Positions 1 through 64,000 of a DNA stretch of 64,000 nucleotides are shown piece by piece. Made by a program: the position numbers and the translations under genes. The notes under the pieces are model-generated. The model ran no database searches. It was not told where the DNA came from and saw only the letters and a list, made by a program, of their open reading frames with translations. Origin of the DNA: Gaertneriomyces semiglobifer (Eukaryota > Chytridiomycota > Chytridiomycetes > Spizellomycetales > Spizellomycetaceae); the NCBI GenBank assembly GCA_025558075.1, contig JAHLKF010000001.1:310001-374000 (forward strand). Reading direction: 5' to 3'. Every line of letters starts with the position of its first letter. Positions within the stretch are counted from its first letter, which is position 1.

Positions 1-1134
1 TTGCAAGTTTTGCTACTAGAGAGCGGCGCTTACACGTTCCGATAGATACGCCTGTTAGCTATCCCGGACCGGCCTTCGTTTCGATTGCTTTGTTGGGGCA
101 TAGTATTGTACATCAAGTAAATGCTCCATGTTCCTTAGTTATACTGTAGATATATAGATACCATTTGACCGTCTCGGGCGATTTTGCCTCATCTTGCACC
201 CACACGAAGCGACCCGGGTCTGAACTCCCATTTCCTAGAAGGCAGCGCCAACGAGTGAACGATTCCGGTACATTGCCTCAATGTTTTGCCACACCGTCGC
301 GTGGCCCCACATATACCACACCGCTCCGACGATATATGCCGGACATTGGTCGATGTTACACGGTACGTCGAACCCTATCAGTCATAAGCCTCCTTCAGGA
401 GGCTGAGGCTTCTGGACGTGCTTCATTAACTGGCTCGTGGGGTTGCAGTTTCCGTTTTCTCTGTTGATCTGCTTCGTTCTGCAGAGCGCGCGACTTCATT
501 TCTTGCTATTCCATTGAGGTGTATCAGTCCGCAGGTACGGCATATATGCAATTCACAAAGGAAATATGTACCCATCGTGCTTTACAGTCGCGGTATGCTT
601 GGAAGCTGGCGACACAGTGTTTTCTATATTGCTCCCTGAAAAGGTGCCCCTACGAGATGAGAACGTGCTACGCAACTCTCTGGAGGAACGAGAACTTGCC
701 TATCAAAGTCGTATTTACGCATGCATTTCTGAGAAGCGAGAGATTCGACTTGGCAGTAGGATGTCATCGGCTCCAAATGGGAGGGCACAGAAAAGAGGCT
801 CCCCATCTTCGTCGTGGCTACCTTGATCTTTTTCACAAGCTCAAACCGTTAGGAATACCGCTTATCGAGGGACAGCCTAGTCGTACCCCTTATTTTTCAT
901 ACTCCGTTAAACAAAAGATGGCATCACCAACCATCCGTTGCCAATCTTTGTATATGTAGACTGGGGGTGTTGAATGCCTCAACGTCGCGAGTGTCAACGC
1001 CCAAGACCGGGTGCATGACTGTGCCATATACCCTAACACCAGCGCGCTCGCCAGTCGGCGAATATCAAAAACATTCCTTTGGCCAAAAAACCGACGAAGG
1101 CGACTACGAGCGCCCAGAAGCACCACTTGCAGCC
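1..1134. other. Left edge, no recognised gene
   Basis: No family could be recognised in this stretch. The best candidate is an ATG-started open frame at 566-826 (+, 86 codons) with a mixed, fairly hydrophilic composition. It is overlapped by equally long frames in other registers and has no clear splice partners, so I do not call it. The last part must hold the promoter of the uL11m gene that starts at 1135. Confidence 0.4.
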
Positions 1135-1581
1135 ATGTCGAAAGCCGCTAAGCCCGCCATCGCTCAGAGCCTTCGCTTACTGGTTCCGGCTGGTAAAGCC
1201 GCGCCGGCTCCCCCTGTTGGTCCAGCTCTTGGGCAGCGTGGTGTCAAGTCGATCGACTTTTGCAAACTCTTTAACGACCGTACGAAGGATTACATCCAAG
1301 GAGTACCGATACCAACCTTTATCACCATCGAACCCAACAGATCGTTTACATTCGTAACAAAGGCACCTCCTACGCCGTGGTTGCTTCTCAAGGCTGCAGG
1401 CGTGGAAAAGGGCTCATCACGACCGCGAGATGTCATCGTGGGCAAAGTCAGCCTGAAGCACATTTACGAAATCGCAAAAATAAAGAGCGGTGACCCTGCG
1501 TTCCAAGGAATGTCGATGCGGAATATTTGCAGTCGAATTGTAGGAACAGCGAAAGGGATTGGCCTGGACGTATCATATTAA
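1135..1581 (+). CDS. MRPL19: Mitochondrial large-subunit ribosomal protein uL11m
   Basis: A single exon of 148 codons encoding a mitochondrial L11-family protein of the large ribosomal subunit, which binds the GTPase-associated centre of the large rRNA. The N-terminal L11 signature PVGPALGQRGV is at residues 25-35. It is followed by the domain linker around ITIEPNRSFTF and a C-terminal rRNA-binding half ending IVGTAKGIGLDVSY. The open frame extends upstream of 1135 without an ATG. I start at the ATG that gives MSKAAKP because L11 proteins begin a few residues before the conserved block. No cleavable presequence is obvious; L11m proteins often lack one. The symbol follows yeast usage. Confidence 0.9.
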   Translation: MSKAAKPAIAQSLRLLVPAGKAAPAPPVGPALGQRGVKSIDFCKLFNDRTKDYIQGVPIPTFITIEPNRSFTFVTKAPPTPWLLLKAAGVEKGSSRPRDVIVGKVSLKHIYEIAKIKSGDPAFQGMSMRNICSRIVGTAKGIGLDVSY

Positions 1582-1937
1582 ACGTTGGCGAGATCCACGA
1601 TGCACATATCACTGGGGCACACTCACAGGTCTCTGTATTGAAACTGCTTCCTCTCCGCCACCTTCATTACGATATGCGCTAGCCCTCCTGTTCTTCCTAT
1701 TATCCTTTCCTCCCATCTCATGATGACCCTTATGAAAGTGAAGAGCACGCGCTACGCAAGGTTAGGATCTCAAGAATCGATATATCCTTACCTTACAGCA
1801 TGCGGAGGATGCGAGCATGAGCTTGTGGCGTTGGAGGAGCTATTGTGTAGAGCATATTCATGAGTAGAACAATAAAGCCGTTTCAGAAATGAGCGTTGTA
1901 ATTTAAGGTAGACGAAGGCACTGTACATCTAAACCGC
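1582..1937. other. Convergent intergenic stretch
   Basis: About 350 bases between the stop codons of uL11m (+) and RIC8 (-). I see no open frame with family resemblance. It should hold both transcript 3' ends. Confidence 0.5.
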
Positions 1938-4092
1938 CTACGGGTGTCGATCCATCTGAGGCATCGCCTTAATGACCCCTGTCTTGTTGAGCCTGTCGAA
2001 AAGTACCAACAATTTCTCGGCTTCCTTTTCTTTTCTTCATCTGACAGCTTATGCCATTCCTCGTTGAAAAGACCAGTGTCGTATTCACCAGTGATAGGAT
2101 TGAGCGGTCGATCTTCCGAAACGCCAGCGCTTTGCGAGCTCCCGGCGCTTGGAATACCACTGGTCATCAGCCCTCGTTGATACAAAAATCCTGCAGCGTT
2201 CCCATAACCAACATATTGCACGAATGTCTGGGCTGTGAGAGAATCAATATTACCGACGAATCCAAAAAAATACACCGCTCAGGCACCGTACCATTCTCAT
2301 TGCTCAAAACATAAAGAAGGTCACACACGCATTCGCGCACATTCGTTAATGTCACTGATGTCATGAAGCGTATCAAGCGAGCAGTCAAAGATGACCCTTT
2401 GTCTATAGGTTTGGAACGATCGCTGCAGTACAACTTTACAGTAAATCGTCAGATCGAGGAGTTGATTGATGATTGTTACTCACATGTCTGCGGGCATAAG
2501 CCGGCGTCGCAAGTGATCTCTTGCAGCAGAATCCCCTTTCGCAAGCGATGTCAAGAGGAGCAGCAATGGTGGTAGCGCTTCATCGATAGGAATCTGCCCC
2601 ACTTTGGGAGACCCCATCTTGTGATCCTCATCTGGATCCTCATATCCGTTCAATGAAGCGCTCAATGTCGCGTCCAGTATGTCAACCAAGCGATCGAGCA
2701 CGCCCGTGTCACCGCCTGGAAACCACAGATCCTTATGTGACTCCACCGGAAAATTCATTAAGGCATGAACAGCGTGGGAAAGCGGCGGAACCAGACCCGA
2801 TGAAGGTATCGGATACTTGGTCACGATAGCTATAATCAGAGGAAGGAGCCTGCAAAGAAGATTTGGTTTCAACGGTTCGTGCTCACGGCATGCATGCAAT
2901 TAACCTACTGCTTGAAAGGCTGCCCAGCTTCCCGAAGCCCATCCACACGCGCCTGTTCAATCTTTCCCTCTTCAAGCGTTGTAGAGCTATCCAGACTGTG
3001 CATGTGATCTCGCTTTTGACCAATAAGGTCGTGCATCAAGTTGTATACGACTTTTAGGATCTCACTGACGACGCCCTCATGAAATCCAGCCCCTTGACTA
3101 TTCGTTGCAAGAGCCTGTAGTAGTTCTCAGGACTGAGAAGTTTGACCTACTAATGCCGCATCATCGCATACATACCGCCGACATGACATTCGTCAGATGA
3201 TAATCATCAACAAACTCTCGCGCTGTGGCCACATCAGAGACGGTAAGCAGGAAGACCAGCCGGTATAGGAGAAACGTGTAGTCCGTGGATAATACCACCT
3301 CCTTTGACTACGCGCATGGGTGACGGTTGGTACTGGATTCAACGGAATGGCTAATGTATAATCCTACCGTGAGTATTAGGGCAATGGCTCTGGGTGCCTC
3401 CAAATCTTTCGCAATTGTTCTGGACGGCGGGCTATGCAGCAACACGTTGCACATGCATTTTATCGCCTCAAGTACTCTTGGTGATTCTGCAAATATATGG
3501 TTGACGTCGGGCGTTGGGGAGCGCAAGTTCGCATGGGTCATAATGAGTTCAACGCCCTAGCCGGAGAGACACATTATATAAGCTGACTCAGAGAAGGCGT
3601 ACGAGAGAAACCCCTTTACCGCTCGAGTGAACAAAGAGCTGCATCCCAAGCTCTCCCGCGACAAAACGCGCAAGGTCTGAAGCGCCTTAGCCGTAGTAGC
3701 TAGACCAACGGCATTCTCATTAGACGTTGCAAGTAAGGCTCCGAGACAGGAAGATAATACCATCATCATCCCACGATTTCCAGGCCCCCTTCTCGTACGC
3801 TAGCGCTTGAATCAAGCCATCCACTGCTGCCTGTTTAGCGGACAGTGGTACTTCGGCACCAATAAAAGACGTCGCATTGCCGTGATGGGCGAGGAACGAC
3901 GACAAGCACCCATCTACTGCTTGTCGATCCAAAACGTCGAGTGTTTTCCATTCATTGAAAAAGTCCATAATTTCCTTTGGCATTCCTGTAGACCAACTTT
4001 GCAGTTCGAAAATATGTGTGGGCTTCTGCCAGTCGCGTTCTCAGCAGCACCTTTCCAAATTTCTTACCTTTTACACTGGCATTGACTACCAT
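1938..4092 (-). CDS. RIC8: RIC8/synembryn, G-alpha chaperone and exchange factor (one-base frameshift in last exon)
   Basis: Nine exons: 4092-4068, 3985-3761, 3699-3573, 3476-3344, 3301-3176, 3114-2909, 2849-2484, 2422-2292, 2232-1938. RIC8 folds and activates heterotrimeric G-alpha subunits in the cytosol. The armadillo-like helices run throughout, for example VLEAIKCMCNVLL and LSHAVHALMNFP. The diagnostic C-terminal block reads FVQYVGYGNAAGFL, then NPITGEYDTG, and after the shift EAEKLLVLFDRLNKTGVI. Exon lengths sum to one base short of 545 codons. The frame is lost inside an A-rich run at about 2021-2036, where adding one base restores the family sequence to the stop at 1938. I treat this as an assembly error or a very recent lesion. 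The smaller junctions (the 42-nt intron 3302-3343 and the 96-nt intron 3477-3572) are less certain. Confidence 0.85.
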
Positions 4093-4197
4093 CTGGCGAT
4101 CTGTGGTGCTTTACAGTGCTCGTACCCTTACCGCAGTTTCTCTGCCTGCATGGTGGGAGGTTGCAGCTAACCTGCCGTAGTTGTCACTGCATTTCCG
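4093..4197. promoter_or_regulatory. Shared divergent promoter, RIC8 / bromodomain-ankyrin gene
   Basis: Only 105 bp separate the two start codons, which face away from each other, so both core promoters must lie here or overlap the 5' exons. No TATA box stands out. Confidence 0.5.
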
Positions 4198-6528
4198 ATG
4201 TCATCGAAAAGAAAGCGGCAGTCTCAAGCAACGCCTGAGGGAGGTGACATGAACCATGCACAGAAGCACGCACGGACTAGTTCTGCCCCAAAGGTATGCT
4301 TCTTTTATCAAAGCGTACATGGCTGAGTGTAACCTGCTGTTGTGGCTACTTAGAGTGAAGATCCTACCGACGTTCCTGACAGTGTCCAGGACATTTGCCG
4401 CAAAGTGTTTGAATCTGTTCGGCATTACAAGGATGCAAGGTGGCTATTCTACGGCCTGTTGTCATGGCCATTTTTTTACTGATGTTTGCATGCTCGTTAG
4501 TGGCCGGTTGTTGGCTGAGCCCTACCTTGTCATTCCTCCCAAGAGCCTGTTTCCAGATTACGATCAAGTAATCAAGCGTCCAATAGCCCTCAATGCAATC
4601 AAGGCACGATTGGAGGCTGGAAAGTACAAGACGGTCCAACTTTTCAGAGATGAAATTGAGCTGGTGTTTGAAAATGCCAAGACGTACAACCAACCACAAT
4701 CTAGGATATATCGTGATGCGCTGTTTCTACAAAACAAGGCTCGGAAAGAATTAGATGATGCTGTAGCTGCGGCGAACGCAAAAGATTTGAATGGCAAGAG
4801 TGCTGGGCGTAAGGGGAAAAAAGGAACAGCGACGAAAGGTTGGTGCATTGCTGGTATTGTGTGTACGCTGCAGCATTAACATTCCAAGCAGATATCGAAA
4901 ATTTGATTAATGCGATTGAATTGGATGACAAACCAAAAATCCAAGCCATCCTTGATAAGGATGTAGATTTGAATACCCTCGTCGAAGCCAACCTCTTTGG
5001 AACTAGATTCACATGGAGTCCGCTGCATGCTGCCGCGTATTTCGCTCGAGACGATATAATTCATGAATTAATAGCTCGCGGCGCTGATTTGGAGTTATCT
5101 GATACCTGGTACCAATCTAGACCTCTCGGTTGGGCAGCATATGCTGGAAATATTTCAACGAGCCGCATGCTGGTTGATAAATACGATGCGGATACCACAT
5201 TCCGCAACGTTGGAAATCAGACTGCGCTTGACATGGTTGCGACTCCAGATGACGCTCAATGGAAGCAAATATTTGCGAAGCGGAAGGGCGTGCATAAGAA
5301 GAAGCGAAAGGATGAAATGTCGCAGGATGACGATGAGAATTCGGAGTCACATGAAAAAAAAGCGCGGAGGTCGGGATCTGCGGCAACATTGAAATTAGTG
5401 TTGAGCGAACAGCCACGAGAAACGCCGTCGCCAGTAGACGCTCACAAGGTGAAACTGCGACTAGCGCCTCGGCAAGAACAGGCAGAGCCTGTCATACCGC
5501 CGACGAAGTTGACCCTAAAATTGCCTAATGTGGACGTCCCCTCTGGGCGGAGTTCTCCAGAGAAAGAAGAAGCCACATCAAAGGAGGAAACGCAAGAGCC
5601 GTTGCATGTGGAGCCTGCAAAACAACATGCCGCTCAGAATGGTCCGAACCAACACGAAGGATCTCAGGCTGAGCGACAGCCGCCTAATACGGAACTCGAT
5701 GTGGAGAGCATATCATCTGATGAGGATGGTGAGTTCGTCCAGCTAAGGCACGTTACTACTTAGGCTGATTCTGGGCCACTGGTGATGTAGAATCCAAAGA
5801 TAGGCCGTCTTCAACTAAAAATTCGGTCATGTCACTACCGGTGCCTAAGGAACCCTCAATTGTTGAAAGTAGCGCCACACCTGCCGTTGGAATTGCCACC
5901 CCGCATGCCGGGGAGAAGGCCCCTATGCGTGATACTGACACTCCAATGCGGGCAACGGACGGTCCATTTGCCGATGTCAATCATGCTGCCAGGCAGCGGC
6001 GTGCAGAAGGTTCGCATTTAGAAATATTGATGCGCGTTTTCTTACTCATTAATGCTTATGGTATCTTCAGCATCACGTCAAGCGTCACTGGTTTCTTCAC
6101 TTGGGATTGTGTCCAATGATGACCACGTGCGCATGATCCTCCCAGTGACGGCCCGAGGCAGTTGGCATGGACATTCCATGCAAATTCGCAACCAAGTACG
6201 ATCACTAAACCTGCGTCTTCTGCTGCTGCAACCCGAAGGCTTCACCGCTGGAAACGCCAAATGGACCGTAGCTGGCACGCAGACGATCCAAACAGTGGTA
6301 AATGGTGTGTTGCAGACCATGGTCAAACCAATGAAGTTTGTGCAGAATGGAACCACGGTACATGATGCACTCGCACATCTTGACGATGGTGTGAACGCAT
6401 TCGAGTTTGTGGTGTCCCTAACAATTATGGGTGCTGCCAACGCAAGCAAGGTACTAACACAGAGAGTTTGCCTGTTTATGAACAGGATATAGAAATGCAT
6501 GTATTATGTTATCATGTGCAAAAGATAG
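4198..6528 (+). CDS. Bromodomain plus ankyrin-repeat chromatin protein
   Basis: Seven exons: 4198-4293, 4354-4439, 4501-4838, 4889-5728, 5791-6009, 6071-6450, 6493-6528 (about 664 aa). A bromodomain covers roughly residues 35-145: PDYDQVIKRPI, then a helix, then FENAKTYNQPQS with the acetyl-lysine-binding Asn in KTYN. After a lysine-rich linker, ankyrin repeats follow at about 180-290 (WSPLHAAAYFARDDIIHELI, RPLGWAAYAGN). Next come a basic nuclear-signal-like stretch (KKKRKDE), a long acidic/Pro-Ser tail, and a conserved-looking C-terminal beta-rich domain of about 110 residues. The architecture suggests an acetyl-lysine reader in a remodelling complex, possibly RSC-like; that is inference. 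The acceptor of intron 3 could be 4888 or 4891, and the last 12-codon exon is the weakest part. Confidence 0.75.
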
Positions 6529-6984
6529 GCAGTTTCTGCTGGCAGGCTTCATCTCGTCCCATGCGGCACTTCTTTTGCAGCAGCCATCGAAGGCGGGAGA
6601 AGGGTTCCCTTACAACGCGTAGGAGCTAGCTTCAAGCATCCATGATTGCAAAGAGGGATAGCTTAACGAGCGCGAGTAGTTCTTGTAACGTACCAAGCTG
6701 AAGAAAGGCCCGCCGCATAAGATGGCAGTGCGCGGTTCATGGGCATGCTGTATCAAAGCCTGGATATCCCAACCAAGATCCACTGCTGCAGCCGCCCTTG
6801 CTGCCAGCGTCTTTAGAGTTGCGAGGTTCCTGAATCCGGCTTCCTTACGTTCAGGAAGACTGATGAGAAACGACACTGACTTCGACGGTGAAGGCGACCG
6901 GCGGCACCGATCAGAAGTTTTCGATTTTATGTGATGCAGACCTAGGTTCCGCTCGTTTGCAGCTTATATGCTCTACAGACAATT
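6529..6984. other. Intergenic, only weak open frames
   Basis: Between the end of the bromodomain gene and the end of URA5. A minus-strand frame at 6610-6876 is open for nearly 90 codons but has no ATG. The opposite strand is open at 6722-6934. Neither resembles a family I know, so neither is called as a gene. Confidence 0.4.
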
Positions 6985-7629
6985 CTATATGCCCCATTCC
7001 TCTCTATATGCTTTGATACCAGCTACAGCGGTGTCAAATCCTCCTACTTCCTGCAGGTACTCCAGCACATCACCAAGCGTGACAATCGAAACCACTGGAA
7101 CCCCATATTCCTTTTCTACCTGTTGTATGGCGGAAAGATCGGTTCCAGTTCCTTTCTCTTGACGATCCAAAGCGATGAGAACACCAGACAATGAAGCTCC
7201 CTCTCCTTTAATGATGGCAAAGCTCTCTCTAATGGCTGTTCCAGCGGTAATAACGTCATCCACAACAACGATCTTTCCTTTCAAGGCGGAGCCAACAATG
7301 CTGCCACCTTCGCCGTGGTCTTTCTTCTCTTTACGGTTGAAGCTGTATGGCGCTTCGGCATCGTATTTGGTAGCAAGGGCAATCGCCAGCGATGAAACCA
7401 GCGGGATTCCTTTGTACGCTGGACCAAACAAGACATCGTACGGGAGTTGGCTATCCTTCAATGCAGCAGCATAGAAAGTACCGAGTGTGGCAAGCGCATT
7501 CCCCGTGTTAAAAAGGCCAGCATTGAAAAAGTACGGTGATGTACGACCGGATTTCAAAGTGAACGAGCCGAAAGTCAAGACTTTGTTCTTGATGGCGAAC
7601 TCAATGAATTCTCTTTGATACTGCTTCAT
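6985..7629 (-). CDS. URA5: Orotate phosphoribosyltransferase
   Basis: Intronless, 214 aa. The enzyme joins orotate to PRPP to form orotidine 5'-phosphate, the fifth step of pyrimidine synthesis, in the cytosol. The PRPP-binding motif [13 protein letters not shown] is at about residues 123-135. The orotate-site [19 protein letters not shown] is near residue 21, and the lysine-rich catalytic loop [12 protein letters not shown] at about 98-109. Its length matches yeast Ura5/Ura10. The ATG at 7629 is the only sensible start, and the residues before it are unconserved. Confidence 0.95.
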
Positions 7630-7792
7630 TGCTGCCTTCCTGCCTTGCTTCCTGCTTTTCCGGGTTTTCCGGGTTTTCCCAAGTTTTCGGCGTCAGATCA
7701 AAGTCTTTTGGTTGAACGCGGGCGATGGCGGAGTGCCAGTTTTTACTCCAGCAGGATCAGTAACACGGCGTAACAAGCTTACCACTTATGCG

Positions 7793-9141
7793 ATGCGTGA
7801 GGGGACAGCAACCAACCAGCGTCTGGGCGGTCGCTCCTGGCCTGCATGCACGATAGCGACGCTTTGGGCTATTTGTATATTCTTTACGCAGCCTGGTTTG
7901 GTTGTTGGTCAAACCCAGAATGGACCTCTGGCATACTTCAAATCGTCCAAACTCGGATTCGGCACGATGCCGTTCCAGTCTATCACTTCGTGAGTACATA
8001 GTGGCTTCTCGAAAATCAGTTTTAGCGATTTGAGTTAACGAACTTGTTCACAGTATGGGCTTGCAAAACAATGCGCTAATGTGCCACGGACCAGCCAATC
8101 CTTCGGAAGTAACAGGAACGACAAACGTGCGATATGATCAAGTATGGTGGATGGCGACGAATACCTCAGGATCTTTCATATGGGGCTACTCTTCACCAGG
8201 CGATGATTCGGTCCGCTACAATGCCCTAAGCGTCAAGCATCGCTCGCTACAAACAAAGCAAAACCTTTTATTCTTGAGTGAACCAGGAGCATCTACCATC
8301 AACGTACATAGCTATTGGTATTTATCGCCGCGGCAAACACCCGATATCGATCGACCAGTACGCTCGGTTGCGTACCCCAACGGTACCAGTGAGGTATCAG
8401 TCTTGACCAGCTTAGATGCTCATGGAGGGCTATTTGGCGCGGAGGGGACGAAAGTGTGGTGGATACCGGTTGTGAAACCATTGACAGCGGACCCTCCAGA
8501 AGAAGACAAAGGTAATGCTACTCTTGTGGCAGACCTTTTGGGCACTGTCCAGGCGATGTGGTTGATGCAGAACTCGCAGACGCTTTTTGTGGCAGAGGTA
8601 AAGAACTGCTCTTTGTTATCATTATACGTGATGTATGCCTTAATTCGTTTTCCCTGTGTAGTGGTTCAACACTTCGAACAATATCCACAGGTTCTCCGTC
8701 CGCAGTGGTTCGCCGATCGAGCCGATGGCTAATATATCTGTACCTCTCGTACACATCAACAACACAGTTTACCCACATCCTCCGACCAACACGCCTGTCG
8801 TGTCGTCCATCGTTGTCAACCCTGTTTCCTCTGACATTTATGTCGGCTTGTACGGTGCAGGTGGGGTACTTATCTACAACACGCAAGGGTACCTCAAGGG
8901 ACAAGTTACAACTACTTTCGTGAATGTGCTGGCACTGGAAATGGATGATGCTGGAAGCTCGCTATACATCGCTGGCGATGATGGTGCCGGTTCTGGAAGG
9001 TTAGACTTCTTGGATTTGGCATCTACTGGGTTGAGGGATCGAGGAGTGGATGCGCTGGCGAATGCTGACGGACGCAACATAAAGCACGGTTTTCTCGGCA
9101 TTGCAGTCGTGTTTCTCGTAACGCTGTGGTTAAGGGCATAA
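7793..9141 (+). CDS. Secreted or membrane-anchored orphan protein
   Basis: Three exons: 7793-7989, 8054-8597, 8662-9141 (406 aa). The N-terminus has about 14 polar residues, then a hydrophobic segment (CTIATLWAICIFF) and a likely cleavage point near VVGQ, so it should enter the secretory pathway. The body is rich in Asn, Ser, Thr and Gly with several N-glycosylation sequons (NTS, NGT, NIS, NNT). Repeated strand-like blocks, such as SSIVVNPVSSDIYVGLYGAGG and ALEMDDAGSSLYIAGD, look like blades of a beta-propeller. It ends with a hydrophobic tail (GFLGIAVVFLVTLWLRA) after a small-residue region, as in GPI-anchored or single-pass surface proteins. I do not recognise the family. The frame is open upstream of 7793 but contains no ATG. 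Confidence 0.75.
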
Positions 9142-9426
9142 GAATCCGTGGCATCGCAGCGCTCATGCAGATACGCATTCTCACACCTGCAACGTATACG
9201 CGGAAGGCCCTTTCACCTCGCGGAGCGCCAGGCGGATCTCCAAGCGCGCTGAACATAACAAGAGCTACAGACATCCTCTCTTCGATAACATCGCCTGTTT
9301 CCCGGCACTTAATAGAGCTGGCACAAGAAGTAAATCAATAGATTAGACCGAGCGGGTCGGCAATACTGGCATATTGCTCTTAGATAATGTGAGATGTGTT
9401 GAAATATAAACACACGCGTCCAACTA

Positions 9427-12400
9427 TTAGATATCCTCCTCGTCTTTGACAGCCTTTTCCAGACTTTCCAGCTCCTCTCTTGCTTCATTGACCAGTTGCT
9501 TGCCTTGTCTCACGAGTTTCTCGGCAATCTTGGTTAGTGGGTGATTGGGGCCGTTGTATAACCTACTATTACTCTCAATCAGTTCAAAATCTTCGAGGAA
9601 TTGTCCCACGGTCTTATACTGAAACTGGCGAATTCTGTCCCGAATGTACTCCAAATGACGCGGCTTTTTGACAATGCGAGTATAATCCTTGATAGTGATC
9701 GGTACCGGCTTGCTAAAAACGTAGTAGTCGGGGATCGCAATGAGTGATGAGATGACAGCTTCAAGGCAATTGCTGAAGTCTACAAGAGGTGAAGTACGAC
9801 GCCGACCGTAAGACTTCGCTTGCGGAAAGTAATCGCTCCCAGATATTGAACCATTGCGGCGAGCAGCGTTGGTTGCGGCTAAATGCACGAGAGACACTAA
9901 CACAGTGTGGCAGTTAGACGTGGCCCATAGGCAGACAAAATGGGATGCGTCACTTACAGCTTGGATTTCTTGATTTATTTCCAGGTCCACCTTCATCGGA
10001 CTTTTGCTTCTTTTCGCCCAGCTGTTCTTTCATCTTGTTGACGTGTTGACGAACAAGTCTCCGCTTTTTCTCCCGCACCTTGTCGCTCGGAAGATTCAAA
10101 TTTGCCAATTCTTGCTCAAGGAGCTGGTGCTGGCGCAAATATGCGTTGACAACACGCACGTCCGTGATGACCTCGTGCCGCCACTCGAAAGTGCCATTCC
10201 TGTTTTTAAACTTGCGCCGGATAGTGATCAAGCGTTTCTCCGGTCGAGCTGTCGTTCTTGATTCCGCAACAGAATTCGTTTCATCGTCGGCAAAGGTAGA
10301 TGAAGATCGATAAACCTGAGGCAGCTGCTCCATGCTTGCCTCTCGTTGACTAACAAAGCCATATTCGCTCCGTCTTCTAGCTTCCTCGTCTCGCTCCATC
10401 TCCTCTTGGCGTGTGCTCCACTCAGCAAGGTCATCGTCATCGACAGGAACGTCAGATGAGCTTAGCGATTCCGCCTGGGCTTTCCATATCCGCTCAATTT
10501 CTTCTCTGTAGATTGTTTGTTGTTCAGCAAACGAAAACCGATGAGCAGACTTTGGCTTCTGTTTGTCTCGCTCCATGCGCTCTTCGTAGGATTCGCCGTA
10601 ACGGAGAAATGGCTCCTTCATGCTTTGACGGATGAAGCTAAAACCTTCTCCTCTTCCGGTAGGATCGCCCGGCCCGTAGAGTTTGATCATACTCTTGTTC
10701 TAGTGATTTCGATTTCGTTAGCACTGGTGATGATTAGAGCCAAATCGCGACAACCTTGTTACATACCTGACTAGCCTGAATGAAATTTTTGGTCAGCGTC
10801 CATGGCGCCAACTGCACTTCAACATCCGCATCCATTTCCTCTTCTTCATTCTCTTCTTCCCCAAGACCGACATCGGAATACCCAATATCTCTCAGCCGCT
10901 GTTGCCCAACCATGGTACTCTCCTGTAAGCACACCATTTCCGGTGTTACCAACCGTCGTATTTCCTCTTCGCCAAGCAATTGTACCCCAGGCTTTAATTT
11001 CCACCATCCCGTGTTTTCTCCTTTTTTGGCAAACTGTGCAAACTCCTTTAGCCGTTGCCGGAGCTGTGGTTCCGTAAATCCGGGAAAAGATTTTACAAGA
11101 AGATCGTACTTTAGCAGGCGACGTGGATCTCGTCGCATTAGGCGGAAACTAGTGGCCTAAGAACCGACTGTTAGGTCGAAGGAATAAAGCGACAGCCATT
11201 GATGAGAACGAACCTGAAGTCTACCCTTTATTGCTTGCGTTATTTTTCGACTTTGCGGCTTGGGCACTTCAACGAGAGGAAAGCACTGGCCAACAACAAA
11301 TGTAGGTAACATTTCCCGAATGTACCACTTGATATCTCCTTTGTAAACATGTCGGATAACAAGAAAATCTGTCGGGGGTGTCTCATGCTTCCAAATGGGA
11401 GCGCGAAACAGGTTGGTAGAGATCGCTTGCAAAGTCTCTCCTGGTGATACATCGCCGAATCCGACAAAAGGCGAGGCGTCGACGCGGTCTAAAATGTTAG
11501 GCGTGCCAATTTCATTCATCGGGATTGTGGCATCCTTCTCATCGGTTTTCCTGTAGTAATTGTATATCAAGCTGCCCATTCCGGGATTCATCATCATCAT
11601 GGGATACTCCTCAGAGTATTCCAGCAATACTCCGCGGCATGTGTCCTTCAACGTGAGATCCTTTGTTGTTTTCATCATGTCCGCGTCCTTGCCTTTGTTG
11701 CGCTTCCGCTTATGCGTACGCACACGCGAAAATCGAATCTCTTCTCCGGGTAGCACGCGAACTGCAGGCCGATGGAAAGAACGTAAATCCTTCTTGGTAA
11801 GATGATGCCTGAACTGAATGCAAAACATGACATGGATTAGCTCGAAGCAAGGTACCAGCGAGTACGAAAGAACAAGATATTAAAACTCACATATGCTGGG
11901 TGTAACTTGATGGCCGGCAAGGAATGTTGCAGTATTGCCGAACCGTGCGTTTGCCTGACTCGATCGCTACCGTCCGCTCGCCCACTACTGTACCATCGAT
12001 CGCCGCTAATGTTGAAACGCTTGATCCCACCACCTCTTGTCCGCTTCTTTTCCGTCTTGATAACGGTAACAAGTTGCTTCACGGGTCTATCATTTTCATC
12101 CCATAAAACATGACTTTCCCAAGGGGCGATTTCTAAGGCATAATTTCGGTTGTACATACGATCAATGGTGTTGTGGCGCGACGGTTCAATGGATTTCGCT
12201 TCCTCTTCCCACAAAACGCGATCTTCCCATCTTTCAAGCATCAGAGGATACAAATGCTGTGATGAGTAGGGCGTCAAGTCCTCCGGTTCTCTACGTAGAG
12301 GGAGTATCGGACGCTCTTCACGATATATTGTAGGTTTGGGTAGCGGCGGGATGGATAACGGTTGATGGAAATTTCCTCTGGTATCTCGCGCAACCTTGAG

Positions 12401-12976
12401 AGGCGTTCTTCGGACTCGCAAGCTTTGGCGGCGTCTCGGGCGAGGGGCACCATGTATTCGTGCCCCAAATATCTCTGAGAAGCGCATATCTTCATAGCCG
12501 GGAAATATTTCTAGTAGCTTTTCTCGATCATACACAACTTTCGGTGCTTCTGTGGCCAGTTTTTGGGTCTTCACGGTATTCTGGTTTGTGGCTGCGGTAT
12601 CCACAGTTGCATCCATATCATAATCTTCATCAAAGTCATCCTCCAGACTTCCTGCGCCTAGTCCCAACCGGCTATCTGACTTTGCAAGTATTGGCGGTTG
12701 AAACGCCGGAAGTGAGATCTCCATAGGTGTATCATCTGCATCTGCATCTGCAAGTTCCTCAATATTCGAGTAATCCTCAGCACCATCTGCTGCTCGCACA
12801 CCCTCGGTGTCTCCCAGCCCGACATCCGAGCTATCATCCAGGCCAATACCTCCTAATATTCTTGACAAGTATCCATTCTCATCGGCAAGTCCTTCCCGAA
12901 GTTCATCGTCCAGTAGGTCTGCATCAAGTCTACCAGACTCGTCAACGTTTCCAAAGAGGAAGCTCGATGTGTTCAT
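9427..12976 (-). CDS. TAF1: TFIID subunit TAF1 with one C-terminal bromodomain
   Basis: Five exons: 12976-11891, 11813-11214, 11156-10767, 10699-9958, 9878-9427 (1089 aa). TAF1 is the largest TFIID scaffold. An acidic N-terminal region opening with FLFGNVDESG resembles the TBP-binding segment. A DUF3591 core spans roughly residues 160-700, with blocks such as WESHVLWDE, FHRPAVRVLPGEEIRFSR and GLGEEENEEEE. A charged coiled region follows, then a bromodomain at about 960-1070 (IPDYYVFSKPVP, then the helix FLEDFELIESNSRLYNG with the conserved Asn). I see no zinc knuckle of the metazoan type. Yeast Taf1 has no bromodomain and relies on Bdf1; this protein keeps a single copy. All five exons join in frame. 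Confidence 0.92.
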
Positions 12977-13183
12977 TACTTCCTTCTCCGCTGGCTCGCA
13001 CCCCTTTTAATCGCACAGCTATTAAAAAACAGAAGATATGGTCCAATATTCAAGGTTTGTCAAAAATCGTAGTCAAGTGCGCGAGTTTCCCAAAGTCCAG
13101 TCTGCTCAACAAAACCTTGGCTTTATATGACACCGCATTACGACGGGCAGCCGAAAGATGAATGGACAAGAAGAGGAAGCATA

Positions 13184-14040
13184 TCAGGAAATGTCTACGA
13201 CTTCACCTTTAGATGGCTGAGTTGTATTATCGGAATATGCTGCGTCCGGCGGAAACGGCCATCTCGATGAGGGGTGAAAATCTTGCAACGGCGAATAGGG
13301 GTGATTATCTCTCTTCAGTGAAGAGGGTCACAGAAGGATGAACCGTTTGTTGAAGGGATTTGGCCTTGCCCAGTGTTGGTGCATCTAGAAAACCTCGGGT
13401 GTTCTTCAAAATGAGATGAGTCTCAAAACCAGGAAGGAGGATGCTGGCAAAGAGAATATGACGAGCGTTTTCTTTATGGACTCATCCATCGAATTGAGGA
13501 CTGTGCTGCCTTGCATGACCGCTGTGTATACCGCCTCATATGGTTGTTAAATCATTATCCGATTATGATGGTTAGCTAACACCCGTCGGTACGCATCAAG
13601 TAGCTCTGCGTGCCTTCAATATCTGAGAAGAGGAGGAGGCTACCTGTCATTGGGTATCTGGGCCGGCTGAAGACTGCAGTTCACGCAGGACCTCAAAGAT
13701 AGTACGAAGTATGATCCATATTTCTGCCTCCCGCAGACTGCTCAATGCCCACGTTTCAAGGATCGCCGCTCTCTGGCAGAGAATAAAATGCAGCCTGTGA
13801 AACAATATTCAATGGTTTCAGATTCCACCCTTTCCATCTTTCATAATGGGATTGTCTCTTGGTAGCTCGAGCTTTGATCATGTCCGTCTCTACTTTATCC
13901 ACCAACTGTCGTATTGACTCTGGTACTGATGAACCATTCTGATGATGAATACGGCGGATTATGGCGCTTGCCGACCACCTCCCCATTACCACCTTGGCAA
14001 CCCATGGCAGAAGACAAGGCCGATCCACTATGTTCACGGC
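13184..14040 (-). pseudogene. Decayed protein gene, family unknown
   Basis: Five adjacent minus-strand frames each read like ordinary protein but do not join. 14040-13766 is open to PLNIVSQAAFYSLPES. 13765-13644 reads AILETWALSSLREAEIW and ends in a TGA just before a good GTAGCC donor. 13534-13472 reads AVYTAVMQGSTVLNSMDES. 13471-13313 reads ARHILFASILLPGFETHLI. 13310-13184 reads PLQDFHPSSRWPFPPDAAY and ends in TGA. Linking them needs one 109-nt intron (13535-13643), three single-base shifts (about 13765, 13470 and 13310) and read-through of one stop. Neighbouring genes are clean, so I read this as a pseudogene rather than poor sequence. The opposite strand carries a 43-codon ATG frame at 13212-13343, which I consider its mirror. 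No family recognised. Confidence 0.5.
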
Positions 14041-14196
14041 GAGAAACTACCACTTTAAATAAGCCATCGCTGTTGTCAAAGAAGTTAACGCGGTCAACTT
14101 AAACCCGCCCGAACTTTGCGAGAGACTTTTGGAGAGATCTCCATTGCTATTATCATTATTGTTGGAAAGACCCTCTGTCGCTGGACTTTTCCTACC

Positions 14197-15344
14197 ATGT
14201 CCCTAGCCAATAGACGAAGAGTTTTGTCGTTAGCCTCAACTGCGAAAGGTACACTTCAACCGAGCCTGACCATTGGGGCAGAACGCTTGTTCACGACGAC
14301 TGCTTACCTCCTTCGTATTTTTTCACCAGGATCATGCGAAAGACACCTGATGCGTTGCCATCCGGCCGGCGGTCGACGTTCAAGCTGTCTCCTCACCGTG
14401 CGTACCCTGTCAAATTCGCCGTCAGAAACATCTGAGCGTCCCGAAACTGCTGCGACTACTTCTTCAAGTTCGCTTGCTACTTCCCAGCCGAAACCTTTGC
14501 CAACCATTCCGCCAATTTCTTCTATCGCAATGGAGTCTTCCACATCATCGCTGTCGGGAGCGTCTGGAACCTCAGCGCCGACTGGAACCACCTTTAATAC
14601 ACATAGATACTCCCAGATGCTTCAAGCGGAAGGGTTTACTGAAGCTCAGGCTGATGCTGTGTTGGGATTGGTCACAGAGGCTGTATCAGAAAGGTTTGGC
14701 ATTGCTGACTGCTTTTTCGTTCTGTTCTGGGGGGTTGTACCATTGATCCATTGTCACGCATAGTATGGAGAATGTCCTAAAGGCCATGGTCACGAAACGA
14801 GAACAAACAGAAGAGCTACAAGATGCTGAATCCGATTTTGCCCAGTTACGGTCAGAGATAAACACGCTGGAAAAGAGAGACTTTGCTGTGCTTCGTGGTG
14901 AGCTTGAGCGGATAGGTGAGGATGTTCGGCGCATGAAGGATGGCATTAGAGAGGAGATATCACGGGTTCACGGAGGCGTCCGTCTCGACATCAACCTGGA
15001 AAAGGCGCGCATGCAAGACGAAGCAGGATCCCTGGTAGATATGGTGGTGAAGGCGGAAGCCAGGATAGACGACGAGATAAACGCTTTGACCAAACGGATG
15101 ATTGAAATTCGCGACGGAACAAAAGCATGGCTCAGACGTGAGTTCTCTGGTTCAACGTGAAGGGGTAGACAAAAAGGCTCACGTCATCCTGACTTTTCAG
15201 AATCTGTTTTCATTATCTTCGGAGCTTTCTGCGGTAGGTATAGCACCTTTTGCAGGCCTTTTCGTCAGATAACTAAGCTGGAATTCCACCACAGCATACA
15301 AGTTTCTATCGACATATCAAAATAGCAAGACCGTTAAGCGCTAA
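14197..15344 (+). CDS. FMP32: DUF1640 / FMP32-CCDC90 family mitochondrial coiled-coil protein
   Basis: Four exons: 14197-14693, 14764-15137, 15201-15233, 15295-15344 (317 aa). The N-terminus (MSLANRRRVLSLAST) is basic and hydroxylated like a mitochondrial presequence, followed by a Ser/Thr/Pro-rich stretch. The family core starts at FNTHRYSQMLQAEGFTEAQ, about residue 134, and runs into a long coiled coil. A C-terminal hydrophobic helix (VFIIFGAFCAYKFL) sits just before the end, as in MCUR1/CCDC90B and yeast Fmp32, inner-membrane proteins linked to calcium uniporter regulation and cytochrome oxidase assembly. The two tiny last exons are supported by recovering exactly that helix. The assignment to the FMP32 rather than the MCUR1 branch is inference. 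Confidence 0.85.
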
Positions 15345-15499
15345 TCCTGTGTACATACTATGCATGCTCTCAAAATACAGGTGTTCCGTCGGACGGATAG
15401 GTCGTGAATTGTCCGCAATTAACGCGCGTGGTGGGCACGATCCCAATGTGGGGGCGAACATAGAGGGTAGTTTTCGGTTTTCTAAGAGACTGCCGCTCA

Positions 15500-15819
15500 T
15501 CATACTGAGGCGAAATGCCACCGGAGCAGATTCATGGTCACTAGAGGCGGCAGCATCAGTATGACACAGGCGGATACCACGAGGAGCTGCACATACCATA
15601 TCTGCCCAGCATTTTCGCAAGCATTGGCAATAAGACCGGCACCAGTAATATTGCTAACTTTCCCGAATCAAGTTCGTCAGAATCTGACTCTTCCTCGGAG
15701 TCATACTCATCTATCGGGATAGGAGGCAGATCGGCAGCTGACATCTGGGTATCCGCGTTGTGCGGGCCATGGGACCGCAACCGCTCCGAAAGACTATCTT
15801 GTGGAAGAAGCGTAGCCAT
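15500..15819 (-). CDS. Small single-pass protein, MIM2-like candidate
   Basis: Two exons, 15819-15597 and 15540-15500, joined across a 56-nt intron, give 87 aa. The first half is acidic and serine-rich (YDSEEESDSDELDSG). One hydrophobic helix follows (LAILLVPVLLPMLAKMLGRY), then a short basic/aromatic tail (NLLRWHF). An acidic cytosolic part, a single helix and a GR motif directly after it is the plan of fungal Mim2, the outer-membrane insertase partner of Mim1, also 87 aa in yeast. Sequence identity cannot be judged by eye, so MIM2 is a suggestion. Unspliced reading would give a slightly different tail with the same helix. Its start lies 195 bp from the start of SEH1, facing the other way. 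Confidence 0.55.
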
Positions 15820-16014
15820 GGCTGGGAATATATCAAAGTGTCGAGAGGCCGCCGTCTGCGGTTTGCTCCCTTGAACGTCGACGTCGTCCTTAAGTGCAAA
15901 GCGTGTGCAGTATTAAGATGACTGTGCCATGCTCCGCTTGGACTTGGACGCAGACCTTGTCCAGTAACGACAACGATGGAAAGCAGGACATGATGAGAGG
16001 ATTCCAGAGTCGAG

Positions 16015-17552
16015 ATGGCTACGTTGGTGGAGACGCAGCGGTTTGCATCTGGGCATGATGATCTAGTTCATGATATTCAATATGACTTCTATGGGAAGCG
16101 ATTTGCGGTAAAGTGCAACAGGCAAAAATCATAACGATGTCGGTAGTACTAAGAACTGATCGTCGAATATACCAGACATGTTCATCGGATCATAAGATTA
16201 AGATTTGGGATTTAGACGACAACACGGGGGAATGGGTGCTGAATGATTCCTGGAAGGTGTGCTGTCTCGCGCCAGTGACTTTTGTGCTGGTGAACCATCT
16301 GACCATGCCCAACAGGCTCACGATGCGTCTGTTCTAAAAGTCATATGGGCTCATCCAGAGTTCGGAAATGTCTTGGCGTCTTGCTCTTTTGATCGCACAG
16401 TAAGAATATGGGAAGAACAGGAACATGGTAATTGAATGTGCTTTTCCGCCCAGAACGTACTCGGTTCCAACAGAGCCTTCCTAGAGGCAAGACAAAGCGG
16501 CCGACGATGGGCTGAGAAAGCTAGATTAGCGGACTCCAAGGCGACCGTCTGGGACGTTGGGTTTGCGCCGAACAATCTGGGCCTACAATTGGTTAGCCTT
16601 TCTCACGCATTTCCAGGATACCAGACGGCATCTGAAACCATCATTTCTTAGGCAAGTGTAAGCGCAGAAGGTTTAGTTCGCATTTACGAAGCCCTTGATG
16701 TCGTCCAGCTGAATCAGTGGACACTGTCGGTACGATACTACTTGTCGCGTTTCTCTCAAAGTGGGGATACTGAGTCGTTACGGGTTGAAAGGAAGAGTTT
16801 GAGATTAGCGGTGCAACGCGAGAGTCAGAGGCAAGGCTCTCTTTAGATTGGTGTTCGTCGCGCTATGTACATCCCATGCTGGTGGTCGGTTGCGGCAAGG
16901 ATAACGTTGCCAAGGTGTGATTTGCAGGAGTGCGTTGATCCTGGTACGCTACTGACGTGGCTGCGTAATAGGTGTTCAGACAAACAGGGTACAAAGACTG
17001 GCGACCGTTTGAGATCTTAGCGGGACATGTAGGAGGTATCAACGATGTCGCTTGGGCTCCAACCGTCGGCCGCAGCTACCACCTGATAGCGACAGCTTGC
17101 AAGGATGGTCACGTTCGAATATTCAAACTTACCGGTGACACACAAGGAGCCTCTACAACGAGCAGTGCCAACGGTTCTGGCTCGGCAGCGACTAGCTATT
17201 TTGCCCCTCCAGCTCCAAGGCTACCCAGTGCCACTCGGCTGGTTGCGTCTGAAGACCAACAGGAACAGCTACCGAATCCCCGATCCTTCAAATTCCGAGT
17301 GGACTGCGTAGCCGACTTTGACGACCATCGGTTGGAGGTACAAAACGTATCGTGGAACATCACTGGGACCATGCTCAGCTCCACCGGCGATGACGGTACT
17401 GTTATGATGTGGCATGGTAGGTGACATTTCGTCGAGTTCGTCGCGCCCTCACTCAATGCTAGCTCCTAGCACCGTGGTTGGATTCTTGGGAACGTGCCGC
17501 TGTGATAACTCAAGGGCAGAAGAATGGAAATATGGAGGTGGAGGGTGTTTAA
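16015..17552 (+). CDS. SEH1: Nucleoporin / SEA-complex WD40 protein Seh1
   Basis: Eight exons: 16015-16107, 16176-16256, 16316-16427, 16485-16591, 16652-16729, 16792-16914, 16972-17416, 17470-17552 (373 aa). Seh1 is a six-bladed open propeller in the nuclear pore Y-complex and in the SEA/GATOR2 complex that controls TORC1. Blades are visible as [78 protein letters not shown] and [22 protein letters not shown]. The phrase SWNITGT is characteristic of Seh1. In intron 4 an acceptor 26 nt from the donor breaks the frame; the acceptor at 16484 (57-nt intron) keeps it. Seven short introns in about 1.5 kb make this one of the most fragmented genes here. Confidence 0.93.
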
Positions 17553-17807
17553 TATTCCACCCCTTTTTGCAGTTGTTCTTGTCCTCGTGCAACCATTAGC
17601 ATCTGCAGTTAGATCCTCCATTGCTGACTGAAACACTGCGAGCGTAAAAAGAATGCTCACAGCATTTTATAACGTTAAATATGCCATGTTTGATGGCCGT
17701 TATTGACCGCGGCCTTGGCGGGAGCAGAACGCGCAGTGGCGGCATCTGCGAATTGAATTCCATGCAAAACTACTTCATAGACATGTCGTATTCTCTTAAA
17801 CGCCAGC

Positions 17808-19246
17808 ATGCTTCGTCCTCTTGGGTGTCTCGAGCTGTATGAGCTCACTCGCTCCATAGCAGATCCACCGTTCTACGGAAATGTCTTCGAATGCGTGCAT
17901 GTTCAGGCGACATTAAAGAGTGTTGACTTCATTGAGGAAGTGAAGCATGGCTTATCTCGCCTCGTTCAGCGCTACCCAACCCTGCTTACTACCGTATCCG
18001 AACCCCTCTCATCGAAACCGTACTGGGCATGGTTGGAAGAAGTGAGCTGGAGCGCAATTCTGCGCCAGGTGACTCTGCCTACATTTGATCGCCAAGACGT
18101 CGATGCGTTCGTGGCGCACGAACTGGACGATGCGATTGACCCTAGAGTTGGGGGTCCCCTGTGGAGGGTGATAGTCGCTGTAACTGATAAGCTCTCTTCG
18201 GAATGGATATTGGCAGTCAGCTTCAACCATTGCATTATGGATGGCTCGGCAGGCAGGCAATTGTACGTAGGTCCGATGACCGTAATCGTATGTTTCTTAG
18301 CCTTTGCTAATCAGCGTTGTTGCTGATGTGTAGCCTTACTGCGCTCGTTGATGCTATGAATGAGGTGGAGACGCTGGAACCATCACCTGCTGGTTTGTCC
18401 ATTATGAGCCGTCCAAGTACGATTCCCCTCGCCTTTGAGGATCGCTGCTCGATCAAAGCTACTTTCTGGAAAGTGCTACCGTATTTGCTACCATCTTTTA
18501 GTACGCCCACGTACTGGGCAGGGGTAAATCCGTGTGTGCACAAAAAGCAACGTAGCGTGGTAAGGACTTTATCTGTACCGCTCAAGGACGTGGTCGAAGC
18601 AAGCAAGAGGGAAAAGACAACTGTCCACGCGGTGCTGCACACTTTTGCGGCAAGAACACTGAGTGCTATGCTCGGCCCCGGCACGAAACTCGTCCTGACT
18701 ACGCCCATCAATCCGCGTCGGTTTTGTGATAAGCCCGGAGCTGGAATGGACCTTGAAAACGAGCTGGGTAATGCGTTTGCAGCGTATCATTACGACTACG
18801 AAACGCTCGACCTTGACGAGTGTGATGCTACTTTTTGGCCACAAGCGCGATCTTTTCGGTCGGCTCTCGACGAGAAGATTCCAAAGTCGGTACTGGAAGT
18901 GACCATGCTCAGTTATCTTCGATATCCCAAAGACATGATTGCATTCTACCTTTCAAAGCTGAAGAAGCTGCCTCAAGGAAGAAGCGAAAGTGCCCAGATG
19001 TCCAACGTCGGCAAATTTTCACCGAAAGACTACGTCAGCCCAAAGCTCACAATGAAGCGAGCATGGTTTGCACAAAGCCCTCTGCTGAGTGGGCCAGCGA
19101 TTTCCATGAATGTCTGTTCCGCTGGAGACGTTATCCATATCTGCCTGGTGTCCGAAGAGACCACTTTGGGGGATTCTTGTGCATTCTTAAAGTCATTTGA
19201 CGATAGATGGCAGGAGGGTATTCACAAAGTCCTTGTCAATTCATAA
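17808..19246 (+). CDS. HxxxD-motif acyltransferase, alcohol acetyltransferase-like
   Basis: Two exons, 17808-18262 and 18334-19246 (455 aa). The catalytic motif NHCIMDGSAG (H-x3-D-G) is at residues 142-151. A strand-rich N-terminal half precedes it (LERPL-type start, FIEEVKHGLSRLVQRYPTLL). The second half carries LTTPINPRRFC and a late tunnel segment, as in the condensation/AATase fold. Yeast Atf1-like enzymes of this fold transfer acetyl groups to alcohols or sterols; mycobacterial PapA-type proteins share it. The substrate cannot be read from sequence. No signal peptide or membrane helix is seen. It stands alone: no polyketide, peptide synthetase or P450 gene is next to it, so a metabolite cluster is not supported. 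Confidence 0.75.
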
Positions 19247-19472
19247 TCGTACTTCGTCGTTTGATATGGATGACTGCGTGACGAAACCCGAAGCGCCTGC
19301 GATGTGACACTGCAAAGCGCGTGTACAATAGAAATTTGGAGCGTGACAAGTGCAAATAAAGCTTAGACAATGAATGCTAAACGTACAACCTGAAAATGCT
19401 GGTCGGATTCTAAAATTGAGAGCACGGAGAAGCGGAAGGCACAGGGAGGTACCGTCACGGCAAGAAGAGAGA

Positions 19473-19529
19473 CAGGGAGACGGGTGATGATCAGGGAGAC
19501 GGGTGATGATCAGGGAGATGGGTGATGCT
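19473..19529 (+). repeat. Three-copy 19-nt tandem repeat
   Basis: Two perfect copies of the unit CAGGGAGACGGGTGATGAT at 19473-19491 and 19492-19510, then a third copy at 19511-19529 with two changes. It lies beside a plus-strand open tail (to 19640) rich in Asp, Glu and Lys that ends RRSKKAKSST and looks like the C-terminus of a lost or unseen protein. Confidence 0.8.
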
Positions 19530-19769
19530 GAGAATGATGCTGACGAGGATGATGATGAAGGTGCTGGCCCCTCGGATTCCAAAGGGAAAGGCGAACAGAA
19601 GGATACACGCAGATCAAAAAAGGCGAAATCATCTACCTAAAAGGAAGGAGTGAATGATTCCGATTTGGGCATCCTGACCCCGGACATGTTTAGGTGTTAC
19701 ATTTTCAATCATGACAAAAGTTTCAGTTCACGTACCATTTGTTTTGAGTGGATGCAGTTAATGGGCTTC

Positions 19770-20687
19770 TCATTTTGAACAGGTCGGACATTGGTCGATC
19801 CATTGCTTAATGACCTTGAACAGGCCGCGGGTATAATGACGGTCACAAAACTTGTTCCAAGTTGGAGTCACTGAAGTATGATTGCCGTGGTAGTCAAGAT
19901 GGGCTTCAAAAAATGCTCGTACAATCTAATTCGGACATAATGCCATCAGCCACAGCTGTCAAGGATATTAGACCCAGGTTGCCCTTACACACCTCTTCAA
20001 TAGCTCTAAATTTGACCTTGCCGGTGACTGTGTGATGAAGCCTGTCTCCGACAAGAGTGAATTGCATGGCTCGACGGCGAGCAGTGTTTTGTTGGTTCTT
20101 GTCATAGTTGTACGGGTACCGTTTGCTGCAGTCCTCCGCAAGGTGGTATTGGCTCACTTCCTTGAACTTTTTCATGTACGCCTTCATGGCGCTCCATTCC
20201 CGATCCATCACCTCCAGTACCATGTCACCTTCCTCGGGTAGCACGCTAGCGGCTGTTTTAGATGACTCTGCGGGCATTTTCGCAGTTTTAGATTTATCGG
20301 TGTCGCCCCAGACCACGTAAGTTCTCTCATGCCGCAAGGCTGGGGTCCATCTGAAGTAATGCGGCACAAGTTTCCAGATCTCATCCTTGTGTTCGGGTTT
20401 TTCCCACATGCATATAGTGTTTTCTAGGTACCCATAAATATCTCCCAACACCCGCCTTGCTGCGTTCGAGGCCTGGAGCCAGCTTTCATTCCTATCGTCA
20501 ATGTTCAGAAATCTGCAGTCATAGTTTGCACCGTTGATAATTCGCATTGTAGGTTGTTGAAATGCGGGACTGTGGTAAATGCCTCTGCAAGTGCCACGAC
20601 AAAGTGGGGTGGCATGTACGATGTGTGGGCATCGAAGGTGTAAGCAGTTTTTGGGGCCATTTGTTGATTCTCAACGTTCAACAGCAT
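19770..20687 (-). mobile_element. Broken integrase-like relic with H2C2 zinc-binding domain
   Basis: Three minus-strand frames in series. 20687-20550 opens with an ATG and reads YTFDAHTSYMPPHFVVALAE. 20547-19906 is a 213-codon frame containing ARRRAMQFTLVGDRLHHT, typical of the strand pair before an integrase zinc finger. 19920-19770 reads AHLDYHGNH and later QWIDQCPTCSK, the His-x3-His and Cys-x2-Cys of the H2C2 integrase finger. One-base shifts near 20545 and 19915 separate them, and nothing resembling a DDE catalytic core follows the CPTC. This combination is known from retroelement and KRBA2-type integrase-derived proteins. I read it as a dead fragment of such an element. No LTRs or terminal repeats are visible. 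Confidence 0.6.
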
Positions 20688-20699
20688 GTGATGGGAAAG

Positions 20700-21879
20700 T
20701 TATGGTAACTGCGACAGGACTTGCAGTATTAGATGCAAGTCTGCTGTGCAATGACCCCCAAGGGGAAATAGCGTTTAGCTCTCAGGGGCTTCAAGGCTCA
20801 AGGGGGTTCAGTTACAGTGGGAACGACTTACAGTAAGTCAAGATAGACTGTTATAATAGAATAATAGTCAAGATATAGTCGGTGAGCTTGGGGCAGGTAC
20901 CTACCGGAATCTCGGTGTCCCTTAGTTGGTTGCGTCTGGATTTACTGATGCTGTTATTTTTGCAGAACAAGAGGAACATTGTTCACTGAAAACGGTAGCT
21001 AGTGTAGAGGTCATCCACAAATGGATGGGAAAATGTATTTAGCGAACGCTATGCAGCCCATAACGATCACACACGAGGATTCCAACCTCCGCAGTCCCAC
21101 GATTGATTTACAAACTTCATCGAGGAAGGAGCCGGGCAGGGTACATGCGACAATTGTTCGGCCGTCAGAAGGAACCATTCGTCACGCACGTTGGGCCGTG
21201 TGCACCATTTTGTGCAGCACTACGAAGTGATCGCCCTACCCGCCCGTGCGAGACACCACGCAAGTCAACACTGGTTGTCCGGAAGATGGGAAGTTTACCT
21301 TTCACCAGAGGACGCTGACATAGTGCGTATTGTTAGCTGTACAGCTAATCATGCGCACTGTATCACGCGCAAGGCGATGCTGAAGACATTAGCCCACTTT
21401 GCCTTCCGTGAAGGGTTGTTCGCCAAGGCGTTGGCAGACCCATACGAAGTCAAAGATGCCGTTGTACTGCCGAGGAATCACCGCGCTAAACAATGCCCGT
21501 TCTATGACTTTTGCGCATCACAAGATCGGCAGCCAGAAGATGTTCACATGCGAGCTCTGTGACTTCAGCGGTGGGCGGACATTGCTTTTAGAAGTACTCT
21601 GCGTTGCACCCATAAAGAAAGCTGTACATTCTTCCAAATGATAAAAATGACTTTAGTTGTCAATAAATACAATATTCAAGCTGAACATGTGTGAATTATT
21701 TTCACGTCGACAATGGTGGCAATACAACTCTTTCTTGGCCCTGCTCGTGATGGCGATGCCGTGTGCGGCTGTCATGAGCTTGGGCGGTGAGCTGTATGCA
21801 CATCTGGTTCCATATTTTCTTCAACCTGTTCCGAAAAGTTAGGATCCTGGAACACCGCCATGTGGAAGAGTCAGCAAAT
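20700..21879. other. Gene-poor stretch, possible second transposon remnant
   Basis: Plus-strand frames at 21021-21230 and 21191-21562 run end to end with a register change (GRVHHFVQHYEVIALPARA, then ALADPYEVKDAVV). They could be pieces of a degraded transposon protein, but no motif is decisive. Nothing else is recognisable. The stretch continues the relic to its left, so 19.25-21.88 kb is best seen as one repeat-derived island. Confidence 0.3.
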
Positions 21880-23091
21880 TTACCTGGCATTCTGCATCTT
21901 GGCGATGTCGCACTTGCGCTGCCATGTCTTTAGTCGCTTTGTCAAATCAAGCTGCTGGGCCTTGATCGATACGTACTCCATAACCTAGGCACGCATCAGT
22001 AAGAACGGCTCCATGAGAATTGACTGCGAAGGACCCACATCTGGCACCCGGTAGTCTTCCATTTGCGTTCGTATTTTTACGTTCACTCTTTCCGCATTCT
22101 GCCGTTCCTTCTCGACCAACTGTCGTTCCGCTTCAAGCTTGATCAACATATCCTGCCGAGAGGCGATCTCGCGACGCAATCTAGTACTCTCTTCCACAAG
22201 GCTATTCAGTTTTCTCTTGTGCCAGTTCAGCACGCTCTGCGTATTTCCAGCAGTCATCTTCAATTTGAGCAACTCCTCATTTCGCTCCTCTATTTTCGCA
22301 AGATACTGTTTATTTTCAATTTGGAGCTGATCGAAATCAATCGCATGAAGAACTTCTCCCATTTCTTCCTTTTGCTTTAGTTGGAGAATCAGTTTGTTCT
22401 TCTGTGCTTTGAGCGTCGCATTCTTCAGACGAGTCTTCTTTATGAAAGCATCTTTCGCCTTGATCCGCTCGTCACACCACCTCACCCATCTTTCGGCAAT
22501 GACCTTTCCAGTGCGTTCGTTTATCGCCCCTTGAACAATATCCCTTCGGAACTCATATCCTGCCTTTTTGATCTCCGCAATGCGAATATCAATCTCTTCA
22601 ATCTCGGCACGGTAATTGTCTAAAGCCCGGTTCCACTCCTCCTTCTGATTTTCAATCTCATCACGCAACTCTTCAAGCTCTCTTGTAGCAATCTCTGATT
22701 TTTGGTCCGGGGTCAGGAGTATGGGAGCATGATGTGTGACAGTTGTTTGGTTCTTGCGGCGGCGTCGTGTTTGTTGGTTGGCTGCAGCTGTCGTTGGTGT
22801 CTGCGGGAGCCGGTTTGCATCAAGTTCGGTATCGTTCTGCTTGTGAGTACCATCGGCGCTTTTGACAGTTCCGCTTGCATCTGTGCCTGCTCGATTGAGA
22901 AAGCTCTCGAATAAGCCGTTTTCGGATTCGAGGAATTTGTTCTTTTTGACCAGTTCTTCATACAGTTTGATTAAACTGGTATCAGAGTACTGATCGAAAG
23001 TATCTGAATCGTCAGTAACCGGAGGCACAGACGTGCCTCCAGTTGTCGGCGGTGGTTTTGGCCTATCATTGGATGTCAGTGGTTCCGCCAT
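21880..23091 (-). CDS. CFAP263: CCDC113/CFAP263-type axonemal coiled-coil protein
   Basis: Two exons, 23091-22039 and 21984-21880 (385 aa). After a low-complexity N-terminus the protein is almost entirely coiled coil and carries the DUF4201 signature of CCDC113: RDIVQGAINERTGKVIAE, then LKQKEEMGEVLHAIDFDQL and KLKMTAGNTQSVLNWHKRKL. The 35-codon second exon adds the conserved tail (DVMEYVSIKAQQLDLTKRL, then TWQRKCDIAKMQ), which supports the 54-nt intron 21985-22038. CCDC113 works with CCDC96 in the ciliary axoneme near the base of radial spoke 3. Non-flagellated fungi have no use for it, so it is the strongest sign here of a zoospore-forming organism. Confidence 0.9.
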
Positions 23092-23245
23092 TCGAAAAGC
23101 TTCATCTCAAGTGTTCCGTCAAAGATGCAGCAGCCTGAGGCGTTGCGCGCTTTTGGGTCGGAGTAGTTATGTAAGCAGGAACTGGGAAATATGTCCGACA
23201 AAACACACATATCACAGCAACAATGAATTTATATATACGATCTAC

Positions 23246-26222
23246 CTATGCAACTTTGGTACTGTGTTCTACAAACCTAATGCCTTCTTTTTCTAACTTC
23301 TCGAGCATCGGATCATACACATCCTTACTCATGGGTGCTAGAACTCCCTTCCTGGTGAGTTGACCTATGCGTGCCAAAGGTTTGTGAGCGATGGAAAATA
23401 GACGAACACAATATACATTTAGACTCACCTTCTAAGATCATCTCAGCACCAATAGCTGCTGGGATACCAACGGTTTTCGCCATAGCAGAGTAAGCCTTCG
23501 GGTCCCCGTACACGATGAGTGTAGATGTCCGCTTCTCCTTTTCCCCATTTTTCCACTCAATGCCAAATTCATGATGCATTGCCACCATGTCACGTTCTCC
23601 AGGACCGTAAACCAACTTCTTTTGCAAAAGAGCACAGAACGCGTCCAAAATGGTGGGCGATGGGGTAACCTTGTGCTGGTAAGAGAACATGTCGAGCCAC
23701 TGCAAGGCAGCAGCAATGTTTTCAGCGCGAGCCGCCTGCGATTGGTTCTTAAGGTCAAGGTCACACTTCCGAGCGACTGCGGCTTTCTTGTCAGAAGATT
23801 TGCCAAGTAGGGAATCCATGAGCTCTCCCCAAGAGAGTCCGCGTTCAAGTTCAGGGGCTGCCTGTGTACTGAGCAGGCCAATGTCCTTGAAGCCAGCCAT
23901 GAGTTCACAGTATCCTCTGTACCTGAGGGTTCCACGGAACATCGCTCCAAGGTTATCCAACTTGCCCAAGTTGTAAAGATCGACATACTTTAGACTGTCT
24001 CGGTTGGGGATGCCTTCAAGAGCGAAGCCCTTGTGGATCGGGACCGGCACTGCGCTCTTAAGGAGATCCTCACCCTTAATTTGCTTGATCTTGCCGTCCC
24101 GCTTGAATGCTGCAGAGTTCAAACCTGCGAGGAGGACACCCTTGGGACTCCAACTGAATTTGTAGCCGAGAGGGTTGTCCGAGTTTTCTGGTGCGGGCAG
24201 ACCTCCACACCACGATACGAAGGAGGTGATGCGACCGCCGGCGGCTTTGACTTCATCAAACAGCTTCATCGCCGTGAGGTGATCGATTCCGGGGTCCAAT
24301 CCAACCTCGTTCAGTACTGTTAATCCAGCTGCTTTGACTTTAGAGTCCAACGCGGCCATCTCTGGAGAGACATAGCTGGCAGTGACCATGTTCTTCTTGG
24401 CCTCGATACAAGCTTCGGCAACAACGGGATGGAGGGTCGCCGGGACAAAGGAAATGACGATATCGTGTTGAGAGATGAGTTGCGCCAATGCAGCCTTGTC
24501 AGCAACATTCAGGGGAACAACAGGCGCATTCTCACGTCCAGCGGATAAGCGCTGTGCTTCCTCAAGCATATTGCTGGCAATGGTCACGGAGCGGTAGGGT
24601 GCCCTCAGGAGGTAGTCCACCAACGGGCCTGCCACGAAACCTGAGCCAAGCAGCAGTACCTTTTGCTTTTTTGCAACGCTTCCGCTCTTGCCAAACTTGG
24701 CGAGGAGAGGTTCCAAATTCTTCCTAGCAGGTACCAATTGGCCCGATGAAGTGGCTATCGTTGCACGCTCCAGAACAGGGTGTGTTACATTGCCCTTCAC
24801 CAGCTGAGATACAAACGGGAAGAGAGCGTTGCTGAAATATTCACTGGCTTCCAATGGGAGCTCAGTCGGCAGGTTGTCGATGGACATGATTTGGACACCG
24901 TTGCCTTCCATATTGTTATGCACAGTGTCCTTGAGCGGATCGTACATAAAGAAGGGGTTGTCAATCGTAGAAGAACGGTCCATGAACTCCAACGACCCTC
25001 CAATGTCGCAAGAGACATCCGCAATGGTCAGCATGCCAAAACGCTTCTCCCGCGCAAGCTTGGTGGCCTGTTCTTTGGTCAGTAAACGCGGATATTTCTG
25101 GTCCCAAAAGATGCCGTTGAGGAGCATACTGGTATAAGGCGCAACTTTTTCGTGAAACACGGACATGTACTGCTCCGGGTGGGTCATATAATGCTCTCGT
25201 TCAAACTTCCAGCCATCCTTTCGCACCAAGTAGTCCTCAGCTTTTACTTGACATCCGTATACCCGATGATTGCTCCAGCTGTTACTCTCGTATAAATCCC
25301 TCAACTCATTTGGACTGACCCATTCGTGCGGAAGGCACTTGAAAACATGCATGGCTCCCCTTGCAACGTTTCCATCACCGGTGAAAACAAACGTCATCGG
25401 ACCAATCTGGCGCGGCAAACCATCATCCATAATGACTTGGCCCGTTCGTGTTACATCCAGGCGAGCATCCGCAAGTGTCCTGTACATGTAACTCATCCCG
25501 ATTGCGAGGAACGGATTACCGTACCCACGAGCAAGCAAACGATGGCCCAGACCATGCATGCCATCAATCAAACCCGCATAACCGGCGAATCGACTGAATT
25601 GGACCAGTCGCCGGCTGTTCTCGTCTGTCATGAGTTCGTAGTCGATGAGGCGAATTTTCTACAATTGCAGCTTTGATATGAATAACAGTTTACTCTTTTC
25701 AACTCGTAGCTGATACAATGTTCACCTTGTCTATGACAGCTTGCAGGAGAGGCATGTTGTAAGTTTGTCCTTTGTGAGTATGTGAGAAAAAGAGGTAGGT
25801 TTTGTTGTCGATGAGTTGTTCAACAGGAACTTCCTTCACACCGACAATGACATCGGCGACGGAAAGGTCTTCTGTCACAATAGCCCCTGCCTAAGTGCCT
25901 CATCCAATTAGTCCCCGTTGGTTATAAAAACACATGCGAAATAAAGATTACCGACCTGAGCATATTTTTCATCTGGCACCACTCTTTTCGTGCTGGGTTG
26001 AACGAATACTTTTGCTCCAAGTTCCTTGACCAAACGTTCGACATGATCGGGCATCAGCGGCACACGTCGTTCCCATCTGTTCTTAGCTTCTCTCCGGATA
26101 CCGATGGAAAGTTGTGCTGCAGGCTCTCGCAAAGTCGCAAAGCGGGCGACTCTAGAGCGGAGAGCACAGCATGCATGCGCAACCAGCGTCCGTCGTGGAC
26201 GGACATGAGGAATTGCTACCAT
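23246..26222 (-). CDS. AASS: Bifunctional lysine-ketoglutarate reductase / saccharopine dehydrogenase
   Basis: Four exons: 26222-25956, 25890-25726, 25658-23429, 23364-23246 (926 aa, the length of the human protein). The first half is the lysine-2-oxoglutarate reductase: IGIRREAKNRWERRVPL near residue 40, THKGQTYNMPLL, and RLIDYELMTDENSRRLVQFS. The second half is saccharopine dehydrogenase, with the Rossmann entry KKQKVLLLGSGFVAGPLVDYL, then LNEVGLDPGIDHLTAMK, and an end of GVLAPMSKDVYDPMLEKLE. The N-terminus is Arg/Ala-rich without acid residues, as in a mitochondrial presequence. The fused enzyme degrades lysine to aminoadipate semialdehyde in animals and plants. Fungi normally carry separate LYS1 and LYS9 for synthesis, so the fusion is unusual. 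Confidence 0.93.
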
Positions 26223-28090
26223 CGCGGTGTTCTCTTATCCTTGCAGTGGGTAGCGATAAGGAGGGTCAACCGTTCTTTGGTGCTTATGATCGGGACATCT
26301 ACTGTGGAGACGTACTTATCTCCTACACACTGTATGCGAACCAGAGTACAGGACGATATTAATCCCTTTTGCTTTTTAAACAACGGGTTGCCTCCCTCGT
26401 CGCTGTCGGGTTTCCTTTTTTTTGCAAGTTACAACAGGTTATGCGCGTTATCTGTTCCAATAGCGAAAACGCGCGACGAGGCGTTTGGGTTCCGCGCAAC
26501 GCGAACCATCCGAATCCGAACGCAGCAAACGCATCAACACAGTTACTACTAATAGTAAGTTATTGTACAGGAAAGTGAGCAGCACTTACTGCTGCCAGCC
26601 ATCCAGCCAGCCAGAGGAGGTGGACGTCGTTGACTGTCCTGTATACCGTTTAGGCGATGGACAGGCCTCAGCGGAAATAGTTCCAACATGCCCCGATTTG
26701 CATGACTGTGCCACAATTATGACTGTGCGGAACCGGAACACTCTGCGCCACAATTTGTTGCCCGTCGCGACAATGCACTTCAAGCGAGTGTTCGGGAAAC
26801 GAGGTTGTCCTTGATGAAGTGTCCCTTGCTTTGCATTTGAGGCTTCTTGACCAGCTTACTGGTACTGATTGCATGTCAGATGAAAATGGATTGTTGCGGA
26901 CCGAGGAATGTCATCTATCGCTTTATCACTTTGCAGAAGTGACACGCTGTCATTCAATATCTGTGCACGCCTGTCGAACGCTTTGTTGCTCCATCTGCGG
27001 GAGCAAACCATGACTCGGAGGCCAATTTGAAGTTTATATTTACCCATTTGGCACATGCAGCAGGCGACTGGATTCACCAATAGCCATTGCCGTTTACACT
27101 CTGATACTTGCCAGAAGAAGCTCTTCCTTGACACAGATCTTCGATCATAAAGCGACATGGAACACGAATACAATTGTCGAGCGGAGCCATTCATGTTCCT
27201 TGCGACGTATTAAACTAATACAAAACCTTAATTTTAAACCGTTACCGGCGTGTGAGTTGGTGTGACGTGACTCTGGCAAACAGCGAAAAGCCGGAAAGGA
27301 AAGTTGGAAACAGTGATTTGCTCTCCTTGTTTCTGTCATCTCTCCTTAGGCGTTCACTCCGTCTTCGCGCATATCAATATCCCTCTCACAGTCATCCATC
27401 ACACAACACACACATGCACTCACAGAATGCACACAATGCATGCATATTAATCGATAATAAGACGGAGAATTACTTTGTGTTTTGGATGGTCGTTGCGTTG
27501 TTTTAATTTCTCAAACCGAGTCTAACCCGTGCGGTGAGATGCATTCTGACATCATCGTACTCATCCATTGTCGCTCACCGAGATCTAAAACACCCGTGCG
27601 ACGCTCATTGCCCTCACTCCGTGTGGGTGGCGCTACGGCCGCAATGTCGGACTGAAGAATTGCAGCTTACATAATCCCTAATACAGACGCGTCGTTGCCC
27701 CGTGTCGCTCGCTTCAGATGCTCCTTAATTGTTTTGTAAGAAATATTAACCCACAAATGCAACTCCACTCGCTCCACCTCCTTCTGAACAGACACCTCCT
27801 TTTTCTCGCAGTAATAATAATAATAATAATTAATTCGGATTTCCCGTTTTCTTAAAGTACCCCCGTCTGGTTGACGGATTTTTCCAGAGAGAATTTGAAG
27901 AACAATCAAAAGGACAAAGCTAAAGGCCGGGTCCAGTCCGTCTGCAAGAAAATCCTACTCGCAAGTGTGTGTGTGTGTAGACTCTCTCTCTTGTCGAAGC
28001 GCAGCTTTTTTTGAGAAAAAGCCTGCTTCGTACTATTTGCCGGCGAGACTGCACAGTGTGTGAGCATCTCGACAAACCAAGTATCTGACG
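26223..28090. other. Long gene-free stretch upstream of AASS
   Basis: Almost 1.9 kb between the divergent starts of AASS (-) and the membrane-protein gene (+). A 63-codon ATG frame at 26171-26362 (+) overlaps the AASS start and is probably chance. Other frames are short and overlap one another. The stretch includes a TAA microsatellite and a GT-rich run near 27966-27980. No RNA gene was recognised. It may hold long regulatory regions or an unseen RNA. Confidence 0.4.
27812..27830. repeat. TAA trinucleotide microsatellite
   Basis: About six uninterrupted TAA units, followed by TTAATT. It lies in the long intergenic region. Confidence 0.85.
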
Positions 28091-28602
28091 ATGGCGGCCG
28101 GGAAGAAACCAGTAGAAAAGTGGGAACCAGCCTCGGCTGTATGGGCAAAGTACCAGGCATACGTATGCGTTCTAGGTAAGACTCCAGTCGGCTCTCTAGC
28201 AAGCAGACCCGGTGCAGCTTTGCTAATGCCTTTTGCCTTCCTCTAGCTCTCTTTGACGGTTCAGTATACGCATTCTTCTTCCAATACATCACACCAGCAC
28301 CGCTTTCACCCACACCGTTCCCAGTCATCTATTTCCTGCCGTTTTCGTATCCGGGACTGATCGGTCTCATCGCCTCCGTCATCATGGCGTTCACCGAAAC
28401 TCGATGCTGCGCATTCTCAAAATCGATGGATCAAGCTATCCCGTATGGAGTAAAGGCAGCTGCGTACATGGCCCTCGCCCTCGCAATCTTTATGCAGCTG
28501 AGCTTGATCCCAGCAGCAACGTTCTTGGCCGTGACCTCCATTACATACGCAATAGCCGCCTTTCAAAGTCCGCCGCCGCAGGAAGTGTCACTCGCCCGAT
28601 AG
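28091..28602 (+). CDS. Small four-helix membrane protein, unknown family
   Basis: Two exons, 28091-28175 and 28247-28602 (146 aa). Four hydrophobic segments are visible: VCVLALFDGSVYAFFF, YFLPFSYPGLIGLIASVIMAF, ALALAIFMQLSLIPAATF and the overlapping LAVTSITYAIAAF. Short loops join them, with a polar N-terminus (MAAGKKPVEKWEP) and a Pro/Glu tail. There is no cleavable signal. The topology recalls small Golgi or ER tetraspan proteins, but I cannot name the family. The 71-nt intron is supported by a good GTAAGA donor and CTCTAG acceptor and keeps the frame. Confidence 0.7.
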
Positions 28603-28802
28603 TCGATTATCCGCCGCCATTATATGAAACCACCAACCAAAGATGTAGACATAGATTTTGCACCTTGCATATAGAGAGAGAGAAAGAGTGCTTTGTTTGA
28701 TTTGGCACATTTGTACATTCCCTTTTTGAGATAGCGCAAACGATTTCCATACTTGTAAATACCGAACAATGTTGATCATTGATCTTCTATACGTGTTTTT
28801 TT

Positions 28803-31800
28803 CTAAACTTGCATCTCTTCTACGTCCAATGTATTCACAACCTCATCCTCTGTAAACAAACGCGTCCGCTTCAACAGCTTCCACAACTCCATAAGAACGA
28901 TAAACAACAATAGAGAAGCACCGATCATGCCCCATTCCCATCTGTAACGGCGACCGTCGGTTAGTCAAAGGACTTGCATCTTGGATTCGCCAACAGGACG
29001 ACAGACTTACCCAAACCCTTTCATCTTGAAGACCTTGTCGTTCACGCCTGGGATGTACACCACAGGCACCACCAAAACGATGCCCACCAACACGGCTGCA
29101 CACATTTGCTTCCAGTTGCGTCCAGCCAACCTCGTGGACCACGCGCTCTTCCGGACATCAGAACAGTTCCACCCATGCAGTACCAGCAGCAGTCCCAGAC
29201 TCACAAAGGCGACCGCACGTGAGCGGTACACTTCTTCGCATGCCAGTGTATAACCCTCGTGATTGCATAGTTCGGCGGTAATAGAAGACAAATCGGTATT
29301 GATGATCGTGCTGAGCGTAAAGCAGAGAAGACCACAGATGCCGATTACGACCCCGCTAATCAACGCGTCGAGTATAAATTCCAATGTAAACAGGGAGCGT
29401 GTGCGTGGTGAGGCCAGCATCTGCGAAGGCTGGGAAGGGGCCATAGCTAAAGGACGTACAGTACGCGTTAAGCATCTGTCAACAGATCAAGTGCGGCAAA
29501 AGTTATCTTTGTTCTTACCAAGCGTCAAGCCAACTGGAGAACTGGCCACCATATTGATCCAAAGAATCTGCATGGGACTCATGGGAAAAATAGGAATACC
29601 ATCCCCGCCTCTCACCGCCAAAGCCAGCAACAGCATAAGCGTCTCGGCCACATTCGCCGCAAAGAAGCACAAGGAAAACTTGACAATGTTGGCATACAGC
29701 CTCCGCCCTTCTTTGACCGCGCCAACAATGCTTGCAAAGTTATCATCCGTGAGAACAATCGAGGACGCTTCCTTGGCAACATCACTTCCATTCAAACCCA
29801 TGGAAATGCCTACATCGGCAAGCTTGATAGCGGGCGCATCGTTCGTGCCGTCACCGGTCATGGCCACAAACTTATTGCGGCGGTGAAGTGCTTGAATGAA
29901 CTTGACCTTTGTTTGCGGCGAGCAACGGGCCAGCACCAATGGCAATGTCATGCGATCAATCTCCGCATCATCCATCCGGTCAAACGTAGATGCCGCGCAC
30001 ACTAGATGCTCTTGTCCTGGCTTGATGATACCAATTTGCAGTGAGATGGCCTTGGCAGTTTCTACATGATCGCCTGTCGCCATGTGCACCGCGATTCCAG
30101 CTTGGTGGCATGTTTTGACTGAAGCCGCACTTTCCGCGCGCGGAGGGTCGAATATGCCGCAGAGCCCAACAAAGTACATGCGTTGTTCAACAGTCGTGCG
30201 GTCTCCACTCACTTTTTCTGGTGCTGATGCAGCAGACGACCGATGAGCCACAGCGAGGACGCGCAAACCGGCCCGTGCAAGGCGAGCAGCCTCATTCTCC
30301 ACCTGCTGCTGGAAGTCCTCGCTCAAACCATCAATTGGATGGCCGGTTGAGTCATAAAACCCGATCGATGCGGCTAACACACTCTCCAAGGCGCCTTTCA
30401 TGAAAAACTCAAACCGGTCCCCAATGCCATAGACTGCAGTCATCCGCTTGATTGACGCGTCAAATGGCATTTCTGCAATGAAAGTAGCATCACTCTTATC
30501 AACGAGATCCTTGATTGTGGGAAATCTGTACGCGAAAACACGCAATGCAACCTCCGTAGGATCGCCGACAGCCTTCCATGTCTCCCCAGCTTCGACGGGA
30601 GGATGAAGTGATGCATTATTGCATAGGTAGAGGCAGCTAATGAACCGTTCAAGAACCCCTTTGCCAGAAATATCGTTCGTCGAAATGGTGGCATCATCCT
30701 CTGCAACGATGTGTCCGGCGGTAGGATCGAGACCGCTTCCATTGACCACAATGTTTCGTCCTGCAACCCACGCCTCCTTGACACTCATTCTACCTTCTGT
30801 CAAGGTACCGGTCTTGTCGCTGCAAATGTTGGAGACCATTCCCAAAGCCTCCACACTGGCAAGCTGGCGGACCAAAGCTTTCTGTCTGGCCATGGCCTTC
30901 ACTCCCATGGCAAGGGTCACGGTGATGACCGCAGGTAACCCTTCAGGTACAATCGCAATAGCAACCGTCATAGCATACAAAACGACTGTGGCATCAATAT
31001 CAAAGTTGAAAGTGGCAAAGATAATAAGAGTCGTAGCAACGGCCCCGGCAAGGAGAACGAGCATCATCCTGTCCATACTTCTTTGCAGAGGCGTGCGCCC
31101 ATCGCCTTCTTCTCCCCAGCCCGTGAGTTTCTTAAACCGCTTAAACGAAGGAGAGTTCTTGAGGCGTTCGCGCCATTTGGCGCTGCCGGCATCGGCATTC
31201 GCTGTAGTAGTCTCCGCATTGCGATTCTTAAGGCCAGCACCACTGAGTAAATCGGCGATAGCGCCTACTTGGGTCTGGAGACCAGTAGCGTAAACGATGC
31301 CCTTCCCTCGACCGCGTAGGACCACAGTAGAAGAAAACGCAAGGTTGGTACGATCACCCAAAGGCACATCGTCATCATTCACAACCGGCGAACTAAGCGG
31401 AGTCATCTCAACGCCTTCGAGAGGTGTTTCAACAGCCTGCGTCGTTACACCGGAAAGGAGGTTCCCCATAATGGGTGCGACGGTTTTCCGAACAGGCAGT
31501 GATTCACCAGTAAGCAGCATTTCGTCGATTTCAAGGTTGACAGCTTCAAACAAGCGAAGATCCGCAGGAACTTGGTCTCCTTCTTCAATCATAACCACAT
31601 CTCCAGGACAGACTTGGTTAGATGGCACAGTTTTTAGCTCACCATCACGCAGGACCCGGGCAGTAGGAGATGCGAGGCTTCTGAGCGCTGCCATGGTTTT
31701 CTCCGACCTGTACTCTTGGAGGAACCCGATGGTGCCGTTCACTGTGATAACGCCCAACACCACTGCAGCTTGAGCATAGTCCTTCACAGCTGCTGCAAGA

Positions 31801-32078
31801 ATGACTGCCACAAGTAAGACTCCATTCATGGGGTTCACGAGGTTACCCATGAGAACGCGCAGAGCGGACGGGCCGCTTTGCAGGCCGAGTGAGTTGGGGC
31901 CATAAGTGGTGATCCGAGATGCTGCATCTTGTTGAGTGAGTCCTTGTTGGATGTCTGTTCGAGTGGAGAATCAGTGACCTCGTTACAACAAACTGAGCAG
32001 CAAAGTGAAGCACCCACCTGTCCTGAAGTCGCAAGCAACCTCCTCAATAGAGCTAGCATGTATTTTATCGAACTTCAT
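28803..32078 (-). CDS. ENA1: ENA-type (P-IID) sodium/potassium-exporting ATPase
   Basis: Four exons: 32078-32018, 31954-29519, 29446-29011, 28941-28803 (1023 aa). Phosphorylation motif ICSDKTGTLTEG, TGES loop MLLTGESLPV and hinge MTGDGTNDAPAIKLADVGI are all intact. About ten membrane helices are present. The first cytosolic part is the short cation-ATPase N-domain (GLTQQDAASRITTYGPNSL). Signatures such as EYRSEKTMAALRSLASPTARV and WKAVGDPTEVAL match fungal ENA pumps better than Ca pumps of the PMR1 or SERCA type. ENA proteins expel Na+ or K+ across the plasma membrane at high salt or alkaline pH. The tiny first exon is inferred from frame and from the N-domain start. Transport specificity is family-based, not proven. 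Confidence 0.88.
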
Positions 32079-32529
32079 ACAGCAGCAATGCAGAGCAGAT
32101 CGTCTAACTAGTTCATTTGAAACGATGGTATTGCGCTCAACAAACTTTAAAAACTTTAAATAAATTTCACGCTATCATGAAAAATTTCAGAAACTTATGA
32201 AAAGAACCAGGAATTGGAAGAATAAGGAATTCGGAAATGCCTCCAAATGGTGTTCTCTAAACTGGCAACGATGGTATCAATGCATCCAACTTGCGCCCGT
32301 ATTTACTCCGTCGAGCGCCGTGGACCTCGAGTAAAAAACAAATGACAACTTCGCAGAGGGGCGAAGATCACGTTGTACGGGTATACCATAGAGTTTGTTA
32401 ACAAGAGACATGACCGGCAGATTGGGAAAGCTGCAGTAGCTGTGTTTTAACATCTACAACAAAGCCTCAGTGTAGAGTTGTGCACAGTAAAACATGGGAA
32501 TCAAGGTCCGTGATTCTTCAACTACTTCT
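32079..32529. other. Intergenic between ENA and eL34
   Basis: About 450 bases holding the ENA promoter and the eL34 3' end, both transcribed leftwards. A short AT-rich stretch at 32145-32200 includes a duplicated CTTTAAA-type word. No gene is seen. Confidence 0.5.
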
Positions 32530-33249
32530 TCACTTCTTGCCAGACTTCTTGGTCTCAACTTGTTGAGCCTTAAGCACGCGCTTGACAATCTTCTGTTCCT
32601 CAATGAGGAACGCGCGGACGATCCTGGAGCGCACACAGGATCCGCAGCGGGAGCCACCGTAAGCGCGGGTAACGTTCTTCTGGCTGCGAGACAAGCGAGC
32701 GTACTGGGTAGGGCGAAGAGCGGGAATCTGGGTGATAGGAGTTCGTAAGTAACATGCATGCACGTGTTTCACGCAGCCGCTCAGCCATCATCCGCTGTTA
32801 CTCCAGGTTGCAAATGGCCATAGTGCACTGCTGCGCTTTCCATTGAATCCACGTGGTATACCCCCACACCCGTTCAAAGAATTCTTAAGGTTCAGCAAAC
32901 TGACACGAAGCGATCCACAGGTTTTCAAGCTTCTAACACTTGTAGTTCACAAACGATCCTCTCTAACAACGCCATGAAACCCTTGTTCTCTCCTCTCTCC
33001 GCCACAAATGATCATACTTACACCAGCGAGCACGGTACCGCAGTCACCACACTTGGGGGCAGAAGCCTTCTTTGTAATGTGAAGAACAGCCAATTTTCCA
33101 CCTGCGACGAGAAAAGACTCTTAGCATTTTCCCCAGAAATCTGCCGTAAGTATCTCATTCAAGCACATACCAGGGGTCTTGATGACCCTAGTCTTGTTAG
33201 ACTTGGTGTTGTAGGACAACCTACGACGGTACGTGACGCGCTGGGCCAT
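32530..33249 (-). CDS. RPL34: Cytosolic ribosomal protein eL34
   Basis: Three exons: 33249-33171, 33101-33022, 32727-32530 (118 aa). eL34 is a zinc-binding protein of the 60S subunit. The sequence starts [20 protein letters not shown], carries CGDC and later CGSC (the zinc ligands), and ends with the conserved [20 protein letters not shown] and a Lys tail. Intron 1 is 69 nt. Intron 2 (32728-33021) is 294 nt, about four times the local norm. The exon 2 donor is GGT|GTAAGT, chosen because it gives [13 protein letters not shown], which is conserved. Confidence 0.95.
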
Positions 33250-33321
33250 GTTTACTGCGAAAAGAAGTGGTCCGTGTTAGATTAGACTGAATTATCCGTA
33301 ACCTTGCCCAATAGTGAAATG

Positions 33322-33606
33322 CTAATTTTCCTGGCACGAAGAAAGCTCTATCTGATCCCACCGTTCTTCATCATCAGAGGACCGATGTCTAACCGCGTAC
33401 TTCCATCGTCGGACCCCGCTAAACTTCACACTTTTCACCCGATCCGCTTCCTCGTTACTCCAGCGTAAATCCTCGTCCCTTCGTAAAGTGTCATTCGCTG
33501 GCTTACCTATTGGGAGTGAAACTACGGCCGTTAGCTGCTGTTGCCAACTTTTGTCAAAGACTTTGTCATTGAGAAAATCATCGCTTTGCAGTGACGCGGT
33601 GGCCAT
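33322..33606 (-). CDS. Hypothetical 94-aa hydrophilic protein
   Basis: A single ATG-started frame of 94 codons immediately upstream of eL34 on the same strand. It is charged and soluble, with Trp/Arg-rich patches (RRWKYAVRHRSSDDEERW) and no helix or signal. I know no family for it. It could instead be a 5' exon of an unseen gene or a chance frame in a 1.2 kb gap. It is kept because its composition is protein-like and it is the longest frame there that starts with an ATG. Confidence 0.35.
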   Translation of the reverse strand: MATASLQSDDFLNDKVFDKSWQQQLTAVVSLPIGKPANDTLRRDEDLRWSNEEADRVKSVKFSGVRRWKYAVRHRSSDDEERWDQIELSSCQEN

Positions 33607-34506
33607 GACAACAAGGCGTTGGGTTTAGGGCTGCACCGTGTGGCACAGCTTTGGTTGGCTGATCTATCAACCAGCGCCGCGGACATGACTTTATTATTGT
33701 AGAAACTTGTTCGTCGCTTGGCTTTGCATTGCTTTGCATCTTTTGAATACCAGCTGTATCGGACTACGCTTTCTATCCGTTTGAGTACTCTTCATTGAGT
33801 TTCTTTATGCTGGCCATGAAAGCGTCAAGCTGGGCTTATTGACGGTGGGACGCCTTTCAGGGCCACAGCTGCCATCCCGACCTTTGAGAGTGGTCTGCTG
33901 AACGCCGAGGCCGAGTGCTTGATTACAAGACTATAACACAGTTGCACAATTATGGTTTGTCTCTGAATCTGTCAATGGTCTTCCGAAACCTCTCCATGTA
34001 CCTTCTCTCAGTTCAACGTTTAATTTGTTGACATCTGTCGTGGCGGAAAGCACGTTATGACGGTTCTCAGACCCTGACAGGCCTAAGGCGATGTGGAAGC
34101 GCACGTAAATAATGGTCATACATCGCATATGAACTGGCGGGGCAAGTTCAGGAGAACCTTCTCCAAAAGCAGCATTCTGCAGTTCGCTTTCACGTCGTTT
34201 GTCCTACTGTGCAATTCGCAACACTGCAAACTTGGGCCCAGTTCGGCATGTTGAGGAATCGAGCACTGGTCAGACGCTGGGCATTCAAATCCATTCAGGA
34301 AGTCTAGTCTGATGAGCTTTTCATGAACAGTGTGATAAAAGCCACGGCTGCGAACAAGCCTTCGTTTGCTCTCAACCGCGCCATATTTAGCAACTTCCAA
34401 TGGCTTCTAGGTTCCGAACCGCTCACTGTTACCTTCGACTACATATACAGCCTCACGAGAGAATAGCTAGCACCCCTTGCAATCTCTATGGAATTTCAGC
34501 GAGATA
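33607..34506. other. 900-bp stretch without a recognised gene
   Basis: Minus-strand open frames at 34116-34400 (no ATG) and 33931-34128 lie in series (LLLEKVLLNLPRQF, then ELREGTWRGFGRPL) and might be pieces of an unrecognised or decayed gene. The right end must hold the promoter of the MFS gene. Nothing else stands out. Confidence 0.3.
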
Positions 34507-36072
34507 ATGGACAGTCTAGTTCGTACTCCGCGACATTCACGCAGCGGACGGCGCAGCTCTTCTTCGGCACCTAACGAAGAGGCCGACGAGTTAGAATCAT
34601 CTGCGGATAGTTATCCCTTGACGCCGTACGGATCCCCTATTGGTGGGTCGCAAACTGTTGGCGGAATGCCCCTTCTTTCGTCCGGCCAGCAATCTCCTTT
34701 GATGCAAACCATATGTCTACTGGTTGCGCTCGTTCCGGAGGGAGTATTGGAAGCAATGCTGATACCTTTGTATCCGTACATGGTGCGGTCGACGGGGACA
34801 ATTCCGGAATCGGAAGTTGGATATTACGCTGGATTGTTGAGCTCAGCGTTTTACGGTCCGCTCCTGGTTATGAACGTGGTATGGGGCGGCGTCAGCGACC
34901 GTATTGGGAGGAAGAAGGTTTTGGTTTTGGGATGTGCCGTTGGCTTGATCGCAAGTGTAATTCTAGTTTTTGGAAAAGCCTACTGGATGTTCCTGAGCGC
35001 ACGGGTGCTGGCTGGGCTGTGCGGAGCGAATTCAACTGTTACGAAGGGATTATTGGGTGAAGTATGGAAGGATGAGTCTGGACGTGCTTGGGGTTTTGCT
35101 ATGTATGGAGTGGTTTACGGGGCTGCAGGAATAATAGGTCCGATGCTAGCGGGTTTACTAGCTGATCCGGTGACAAGGTTGGGTTGGGGAGGTTGGTGGA
35201 TTGGACGACCATTCGCACTCGCATGTATGGTTGGGACTGGACTGATGGTCTGCGGTTTGGCACTAGTGACGTTCTGTGTGGAGGATCAACCTGCAAGACG
35301 TGGAATTCTTAAGAAAACGAGCACGAGAACATACGAGCCATTGGAAGATCATGATTCCGCAGAGTTTATCGCGGAAGCAGTGGGAAGCCCCAGAGGTTCT
35401 AGTTCCTCTATACGTGCCGTTGAAGAGCCTATTGAAGATGATTGTCAATCAAATTCATCGACGGAGGATATAGGAATGATGGGGTTTATATTGCCCATCT
35501 CCCTGTACTGCGTCACTGCTTTCACCAACGCGGCTTATTTGACTTCTGTTCCTCTGTTCCTATCGGCACCCGAACCTGATGGCCTGAACAAGACTCCCTC
35601 AGAGACCTCCCTAAACATAACCATCATCGCGAGTACCAAGCTTCTCAGTCAACTCTTTCTCTTTACGATAATCGTACGCTATATCGGGAAGTGGGGTTGT
35701 GTCGGCGGTGGATTGGTCGGATACGCCTTGGGGAATGCACTGCTAGCGGTACTTGTCATTTGGGTGGAAGCTATACCCTTACCGCTGATCATGGTGATTC
35801 TCGGCTACTCCGAGGTGCTCGCGTACTGTGCAGTCATCATGCTGATCAATGACACTGCACCTCCGGGCCGACTGGGATTGACGCACGGCCTGGCGGGTAC
35901 ATGTGCCGCTGCAGTCCGAACAATGGCCCCGGCTGTTGCCGGAAGCGTGTGGCAATGGAGCGTACACTTGGGAGGATCGGCACGCATGAGTGCATTCCTT
36001 CTGAACACTGCATTATGCCTGGTCGGCGTTGTGGGTGCGGTCATCGGGCACAGACGGCATATAGGAACGTAG
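34507..36072 (+). CDS. Major facilitator superfamily transporter
   Basis: Intronless, 521 aa. A Ser-rich cytosolic N-terminus of about 65 residues precedes the first helix. The MFS motif A is clear at about 130-145 (GGVSDRIGRKKVLVLG). About twelve helices are split by a hydrophilic loop at about 255-325. The second half includes ILPISLYCVTAFTNAAYL and GLTHGLAGTCAAAVRTMAPAVAG. That last block and the overall plan resemble the MFS_1 carriers of the YCR023C/ZIFL type found in fungi and plants, which move zinc, drugs or other small molecules. The substrate is unknown. The frame is open upstream; I start at the ATG at 34507. Confidence 0.85.
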   Translation: MDSLVRTPRHSRSGRRSSSSAPNEEADELESSADSYPLTPYGSPIGGSQTVGGMPLLSSGQQSPLMQTICLLVALVPEGVLEAMLIPLYPYMVRSTGTIPESEVGYYAGLLSSAFYGPLLVMNVVWGGVSDRIGRKKVLVLGCAVGLIASVILVFGKAYWMFLSARVLAGLCGANSTVTKGLLGEVWKDESGRAWGFAMYGVVYGAAGIIGPMLAGLLADPVTRLGWGGWWIGRPFALACMVGTGLMVCGLALVTFCVEDQPARRGILKKTSTRTYEPLEDHDSAEFIAEAVGSPRGSSSSIRAVEEPIEDDCQSNSSTEDIGMMGFILPISLYCVTAFTNAAYLTSVPLFLSAPEPDGLNKTPSETSLNITIIASTKLLSQLFLFTIIVRYIGKWGCVGGGLVGYALGNALLAVLVIWVEAIPLPLIMVILGYSEVLAYCAVIMLINDTAPPGRLGLTHGLAGTCAAAVRTMAPAVAGSVWQWSVHLGGSARMSAFLLNTALCLVGVVGAVIGHRRHIGT

Positions 36073-36430
36073 GTAGGCACTTTAGAATATCATCACTAGA
36101 TAGGTAGTTTCTTCCCGCATAAGAAAACCTTTTTGGATTCTGCAAATGCGAGAGCTCGGCGTGCGGCTGGCTCCTTTGTTCGTTCGCGCGCGATAGAGTG
36201 TTCACTTGAACCCTAACCCCAGGCATCAGCGTCCGAACTGCGAGTTGTGTCCGGCAGCAATTAATTCAAAGCGCCAGCGAAACCCAAATCCTCAAGAACT
36301 AGAACGTCCAGCGCAACCGAGTACCCGTACCGGTCAACTACTCCACGGACCACCCAGTAGTCGTACTCAGAGGCAGAAGCGTGTAACTAGACTGAAAGAA
36401 GTTGGACTTAAAGGTGCTAAGATTATCGAG
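36073..36430. other. Upstream region of CCT5
   Basis: The plus frame stays open from about 36206 into the CCT5 first exon (PNPRHQRPNCELCPA), but it has no family resemblance and most likely includes the 5' UTR. No other gene is seen. Confidence 0.4.
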
Positions 36431-38358
36431 ATGTCTGGAAATATGAACGCCGTGTATGCCCAGGACGAATACGGGCGTCCGATTATCATTCTTAGAGAAC
36501 AGGGAAAGAAGAGTCGGGTGAAGGGACTGGAAGCTCAGAAGGTGGGTTTTTCTTTTCGGATTCAAGCGTGAGCAGTGGCAATGCTAGTACGCCTGTGAGG
36601 TCGAGAACCCAGCGGAATGGAGAACTTTGAGCTTAAGAGTGTGGAGCGGAATTTTGAGGTGTCTACGGCGATTGGCTGTATCGACGATCTGTTTACATGT
36701 TCCCTAATGCAGCAACATATTCTTGCGGCTCGGACAGTCGCAGACATCATCAAAACCTCCCTAGGCCCTCGTGGTCTCGACAAGATCCTTATCTCTCCCG
36801 ACGGTGACATCACAATTACCAACGATGGGGCGACGATTCTTGATGAAATGGAAGTTGAGCACCAGATCGCCAAACTCTTGGTGCAGTTATCAAAATCTCA
36901 AGACGACGAAATTGGCGACGGTACAACTGGCGTGGTTGTACTGGCCGGTGCCCTTTTGGAACAGGCTGAAGTTTTGCTGGATAAGGGTCTCCACCCTATT
37001 CGCGTGGCCGATGGATTTGAAAGAGCCTGCAAGGTAGCTGTTGCGGAGTTAGAGAAGATTGCTGATGAGATCCCGGTCGGAAAAGGCAAGGATGGCGATG
37101 TTCTACTCCGGGTAGCAAAAACGTGTTTGGGGTCGAAGATTGTGTCCAAGTGCCATGACCAGTTTGCACAGATGGCGGTCGATGCTGTAATGTCCGTTGC
37201 TGATCTTGAACGGAAAGATGTTGACTTTGAATTGATCAAAGTCGATGGAAAAATGGGAGGTTCTTTGGAAGATTCCAAACTTGTATACGGTGTTGTGGTT
37301 GACAAGGATATGTCGCATCCGCAAATGCCGAAAGAGATCCGTGATGCCAAGATCGCCATCTTGACCTGTCCGTTTGAGCCGCCAAAGCCCAAAACCAAGC
37401 ACAGCCTTGACATTAAATCTGTGGAAGAGTACAAAAAACTGCAGGCATATGAGAAAGAAAAGTTTGAGGACATGGTTAGACAGGTGAAGGATGCGGGAGC
37501 AAACCTCGTCATCTGCCAGTGGGGTTTTGACGATGAGGCGAACCACCTTCTTTTGCAAAATCAACTACCAGCTGTCCGATGGGTTGGAGGACCCGAAATT
37601 GAGGTATGTACTGTTACAGGCTTTTTGGGTGGCATTTTGTCGTCCTTCTCATCACCTTGGACAGCTCATTGCTATCGCCACAAACGGTCGGATTGTTCCA
37701 CGATTTGAGGAGCTATCTTCAGAAAAGCTTGGAAGTGCTGGTGTCGTTCGGGAAGTGTCTTTCGGTACTACGAAAGACCGCATGCTTGTCATTGAGGAGT
37801 GCGCCAATACTCGCGCGGTAACGCTTTTTGTTCGTGGAGGGAACAAGATGATTATCGATGAAGCCAAGCGTTCGTTACATGATGCCATCTGTGTTGTGCG
37901 CAACCTCGTCAGGGACAACCGTATTGTGTACGGAGGAGGTGCTGCCGAGATTGCATGCTCAATCGCCGTATCAGATGCTGCAGATCAAATTTCAAGCATT
38001 GAGCAGTATGCCATGCGAGGATTTGCCGCTGCACTGGACGCTATTCCGTTGCAGCTCGCTGAGAACAGTGGACTAGCACCCATTGAGACACTGGCTGATG
38101 TGAAAAGCAGGCAAGCGACAGAAAGGAATGTACGCTTGGGTATCGACTGTAATTTGCGGGGATCTAATGGTTAGTCGCTTTGACATTTTGTTGCCTATCC
38201 AGTACTGACCGATCTCCCTTGTAGATATGCGCGAACAGCACGTCTTTGACCCTCTAATTTCAAAGCGCTCCCAGTTGTACCTTGCCACCCAGCTGGTGAA
38301 GATGATTCTGAAGATTGACGATGTTATCATGCCTGGGCAAGCTGGCGGCGACCAATAA
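36431..38358 (+). CDS. CCT5: Chaperonin TRiC/CCT subunit epsilon
   Basis: Four exons: 36431-36541, 36713-37603, 37665-38169, 38225-38358 (546 aa). CCT5 is one of eight subunits of the cytosolic chaperonin that folds actin and tubulin. The first exon encodes [21 protein letters not shown]. The nucleotide motifs [20 protein letters not shown] and [18 protein letters not shown] follow, then the epsilon-specific [20 protein letters not shown] and [14 protein letters not shown]. Intron 1 is 171 nt, longer than usual; reading straight through it gives an unconserved start at 36617. The start could also be the ATG at 36443, four residues in. Confidence 0.95.
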
Positions 38359-38683
38359 ATGATATTATTCTAAACTGTATAATTCCTTTATACCTTGTAC
38401 AATATAGTGCGTGAACGACGTGAAACCAGAAGTCGTTTTCCTGCATGTTGCCGTTTGTCCACTGGCCTGGCCGGAGCGGATATTATTTCGCGTGCCAGAG
38501 CATTTTGAACATTTCTAAAAAACTTTGACCTGAGCATGATTTTGGAGCACTCGCAGCCATCTCAAAATTGAGCCCAGCTGGAAGAGGAAGCTCAGAGAGC
38601 CCAATGCACCACAGAGCTTAAGTGCAGCCAATCCTCTACTCAAAATCAGGGTGCTGTATTTGTTGGCCTGATGTGTAGTACCG
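38359..38683. other. Intergenic between CCT5 and the PPR gene
   Basis: About 325 bases with the CCT5 3' end and the PPR promoter. No open frame of note. Confidence 0.5.
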
Positions 38684-41093
38684 ATGAGTCTTTGTCAATC
38701 TCGACGCTTAGTGTCTAAAGGCGCCCCTGCCTTTATCGTAAGTATTGACGTAACGTAGTTCTAACACCCGATGAAAGATCGTGATTAACGCTTTGTTAAA
38801 GGACATCGGCAGCAAAGCAGGTGATAGATGCCGTTGGGCACACCGGCCGGAAGTCCTACCGATCGACGGACTTCACCTTTGCTCGACACGAATGACCCGT
38901 CTGCAGGTGGTCAAGCCTATATGTAGTCCCCGCCAGTCATTTCAGGGCACCTATTACTTTCGACGCTTGTTCACATCGGCCACTTGTCCACGAGCTAAAG
39001 AACTAGTCAACAACCTGGCGAGCGCGCTTGCTAATGCAGATGAGGATCCGGGGCATTTCTGGGACTCTTTCAAGATGGTTTGCGAAAGTCCGGAAGCAAG
39101 CAGACTCGTCACGAGGACTTTGGCGAAACAGGCTATCCGCCACACCATGAGATGGGCTGCTACCGGCGATCTTGTCGATGCTTCCGAGAAACTAGCATAC
39201 CTTGAAACGCAATTGGAGCGAACCGGTTGGGTAAATTTGCGGACGTACATCCGTAATGCTGAGATTCCGCGGAGACGACAAAGTTTGACGGAGGAGGGAG
39301 CCTTAAGCATGCTGGACGCCATGCTTGCTGCAGGAGACCCGCCGGATTCAGATACCTATATGCTCTTGATAGATGTTATGGGCTCCATTGGAAAAGGCGA
39401 AGCTGCTGAAAGGATAGCACAGAAAATGGTAGAGGCTGGATATACCCTGGACGCGGACATATACTTGGCCATATTGCAAGGCTACGCACGCGGGCTTCAG
39501 CCGGATTCTGCCGTCAGCATTCTTCGTAGGATGGAATCGGAAAAAGTCCCAGTCGATGTGCGTCACTATACCACACTCATGTCGGGCTATGTGAAACTTC
39601 ACGACACCGAAAATGCCCGTGCTCTCTATGCGGAAATGGAAGGACGCGGAATCAAGCCAACAGTAATAACATTTAATGTGCTCCTGCTATTATGTTTTCT
39701 GAACGGCGAGATACAGGCCGCCGGTGAGATTTTCAGCTTGACCCATAAAAACGGATTGAAGCCCAGCGCTGATACCTACAACACGATGATCAATGGATTT
39801 GCGAAGCTGTCGCGCTTGGACGATGCTGTCAGCATATTCAATGCCATGCGATCTGCTGGAGTAGCACCGAACGCCATTACATATGGCACAATCATACATG
39901 CTACCGCCAAAGAGGGCATGATGTTGCATTCCATGCGATTCTACCGTCAGTTGATACGATCAAATCTGGGGCTCAACAGATATCACTACACCATATTGCA
40001 GAACGCGTTTGCATCTGTCAGAGATATGGAAGCCTCGCAGCAAGTTCTAACCGACATGGTGCGTCACTATGCGCCGACAACACTGAATTATAATATTTGC
40101 ATCAAAGGCTGGGTAAAACTAGGGCAGTTAGAGAAAGCTCTCGAGGAAGTTGATAAAATGAGGATGGCAGGGTTCCAACCCGATGGGTTGACCTGGAAAT
40201 ATCTGCTTCGTGGATACGCTTCTGTTGATCGCCTGGACGATGCCATGACAGCATATGATAAATTGCAGGCGGCTCGTAACTTCAGCCCGACATCCGGAAC
40301 ATATACGATCCTGATTGACTTGTGCTGTCGGTTGGGGCAAATTAGCAAGGCTGAAGATCTATACCGTGCATCCGTACGCCGCCGAGTTACCCCAACCTAT
40401 AGCATGTTTGCGCGTATTGCCGTGGCCTACTCGAAGACCGGTGATCTTGCGATGGCGTTAGCATGGGTTGAGCGCATGAGACAGAACAAGTTCGTCCCGC
40501 GGATGTACCTCTACAATATCTTGATCCGTACTGCCGCTCGCGCTCGAGATATGCACATGGCGAAGTCGCTGTATCACCATATGCGGAAGGACAACGTGTC
40601 ACCAACTACCTATACATATAATTGCCTTCTTTTGGCATTCTCGCGAGACCCCGCAGCAGTGAGCAGCCTGCTTGATGAAATGGAAAAGGCTCAGCTCCCC
40701 TTCGATGATTACACTTACGCGACTGTCATGTATATTAGCAGCGCAACGCATCGGAACTTCGACCAAGCATGGAGGTTGTGGCAGCAGTATCTGGCCACCC
40801 GTACTCGGCAGAAACGTCGCCAACCCGCGCAACTCAGTCCTGTGGTAGCGCAAATGATCTTGAGTTGTTGCCATCACCATAAACGAGAACAACAAGCCTT
40901 GGCGGTACGAGAAATCATTGAGAGATATAAAATCGACATCAAACCTCGGATGACAGGCAATGCAGTGGTAGTGGCAAACGAGAGCGAAGCAAGTTACACG
41001 CATGATGTCGAGCTATTGAATGTAGTCCCTGAGGTGGAGCCCCCAGATGAAAGCGCTAAACGCCCTTTCGAAGATATGCGTTGTTCGATGTAG
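38684..41093 (+). CDS. Mitochondrial pentatricopeptide-repeat (PPR) protein
   Basis: Two exons, 38684-38737 and 38802-41093 (781 aa). The second exon is open upstream without an ATG until 38892. A perfect GTAAGT donor at 38738, a TTCTAAC branch and an acceptor at 38801 bring in an ATG exon reading MSLCQSRRLVSKGAPAF, a good mitochondrial presequence. More than a dozen PPR units follow, for example YTTLMSGYVKLHDTENARAL and YNTMINGFAKLSRLDDAVSI, each about 35 residues in an almost plant-like array. Such proteins bind organellar RNA and act in processing, stability or translation. The target cannot be read by eye. If the first exon is wrong, the start is 38892. Confidence 0.88.
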
Positions 41094-41214
41094 CAATCTG
41101 TGAATGGAATGTGTAGGAAGAAGAGCAATCAATGGGTATTCGGGCGGCATAGTCACTTGCTTCGACCTCCACGCATACCGTAGTGGCATCAGTGTATTTA
41201 ATTAACTTAAATTA

Positions 41215-43122
41215 TTATAAAGAATCTTTGATGGCCTGCCACTCTCGTTCAAAATCATCAGTGTCTTTGACTGATTTCTGAGCTCGCCAATACACCTGAC
41301 TGGCTTTCTGTACATCTTTGGCAATTTTGATCTCAAATTTACAGTACTCCAGCCATGCAATCTTATTCCGGTCGTCGGCTCTTACCGCCAAATCATACAG
41401 GCCGCGCAGGTGTGAAAGCTGCTTTAAGTCCAGCGCCGACGATTCATGGGACCGCTTCCTTGATGGTGATTCCAACTCTATACATTTAAGGTAGAACTCC
41501 GACGAATGAGAATATGGCACGGTTGTCGAGTAGAATTTGCGCAGCGCATCGCCGGTAGATAAGCCTCTTCTTGAAAGATGCTCGTGGTACAGGGTGACGA
41601 TGGAGGTGGCACTTTCGGGGAGGAGATGTAAGGCTTTGAGAAAAACTTTCGCGGCATCGTCGTCCGACAACTCCTGCCCACATTCATTTATCCAATTCAG
41701 GTATGCAATCCAAACTTCGCATCGACCGCTCTTCTCAACTTCACCAACCGCCTTTTCAAAAAGGCTCCGCTGATCTGCCTTCTTTTGCATGCTAATAAAA
41801 AGAAGCCATAATTGCGCGCTTGGGATCCTTTGCAGGGTTTCACCGAATAACGGCCCTACTTCATCGAGGGAGATGTCTTTCCAACATAAATACATGTGTT
41901 CCGTTGCCGCTTCTGTCCGATGGGCCCGATGCAGGGTGTGTTTCAAAAGTTTACGCAGATATGTCTGGAGGCTTTTGTCATCAACAGCCGCTAATTGCCC
42001 TTTCAAAAATGAATGGTAGGTCTCCCAAATGGCGGGCGTGGGGGAAGTCTTCACACTCTCTTCAAATTCTACCACCGCAGCCTTCAATGCGCCCGGGTAG
42101 GACGGGTCATCCACCGCTATTCCGTCCAGATGTCGTGCTGCCAATGCACCAATTGCCGCTGGCTCCCGTGCAAAATCCTCCTTCAAAGATTCGTAGACCT
42201 CCTCACATCCTTTTTGAGTACCATCGAATGACCGATATATCTTTAAAAACTCTAAACGGACTGTCAGATCCTCAGGTATCGTCTTAATGGCATTTCGGTA
42301 AATTATCCGCGGAATGACCACTTCTGCCAGTGCTTGCTCGGTCGCATTTATTTCTTTCTTACTTTCAACTTCCGCAACAGGAGAGTCATTGGAGTCATTT
42401 TCTGCCTCCAAAGCGGGTATGGTGACGCTTTCTTCCGCATTCGGAGCCGGAGCAAGAGGTTCCGCATGAACTTGGCTCCCTTGAGCAAGTAATATTTTCC
42501 TCCTCGCACGTAGCTTTTCTATCCACAGCAGCTCAAGTCTGAAATACTCTAGCCAAAGTTTTCTGCTTTCGGAATTGATGCGTAACCCTCGTTGAAGCAA
42601 AATCCGTGCACTTTGCATGTTGCTGTTTTTCTCAAACTCATAAGCTGCCGCCATGATCCAGAACGAGGCGTTGGTAGGATGTAGTTGTATTGCACGAGCA
42701 AAGTTCTTTGCAAGGGCTTTCGAAGAATTGGTTCGTTTACACCATTCAAAGTACTGTACCCACAGCGCAGGATCTCCACCAAACTTTTTCAACATGCGCG
42801 AGTACAAGCCATGAAGCCGACGCAATATTGAGTAGTCGCTCAAACTACTCAGACCTCCTTCCTTCCCCTTTTCGTCTCCTTTAGGCTTTTCACCATATAA
42901 TCTTTTCTTTCGTACTCTGCGTAGTCTTTCCAAATTGTCTTCATAACTGATATATCGAAGAAAATCACCCTTTTGTGGGATGATCCGGTGAACCCTGTAT
43001 TCATGGGCGGTACGTGCTTTGACGATCGCTTTTATTTCAGTTTCGGAAAAGATGCCCCTCTCCTGGAGATCCTCCAGTTCTGGGACCATCTTCTCCAGAT
43101 GATACTGCACTTGGTCCGCCAT
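41215..43122 (-). CDS. UTP6: U3 snoRNP / SSU processome protein Utp6
   Basis: Intronless, 635 aa. Utp6 is a UTP-B component of the small-subunit processome in the nucleolus, needed for early 18S pre-rRNA cleavage. The family N-terminus (MADQVQYHLEKMVPELEDLQ, then RTAHEYRVHRIIPQKGDFLRY) is clear. HAT helices follow (WVQYFEWCKRTNSSKALAKN, ILLQRGLRINSESRKLWLEY) and continue to the C-terminus (LYDLAVRADDRNKIAWLEYC). An acidic spacer lies near residues 225-260. Its length is close to human UTP6. It ends 121 bp from the PPR gene, tail to tail. Confidence 0.94.
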   Translation of the reverse strand: MADQVQYHLEKMVPELEDLQERGIFSETEIKAIVKARTAHEYRVHRIIPQKGDFLRYISYEDNLERLRRVRKKRLYGEKPKGDEKGKEGGLSSLSDYSILRRLHGLYSRMLKKFGGDPALWVQYFEWCKRTNSSKALAKNFARAIQLHPTNASFWIMAAAYEFEKNSNMQSARILLQRGLRINSESRKLWLEYFRLELLWIEKLRARRKILLAQGSQVHAEPLAPAPNAEESVTIPALEAENDSNDSPVAEVESKKEINATEQALAEVVIPRIIYRNAIKTIPEDLTVRLEFLKIYRSFDGTQKGCEEVYESLKEDFAREPAAIGALAARHLDGIAVDDPSYPGALKAAVVEFEESVKTSPTPAIWETYHSFLKGQLAAVDDKSLQTYLRKLLKHTLHRAHRTEAATEHMYLCWKDISLDEVGPLFGETLQRIPSAQLWLLFISMQKKADQRSLFEKAVGEVEKSGRCEVWIAYLNWINECGQELSDDDAAKVFLKALHLLPESATSIVTLYHEHLSRRGLSTGDALRKFYSTTVPYSHSSEFYLKCIELESPSRKRSHESSALDLKQLSHLRGLYDLAVRADDRNKIAWLEYCKFEIKIAKDVQKASQVYWRAQKSVKDTDDFEREWQAIKDSL

Positions 43123-43408
43123 CGTTGCTCGCCTCTCCCCTCACGTCAGCTCCTGGATCCAATCGTTCGCACGTACTACTCAGTCGCTTAGCCCCGTGGC
43201 AGCTCAATGACAAGGCTTCGAATGTAAGAATTAGGTTCGTCCGTGTTGGTTCATGATTAACATTTTAAAAAAGTGGTGATGTTGCGCTTCGTAAAAAATA
43301 AGCCAGACCAACCCTAACACTCGCGAGGGAGTATAAGAAGGCGCCTCGTTTCTAGACGTTGACAAGAATCATCACCGTCAAAGCAGAAGCAGGAGCACGG
43401 AGCGAACG

Positions 43409-44001
43409 ATGGCTCAGGAATTGTATCGGCGATCATCGTTAGGAACGGCCCTCACGGACACGTTGGATGAACTCATCACAGAAGGGCACATAGACCCCCA
43501 GACTGCGATGAGAGTCCTTGCTCAGGTAGGATTGGCACGATAGATAGCTGTTCGGTGACGGCCAGCGCCCTCTCGGACAACGCAGTTGCTCTGGGAGCTG
43601 CTATCGTTTGTGCTTCACGTGCCTTTTTGTATTCACTTCATCATATGGTAGTTTGACTGTACTATTTCCGATGTCCTGCACACGAAAGTGAAGGCAAAGG
43701 CTCTTGTGAAGGTACATATACCCAGCGCCTCATGAGCGTTGTCTAAGCTATGCTATTCTGCAAAGTATGTAAACATCAACCTTTCCGTTCTGCATAATAT
43801 TAGGGTCACTTGCACGTCTATCGCTTCTGCGACGATGTGTGGACCATGGTAGTAGATAAACCGACGTTCAAACTAGAAGGCGGCGAAACGATAGAGGCAG
43901 ACAGAGTAAAGATGGTGGCATGCACCTCGCGAGCGCCGCCGGGAGCGTTTATTCCTCCCCCAGCGGCAGCCAAGGCACTGGCGCTTGATAGGCGTCCTTG
44001 A
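43409..44001 (+). CDS. TOA2: TFIIA small (gamma) subunit
   Basis: Three exons: 43409-43525, 43652-43711, 43804-44001 (124 aa). TFIIA gamma pairs with TOA1 to stabilise TBP on the TATA box. The helical bundle starts [19 protein letters not shown] and continues [20 protein letters not shown]. The beta-barrel half reads [20 protein letters not shown]. The Ala/Pro-rich tail is longer than in yeast Toa2. Introns of 126 and 92 nt are larger than most here. It is divergent from UTP6, with 286 bp between start codons. Confidence 0.94.
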
Positions 44002-44183
44002 GCGTGGAATCCGCCTCTCCCTGCCATCGCAAGGGAACATCAATCAGCTCCTTCATGTCGACCTTGAAAATATGTCCTGCTGTCATTTCATAAACGTTTT
44101 GGTCCTTATAATCGCATTGTTAATATAGTCTTCCAAACACTGCTCATCATAGTTAAGTATACCTGAGCGCTTTACATGTTTCA

Positions 44184-44691
44184 TTATCCCCAAGCCTCTG
44201 TGATGGAGTAGTTGATGATCAAATTTCCTTCCACTCCAAAGCACTGAATATGGGGACTGGCGTGAGAAAAAAAAGGGCTGCGGTCGACTACATTCAATTG
44301 TCTCCTCACCTTGAACAAGTTTCCCACTATCTCATCCGGAGCGGGGGCAAACGCACTGTTAATGTACAGGAACTGGCCACGCCGCGAGACAAACCCGTCA
44401 GTTAAAGCTGTCGGGCCGGTCACCCCGCACAGCGAAAGCCCACTAACCAAAGGATCTTGGAGTCCATATCCCAACTGATTTCTCAGGAATGTTATAACGG
44501 TCTGGAACTTTTGTGTGGCGGTGATCTTGTAGAAGCTTTGCTTGAGAATGGGCGCATTCCCTGTAGCTCGAAAATGAACAATAACTGGACGAGAAGGATC
44601 ATTGGAAGGTTCCACACGAGATGGCATCTATTGCAGATTGACTTATACCTTTCTTAGCAGCGCCTGGTGCTGGTGCCGCAGATCCGCTCAT
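44184..44691 (-). CDS. ATG12: Autophagy ubiquitin-like protein ATG12
   Basis: Three exons: 44691-44649, 44584-44310, 44243-44184 (125 aa). ATG12 is conjugated through its C-terminal glycine to ATG5, forming the E3-like complex that lipidates ATG8. The conserved core reads VIVHFRATGNAPILKQSF, then FQTVITFLRNQL and FLYINSAFAPAPDEIVGNLFK, and the protein ends in TEAWG. An ATG at 44627 also opens the second exon, but it sits after an in-frame stop and gives an unconserved start. The 64-nt intron 44585-44648 (GTATAAGT donor, CCAG acceptor) links a short MSGSAAPAPGAAKK exon to V-I-V-H-F, which fits the family better. Confidence 0.92.
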
Positions 44692-44815
44692 TTTGATCGG
44701 CGAGTATCAGCACGGAGTGGGTTGTTCATTCGCAAGCCGCCAAAGATGAATTCTGGTGGAAGCGAACGCGCCGTGTGCGAAGCGGTCATGAACCCCAAGG
44801 CCTTTACGACGGAGA

Positions 44816-47483
44816 ATGGAGTCTGAAGATCTTCTCCAACTATGCCAGAGGTTTCCCGACGTCGATGCGCTTGCTAATGCGCACGGTCTTCTAGAGCTGC
44901 TATCCGCTCAAAAGCTACAACTCGAAGAACAGGTGCGATTTGCATCAATGTTTTAGCATGCACTATTCCTGACTTTGCAATCATCTTGGCGTATATCAAG
45001 ATAGCTGTCGTTTCGAGAAGGTCACCGGAGAAGATACGGCAACTGCAGGATGCCACCCTCAAAGTAAAGACTGAGTCCCAAAAATTACATGAAAAGCGCT
45101 TTCTGCTACTGCAGCTGCTCCAGCAAATATCTACCGACAATGACCTTATTAACCAGCTTGTGACGACTAAGCGAAAACTTATCCGCTTAGAAACTGCTCG
45201 AGAATATGTTGACGCTCTAGCCAAGGCACAAAATCTTAGGTATTCAACTTGTGGAGCTTGTGCGTAACCTCAAATTCATTGTTTCCCGTAGCTCTCGTAT
45301 ACATCATTTGTTAGATAAGAATCCAGTAGCAGCGTTGGCAGAATACGACGAGCTCCGTGCCCTTACGATAGGCGTACAACGAAAGGGTCCATCGTCCGAG
45401 ACAGGTTTTGCAACATTGCCGGGATTTCCAGACCTACGCACCTACGTTGGAGAGATAACTTTTGGAGCATACGAGAACTTGAAGTCCAAACTCTCGCAGA
45501 AATTGGAACGGTCACTTGAACTTCTCGGCTGGCCCGCACCAGTCGATACCAATACTAAGCATGATGACCTCACTACTTTTCGGAAGGCATTTGCTCAGTT
45601 GCTGCTGCTTCAACATCCGCCAGTGTCACCAGGAGAATCAGATGTCGAGTACCCTCTGCTATTGCCGATGGAAGTCATGCTACGAGCCCCGGTGTTGCAC
45701 TTCAGGTATCATTTTGAGGGCAACCGCCCCACAAACCGACTCGAAAAGCCGGAGTGGGCCTTCACACGGGTTCTGACAGTGATTCGCGAGCACGCCCCGT
45801 TCCTATGCGGACCCGTCCAATCACTCTTAGACGAAGGAGGGTTTCAAGTAGATGCTAAGAATGAGTTCACCCGGGGGCTCGTGACAGCTTTGATGCAAAA
45901 GCTGAGGTTGGATGTTCCTAAACTATTATCTCAGCCTCATCTGTTCTCGCATGCTATCAAAGAAACGATTGAATTCGACCGCGCATTGCGAGAAGTACAT
46001 TTATACGTTGAACCGGCTGGCAGTGGTACTGGCTGTGTTAGCGTTTTTACGGAACAGCCGGAGTGGTTTCAACAGTGGGTGGCAATGGAAACTATAGGTG
46101 CGTTAACTGTTAGTTCAGTTTGTTTCTGTTTGTTTCACGAATTGACCGTGTCTCAGCGGTCAAGGAACAATTCAGAGAAGTGCTTGACAGTGATGAAGCA
46201 TGGGAATTTGCATACGGGAAACTTGACGATGTCGAAGACCTAAAGCCAACTCAGTCTGCAGAAGCAACGATAACTATACTGGAGGTCGTCACAAGTACGT
46301 TAAAACTGATCAGATATCCCACTCTCTCACAACTGACCGCTCTTAAGATCTTTATAAGCTCCTTCCGAATTTTTCTCATCAGCTGGCCTTTTTTAACGAC
46401 ATCCAGTTGGCGTTGTTGGAAGATTATTTGCAAGAAATCAGGACCGGAGTAAAACGGCATTTGAGTACTTTTAACCCGATAAACACTCCCGGTGCTATGC
46501 TTCCCAACAAGTCCTTGCAAATTGAAGGTATATGTCGCTATGCAAGCTCCTTGATATATGTGTCCGACGTATTACGCGAATGGGCAGCACAACCGGTACG
46601 GCGGCTTCCTGTTTTCCTTTTCCGCGTGTTCTGATCTGTCTTGCAGTTCTTTGCGGAATTCTGGGACCAGCTGGTACGACAACAAATGGATCAGGACGCC
46701 CTGGCCACGATCTCGGAGACCGTGTTTGATGAAGTTATTGAAGCATATACGGCGCAAATCGAACGCATCAAAGATATTATTGTCCAGGATGTGTTCAAAG
46801 AATTTGTGGAGGCTCTCTGGAAATATGAGAAACGGTAAGGCATCACTGCACTGTAATTGAAGACAAGATCTTGATCAACACTTCTCTCTCTTCAGTCGCA
46901 GTTGGGCTCCAGTGCATAAAGTGGAAGTAGGAACTGATCTGGAGATTACGCCAGACCTATGTCCAGCCTTGGACATTCTGAGCCATTTCCTCCCTGTAAT
47001 GTATGAGAATCTGCCTTCATCGATATTCCGAGCGGCAATGATAGAGTTGGCAGGACGAGTTGACGAACATCTGTACTCGAGACTAGTGTTGAACGGCCGC
47101 TTCAATCAAGTAGGAGCCGCACAACTTTACCTAGATATGACCAAAGGCATGTGGGGAGGTGTTTTTAAACCTTGGCACAGGAAGCCAGAAGCTGTATTCA
47201 AAAGGTGAGGAACTCGCGTCAGATATTGCGATTATGTTTCATTATTAAACACTGACGGATGCGAAGGATACGAGAATCCCTCACGGTGCTGATGTTACCT
47301 ACGGAGTCTACTACTCCCGGTGAGCCGTCACTTGCCAGCGTCGTGGATGCATTCATCGATCGTGATGAATCCGCTATCCATAACCTTCGGGAAAGGCTGG
47401 AACTCCATTGGCTTACTGATGATGATGTTGAGGCCGTTCTCAACCGGACGACGGCCATGGACAACTTAAACACCGGAATTTGA
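44816..47483 (+). CDS. TIP20: RINT1/TIP20 vesicle tethering protein (Dsl1/NRZ complex)
   Basis: Eight exons: 44816-44932, 45001-45239, 45292-46097, 46157-46294, 46348-46595, 46647-46834, 46896-47204, 47267-47483 (753 aa). RINT1/Tip20 is a subunit of the ER tether that captures Golgi-derived COPI vesicles. A coiled coil spans about 20-110. The family TIP20 domain follows: GEITFGAYENLKSKLSQKLE, LRAPVLHFRYHFEGNRPTNR, KPEWAFTRVL and the C-terminal IELAGRVDEHLYSRLVLNGR and FNQVGAAQLYLDM. RINT1 is also reported as a RAD50-interacting protein in mammals. All junctions keep frame. The starts of ATG12 and this gene are 124 bp apart, divergent. Confidence 0.9.
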
Positions 47484-47599
47484 TGATGCTGCGTTTTGCT
47501 TCTGCGGTGGTTCCCATATGTCAACGAACCCCGTTTATTGAGGTCTTCCGATTCAATCGGATTCGCTTTTATCTTGGATGCAAAGCACGCATCGAAGCC

Positions 47600-50136
47600 T
47601 TACTTCCACTGCACAAATACACCCTTGCACGCGATGCTATTCATGACGCCTACGCCAGGATTAATACGGCGAGCAGTTTTGTCCTGGTTCTCCTTGTTTT
47701 CGTTTTGGGAACAATCGTCGGTAGCGAGACGGCGCCCACCGTTAGAACCAATGCCTCCTGTGCTTGGGTGGTTTTTGAACATTCCTGTCATAAAGAAGCA
47801 TTTCGTAGATGTTCCCTTCGGTGCCGGGCTCGCATCTATGGCATCGTGATGACATCCATAGTCTGATCGTACCGCGGCAAGTAGAGATCGAAGAGCACAT
47901 GGCAAGATGTATCCATCAATTTCCAGTTTGTGCATGGACTCCGTGGTCGACTGGCCAGAGTTAGCTGACTGAAGATTGTATTTCACTCTTTCGTTACGCG
48001 TAATCTTGAAGATGGTTCGTTAGCGTCTAAAAACATAATGGTTTGCAGCGGGGCAGAAATTCTCACGTTGGCAGACTGTAACGCAGCTCCTTTGAATGGG
48101 TCTTTTGATATAAGGGTGGGAAGTCCTGCAGCGCGGAGTTCAATCCGCAAGTCCTTCCAGTCGAGGAGGAAATTGAATAGGCCGTGGACATCGGAATGGC
48201 CCGTAAACATTAACGCCGCTGCCACGGCGTTTACGGTATTTCCTCGGCCGCTCTGCTCACTAGTGACTTCACCCAGCTCCGCTTGCTCAGCAGCCGACAC
48301 CGGGCGCCGCTGCTCGTGATTCAACACTTCGTACTTTACGTCTGTTAATGTGCATGGGTTTTAGGTATGCTTCTGTGAGGATATGTCGTAGTGCATGACC
48401 AACCTTCCTCATTGAGCCGCTTCCGCAACCCGCTACTGCTGGGTGACAATATGGCTCTCACCTCTTGTGAACCAGCACTTTGGAAATTCCAACCTTGATT
48501 TTCTCCCAATAAGAGGACACTGAATTCACTATTAATGTAATAAAAATACCCAGTCAGGTTCGCTCTCAGCGACAGGTAAAGGGATCGAAATGCTTTCTTC
48601 CTGGACACTGCATTATTGGTATGTTGCCACAGAAGAGGCCAGAAGTACGTAGGCTTACCATTGCTCTACGCCGCGCTTGAAGTACTCCAGTTCAATCCCT
48701 TCGTGTTCCTTAAGCGGGCTACCATCTGCTTCTTTTGTCAGAACTTTAGCCATTAATGCAACGTGGGCCGGCGCAGGTTTAGCCGGGGGATATATATAAT
48801 GATACAGATGTGGGTAAATCGTTTTCGCTTCCGTAAGTGGGGGCGTTTTCGTGGCGAATTCCGCTAAATGCTGAACCTCTTCCACCGAGCTTGGTTGATC
48901 AGCGCATTTGAAAGGAGTTTTCGATATCAGCGTGACATGTGTTTTCAAGGACCAATCGACAGGAAAACAGGTAGATGGCTGAATTTTGTAACAGCGGCGA
49001 GTCCTTGGAGCACTTCGAGACCCAGGTAAGTCCTCAGGCTCTTTCTCCGACCTTGACTGGGAATGCGCCATAGGAACATCAGGCGGTGAAGAATTACCGG
49101 CGACGTCCGTCACCGTTGCGATTTCCGCTTCAGTGATATCAGATCTACCTAGGATCTTCCCTGCCAGTAAGTCCAAAAAGCCGAACTTCTTGCTCTCCGT
49201 CGGTGACTCGGGCTCGTCTCCAGGAGAGTCGCTCTGACTTTCATCGCCCTCCTTTGCGGACCTGACATCCTGATAGTCATCGGCCTCCACCTCATCGTGC
49301 TCATTTAGCCACCATGTGTCCTCCTCCTCCATGTCACTCATTTGCGCCTCCACTTCATCCTCCGATAGCTCCTCATCACTATGATCTTTGAAATGTGCGG
49401 CAGCAAAGAAATCCGAACGGCTTCTTTTTGAGGTGCGAACATTCGGCGATATTAATCCAGGGAGAGAATGGATCTTTGATAAACTAGGAACATCTCGCCG
49501 AACGGCCTGTAGGGCGGTCATCACATGTTCTCCAATTTCTGCTAATCCTGGCCCATCAGTTCTTTCGCTACTATCGGCAGTACTCTTGCTTCCAAAGATG
49601 CTGAAGGGATTCCGCCTCTTAACGCATCCTTCCTCCCTAGCCGTTGCCTCTGCTGAAAATGGGTTAAAGTTGGATGGTGGGCATATATCGGAGTGTGACC
49701 TCGGCAAAGCAGGTCCGGAGTGCACAGAAAATGTGCTCCTCGTGCGTCCAAAATTTGAATCAGAAGTCGCAAGGAAGGTAGCGGGGAACTCTGAGGTCGT
49801 TCTTTTGATTGCTGTGGGCGGGGCTTTAAGTACGCCTTTGCCAAAGAGTTTAAACTCGGGTTCCTCAGGCGCTGTTTCAGGTTTAAGCTCAAATGGACTC
49901 GCTCCATTGTTCTTTAAGCCACCAACATATGTATCAAAGCTAGTCTCTGAGGGTTTTGTCACTAGCGGCGGTTTGCCCGGTAAAGAGGTGTTCTCGCCCC
50001 GTGCCCTCTGAACATGCTCGTCCACCGCTGTCGAGCCTGACCCGCTTGTTTCTCGCCTCCGCTTTTGGAGTTGCTTTTGCCTCACAGCCGCTAGATCCAG
50101 CGGCCTTTTTTTAGTCCTGCATGATGGCTCGCTCAT
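47600..50136 (-). CDS. DONSON: DONSON homologue, replicative helicase assembly factor
   Basis: Four exons: 50136-48659, 48600-48404, 48341-47998, 47950-47600 (789 aa). About 400 N-terminal residues are disordered, Ser/Glu-rich and basic at the start (RTKKRPLDLAAVRQKQLQKR). The conserved part then begins: VDWSLKTHVTLISKTPFKCA, WKKAFRSLYLSLRANLTGYF, YINSEFSVLLLG, LRKRLNEEG, HGLFNFLLDWKDLR, LPTLISKDPFKGAALQSANV and LEIDGYILPCALRSLL. These match DONSON block by block. DONSON brings GINS and Pol epsilon to MCM to build the CMG helicase in animals. The 47-nt intron (47951-47997) is needed to pass an in-frame TGA. The last 60 residues are poorly conserved and may hide another splice. Confidence 0.85.
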
Positions 50137-50255
50137 TGAGAACAGACGCCCAGCAGTTGAGAAAACTCTCAAGAAATTACAAGCTGCGAAACGCGAACTG
50201 AAGTCGCCCGATCGCACATCAGACAACGACGAGAGCAGGAGACCTTGAAAACGTT

Positions 50256-51432
50256 ATGTCTTCGACAGAGTTTGCTCACGGGATAGAAGCTGTTGCCCGA
50301 GCGACGTCTCCCACGTTGGAGGACGGGTATCCCGGCGACTATGTGTTTCCAACGGGCAAACTTGATGCATGGGATAAAGATGGTAATGTGGATCTGTAGC
50401 TTGACATCGGCTTCCAAAGTCTAATTACCATTACACATGTTTACAGTTGGAGATGCAACACAGCCCGTGGTGTTAGTTGCTTGCGGCTCTTTCTCTCCCG
50501 TGACTAATCTACACCTGAGAATGTTTGGTATAGTTTCGTTCACTGAGCACATCCTTATCGTCGATGACCTCCAATGTATTCCGAATAGAAATGGCAAAGG
50601 ATTACTTGTCGTCACATCCGTCGTTCGAGCTACTTGGAGGATATTTCTCTCCTGTCTCCGATGAGTATAACAAACCCGGACTTGTTTCGTGGCACCACAG
50701 AGTTGAGATGTTACGAAAGGCAACTAAGGAGAGCCACTGGTTAGAAGTGGATGAGTGGGAAGCCAGAGGACCATACCGCCGCACGCTTTGGGTGTTAGAG
50801 CACTTTGAGAGAATGCTGAACCGAGATCTGGAAGGTAGATCTAGCCCTATCGTGTAAAACCTGCACCGGCCGACTTAGCTGCATCATACCTGCTAGTGGG
50901 ACGCCGACGTATCAAACCGATGCTCTTAGCGGGCAGTGATTTAATTCAAAGCTTTGCGGTTCCGAACCTATGGCGCGAAAAAGATGTACGTGCGTTATTT
51001 ACAAATCTTGGGGTGGTTCTAGCGCTAACCTAGGGATAATATGTAGCTTCAGCGAATAGTGGGAGATTACGGGTGCGTGATCATTGAACGCCCTGGATCT
51101 GATGTTAGTGACTACTTGATCCAGAGTGATGTGTTATGGAATCACCGGGTTAGTTAGCTCCTGTGTACGTGTCGAGATTTTGACTGACGAGCGACGCCTA
51201 GAAAAATGTCCACACGGTTCGTCAACACATCCAGAATGATATTTCATCCACGAAAATCCGACTCTTCATCAGCCGTGGCCTAAGTATTCGTTATCTCTTG
51301 CCGGATGCGGTCGTGAAGTACATCGAAACGCATGGTCTTTACCGGCGGGAAGTTGAAAAAACACCAAAGATTGGACATAAACGAACGCATGAAGAGGAAA
51401 CGGAAACAGCCAAAAAGCGCCGGCAATCGTGA
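50256..51432 (+). CDS. NMA1: Nicotinamide/nicotinate mononucleotide adenylyltransferase
   Basis: Six exons: 50256-50382, 50447-50527, 50589-50834, 50897-50985, 51047-51148, 51202-51432 (291 aa). NMNAT transfers AMP from ATP to NMN or NaMN, the last shared step of NAD synthesis. The nucleotidyltransferase motif [14 protein letters not shown] is at about 54-67. [37 protein letters not shown] and [20 protein letters not shown] follow, and the second ATP motif is [11 protein letters not shown] Lys/Arg-rich tail (ETAKKRRQS) could be a nuclear signal. Exons 3-5 are held together by the conserved blocks. The gene is divergent from DONSON, with 119 bp between starts. Confidence 0.94.
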
Positions 51433-51838
51433 CGCACTTGGAGACTGGCAACTGACCTCATGGCAGAAAGTCAAATCCGGGCATCACCAGCCGGGAATTA
51501 CCATGACTTGTCAGTGGGAGTGCGAGTGAATCAGAACTGAGAAGGGAAAACCAAGCGAATACCTCGGCTGACGCAGTTGGATGATAATATTAATGTAGAC
51601 ATACCTTGTATAGTACAACGATCGCAGCATGATGCCAGATTTGCAGTCTAGTCTTTCCCCGTTATGGAGCTGCCTAGAGAATTAAGGTAGTACAGGCACA
51701 AGTCAAGGATTGTGGGGCCGACTCGTCATTGTGAATGTTTCAGCTACTTATGTGGTATCACAATGAAACGATGCAACTGGGATATCTGCGTGGATTCTTT
51801 TATACACTATTATGATATTATTTCGACATAGCAACAGA
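51433..51838. other. Convergent intergenic stretch
   Basis: About 400 bases between the stop codons of NMNAT (+) and LSG1 (-). The terminal part is AT-rich. No open frame with family resemblance. Confidence 0.5.
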
Positions 51839-53776
51839 CTATTCAATAGCAGTCCAGTTCGTCCGCTGCTTACCGCGTCTTTTGTTTTTTTTATCATGCG
51901 CCTTGCTGCCTTTCGCTCCCACCTCCGCGCCAGCCTGATGCGGATACAAAGTAACTCTACTGAAACTGCCCGATGCATGTTTGCCCATTATACCCGCGCG
52001 TATTTCCGTCGGTTCGAAGAATGCCTTGTCGACGGTTGCAGACCCATGTGGTGCCTTATTTCCGGCCACACCACCTGAAGGCATCGCCAAAGCTGGGTCA
52101 ACGACCTTCCGTCTTTTGAACCGTTCGGATGCGTACATGGGTTCGTTGAACTTCTCTGAATCGATCCCTGGCGGCGGATGTGCGTATAACACTTTCCCGT
52201 TTACATAGTCCTTGAGAATGTATCGAGCTGCTCGCGCTTCGTCGGGGTTACCCTGACTGCTTTTGGTAAACCCTCTCGCGATAGCGTAAGCCATCAGTAA
52301 CTCTGTGCCAGTAGGTTGTCTGTCCTCATCCTCCCCATCCAATCCTTTTGTTCGGATACGCATCCCATAAACATTTTCCAACACCCATTTTGGGACTCTC
52401 TGAGCCACTAAATGACTTGGTCCCGTGAACTCCCGGAGTTGGTCAATAGGTAGAATGCCATTACAAACCAGATCCGCCTTTGTGGACGTAAACGACGGGA
52501 AAACCAATCCTGGACAGTCGCAAAGAATCATGTCCTCTGATAAATGAATGGTTTGGAAGTGCTTGGTTTTTCCGGGTGTTGATGAGACTGTGACTTTTTT
52601 GGCACCAACCAATGCGTTCAGCGTCGAGGATTTACCAACGTTCGGGTATCCAACAAATCCAATAATGCTTTTATGCTTGCCGGAATCAGCTGGGCGTAAC
52701 GACTCAGGACATTCGCGTTCTAGAAGAGCAATCAAATCTTCAGCTCCTATAATCCGTGCGCGCTCGGGAACGTCGGACTCGTTGGCTGTCTCAGTAAGAC
52801 CTGTGAAGGAGCCGCGCCTAGTACTTTTGGGTGCCGGTTGTGGTGCTTCTTCTGCCACTGGCTCGTCATCATCGTCGCTGTCATCATCGCTTTCCTCGCC
52901 ATCTCCAACAGCTGCAGTCTTCTCTGCTTCTGCAAGCGCTTCAGCAGCTTTCCGTGCTTCATCTTCTGCCTCAAGCTTCTCCCTTGCCAGAGCCGCCGAG
53001 AAAAAGGTATACTGGATGCCCTGTGCGTCAAAGTAATCCGCCCATTGCAATCGTTGCTCGATGGTTAACATGTCCGCCTTATTGACTAATAGCAAATTCT
53101 TCTTTCGCGGGTCTACTTCTTTAACATACGCCTCCAAATCAGTAGACCGGAACAAGACAGGATTCCGAGAATCTACGATTTGCACGATCAAATCGGACCT
53201 CTCAATCACACGCCACAATTGCCGCCATACTTCTAAATTGCGCTCATACGGAGTCATCAATAATCCCTTATCCTCTTCCAAAGTAACCAGCCCACGTCGC
53301 CACTCCAGAAATGAGATATTCTCACGTCGTTTCAGTTCGTCTGGCGTGGTGGTGGAATCCCACGGTGGCCTCCTAGGCACTGTAAGCAGGTGTTTGTGTT
53401 CTTTTTGTTGTTGTAGTGACTGCTGCTCTTCTTCCGGTGTGAGAAGGTAGGGATTGTTGTATGCATTGGATATAACTGTGATGTTCATTTTTTCGGCGGT
53501 AAAGTCGGTTCCAGCCAACTGTGCAGTGCTAAGGAAGGCTTCCAGGTCATTCTCTTGAGTAATAGACTGCATTTTTGTCCAATTTGTCGTCGAGTCGTCC
53601 ACTTCTGCTGTATGCTGCAATAAAGAGAGTTATCGCTAAGTATGGTTTCTCTCGATGATGAACAATACATCCTAACTTACTCTAATAGATCCGTCAGGAT
53701 TAACATGCGTGTTGGAAGTGAACCTTGACCTCATCAAGGCCTTGCCGAGGCCAGCCTTCTTCTTACTTGTCGGCAT
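51839..53776 (-). CDS. LSG1: LSG1, circularly permuted GTPase of 60S maturation
   Basis: Two exons, 53776-53681 and 53614-51839 (623 aa). Lsg1 releases the export adaptor Nmd3 from pre-60S subunits in the cytoplasm. The GTPase motifs occur in permuted order: G4 LLLVNKADML near residue 210, then G1 GFVGYPNVGKSSTLNALVG near 350, then G3 MILCDCPGLVFPSF near 390. A highly acidic insert (SDDDSDDDDEP) lies between G4 and G1. The first exon gives the family start (MPTSKKKAGLGKALMRSRF). The Arg/Lys-rich C-terminus (KKNKRRGKQRTNW) probably contacts rRNA. Confidence 0.95.
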
Positions 53777-54046
53777 GCCCATCGTGAATTTTGTTTCCTG
53801 GGTAAGTGATGGCGTTGGTTTCCTTGTGCAGTGCTTTGTTGGAAGTCCTCCCGTCGACGGTTTATTATGCGTTGGCAGTTTAGAAATGCGCCAAAAAGAA
53901 GCACGGCGTCACGTGACTGCTTCAACTCCGCAAACACGTCCAAGTTCCAACGTTGTCGAATCATGGAGCGACGCTTTTTCTCAATAATTCTTTATTGCAT
54001 GAGAAGAATGTAACATATACAATGGCAACTGCTATATATTAACCAA

Positions 54047-55828
54047 TTACATGACCTCCACGGTCTTGATACCCAGTAACCCTAATCCAGTTTTCAAAGT
54101 TGTCGCAGTGGCTTCACACAACCTCAGCCGAGTTTCCCGCATGTTTCCTTCACTCTTGAGAACTGGGCAGGCATCGTAGAACTTGGTGTATGTGGTGGCG
54201 AGCTTGTAGAGATACCCACACAAGTGGTGCGGGCATGAAGTGTTGACCACGTTCTGCAGTTCATCGGGGAACTGTAAGAGGACAAGTGCGAGAGTGTGCT
54301 CGGCAGGGTGTGTAATGGTCAATCCTGAGTCTAGTGAAACGGCAGACATCTGTACCGACAAGCTCACAGCGCCACGCGCTACTGAACGCGAGCGAGTGTA
54401 TGCGTACATGAGATACGGCGCAGTGTCACCCTCAAATCGCAGCATGGCATCAATGTCGAAGACGTAATCCCTCTCGCGATTCTTGCTCAGGTCGGCGTAC
54501 TTGACGGCTCCAATTCCGACACCCTTTGCGATGTCCCTCAGCTGCTCGTCAGAGAATCGGTCTGCCTCAGCACGCTGATTGTTCTTGTCAGCAGCCAGTT
54601 GATAGGCACGTTCGATCGCCGAATCAATGAGTTCAGCGAGCTTAACCGTACCACCGGTGCGAGTCTTGAAGGGCTTCTTGTCTTTACCCATCATCGTGCC
54701 AAATCCGACGTGCTGGATGACAACATTGTCGGGCAGGAAGCCACCTCGACGGGATACATCGAACAGCTGCTTGAAGTGAAGTGCCTGTCGATTGTCCACA
54801 ACATAGAGTAGCTTTGTGCCTTTCAGAGCATTTACACGGTAGCGGATGGCAGCAAGATCCGTGGCAGCGTACCCGAAACCATCACCGCCCTTCTGCACCA
54901 TGAAAATGGGCTTGCCCTTGCCGAAGTCCTTTTGAAATGCTGGCGTGTATACAACTTTCGCCCCGTCGTCTACAACGATAAGCCCAGCCTTGTCGAGATC
55001 TGCAACAACATTGTGGAGGTCATTGTTGTAAGAACTTTCACCTCGTACATCCGATGGTTGTAGCAAGACCCCAAGGGTGTCGTAGATTGTCTGAGAGTGT
55101 CTGATTGACACATCCAAAATCTTCTTCCATAGTTGCAGAATCTCTTCTTCACCGCCTTGCAATTTCACGACGTACTCCCTGGCCCGCTCTTTGAACTCAG
55201 GCTCGCTGTCAAATCTGATCTTTGCCTGAACATATAGTTGCTCCAAGTCTTGTAATTCATCCAGATTTACGTCGTTGGTGTCCAGGACATGCGCAATCAG
55301 CATACCAAACTGTGTTCCCCAGTCGCCAACGTGGTTTTGGCGAACGACCTCTGCTCCCAAAAACATATATACACGGGCAATAGCGTCACCGATAATCGTT
55401 GAGCGGAGATGCCCAACATGCATCTCCTTTGCCAAGTTCGGACTAGAGTAGTCGATCACTACTCGTTCCTGCGTTAATTTTTCCGCTCCCAAGGTCGGTT
55501 CCTCGCCACTCCAGTAGATTTCGCCAATCCTCTTGCCCAGCCATTGGTCGTCGACCGTAACGTTGATAAATCCAGGGCCATCGACAGCGGCACCGCTAGC
55601 CAATCCTTTTAGATCCAATTGCTCTATAACCTTTTGAGCTAGCTCTTTTGGGTCTTGCTTCAATCGCTTGGCTGCGGCAAAGACACCCTTGATCTGAAGA
55701 TCGCCATGTCCCTTTGGACCACCAGCTGCCCACTCAACCGCAGTGACATTTGGAAACTCTATAGCAGCAGGGACTACGGCCTTTAGAGCCGTAAGGAGGC
55801 GGGCTTGTATCTGCTTTGGAAGGCTCAT
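54047..55828 (-). CDS. Arginyl-tRNA synthetase, bacterial-like type
   Basis: Intronless, 593 aa. The class I HIGH motif appears as HVGHLRSTIIGDAIAR at about 125. Instead of KMSKS there is GTMMGKDKKPFKTRTGG. The sequence then reads GIGAVKYADLSKNRERDYVF and AYTRSRSVARG, ending with an anticodon-binding helical domain (LCGYLYKLATTYTKFYDACP). These blocks look closer to the enterobacterial enzyme than to yeast Rrs1. It charges tRNA-Arg; whether it serves the cytosol, mitochondria or both is unclear, as no obvious presequence follows the ATG at 55828. The open frame extends 14 codons further upstream without an ATG. Absence of introns in an intron-rich region is worth noting. Confidence 0.92.
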   Translation of the reverse strand: MSLPKQIQARLLTALKAVVPAAIEFPNVTAVEWAAGGPKGHGDLQIKGVFAAAKRLKQDPKELAQKVIEQLDLKGLASGAAVDGPGFINVTVDDQWLGKRIGEIYWSGEEPTLGAEKLTQERVVIDYSSPNLAKEMHVGHLRSTIIGDAIARVYMFLGAEVVRQNHVGDWGTQFGMLIAHVLDTNDVNLDELQDLEQLYVQAKIRFDSEPEFKERAREYVVKLQGGEEEILQLWKKILDVSIRHSQTIYDTLGVLLQPSDVRGESSYNNDLHNVVADLDKAGLIVVDDGAKVVYTPAFQKDFGKGKPIFMVQKGGDGFGYAATDLAAIRYRVNALKGTKLLYVVDNRQALHFKQLFDVSRRGGFLPDNVVIQHVGFGTMMGKDKKPFKTRTGGTVKLAELIDSAIERAYQLAADKNNQRAEADRFSDEQLRDIAKGVGIGAVKYADLSKNRERDYVFDIDAMLRFEGDTAPYLMYAYTRSRSVARGAVSLSVQMSAVSLDSGLTITHPAEHTLALVLLQFPDELQNVVNTSCPHHLCGYLYKLATTYTKFYDACPVLKSEGNMRETRLRLCEATATTLKTGLGLLGIKTVEVM

Positions 55829-56173
55829 TTTCCGAGTAATAACTTGCAGTGATGAGGGGAAAATCACCAATCCTCACACAGTAACAATGATCGCAAGATG
55901 GAAACCCGTCCTGCCGATCTTTTTATGTGTTGCCGTCTCAATGTGCGTTGTGGTGTTGCGCAGGAGCTGGTGTTAAAAAAGAATTCACTGGCCATTTTCC
56001 ACGCATCTTCCCCATGGTGATTCTTTCGATACAGCAAAAACCAAATCATCAGAAAACTGCCTGGCTGAACGATATCACATTTCGTACCGATATTATCGTA
56101 GTTAGCAAACGGCAGTTGGTGTTTTGCTTCTTTTTCCGTTAGGAAATCGGATATACTTTCGAGAATCTTCAAC

Positions 56174-56731
56174 ATGTCCCTGCCCGTGGAAGCCGAACGG
56201 CTGGACTTGTTCACAAAAGTAGTGCACACAGTCTTCAAACGATGGACTGCGCTACAGCTTGCCATTGCGAACGCCAACTTCCCATCAGGTCACCGCACTC
56301 AAGAACTCGCAGAGCATACGTTAGAGTTTTTCTCGCAGCACAAAACGGAGGTTTATCCGGACGAGATTGCCGAAAATCTGAAAGACTTTTTTGATGAGAT
56401 ATTTGATGTGGAATTAGAAGATGGCAGCCCAGAGCAGATTGGAAAGTCGCTAGTACGCATGTATAGGGAGGTTGTGATTGATGGAAACCTTGAAGAAGCC
56501 CGCAAGTTGGTACAGAGTGCTGTTGCCACAAGTTCCTTGGCCCATAGCAAGGTAGAAAAGGACGACGACAGTGATAGCGATGATGAAGACGAGGCGGCGC
56601 CGGGCGCGCAATCAGCGGATCAAATGGACGTGGATTCATCGCAGGCGGCTGTACCAAGGCCACGCCCAGAACCAGTCGTCGACGAAGACGGGTTTGAGCT
56701 TGTCCAGCGAAAGGGCAGAAGAAAACACTAA
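56174..56731 (+). CDS. TSR2: Pre-rRNA processing protein TSR2
   Basis: Intronless, 185 aa. Tsr2 escorts ribosomal protein eS26 to the pre-40S subunit and acts in 20S pre-rRNA processing. The family domain covers about residues 10-95: VVHTVFKRWTALQLAIANAN, EFFSQHKTEVYPDEIAENLK and QIGKSLVRMYREVVIDGN. An acidic spacer (DDDSDSDDEDEA) leads to the conserved C-terminal motif VVDEDGFELVQRKGRRKH. It ends 57 bp from the RuvB-like 1 stop codon, tail to tail, so the two transcripts probably overlap. Confidence 0.93.
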   Translation: MSLPVEAERLDLFTKVVHTVFKRWTALQLAIANANFPSGHRTQELAEHTLEFFSQHKTEVYPDEIAENLKDFFDEIFDVELEDGSPEQIGKSLVRMYREVVIDGNLEEARKLVQSAVATSSLAHSKVEKDDDSDSDDEDEAAPGAQSADQMDVDSSQAAVPRPRPEPVVDEDGFELVQRKGRRKH

Positions 56732-56788
56732 TACCTCAGCTTCGTAGTAATATTTAAATAGTTCTGTATACAAGTAGCATAGTGCCTC

Positions 56789-58492
<1,704 letters not shown>

Positions 58493-58788
58493 TTTGGATA
58501 CGTTCCCTTCGTATAAGCAGTAATACTGTTCCTCTCAATGCCTTCGGGAGTTCAGCAGAATCTGCCTTGGATTGTTCATCGTTTCGCTTTGCAGAGAATC
58601 GGTGCGCAGCGATTAAAATGTGACATCGATAACAAAACTGAACCAGCTGTTCGGACACCCCGGACCAAAAGATTTCGAGTTCGTTTCTTTGAAGCTGCCA
58701 CAGAACGGAGCGCCTGTGAAGCAATAGCAGTTAAGGACCTCTGGGTGACTATGTGGAGGGCGGTGAGAAGAGGAGAGGATATATCAGG

Positions 58789-60798
58789 ATGTCGGCGAAA
58801 CAGCATATACATAAGATATTCGCCAGGAAGCACGGCCTGACCCTGAAAACTGATGCTCTCCGCTATCTCCTGGACATAACAGCGGATCTACCCGCAGAAG
58901 AGCTTCCAGAAACGTTGGATTTTGTAGCGCAAACGTATATACAACAAATAGGTATTGCCAAAACTTATCTGTCATCGAGTTGCCAGAGTTCGCACGACTG
59001 ACATCAGCCGTTCATTTTCAGGGCAGACGGTGGTAGATCGCACAAACTTGGAAGAGGTCGTGGGAAGTATATTCAAGAAAGCTGCTGTAAATCAAGCACT
59101 ACAAGATGGGATACAACAGTACGAAGAAACGGGCGTCGTGGGGGGTATGGCAGGTCAAGTCACGGTGGATGATATATCGGCGTATTTACAAGTGATCGAT
59201 GCTTTCGACGTGGCGAGATATAGATGGCGAACAGAAGCAAAGACGTTTGACAGGTGCATACCGCGAATTGCCACTCGTCTTTGCGTACAAAGATGAAGGC
59301 TCATACCTTCGCCTCGTAGTTATCAAGGCAGCAATCACCTGCTAGCAGCAGCAAATCAGAAGGTCCTCGCGTACAAGGACCGCTACGATCTCATTAAGCA
59401 GAGAATCTTGCGAAATGATGCTTTCCGCGCCTCCACCTTTTCAAAGGCGACGGATTATTTTCACATCACCCCAATAAAGAACCTTCAGGGTCAGAAACCC
59501 GGTCCCTTCCTCCTATTTGGGATGCTGACTCAAGTAGAGGAAGGGAAATGCCATCTGGAAGATCCCGACTCATTGATAGAGTTGGAACTCACTGGCAAAA
59601 TCGATAGAGGAATAGGATTATTCACCATGAACTCGTTCGTGTTAGTAGAGGGTTTGTACACGGAAGACAGAACGTTCCGCGTGAAGACATTCGGCATGCC
59701 ATTACCGGAAACTCGCGAAAAGTCTTTGTCAGCGTTTGGCAATAATGTGAACTTCTTCGGGGGATCGCAGGCGGTGGACGATGTGGTCGTTTTGTCAAAC
59801 ATTGAGACCAGCATGAATCACGTAATGATGGTTATCGTATCTGACGTATGGCTAGATCAACCCCGGGTGAGCATGTACAATTAGGAGAACTCGTATCGCG
59901 CGCTCGCTAACACAAACTGAAGGTAGTAACGAAGCTTCGTCGGATGTTCGAAGGCTTCTCTGCCGAGGACGCTGTGCGTCCGTTGGCGTTCATCTTCATG
60001 GGAAACTTTATGTCTACGCCATACATTTTCGATGCTGCCAGTGCACAGACTTTCAAAGAATGCTTCAATACCCTGGCAGATCTTTTAGCAGACTTCCGTG
60101 AAATAGCCCAACAAAGTCACTTCATCTTTGTCCCTGGGCCGCATGATCCATGGGGATCCAACACTTTTCCGCGACCTGGGATACCAGACTTTTTCACCCA
60201 ACGGTTACGATCGAAGGTTCCCAAGGCCAAATTTGCTAGCAACCCTTGCAGGTATATGCATCGCTTTGTACTTATGCTGGTGCGAAACTAAGGCGCAACA
60301 ACTGTCACCAGGATAAAATATTGCACACAGGAGATTGTCATATTTCGGGAAGACCTTGCCAATCGAATGCGAAGAAACTGCATTGTAGCACCGAGCAATG
60401 ACCTCCAGGATCCGCTTGAGAAACATGTATGGCGTTGCATGTCGCACTGCGTTGTGTCCGTCCGTTGCTCACAACATACACCCTCTGTAGCTCGTTTCCA
60501 CCATAATTGATCAAGCGCATTTGTGCCCGCTACCAATAAACGTTTGCCCGACATATTGGTCATTTGACCACGCGCTACGACTGTATCCACCACCTCACCT
60601 GGTATGTGGACATATGAGTAACTGAATCCGCGGCTTCATCGACTCATACATATTCCGTAGCTGGTACTGGCAGATCGCTATGACACATACACGGTCGATT
60701 ATAATGGATGTAAAGGCGTCAATCCGGGTTCATTTCCCAACTCCGAATTCACGTTCATGATATACTACCCGTCGTCAAAGACGTGTCAAATAAGGTAG
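58789..60798 (+). CDS. DPB2: DNA polymerase epsilon B subunit
   Basis: Seven exons: 58789-58951, 59022-59253, 59320-59866, 59923-60251, 60312-60426, 60491-60601, 60661-60798 (544 aa). Dpb2/POLE2 is the essential second subunit of the leading-strand polymerase and also touches GINS. The N-terminal helical domain starts [20 protein letters not shown]. An OB-like part follows ([20 protein letters not shown]). The inactive phosphoesterase fold contains [61 protein letters not shown] and [20 protein letters not shown]. All junctions preserve frame. Confidence 0.94.
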
Positions 60799-62007
60799 GC
60801 CCAACACCAGCGCGGTTATGTGAGCCCTTGCTAACGCCGTTCTTGCATAGCAAAATTATGTAAATACATGGAACAAACCAGCTGTAAATAAAGATTCAGG
60901 TACATAATCCAAGTTCATGGACACAATACACCGGCTCTAGTAGGGGCCTTTTTGGAGCTAGCTGAATGATGCTGTTGAGCTAGTTCGGTCGCTGTAACGC
61001 TGCTCGCAAGTAGCGGCAGTTTGGCTGTCTATACGTGACTTGGCATCCGGGAATGATGGAGATTTTAACACATACACCAAGTGCCAACTTTTCTCGCTGA
61101 TGATGCATCATCCAGAACAATCAGGTGAATGGTAACCATGAGTAGCGATACACTGGTGGAATGTGAACATCTTTGTGAAGAATCGAATGACTGGTGGCGC
61201 CTCATGTAGTCAGCTTCCTATGGATGCGAGCAGCAAGCAATGTTCCTTGCTGACCCAGCGCAACCATAGACCGCCGACGGGTCTGCATTGTACCCATGCC
61301 CTTCCTAACCTCCTCCCAACGAGCTTGCAGATCATCACATCGTCATTGCTCGCAAAATTTGCTAGAGCGTCAAGCGATTCCCTGCAGTATTCCAGAGCTT
61401 GGTGGTAATGCACGCAGCGCTGTGTGTTCAAAAGCCTATTTCAAGTTCAGTGGTATTCGGGTTCCGGCGGGTTGTGCTGGTTTCTGTTCCTCTAGGGTAG
61501 CGTCTCATTCCCCAATGTGCAGTTATACGTATATGGCAGGAAGTGTGGTAAGATGCACTGAGGTCCTGCATTCGAGGCAGGGATGGACGTGGCTTAGGTC
61601 GACTTTCGGCAGGGTCAACAGTTTACGGTCGGTGATAATTGGCAGCGACCAGACATGACCACATACGGATCCGTCCCGGTGGAAAAAGCCCCCTTGTAAA
61701 GACCAACATCGCACTCTAGTCCTTGACCTGCGCTTGGAAGAAACTTTTGTCAAAACGGCGTCCGTCGTCGACACCAAAAGCAAGGCCATGTCGCGCTCTG
61801 GTTAGGGTTGAGGTCTATTAACATGGCTGTGCCGCAGGGGTATAGCGGATTTTTTGTTACGAGCGCCGACGTGCGTCGAGGATTTGGCAAAGGTCGACAA
61901 CGGTCTCTGCTTTTTGGAGGAGAATCGAACGGGCAAGCGTTGAGATTGCCAGTTTCCTTTGCCACTTACATCTTTTGTATTTGGATCTGGAACCATAATT
62001 TGGAAAA
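60799..62007. other. 1.2-kb stretch without a recognised gene
   Basis: The only notable frames are on the minus strand: 61523-61789 starts with an ATG (88 codons, ending LTTLPAIYV), and 61210-61431 has no ATG (ALEYCRESLDALANF). They might be exons of one small gene, but I cannot link them convincingly. The right end contains the eL37 promoter, and its start codon has a good AAAAATGACC context. Confidence 0.35.
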
Positions 62008-62631
62008 ATGACCAAGGGTACGCTGGAAAGCTTGAATGCTTTCATTTTTGCGAGGGTCTTTGCGCAATTCACTAACTCGCTTTGTTGTTCTACCGAATAG
62101 GTGTAAGTAGCTCAATGAACATGGAGATGACGTTTGCCAATGTTGCTGATGCGTACGCAGACGGAGTACTGACGAATGGCCGGATTGTTCTTTTTCTTTT
62201 GGCTCCTGGATTAGACCACTTCGTTCGGTAAGAGGCACACCAAGTCCCACACCCTTTGCCGCAGGTGTGGACGCCGCTCCTTCCACATTCAGAAGAAGAC
62301 CTGCGCTCAATGTGCTTACCCTGCTGCCAAGACTCGTCACTGTGAGTGTTAAAGACCGTTGCCTGGTGTTGCCTTTGATTCCGTGAGAGCCGCCATGTGT
62401 TTAACTGGATTATGCTGTATATAGTCGAGTGGAGCGAGAAGGGCAAGCGTAGAAAGACTACCGGTACCGGTCGCATGCGGTACATGAAGGATCTCTCCCG
62501 CCGTTTCAAGAACGGTTTCCGCGAAGGTGTGTGCACAGTTTGTTAGTTTCTTGTCGATATCTGGCCGTGACACCGCATCCTTTTTAGGCACTGTTGCCAA
62601 GCCAAAGGTTAAGGCCACCGCCACCGCCTAG
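62008..62631 (+). CDS. RPL37: Cytosolic ribosomal protein eL37, apparently with a 2-nt exon
   Basis: Five exons: 62008-62017, 62101-62102, 62215-62341, 62425-62526, 62588-62631 (94 aa). eL37 is a small zinc-finger protein at the rRNA core of the 60S subunit. The product begins [20 protein letters not shown], carries the C4 finger (CRRC, later CAQC) and ends with [20 protein letters not shown] and KVKATATA. Exon 1 ends ATGACCAAG-G and exon 3 begins ACCACTTCG, so two bases are needed to write Lys-Gly-Thr-Thr. The only way I find with canonical sites is a GT exon at 62101-62102, preceded by CTAAC and TAG and followed by GTAAGT. All other junctions are ordinary. Confidence 0.9.
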
Positions 62632-63081
62632 ATTGCTCATTAATGCGACAGTACTCCGAATCGTTGTCGTCGTGTATGTGAACAAAATAAACTTATGTGT
62701 GATGATGCCGGAGTACGGTGGGGATATGGGATGCCTTTTTTTGCCCACTGCAACGTGGTGCTCTAGACGTTACCATGATGGGATGTTGAACAGAATCGTT
62801 TGGATGGGATTTGCTTCGAAGTACGTGTCTGAAACGCAGGGTGGACGAGGACGAATATGTGTGGTGGAAGGATATGCGATCAATTGATTGTGGATGAATC
62901 TAGCGTGGAATGTTCACAGAATTGGATCTACAATACGGGGTCCAACTGTGTGCGATGCCATAACAATGTGGCTCGGGATGAGCGACGGACAATCCCCGCA
63001 GCTCAAATTGACGACCGACGCCACTTAAACAGGTGGAACCCGTTGAGTTCCAGTTCAGTGGCTCCAACAAGGCCTAGGGTA
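62632..63081. other. Convergent intergenic stretch
   Basis: About 450 bases between the stop codons of eL37 (+) and TRAPPC2 (-). A weak plus frame at 62594-62887 begins in the last eL37 exon in another register; it is rejected as a gene. Confidence 0.5.
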
Positions 63082-63700
63082 CTACAGCCATTTCCGAGCC
63101 AAAGCCTTTAATCTTGCGTCAAATTGCGGCGACGTAATCTTTGAATTTGGTTCCATGAATGGATTCAGCAGCACCTACAATCATGCGGCCATGTAAGGGC
63201 TGGAGGCAGTGTGCAGTTACGCTTCGGTCTTCAGTACCTTTATGTATAGCTCATGCACGTCCTGGAGGAAATTCCGTATTCCGTCGGTATTTTGTGTGTC
63301 GTGAAGCAGCATGAACCGTACTCCTGAAGCTCTTTGATTAACGCCAAACGCAAGCGCCTGTGCCTCTCCTGCTAACCGTACCTGACGCAGTCACGAAAGC
63401 CGATATAAACCACTCGTTAAACTTGTCTACGACTTTCAGGTACCTACAAAGACACCACCAAATTAGCCACCATTGTTTGCACTTGATAACCATGAAACGA
63501 ACCAGACAGTACATAGAATTGGTGGACCATACTAAATCGTCTACCACATCCAGAGCGGCATGCACAATGAACTGATTTAAGTGCTTATGTTCATCTTTTT
63601 TCCCTGAGCCATCTCCAATTCGAGTTTGAGGCCCCCATTCCGCCTCATACAACGGATTGTCAGTAGTGCCTACTATAACAAAGTATGTATTGCTCGCCAT
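63082..63700 (-). CDS. TRS20: TRAPP subunit 2 (sedlin/Trs20)
   Basis: Four exons: 63700-63513, 63443-63382, 63323-63238, 63174-63082 (142 aa). TRAPPC2 is a longin-fold core subunit of the TRAPP complexes that activate Rab1/Ypt1 in ER-Golgi traffic. The sequence starts [19 protein letters not shown] and continues [57 protein letters not shown] and [20 protein letters not shown]. Its length equals yeast and human orthologues within a few residues. Reading past the first donor gives a Trp/Cys-rich artefact. Confidence 0.94.
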
Positions 63701-63898
63701 GGCTAGCAAGGTCTGTGCTTAACAGATTGTGTTGACCTTGAACAAAAGTATCTTCGCACCGCGTTTACGCTGCCAATTACTTTCAGTAATCAATAAGAGA
63801 CAACCGCGCGTGGGCACAATTGCCCTTTGCAGTAGCAATATTCGGGAGAGCCATCGCGACGTACTGAACGGTGAGAAACGAACGGCCAGGCAGCAGCC

Positions 63899-64000
63899 AT
63901 GTTGGGACTCTTCAAGCGCGGTACCAACCGGGTTTGCAAAGCCTGCCGCAAGAGAATCTCAAGTTCACGCTTGGTGCCTGCTTCCGGAACGTTTTATCAT
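63899..64000 (+). CDS. LIM-domain protein, N-terminal fragment cut by window edge
   Basis: Thirty-four codons from an ATG at 63899 to the right edge. CKACRKRIS, then PASGTFYH, matches the first half of a LIM zinc finger (C-x2-C, then G-x-x-Y-H), with the first Cys pair about 14 residues from the start. The rest lies outside, so neither the partner domains nor the exact family can be told. The frame could also end at a donor beyond the edge. Confidence 0.5.
   Translation, partial: MLGLFKRGTNRVCKACRKRISSSRLVPASGTFYH

What the first reader, a model, noticed from the sequence alone, without database searches (positions are those of the whole stretch)
62008..62217. A 2-nucleotide microexon in the ribosomal protein eL37 gene
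The conserved start Met-Thr-Lys-Gly-Thr-Thr-Ser-Phe is split. ATGACCAAGG ends at 62017 before GTACGC, and ACCACTTCG begins at 62215 after TTAG. Direct joining loses the frame. Between them, at 62101-62102, the two bases GT are flanked by CTAAC...CCGAATAG and GTAAGT, which are strong splice signals. Including GT restores the exact family sequence, with introns of 83 and 112 nt. A 2-nt exon in a highly expressed gene challenges exon-definition ideas and would be missed by gene finders.
Basis: partly seen in the sequence, partly recalled or inferred. Interest (0 to 1): 0.85.

Follow-up and report, generated by a model that had tools for sequence, protein, structure and literature searches.

The report
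Two-nucleotide exon in ribosomal protein eL37
In a chytrid fungus, the gene for a core ribosomal protein appears to need an exon of only two letters, and an old second copy of the gene keeps the same two-letter exon inside quite different introns, so the tiny exon looks real, although similarly small exons are known elsewhere.

Summary
The window gene reads ATGACCAAGG (62008-62017), intron (62018-62100), GT (62101-62102), intron (62103-62214), ACCACTTCG (from 62215). The best evidence is new: the same genome has a second eL37 gene (L001, ATG at 1359) with the same plan, ATGACCAAGG|GTAAGT...TTTTTAG|GT|GTGAGT...ATGTAG|ACAACTTCG. The copies differ at 21 of 44 fourfold sites, and their introns show no similarity above shuffles. 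In each copy the GT exon is the only GT-AG parse with at most two introns that yields [14 protein letters not shown]. A sequencing error or one AC-AG intron is thus unlikely: copy 2 would need AA-AG. The best protein match, identical and on a contig of the same length, is from Gaertneriomyces semiglobifer and already has the right N-terminus, so that gene model was not fooled. Against: the window's upstream acceptor scores below all 30 reference acceptors. No RNA was available. cDNA alone cannot prove the exon, because GT also opens intron 1 and the mRNA is the same either way; splicing intermediates are needed. One-nucleotide exons are published for plants and Fusarium, so this is a new member of a known kind.

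The parts
62008..62017 (+). eL37 exon 1, ATGACCAAGG (Met-Thr-Lys and first base of Gly4)
   Evidence: same 10 nt in the second copy L001:1359-1368
62018..62100 (+). intron 1, 83 nt, GTACGC...ACTAAC...CCGAATAG; weak donor and weak acceptor
   Evidence: counterpart L001:1369-1433, 65 nt, GTAAGT...TTTTTAG
62071..62076 (+). putative branch site ACTAAC, 30 nt from the end of intron 1 (motif match only)
62101..62102 (+). 2-nt microexon GT (bases 2-3 of Gly4 codon GGT)
   Evidence: same GT at L001:1434-1435
62103..62214 (+). intron 2, 112 nt, GTAAGT...ACTGAC...GGATTAG
   Evidence: counterpart L001:1436-1503, 68 nt, GTGAGT...ATGTAG
62168..62173 (+). putative branch site ACTGAC, 47 nt from the end of intron 2 (motif match only)
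62215..62341 (+). exon 3 of the eL37 CDS; an in-frame TAG lies directly before it, so it cannot be extended upstream in this frame
62342..62424 (+). intron 3, 83 nt
62425..62526 (+). exon 4
62527..62587 (+). intron 4, 61 nt
62588..62631 (+). exon 5 with stop codon

Best explanation
The gene is a working nuclear eL37 (RPL37) gene whose fourth codon, GGT, is split G|GT, with an intron on either side of the GT; the GT is therefore a 2-nt internal exon included in the mRNA. Both introns look like ordinary GT-AG introns of fungal size. Most likely they are recognised by intron definition and removed one after the other, because the acceptor of intron 1 and the donor of intron 2 lie 2 nt apart and could hardly be bound together. 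Inferred order in the window copy: intron 2 (strong GTAAGT donor) first, which leaves ...TAG|GTACC as the acceptor side for intron 1; the other order would work too, leaving AAGGGT|GTAAGT. If GT is lost (skipping, or use of AAGG|GTGTAA as a zero-length recursive site) translation stops at codon 9. Shown here: sequence, frames, unique parse, same plan in a second diverged copy. Inferred: inclusion in RNA, order of removal, intron definition, fate of mis-spliced RNA.
For: Second copy in the same genome with the same 10-nt exon, the same GT exon and the same downstream junction. Copies diverged at 21 of 44 fourfold sites (JC 0.76), 4 amino-acid-changing and 30 silent codon differences; global scores of the four intron pairs, splice signals trimmed, were reached by 301, 193, 87 and 106 of 500 shuffles, i.e. 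no detectable similarity. Exhaustive parsing (introns of 20 nt or more, middle exon under 60 nt): 0 one-intron and 1 two-intron GT-AG parse per copy, both the GT exon. No nested GT-AG parse in either copy. A joint two-copy gene model finds it in all three settings in which it was allowed. With it forbidden, the best model scores 460.2 against 482.3, loses MTKG and uses weak donors GTTGCT and GTCTCT. [TS]KGT is kept in 22 of 22 fungal or related eL37 proteins that I read, chosen from the 120 listed of 1581 hits. An identical 94-aa protein is deposited for G. semiglobifer.
Against: No RNA evidence was available. The window's intron-1 acceptor scores below all 30 reference acceptors, its donor GTACGC is above only 3 of 30 on the intron side, and its intron-2 acceptor above only 3 of 30. 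The copy-2 intron 1 has no NCTRAY branch motif in the last 60 nt, though 17 of the 34 modelled introns have one and 17 do not. The same gene-model program invented 2-nt exons in eL34 and eS7 under poor settings (maximum intron 260 nt, splittable start codon), which vanished once mended, so a 2-nt exon from it is not proof by itself. There is no general excess of 2-nt exon motifs: YAG-NN-GTRAGT 6 in 528,000 against 5.3 expected. No other species' DNA could be compared.
Confidence: 0.93

Rival explanations
1. One long intron with non-canonical ends: exon 1 is ATGACCAAGGGT (to 62019) and a 195-nt AC-AG intron 62020-62214 is removed in one step. It gives the same mRNA.
For: Gives the same protein; appears among the any-ends single-intron solutions.
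Against: In the second copy the same reading needs AA-AG. It leaves unexplained why both copies carry AG|GT|GTRAGT inside it at exactly the frame-restoring place. The other ends allowed by base ambiguity are TA-TA, CG-GA, GC-AC, CT-CC (window) and TA-TA, AG-GA (copy 2), none of them GT-AG, GC-AG or AT-AC.
Confidence: 0.03
2. Sequencing or assembly error near 62017-62019 (two bases lost), with one ordinary 197-nt intron.
For: A two-base error would restore the frame for a single GT-AG intron.
Against: The same 'error' would be needed in a second copy whose introns are unrelated in sequence, and both would happen to hold an AG|GT|GTRAGT site.
Confidence: 0.01
3. A different first exon or start codon is used, so that the ATG at 62008 is not joined to 62215.
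For: With exons under 3 nt forbidden a gene model exists that starts at 62115 in the window and at 1232 in L001.
Against: That model scores 22 lower, loses the conserved MTKG, starts at unrelated places in the two copies and uses weak donors. About 110 nt before the ATG at 62008 align between the copies (score 30, 0 of 500 shuffles reach it), as expected if this ATG and its leader are the functional ones.
Confidence: 0.02
4. A spliceosomal twin intron (stwintron) or zero-length recursive splicing rather than an exon.
For: Two abutting introns taken out one after the other resemble stwintron removal; the site AG|GTGTRAG could serve as a zero-length ratchet.
Against: No nested GT-AG parse gives the protein in either copy. 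Zero-length use of 62101 or 1434 as donor loses the frame and stops at codon 9 in both copies. The GT must stay in the mRNA.
Confidence: 0.01

Closest known systems
Single-nucleotide exon of Arabidopsis APC11 (PMC4674806, passages) and the conserved plant APC11 and VPS55 1-nt exons (PMC8831610, passages)
   Same: Constitutive, frame-critical exon far below the size the spliceosome could define across; ordinary introns on both sides; conserved within a gene family; the authors favour intron definition with one-by-one removal.
   Different: 1 nt not 2; plants; RNA evidence exists there and not here; not a ribosomal protein gene.
One-nucleotide exon of CYP621A in Fusarium (PMC12940212, 2026, passages)
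   Same: Fungal gene, ultra-small exon needed to keep a conserved motif; by its abstract it has transcript (SRA) support and calls itself the first 1-nt exon in a fungal gene. The same paper cites 2-5 bp exons in Arabidopsis, Drosophila and humans.
   Different: Ascomycete P450, 1 nt; here a chytrid ribosomal protein, 2 nt, in two paralogs with unrelated introns.
Two 3-nt exons in each of the duplicated lipS genes of Dactylellina haptotyla (PMC5639578, passage)
   Same: Tiny exons shared by two copies of a fungal gene.
   Different: 3 nt, frame-neutral in length; only mentioned in passing there.
Stwintrons sensu stricto and sensu lato (PMC7138796, section 6 part 1 read; others by listing)
   Same: Two U2 introns almost touching, removed consecutively by intron definition in fungi.
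   Different: There the introns are nested and nothing between them is exonic; here they are side by side and 2 nt remain in the mRNA.
20-nt switch microexon of Trichoderma Xlr2 (PMC11121469, passages)
   Same: Fungal microexon needed for a conserved protein segment.
   Different: Ten times longer and regulated by glucose; no regulation is shown here.

Membership tests
Microexon (internal coding exon of a few nt) | Flanked on both sides by spliceosomal introns with recognisable GT...AG ends | tested here: met
   GTACGC...TAG and GTAAGT...TAG; copy 2 GTAAGT...TAG and GTGAGT...TAG
Microexon (internal coding exon of a few nt) | Needed for the reading frame or conserved protein sequence | tested here: met
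   with GT, MTKGTTSFGK...; without, stop at codon 9 in both copies
Microexon (internal coding exon of a few nt) | Conserved in a related gene | tested here: met
   second copy, introns unrelated; other species not testable
Microexon (internal coding exon of a few nt) | Present in mature RNA as a separately spliced piece | not testable with these tools
   no RNA reads held; mature mRNA alone would not tell
Stwintron (nested U2 introns) | An internal intron lies inside an external intron; nothing between them is exonic | tested here: not met
   0 nested GT-AG parses in either copy (introns of 30 nt or more, external donor in the first 30 nt)
Zero-length recursive splice site | Donor regenerated exactly at the acceptor junction, no base kept | tested here: not met
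   losing GT gives stop at codon 9 in both copies
Non-canonical single intron (AT-AC or other) | One intron with accepted ends (GT-AG, GC-AG or AT-AC) explains the mRNA | tested here: not met
   0 one-intron parses in either copy with these ends
Functional eL37 gene | Complete eL37 with the PF01907 domain and family N-terminus | tested here: met
   two loci over the family cut-off, full 94-aa frames, identical public protein for the window copy

The most novel reading that the evidence does not exclude
The 2-nt exon is not only tolerated but kept as a control point of ribosomal protein dosage: in both eL37 paralogs each tested mis-splicing (skipping, retention of intron 1, retention of intron 2) gives an early stop (codons 9, 31, 47 in the window copy; 9, 25, 24 in copy 2), so the efficiency of a splice-one-then-the-other step across 2 nt could set how much eL37 is made, and the weak intron 1 of the window copy could make that copy the regulated one.
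Probability: 0.08. Interest if true: 0.75.

Novelty: new member of a known kind. Interest (0 to 1): 0.5.

Why it matters
It is a clean natural case of a 2-nt exon in a housekeeping gene of an early-diverging fungus, with a built-in replicate: a second copy that kept the exon while its introns drifted beyond recognition. That makes it a good substrate for asking in what order, and how accurately, a spliceosome handles an acceptor and a donor two bases apart. It also shows that mature cDNA can be blind to such exons when the exon repeats the first bases of the intron before it.

Tried and rejected
Ab initio splice model from long open frames in 264 kb: 52 groups, 27 kept, lengths out to the limit of the search, noisy; dropped in favour of introns from paralog pairs.

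Pair gene models: the first run used several minus-strand loci unreversed and is void for those pairs. The second had a 260-nt intron limit and let the start codon be split; it gave false small exons, among them 2-nt exons in eL34 (L030/L031) and eS7. The third, limit 520 nt and unsplit start, gave clean models for 6 families (13 genes, 34 introns, 47 exons); eS8 failed in all three runs and was dropped before the counts, and the third eL27 copy (L038) was left out of the counts. In the 13 genes no exon is under 6 nt except the two GT exons; the 6-nt ones are first exons (eL43).

Intron 1 and intron 2 as copies of each other: no local similarity (446 and 199 of 500 shuffles reach it). RNA structure over the two introns: z-scores 0.71, 1.26, -0.13, 0.92, nothing unusual. 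RNA genes: no Rfam match at gathering score in 10 sources of 92,491 bases. Intron retention as the norm: all retained forms stop early.

Literature: ten searches. None listed a 2-nt exon in a fungal or ribosomal protein gene; most subscription papers are not in that library. G. semiglobifer with intron gave 5 papers, seen as listing only.

Full report
What is there. The window's eL37 gene starts ATGACCAAGG at 62008-62017 and resumes with ACCACTTCG at 62215. Joined directly, it stops at codon 9; with the GT of 62101-62102 between them, and two ordinary introns further on (62342-62424, 62527-62587), the whole gene gives a 94-aa eL37. An in-frame TAG stands immediately before 62215, so exon 3 cannot be extended upstream in its frame.

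Where it is. The best protein match, 100% over 94 aa, is named for Gaertneriomyces semiglobifer and lies on a contig of 1,960,441 bases, the length of the contig holding the window. This is a chytrid, order Spizellomycetales. Since that deposited protein begins MTKGTTSFGK, the public gene model gives the same product; whether as a microexon or as a non-canonical junction I could not see, nor whether RNA guided it.

The decisive new evidence is a second copy. A search of the whole genome with PF01907 gives two loci. The other (L001, C1:1262995-1266126) reads ATGACCAAGG|GTAAGTGC...GTGCTTTTTAG|GT|GTGAGTGA...TGACTATGTAG|ACAACTTCG, with introns of 65 and 68 nt, and its later intron positions are the same as in the window copy. 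The coding sequences match at 246 of 285 bases. Of 44 fourfold sites 21 differ (JC distance 0.76); 30 codon differences are silent and 4 change the amino acid. The four intron pairs, splice signals trimmed, are no more alike than shuffled sequence (301, 193, 87 and 106 of 500 shuffles reach the score). So the introns have drifted beyond recognition while the 10-nt exon, the GT exon and its AG| and |GTRAGT borders have stayed.

Is any other reading open? Parsing with GT-AG introns, up to two introns, and the requirement [14 protein letters not shown] gives one solution per copy, the GT exon. Allowing GC-AG and AT-AC adds one odd solution in the window copy only (a GC-AG intron abutting an AT-AC intron) and none in copy 2. 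A single intron would need ends such as AC-AG in the window and AA-AG in copy 2. Nested (stwintron) parses: none. A gene model that aligns both copies codon by codon and knows nothing of the exon finds it; with exons under 3 nt forbidden, it drops from 482.3 to 460.2, gives up MTKG, and starts at unrelated places in the two copies. The same program made false 2-nt exons in other genes under poor settings, so I rest the case on the second copy and on the exhaustive parse, not on the program alone.

How strong are the signals? From 30 other introns of ribosomal protein genes (eL37 introns 3-4, eL36, eL43, eL34, eL27, eS7) I built donor and acceptor profiles. These introns were themselves found with a GT-AG-only model and generic site weights, so some circularity remains. 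Donor after the microexon: above 30 of 30 in the window, 24 of 30 in copy 2. Intron-1 donor: window GTACGC 14 of 30 (intron side alone 3 of 30); copy 2 30 of 30. Acceptor before the microexon: window below all 30; copy 2 above 18 of 30. Acceptor before exon 3: above 3 of 30 (window), 6 of 30 (copy 2). So the window's intron 1 is weak at both ends and copy 2's is not. In each interval the GT exon is the only AG-NN-GT composite there is. A summed score as high with GT as the exon occurs 7 times in 528,000 positions for the window (itself included) and 0 for copy 2. There is no general excess of 2-nt exon motifs in 264 kb (6 against 5.3 expected), so this is a single case and not a visible class.

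How it most likely works (inferred). Fungal introns are short and, in the cases studied in ascomycetes, paired across the intron (PMC5639578 passages; PMC7138796). With acceptor and donor two bases apart, the two introns are most simply removed in turn. In the window copy the strong GTAAGT suggests intron 2 first; its loss turns the weak acceptor context into ...TAG|GTACC. Either order gives the same mRNA. Skipping GT, zero-length recursive use of AG|GT, or retention of either intron stops translation at codon 9 to 47.

A trap for the proposed test. GT is both the start of intron 1 and the microexon, so the mature mRNA is the same whether GT comes from 62018-62019 or from 62101-62102. Reads of mature mRNA could be placed as an AC-AG junction or as a microexon. 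Only intermediates, lariats or mutants decide.

Compared with what is known. One-nucleotide exons are published for Arabidopsis APC11 (PMC4674806, passages), for plant APC11 and VPS55 (PMC8831610, passages) and for Fusarium CYP621A (PMC12940212, passages), the last also citing 2-5 bp exons in Arabidopsis, Drosophila and humans. Two 3-nt exons in both copies of a duplicated fungal gene are mentioned in PMC5639578 (passage). My ten literature searches listed no 2-nt exon in a fungal or ribosomal protein gene, but the library is partial. The finding is a new member of a known kind, unusually well supported by comparison and still lacking RNA proof.

Noticed in passing
whole genome; eL37, eL36, eL43, eL34, eL27, eS7 loci (L001-L002, L023-L042, L046-L051): Each of the six ribosomal protein families modelled has two or three copies in this 20.9-Mb genome, with near-identical proteins; this may reflect a genome-wide or selective duplication of ribosomal protein genes.
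   Followed up: partly
32605-33249 (- strand): An eL34 gene lies in the window, with two further copies at C1:118325 and C3:515516; its second intron is 294 nt, and 335 and 375 nt in the other copies.
   Followed up: partly
L023, L024, L025, L026, L029, L030, L031: One intron in each eL36, eL43 and eL34 copy is long (288-457 nt) against a median of 74.5 nt for the 30 reference introns. No Rfam match at gathering score in the loci searched; the window holds the L030 copy.
   Followed up: partly
C15:439151 and C27:257707 (L037, L038): Two eL27 copies have identical family scores and gave identical gene models, so they may be a very recent duplicate or a duplicated assembly piece.
   Followed up: no
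whole genome: eL31 (PF01198) gave no six-frame match even at E 10, though it is expected in every eukaryote (recalled); it may be cut into exons too short for the search, or missing from the assembly.
   Followed up: partly
public eL37 proteins P0031, P0062, P0065, P0111, P0044: Five of the 22 eL37 proteins read carry odd residues up to TKGT in place of a Met directly before it, which would fit an intron right after the ATG that annotation misplaced; two more (P0009, P0066) begin at TKG or SKG, P0009 and P0066 being marked partial.
   Followed up: no
61898-62007 and L001:1249-1358: The 110 bases before the start codon align between the two eL37 copies (score 30, 0 of 500 shuffles reach it), including a shared TTCCTTTGCCACTTACA, although the introns do not align.
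   Followed up: no
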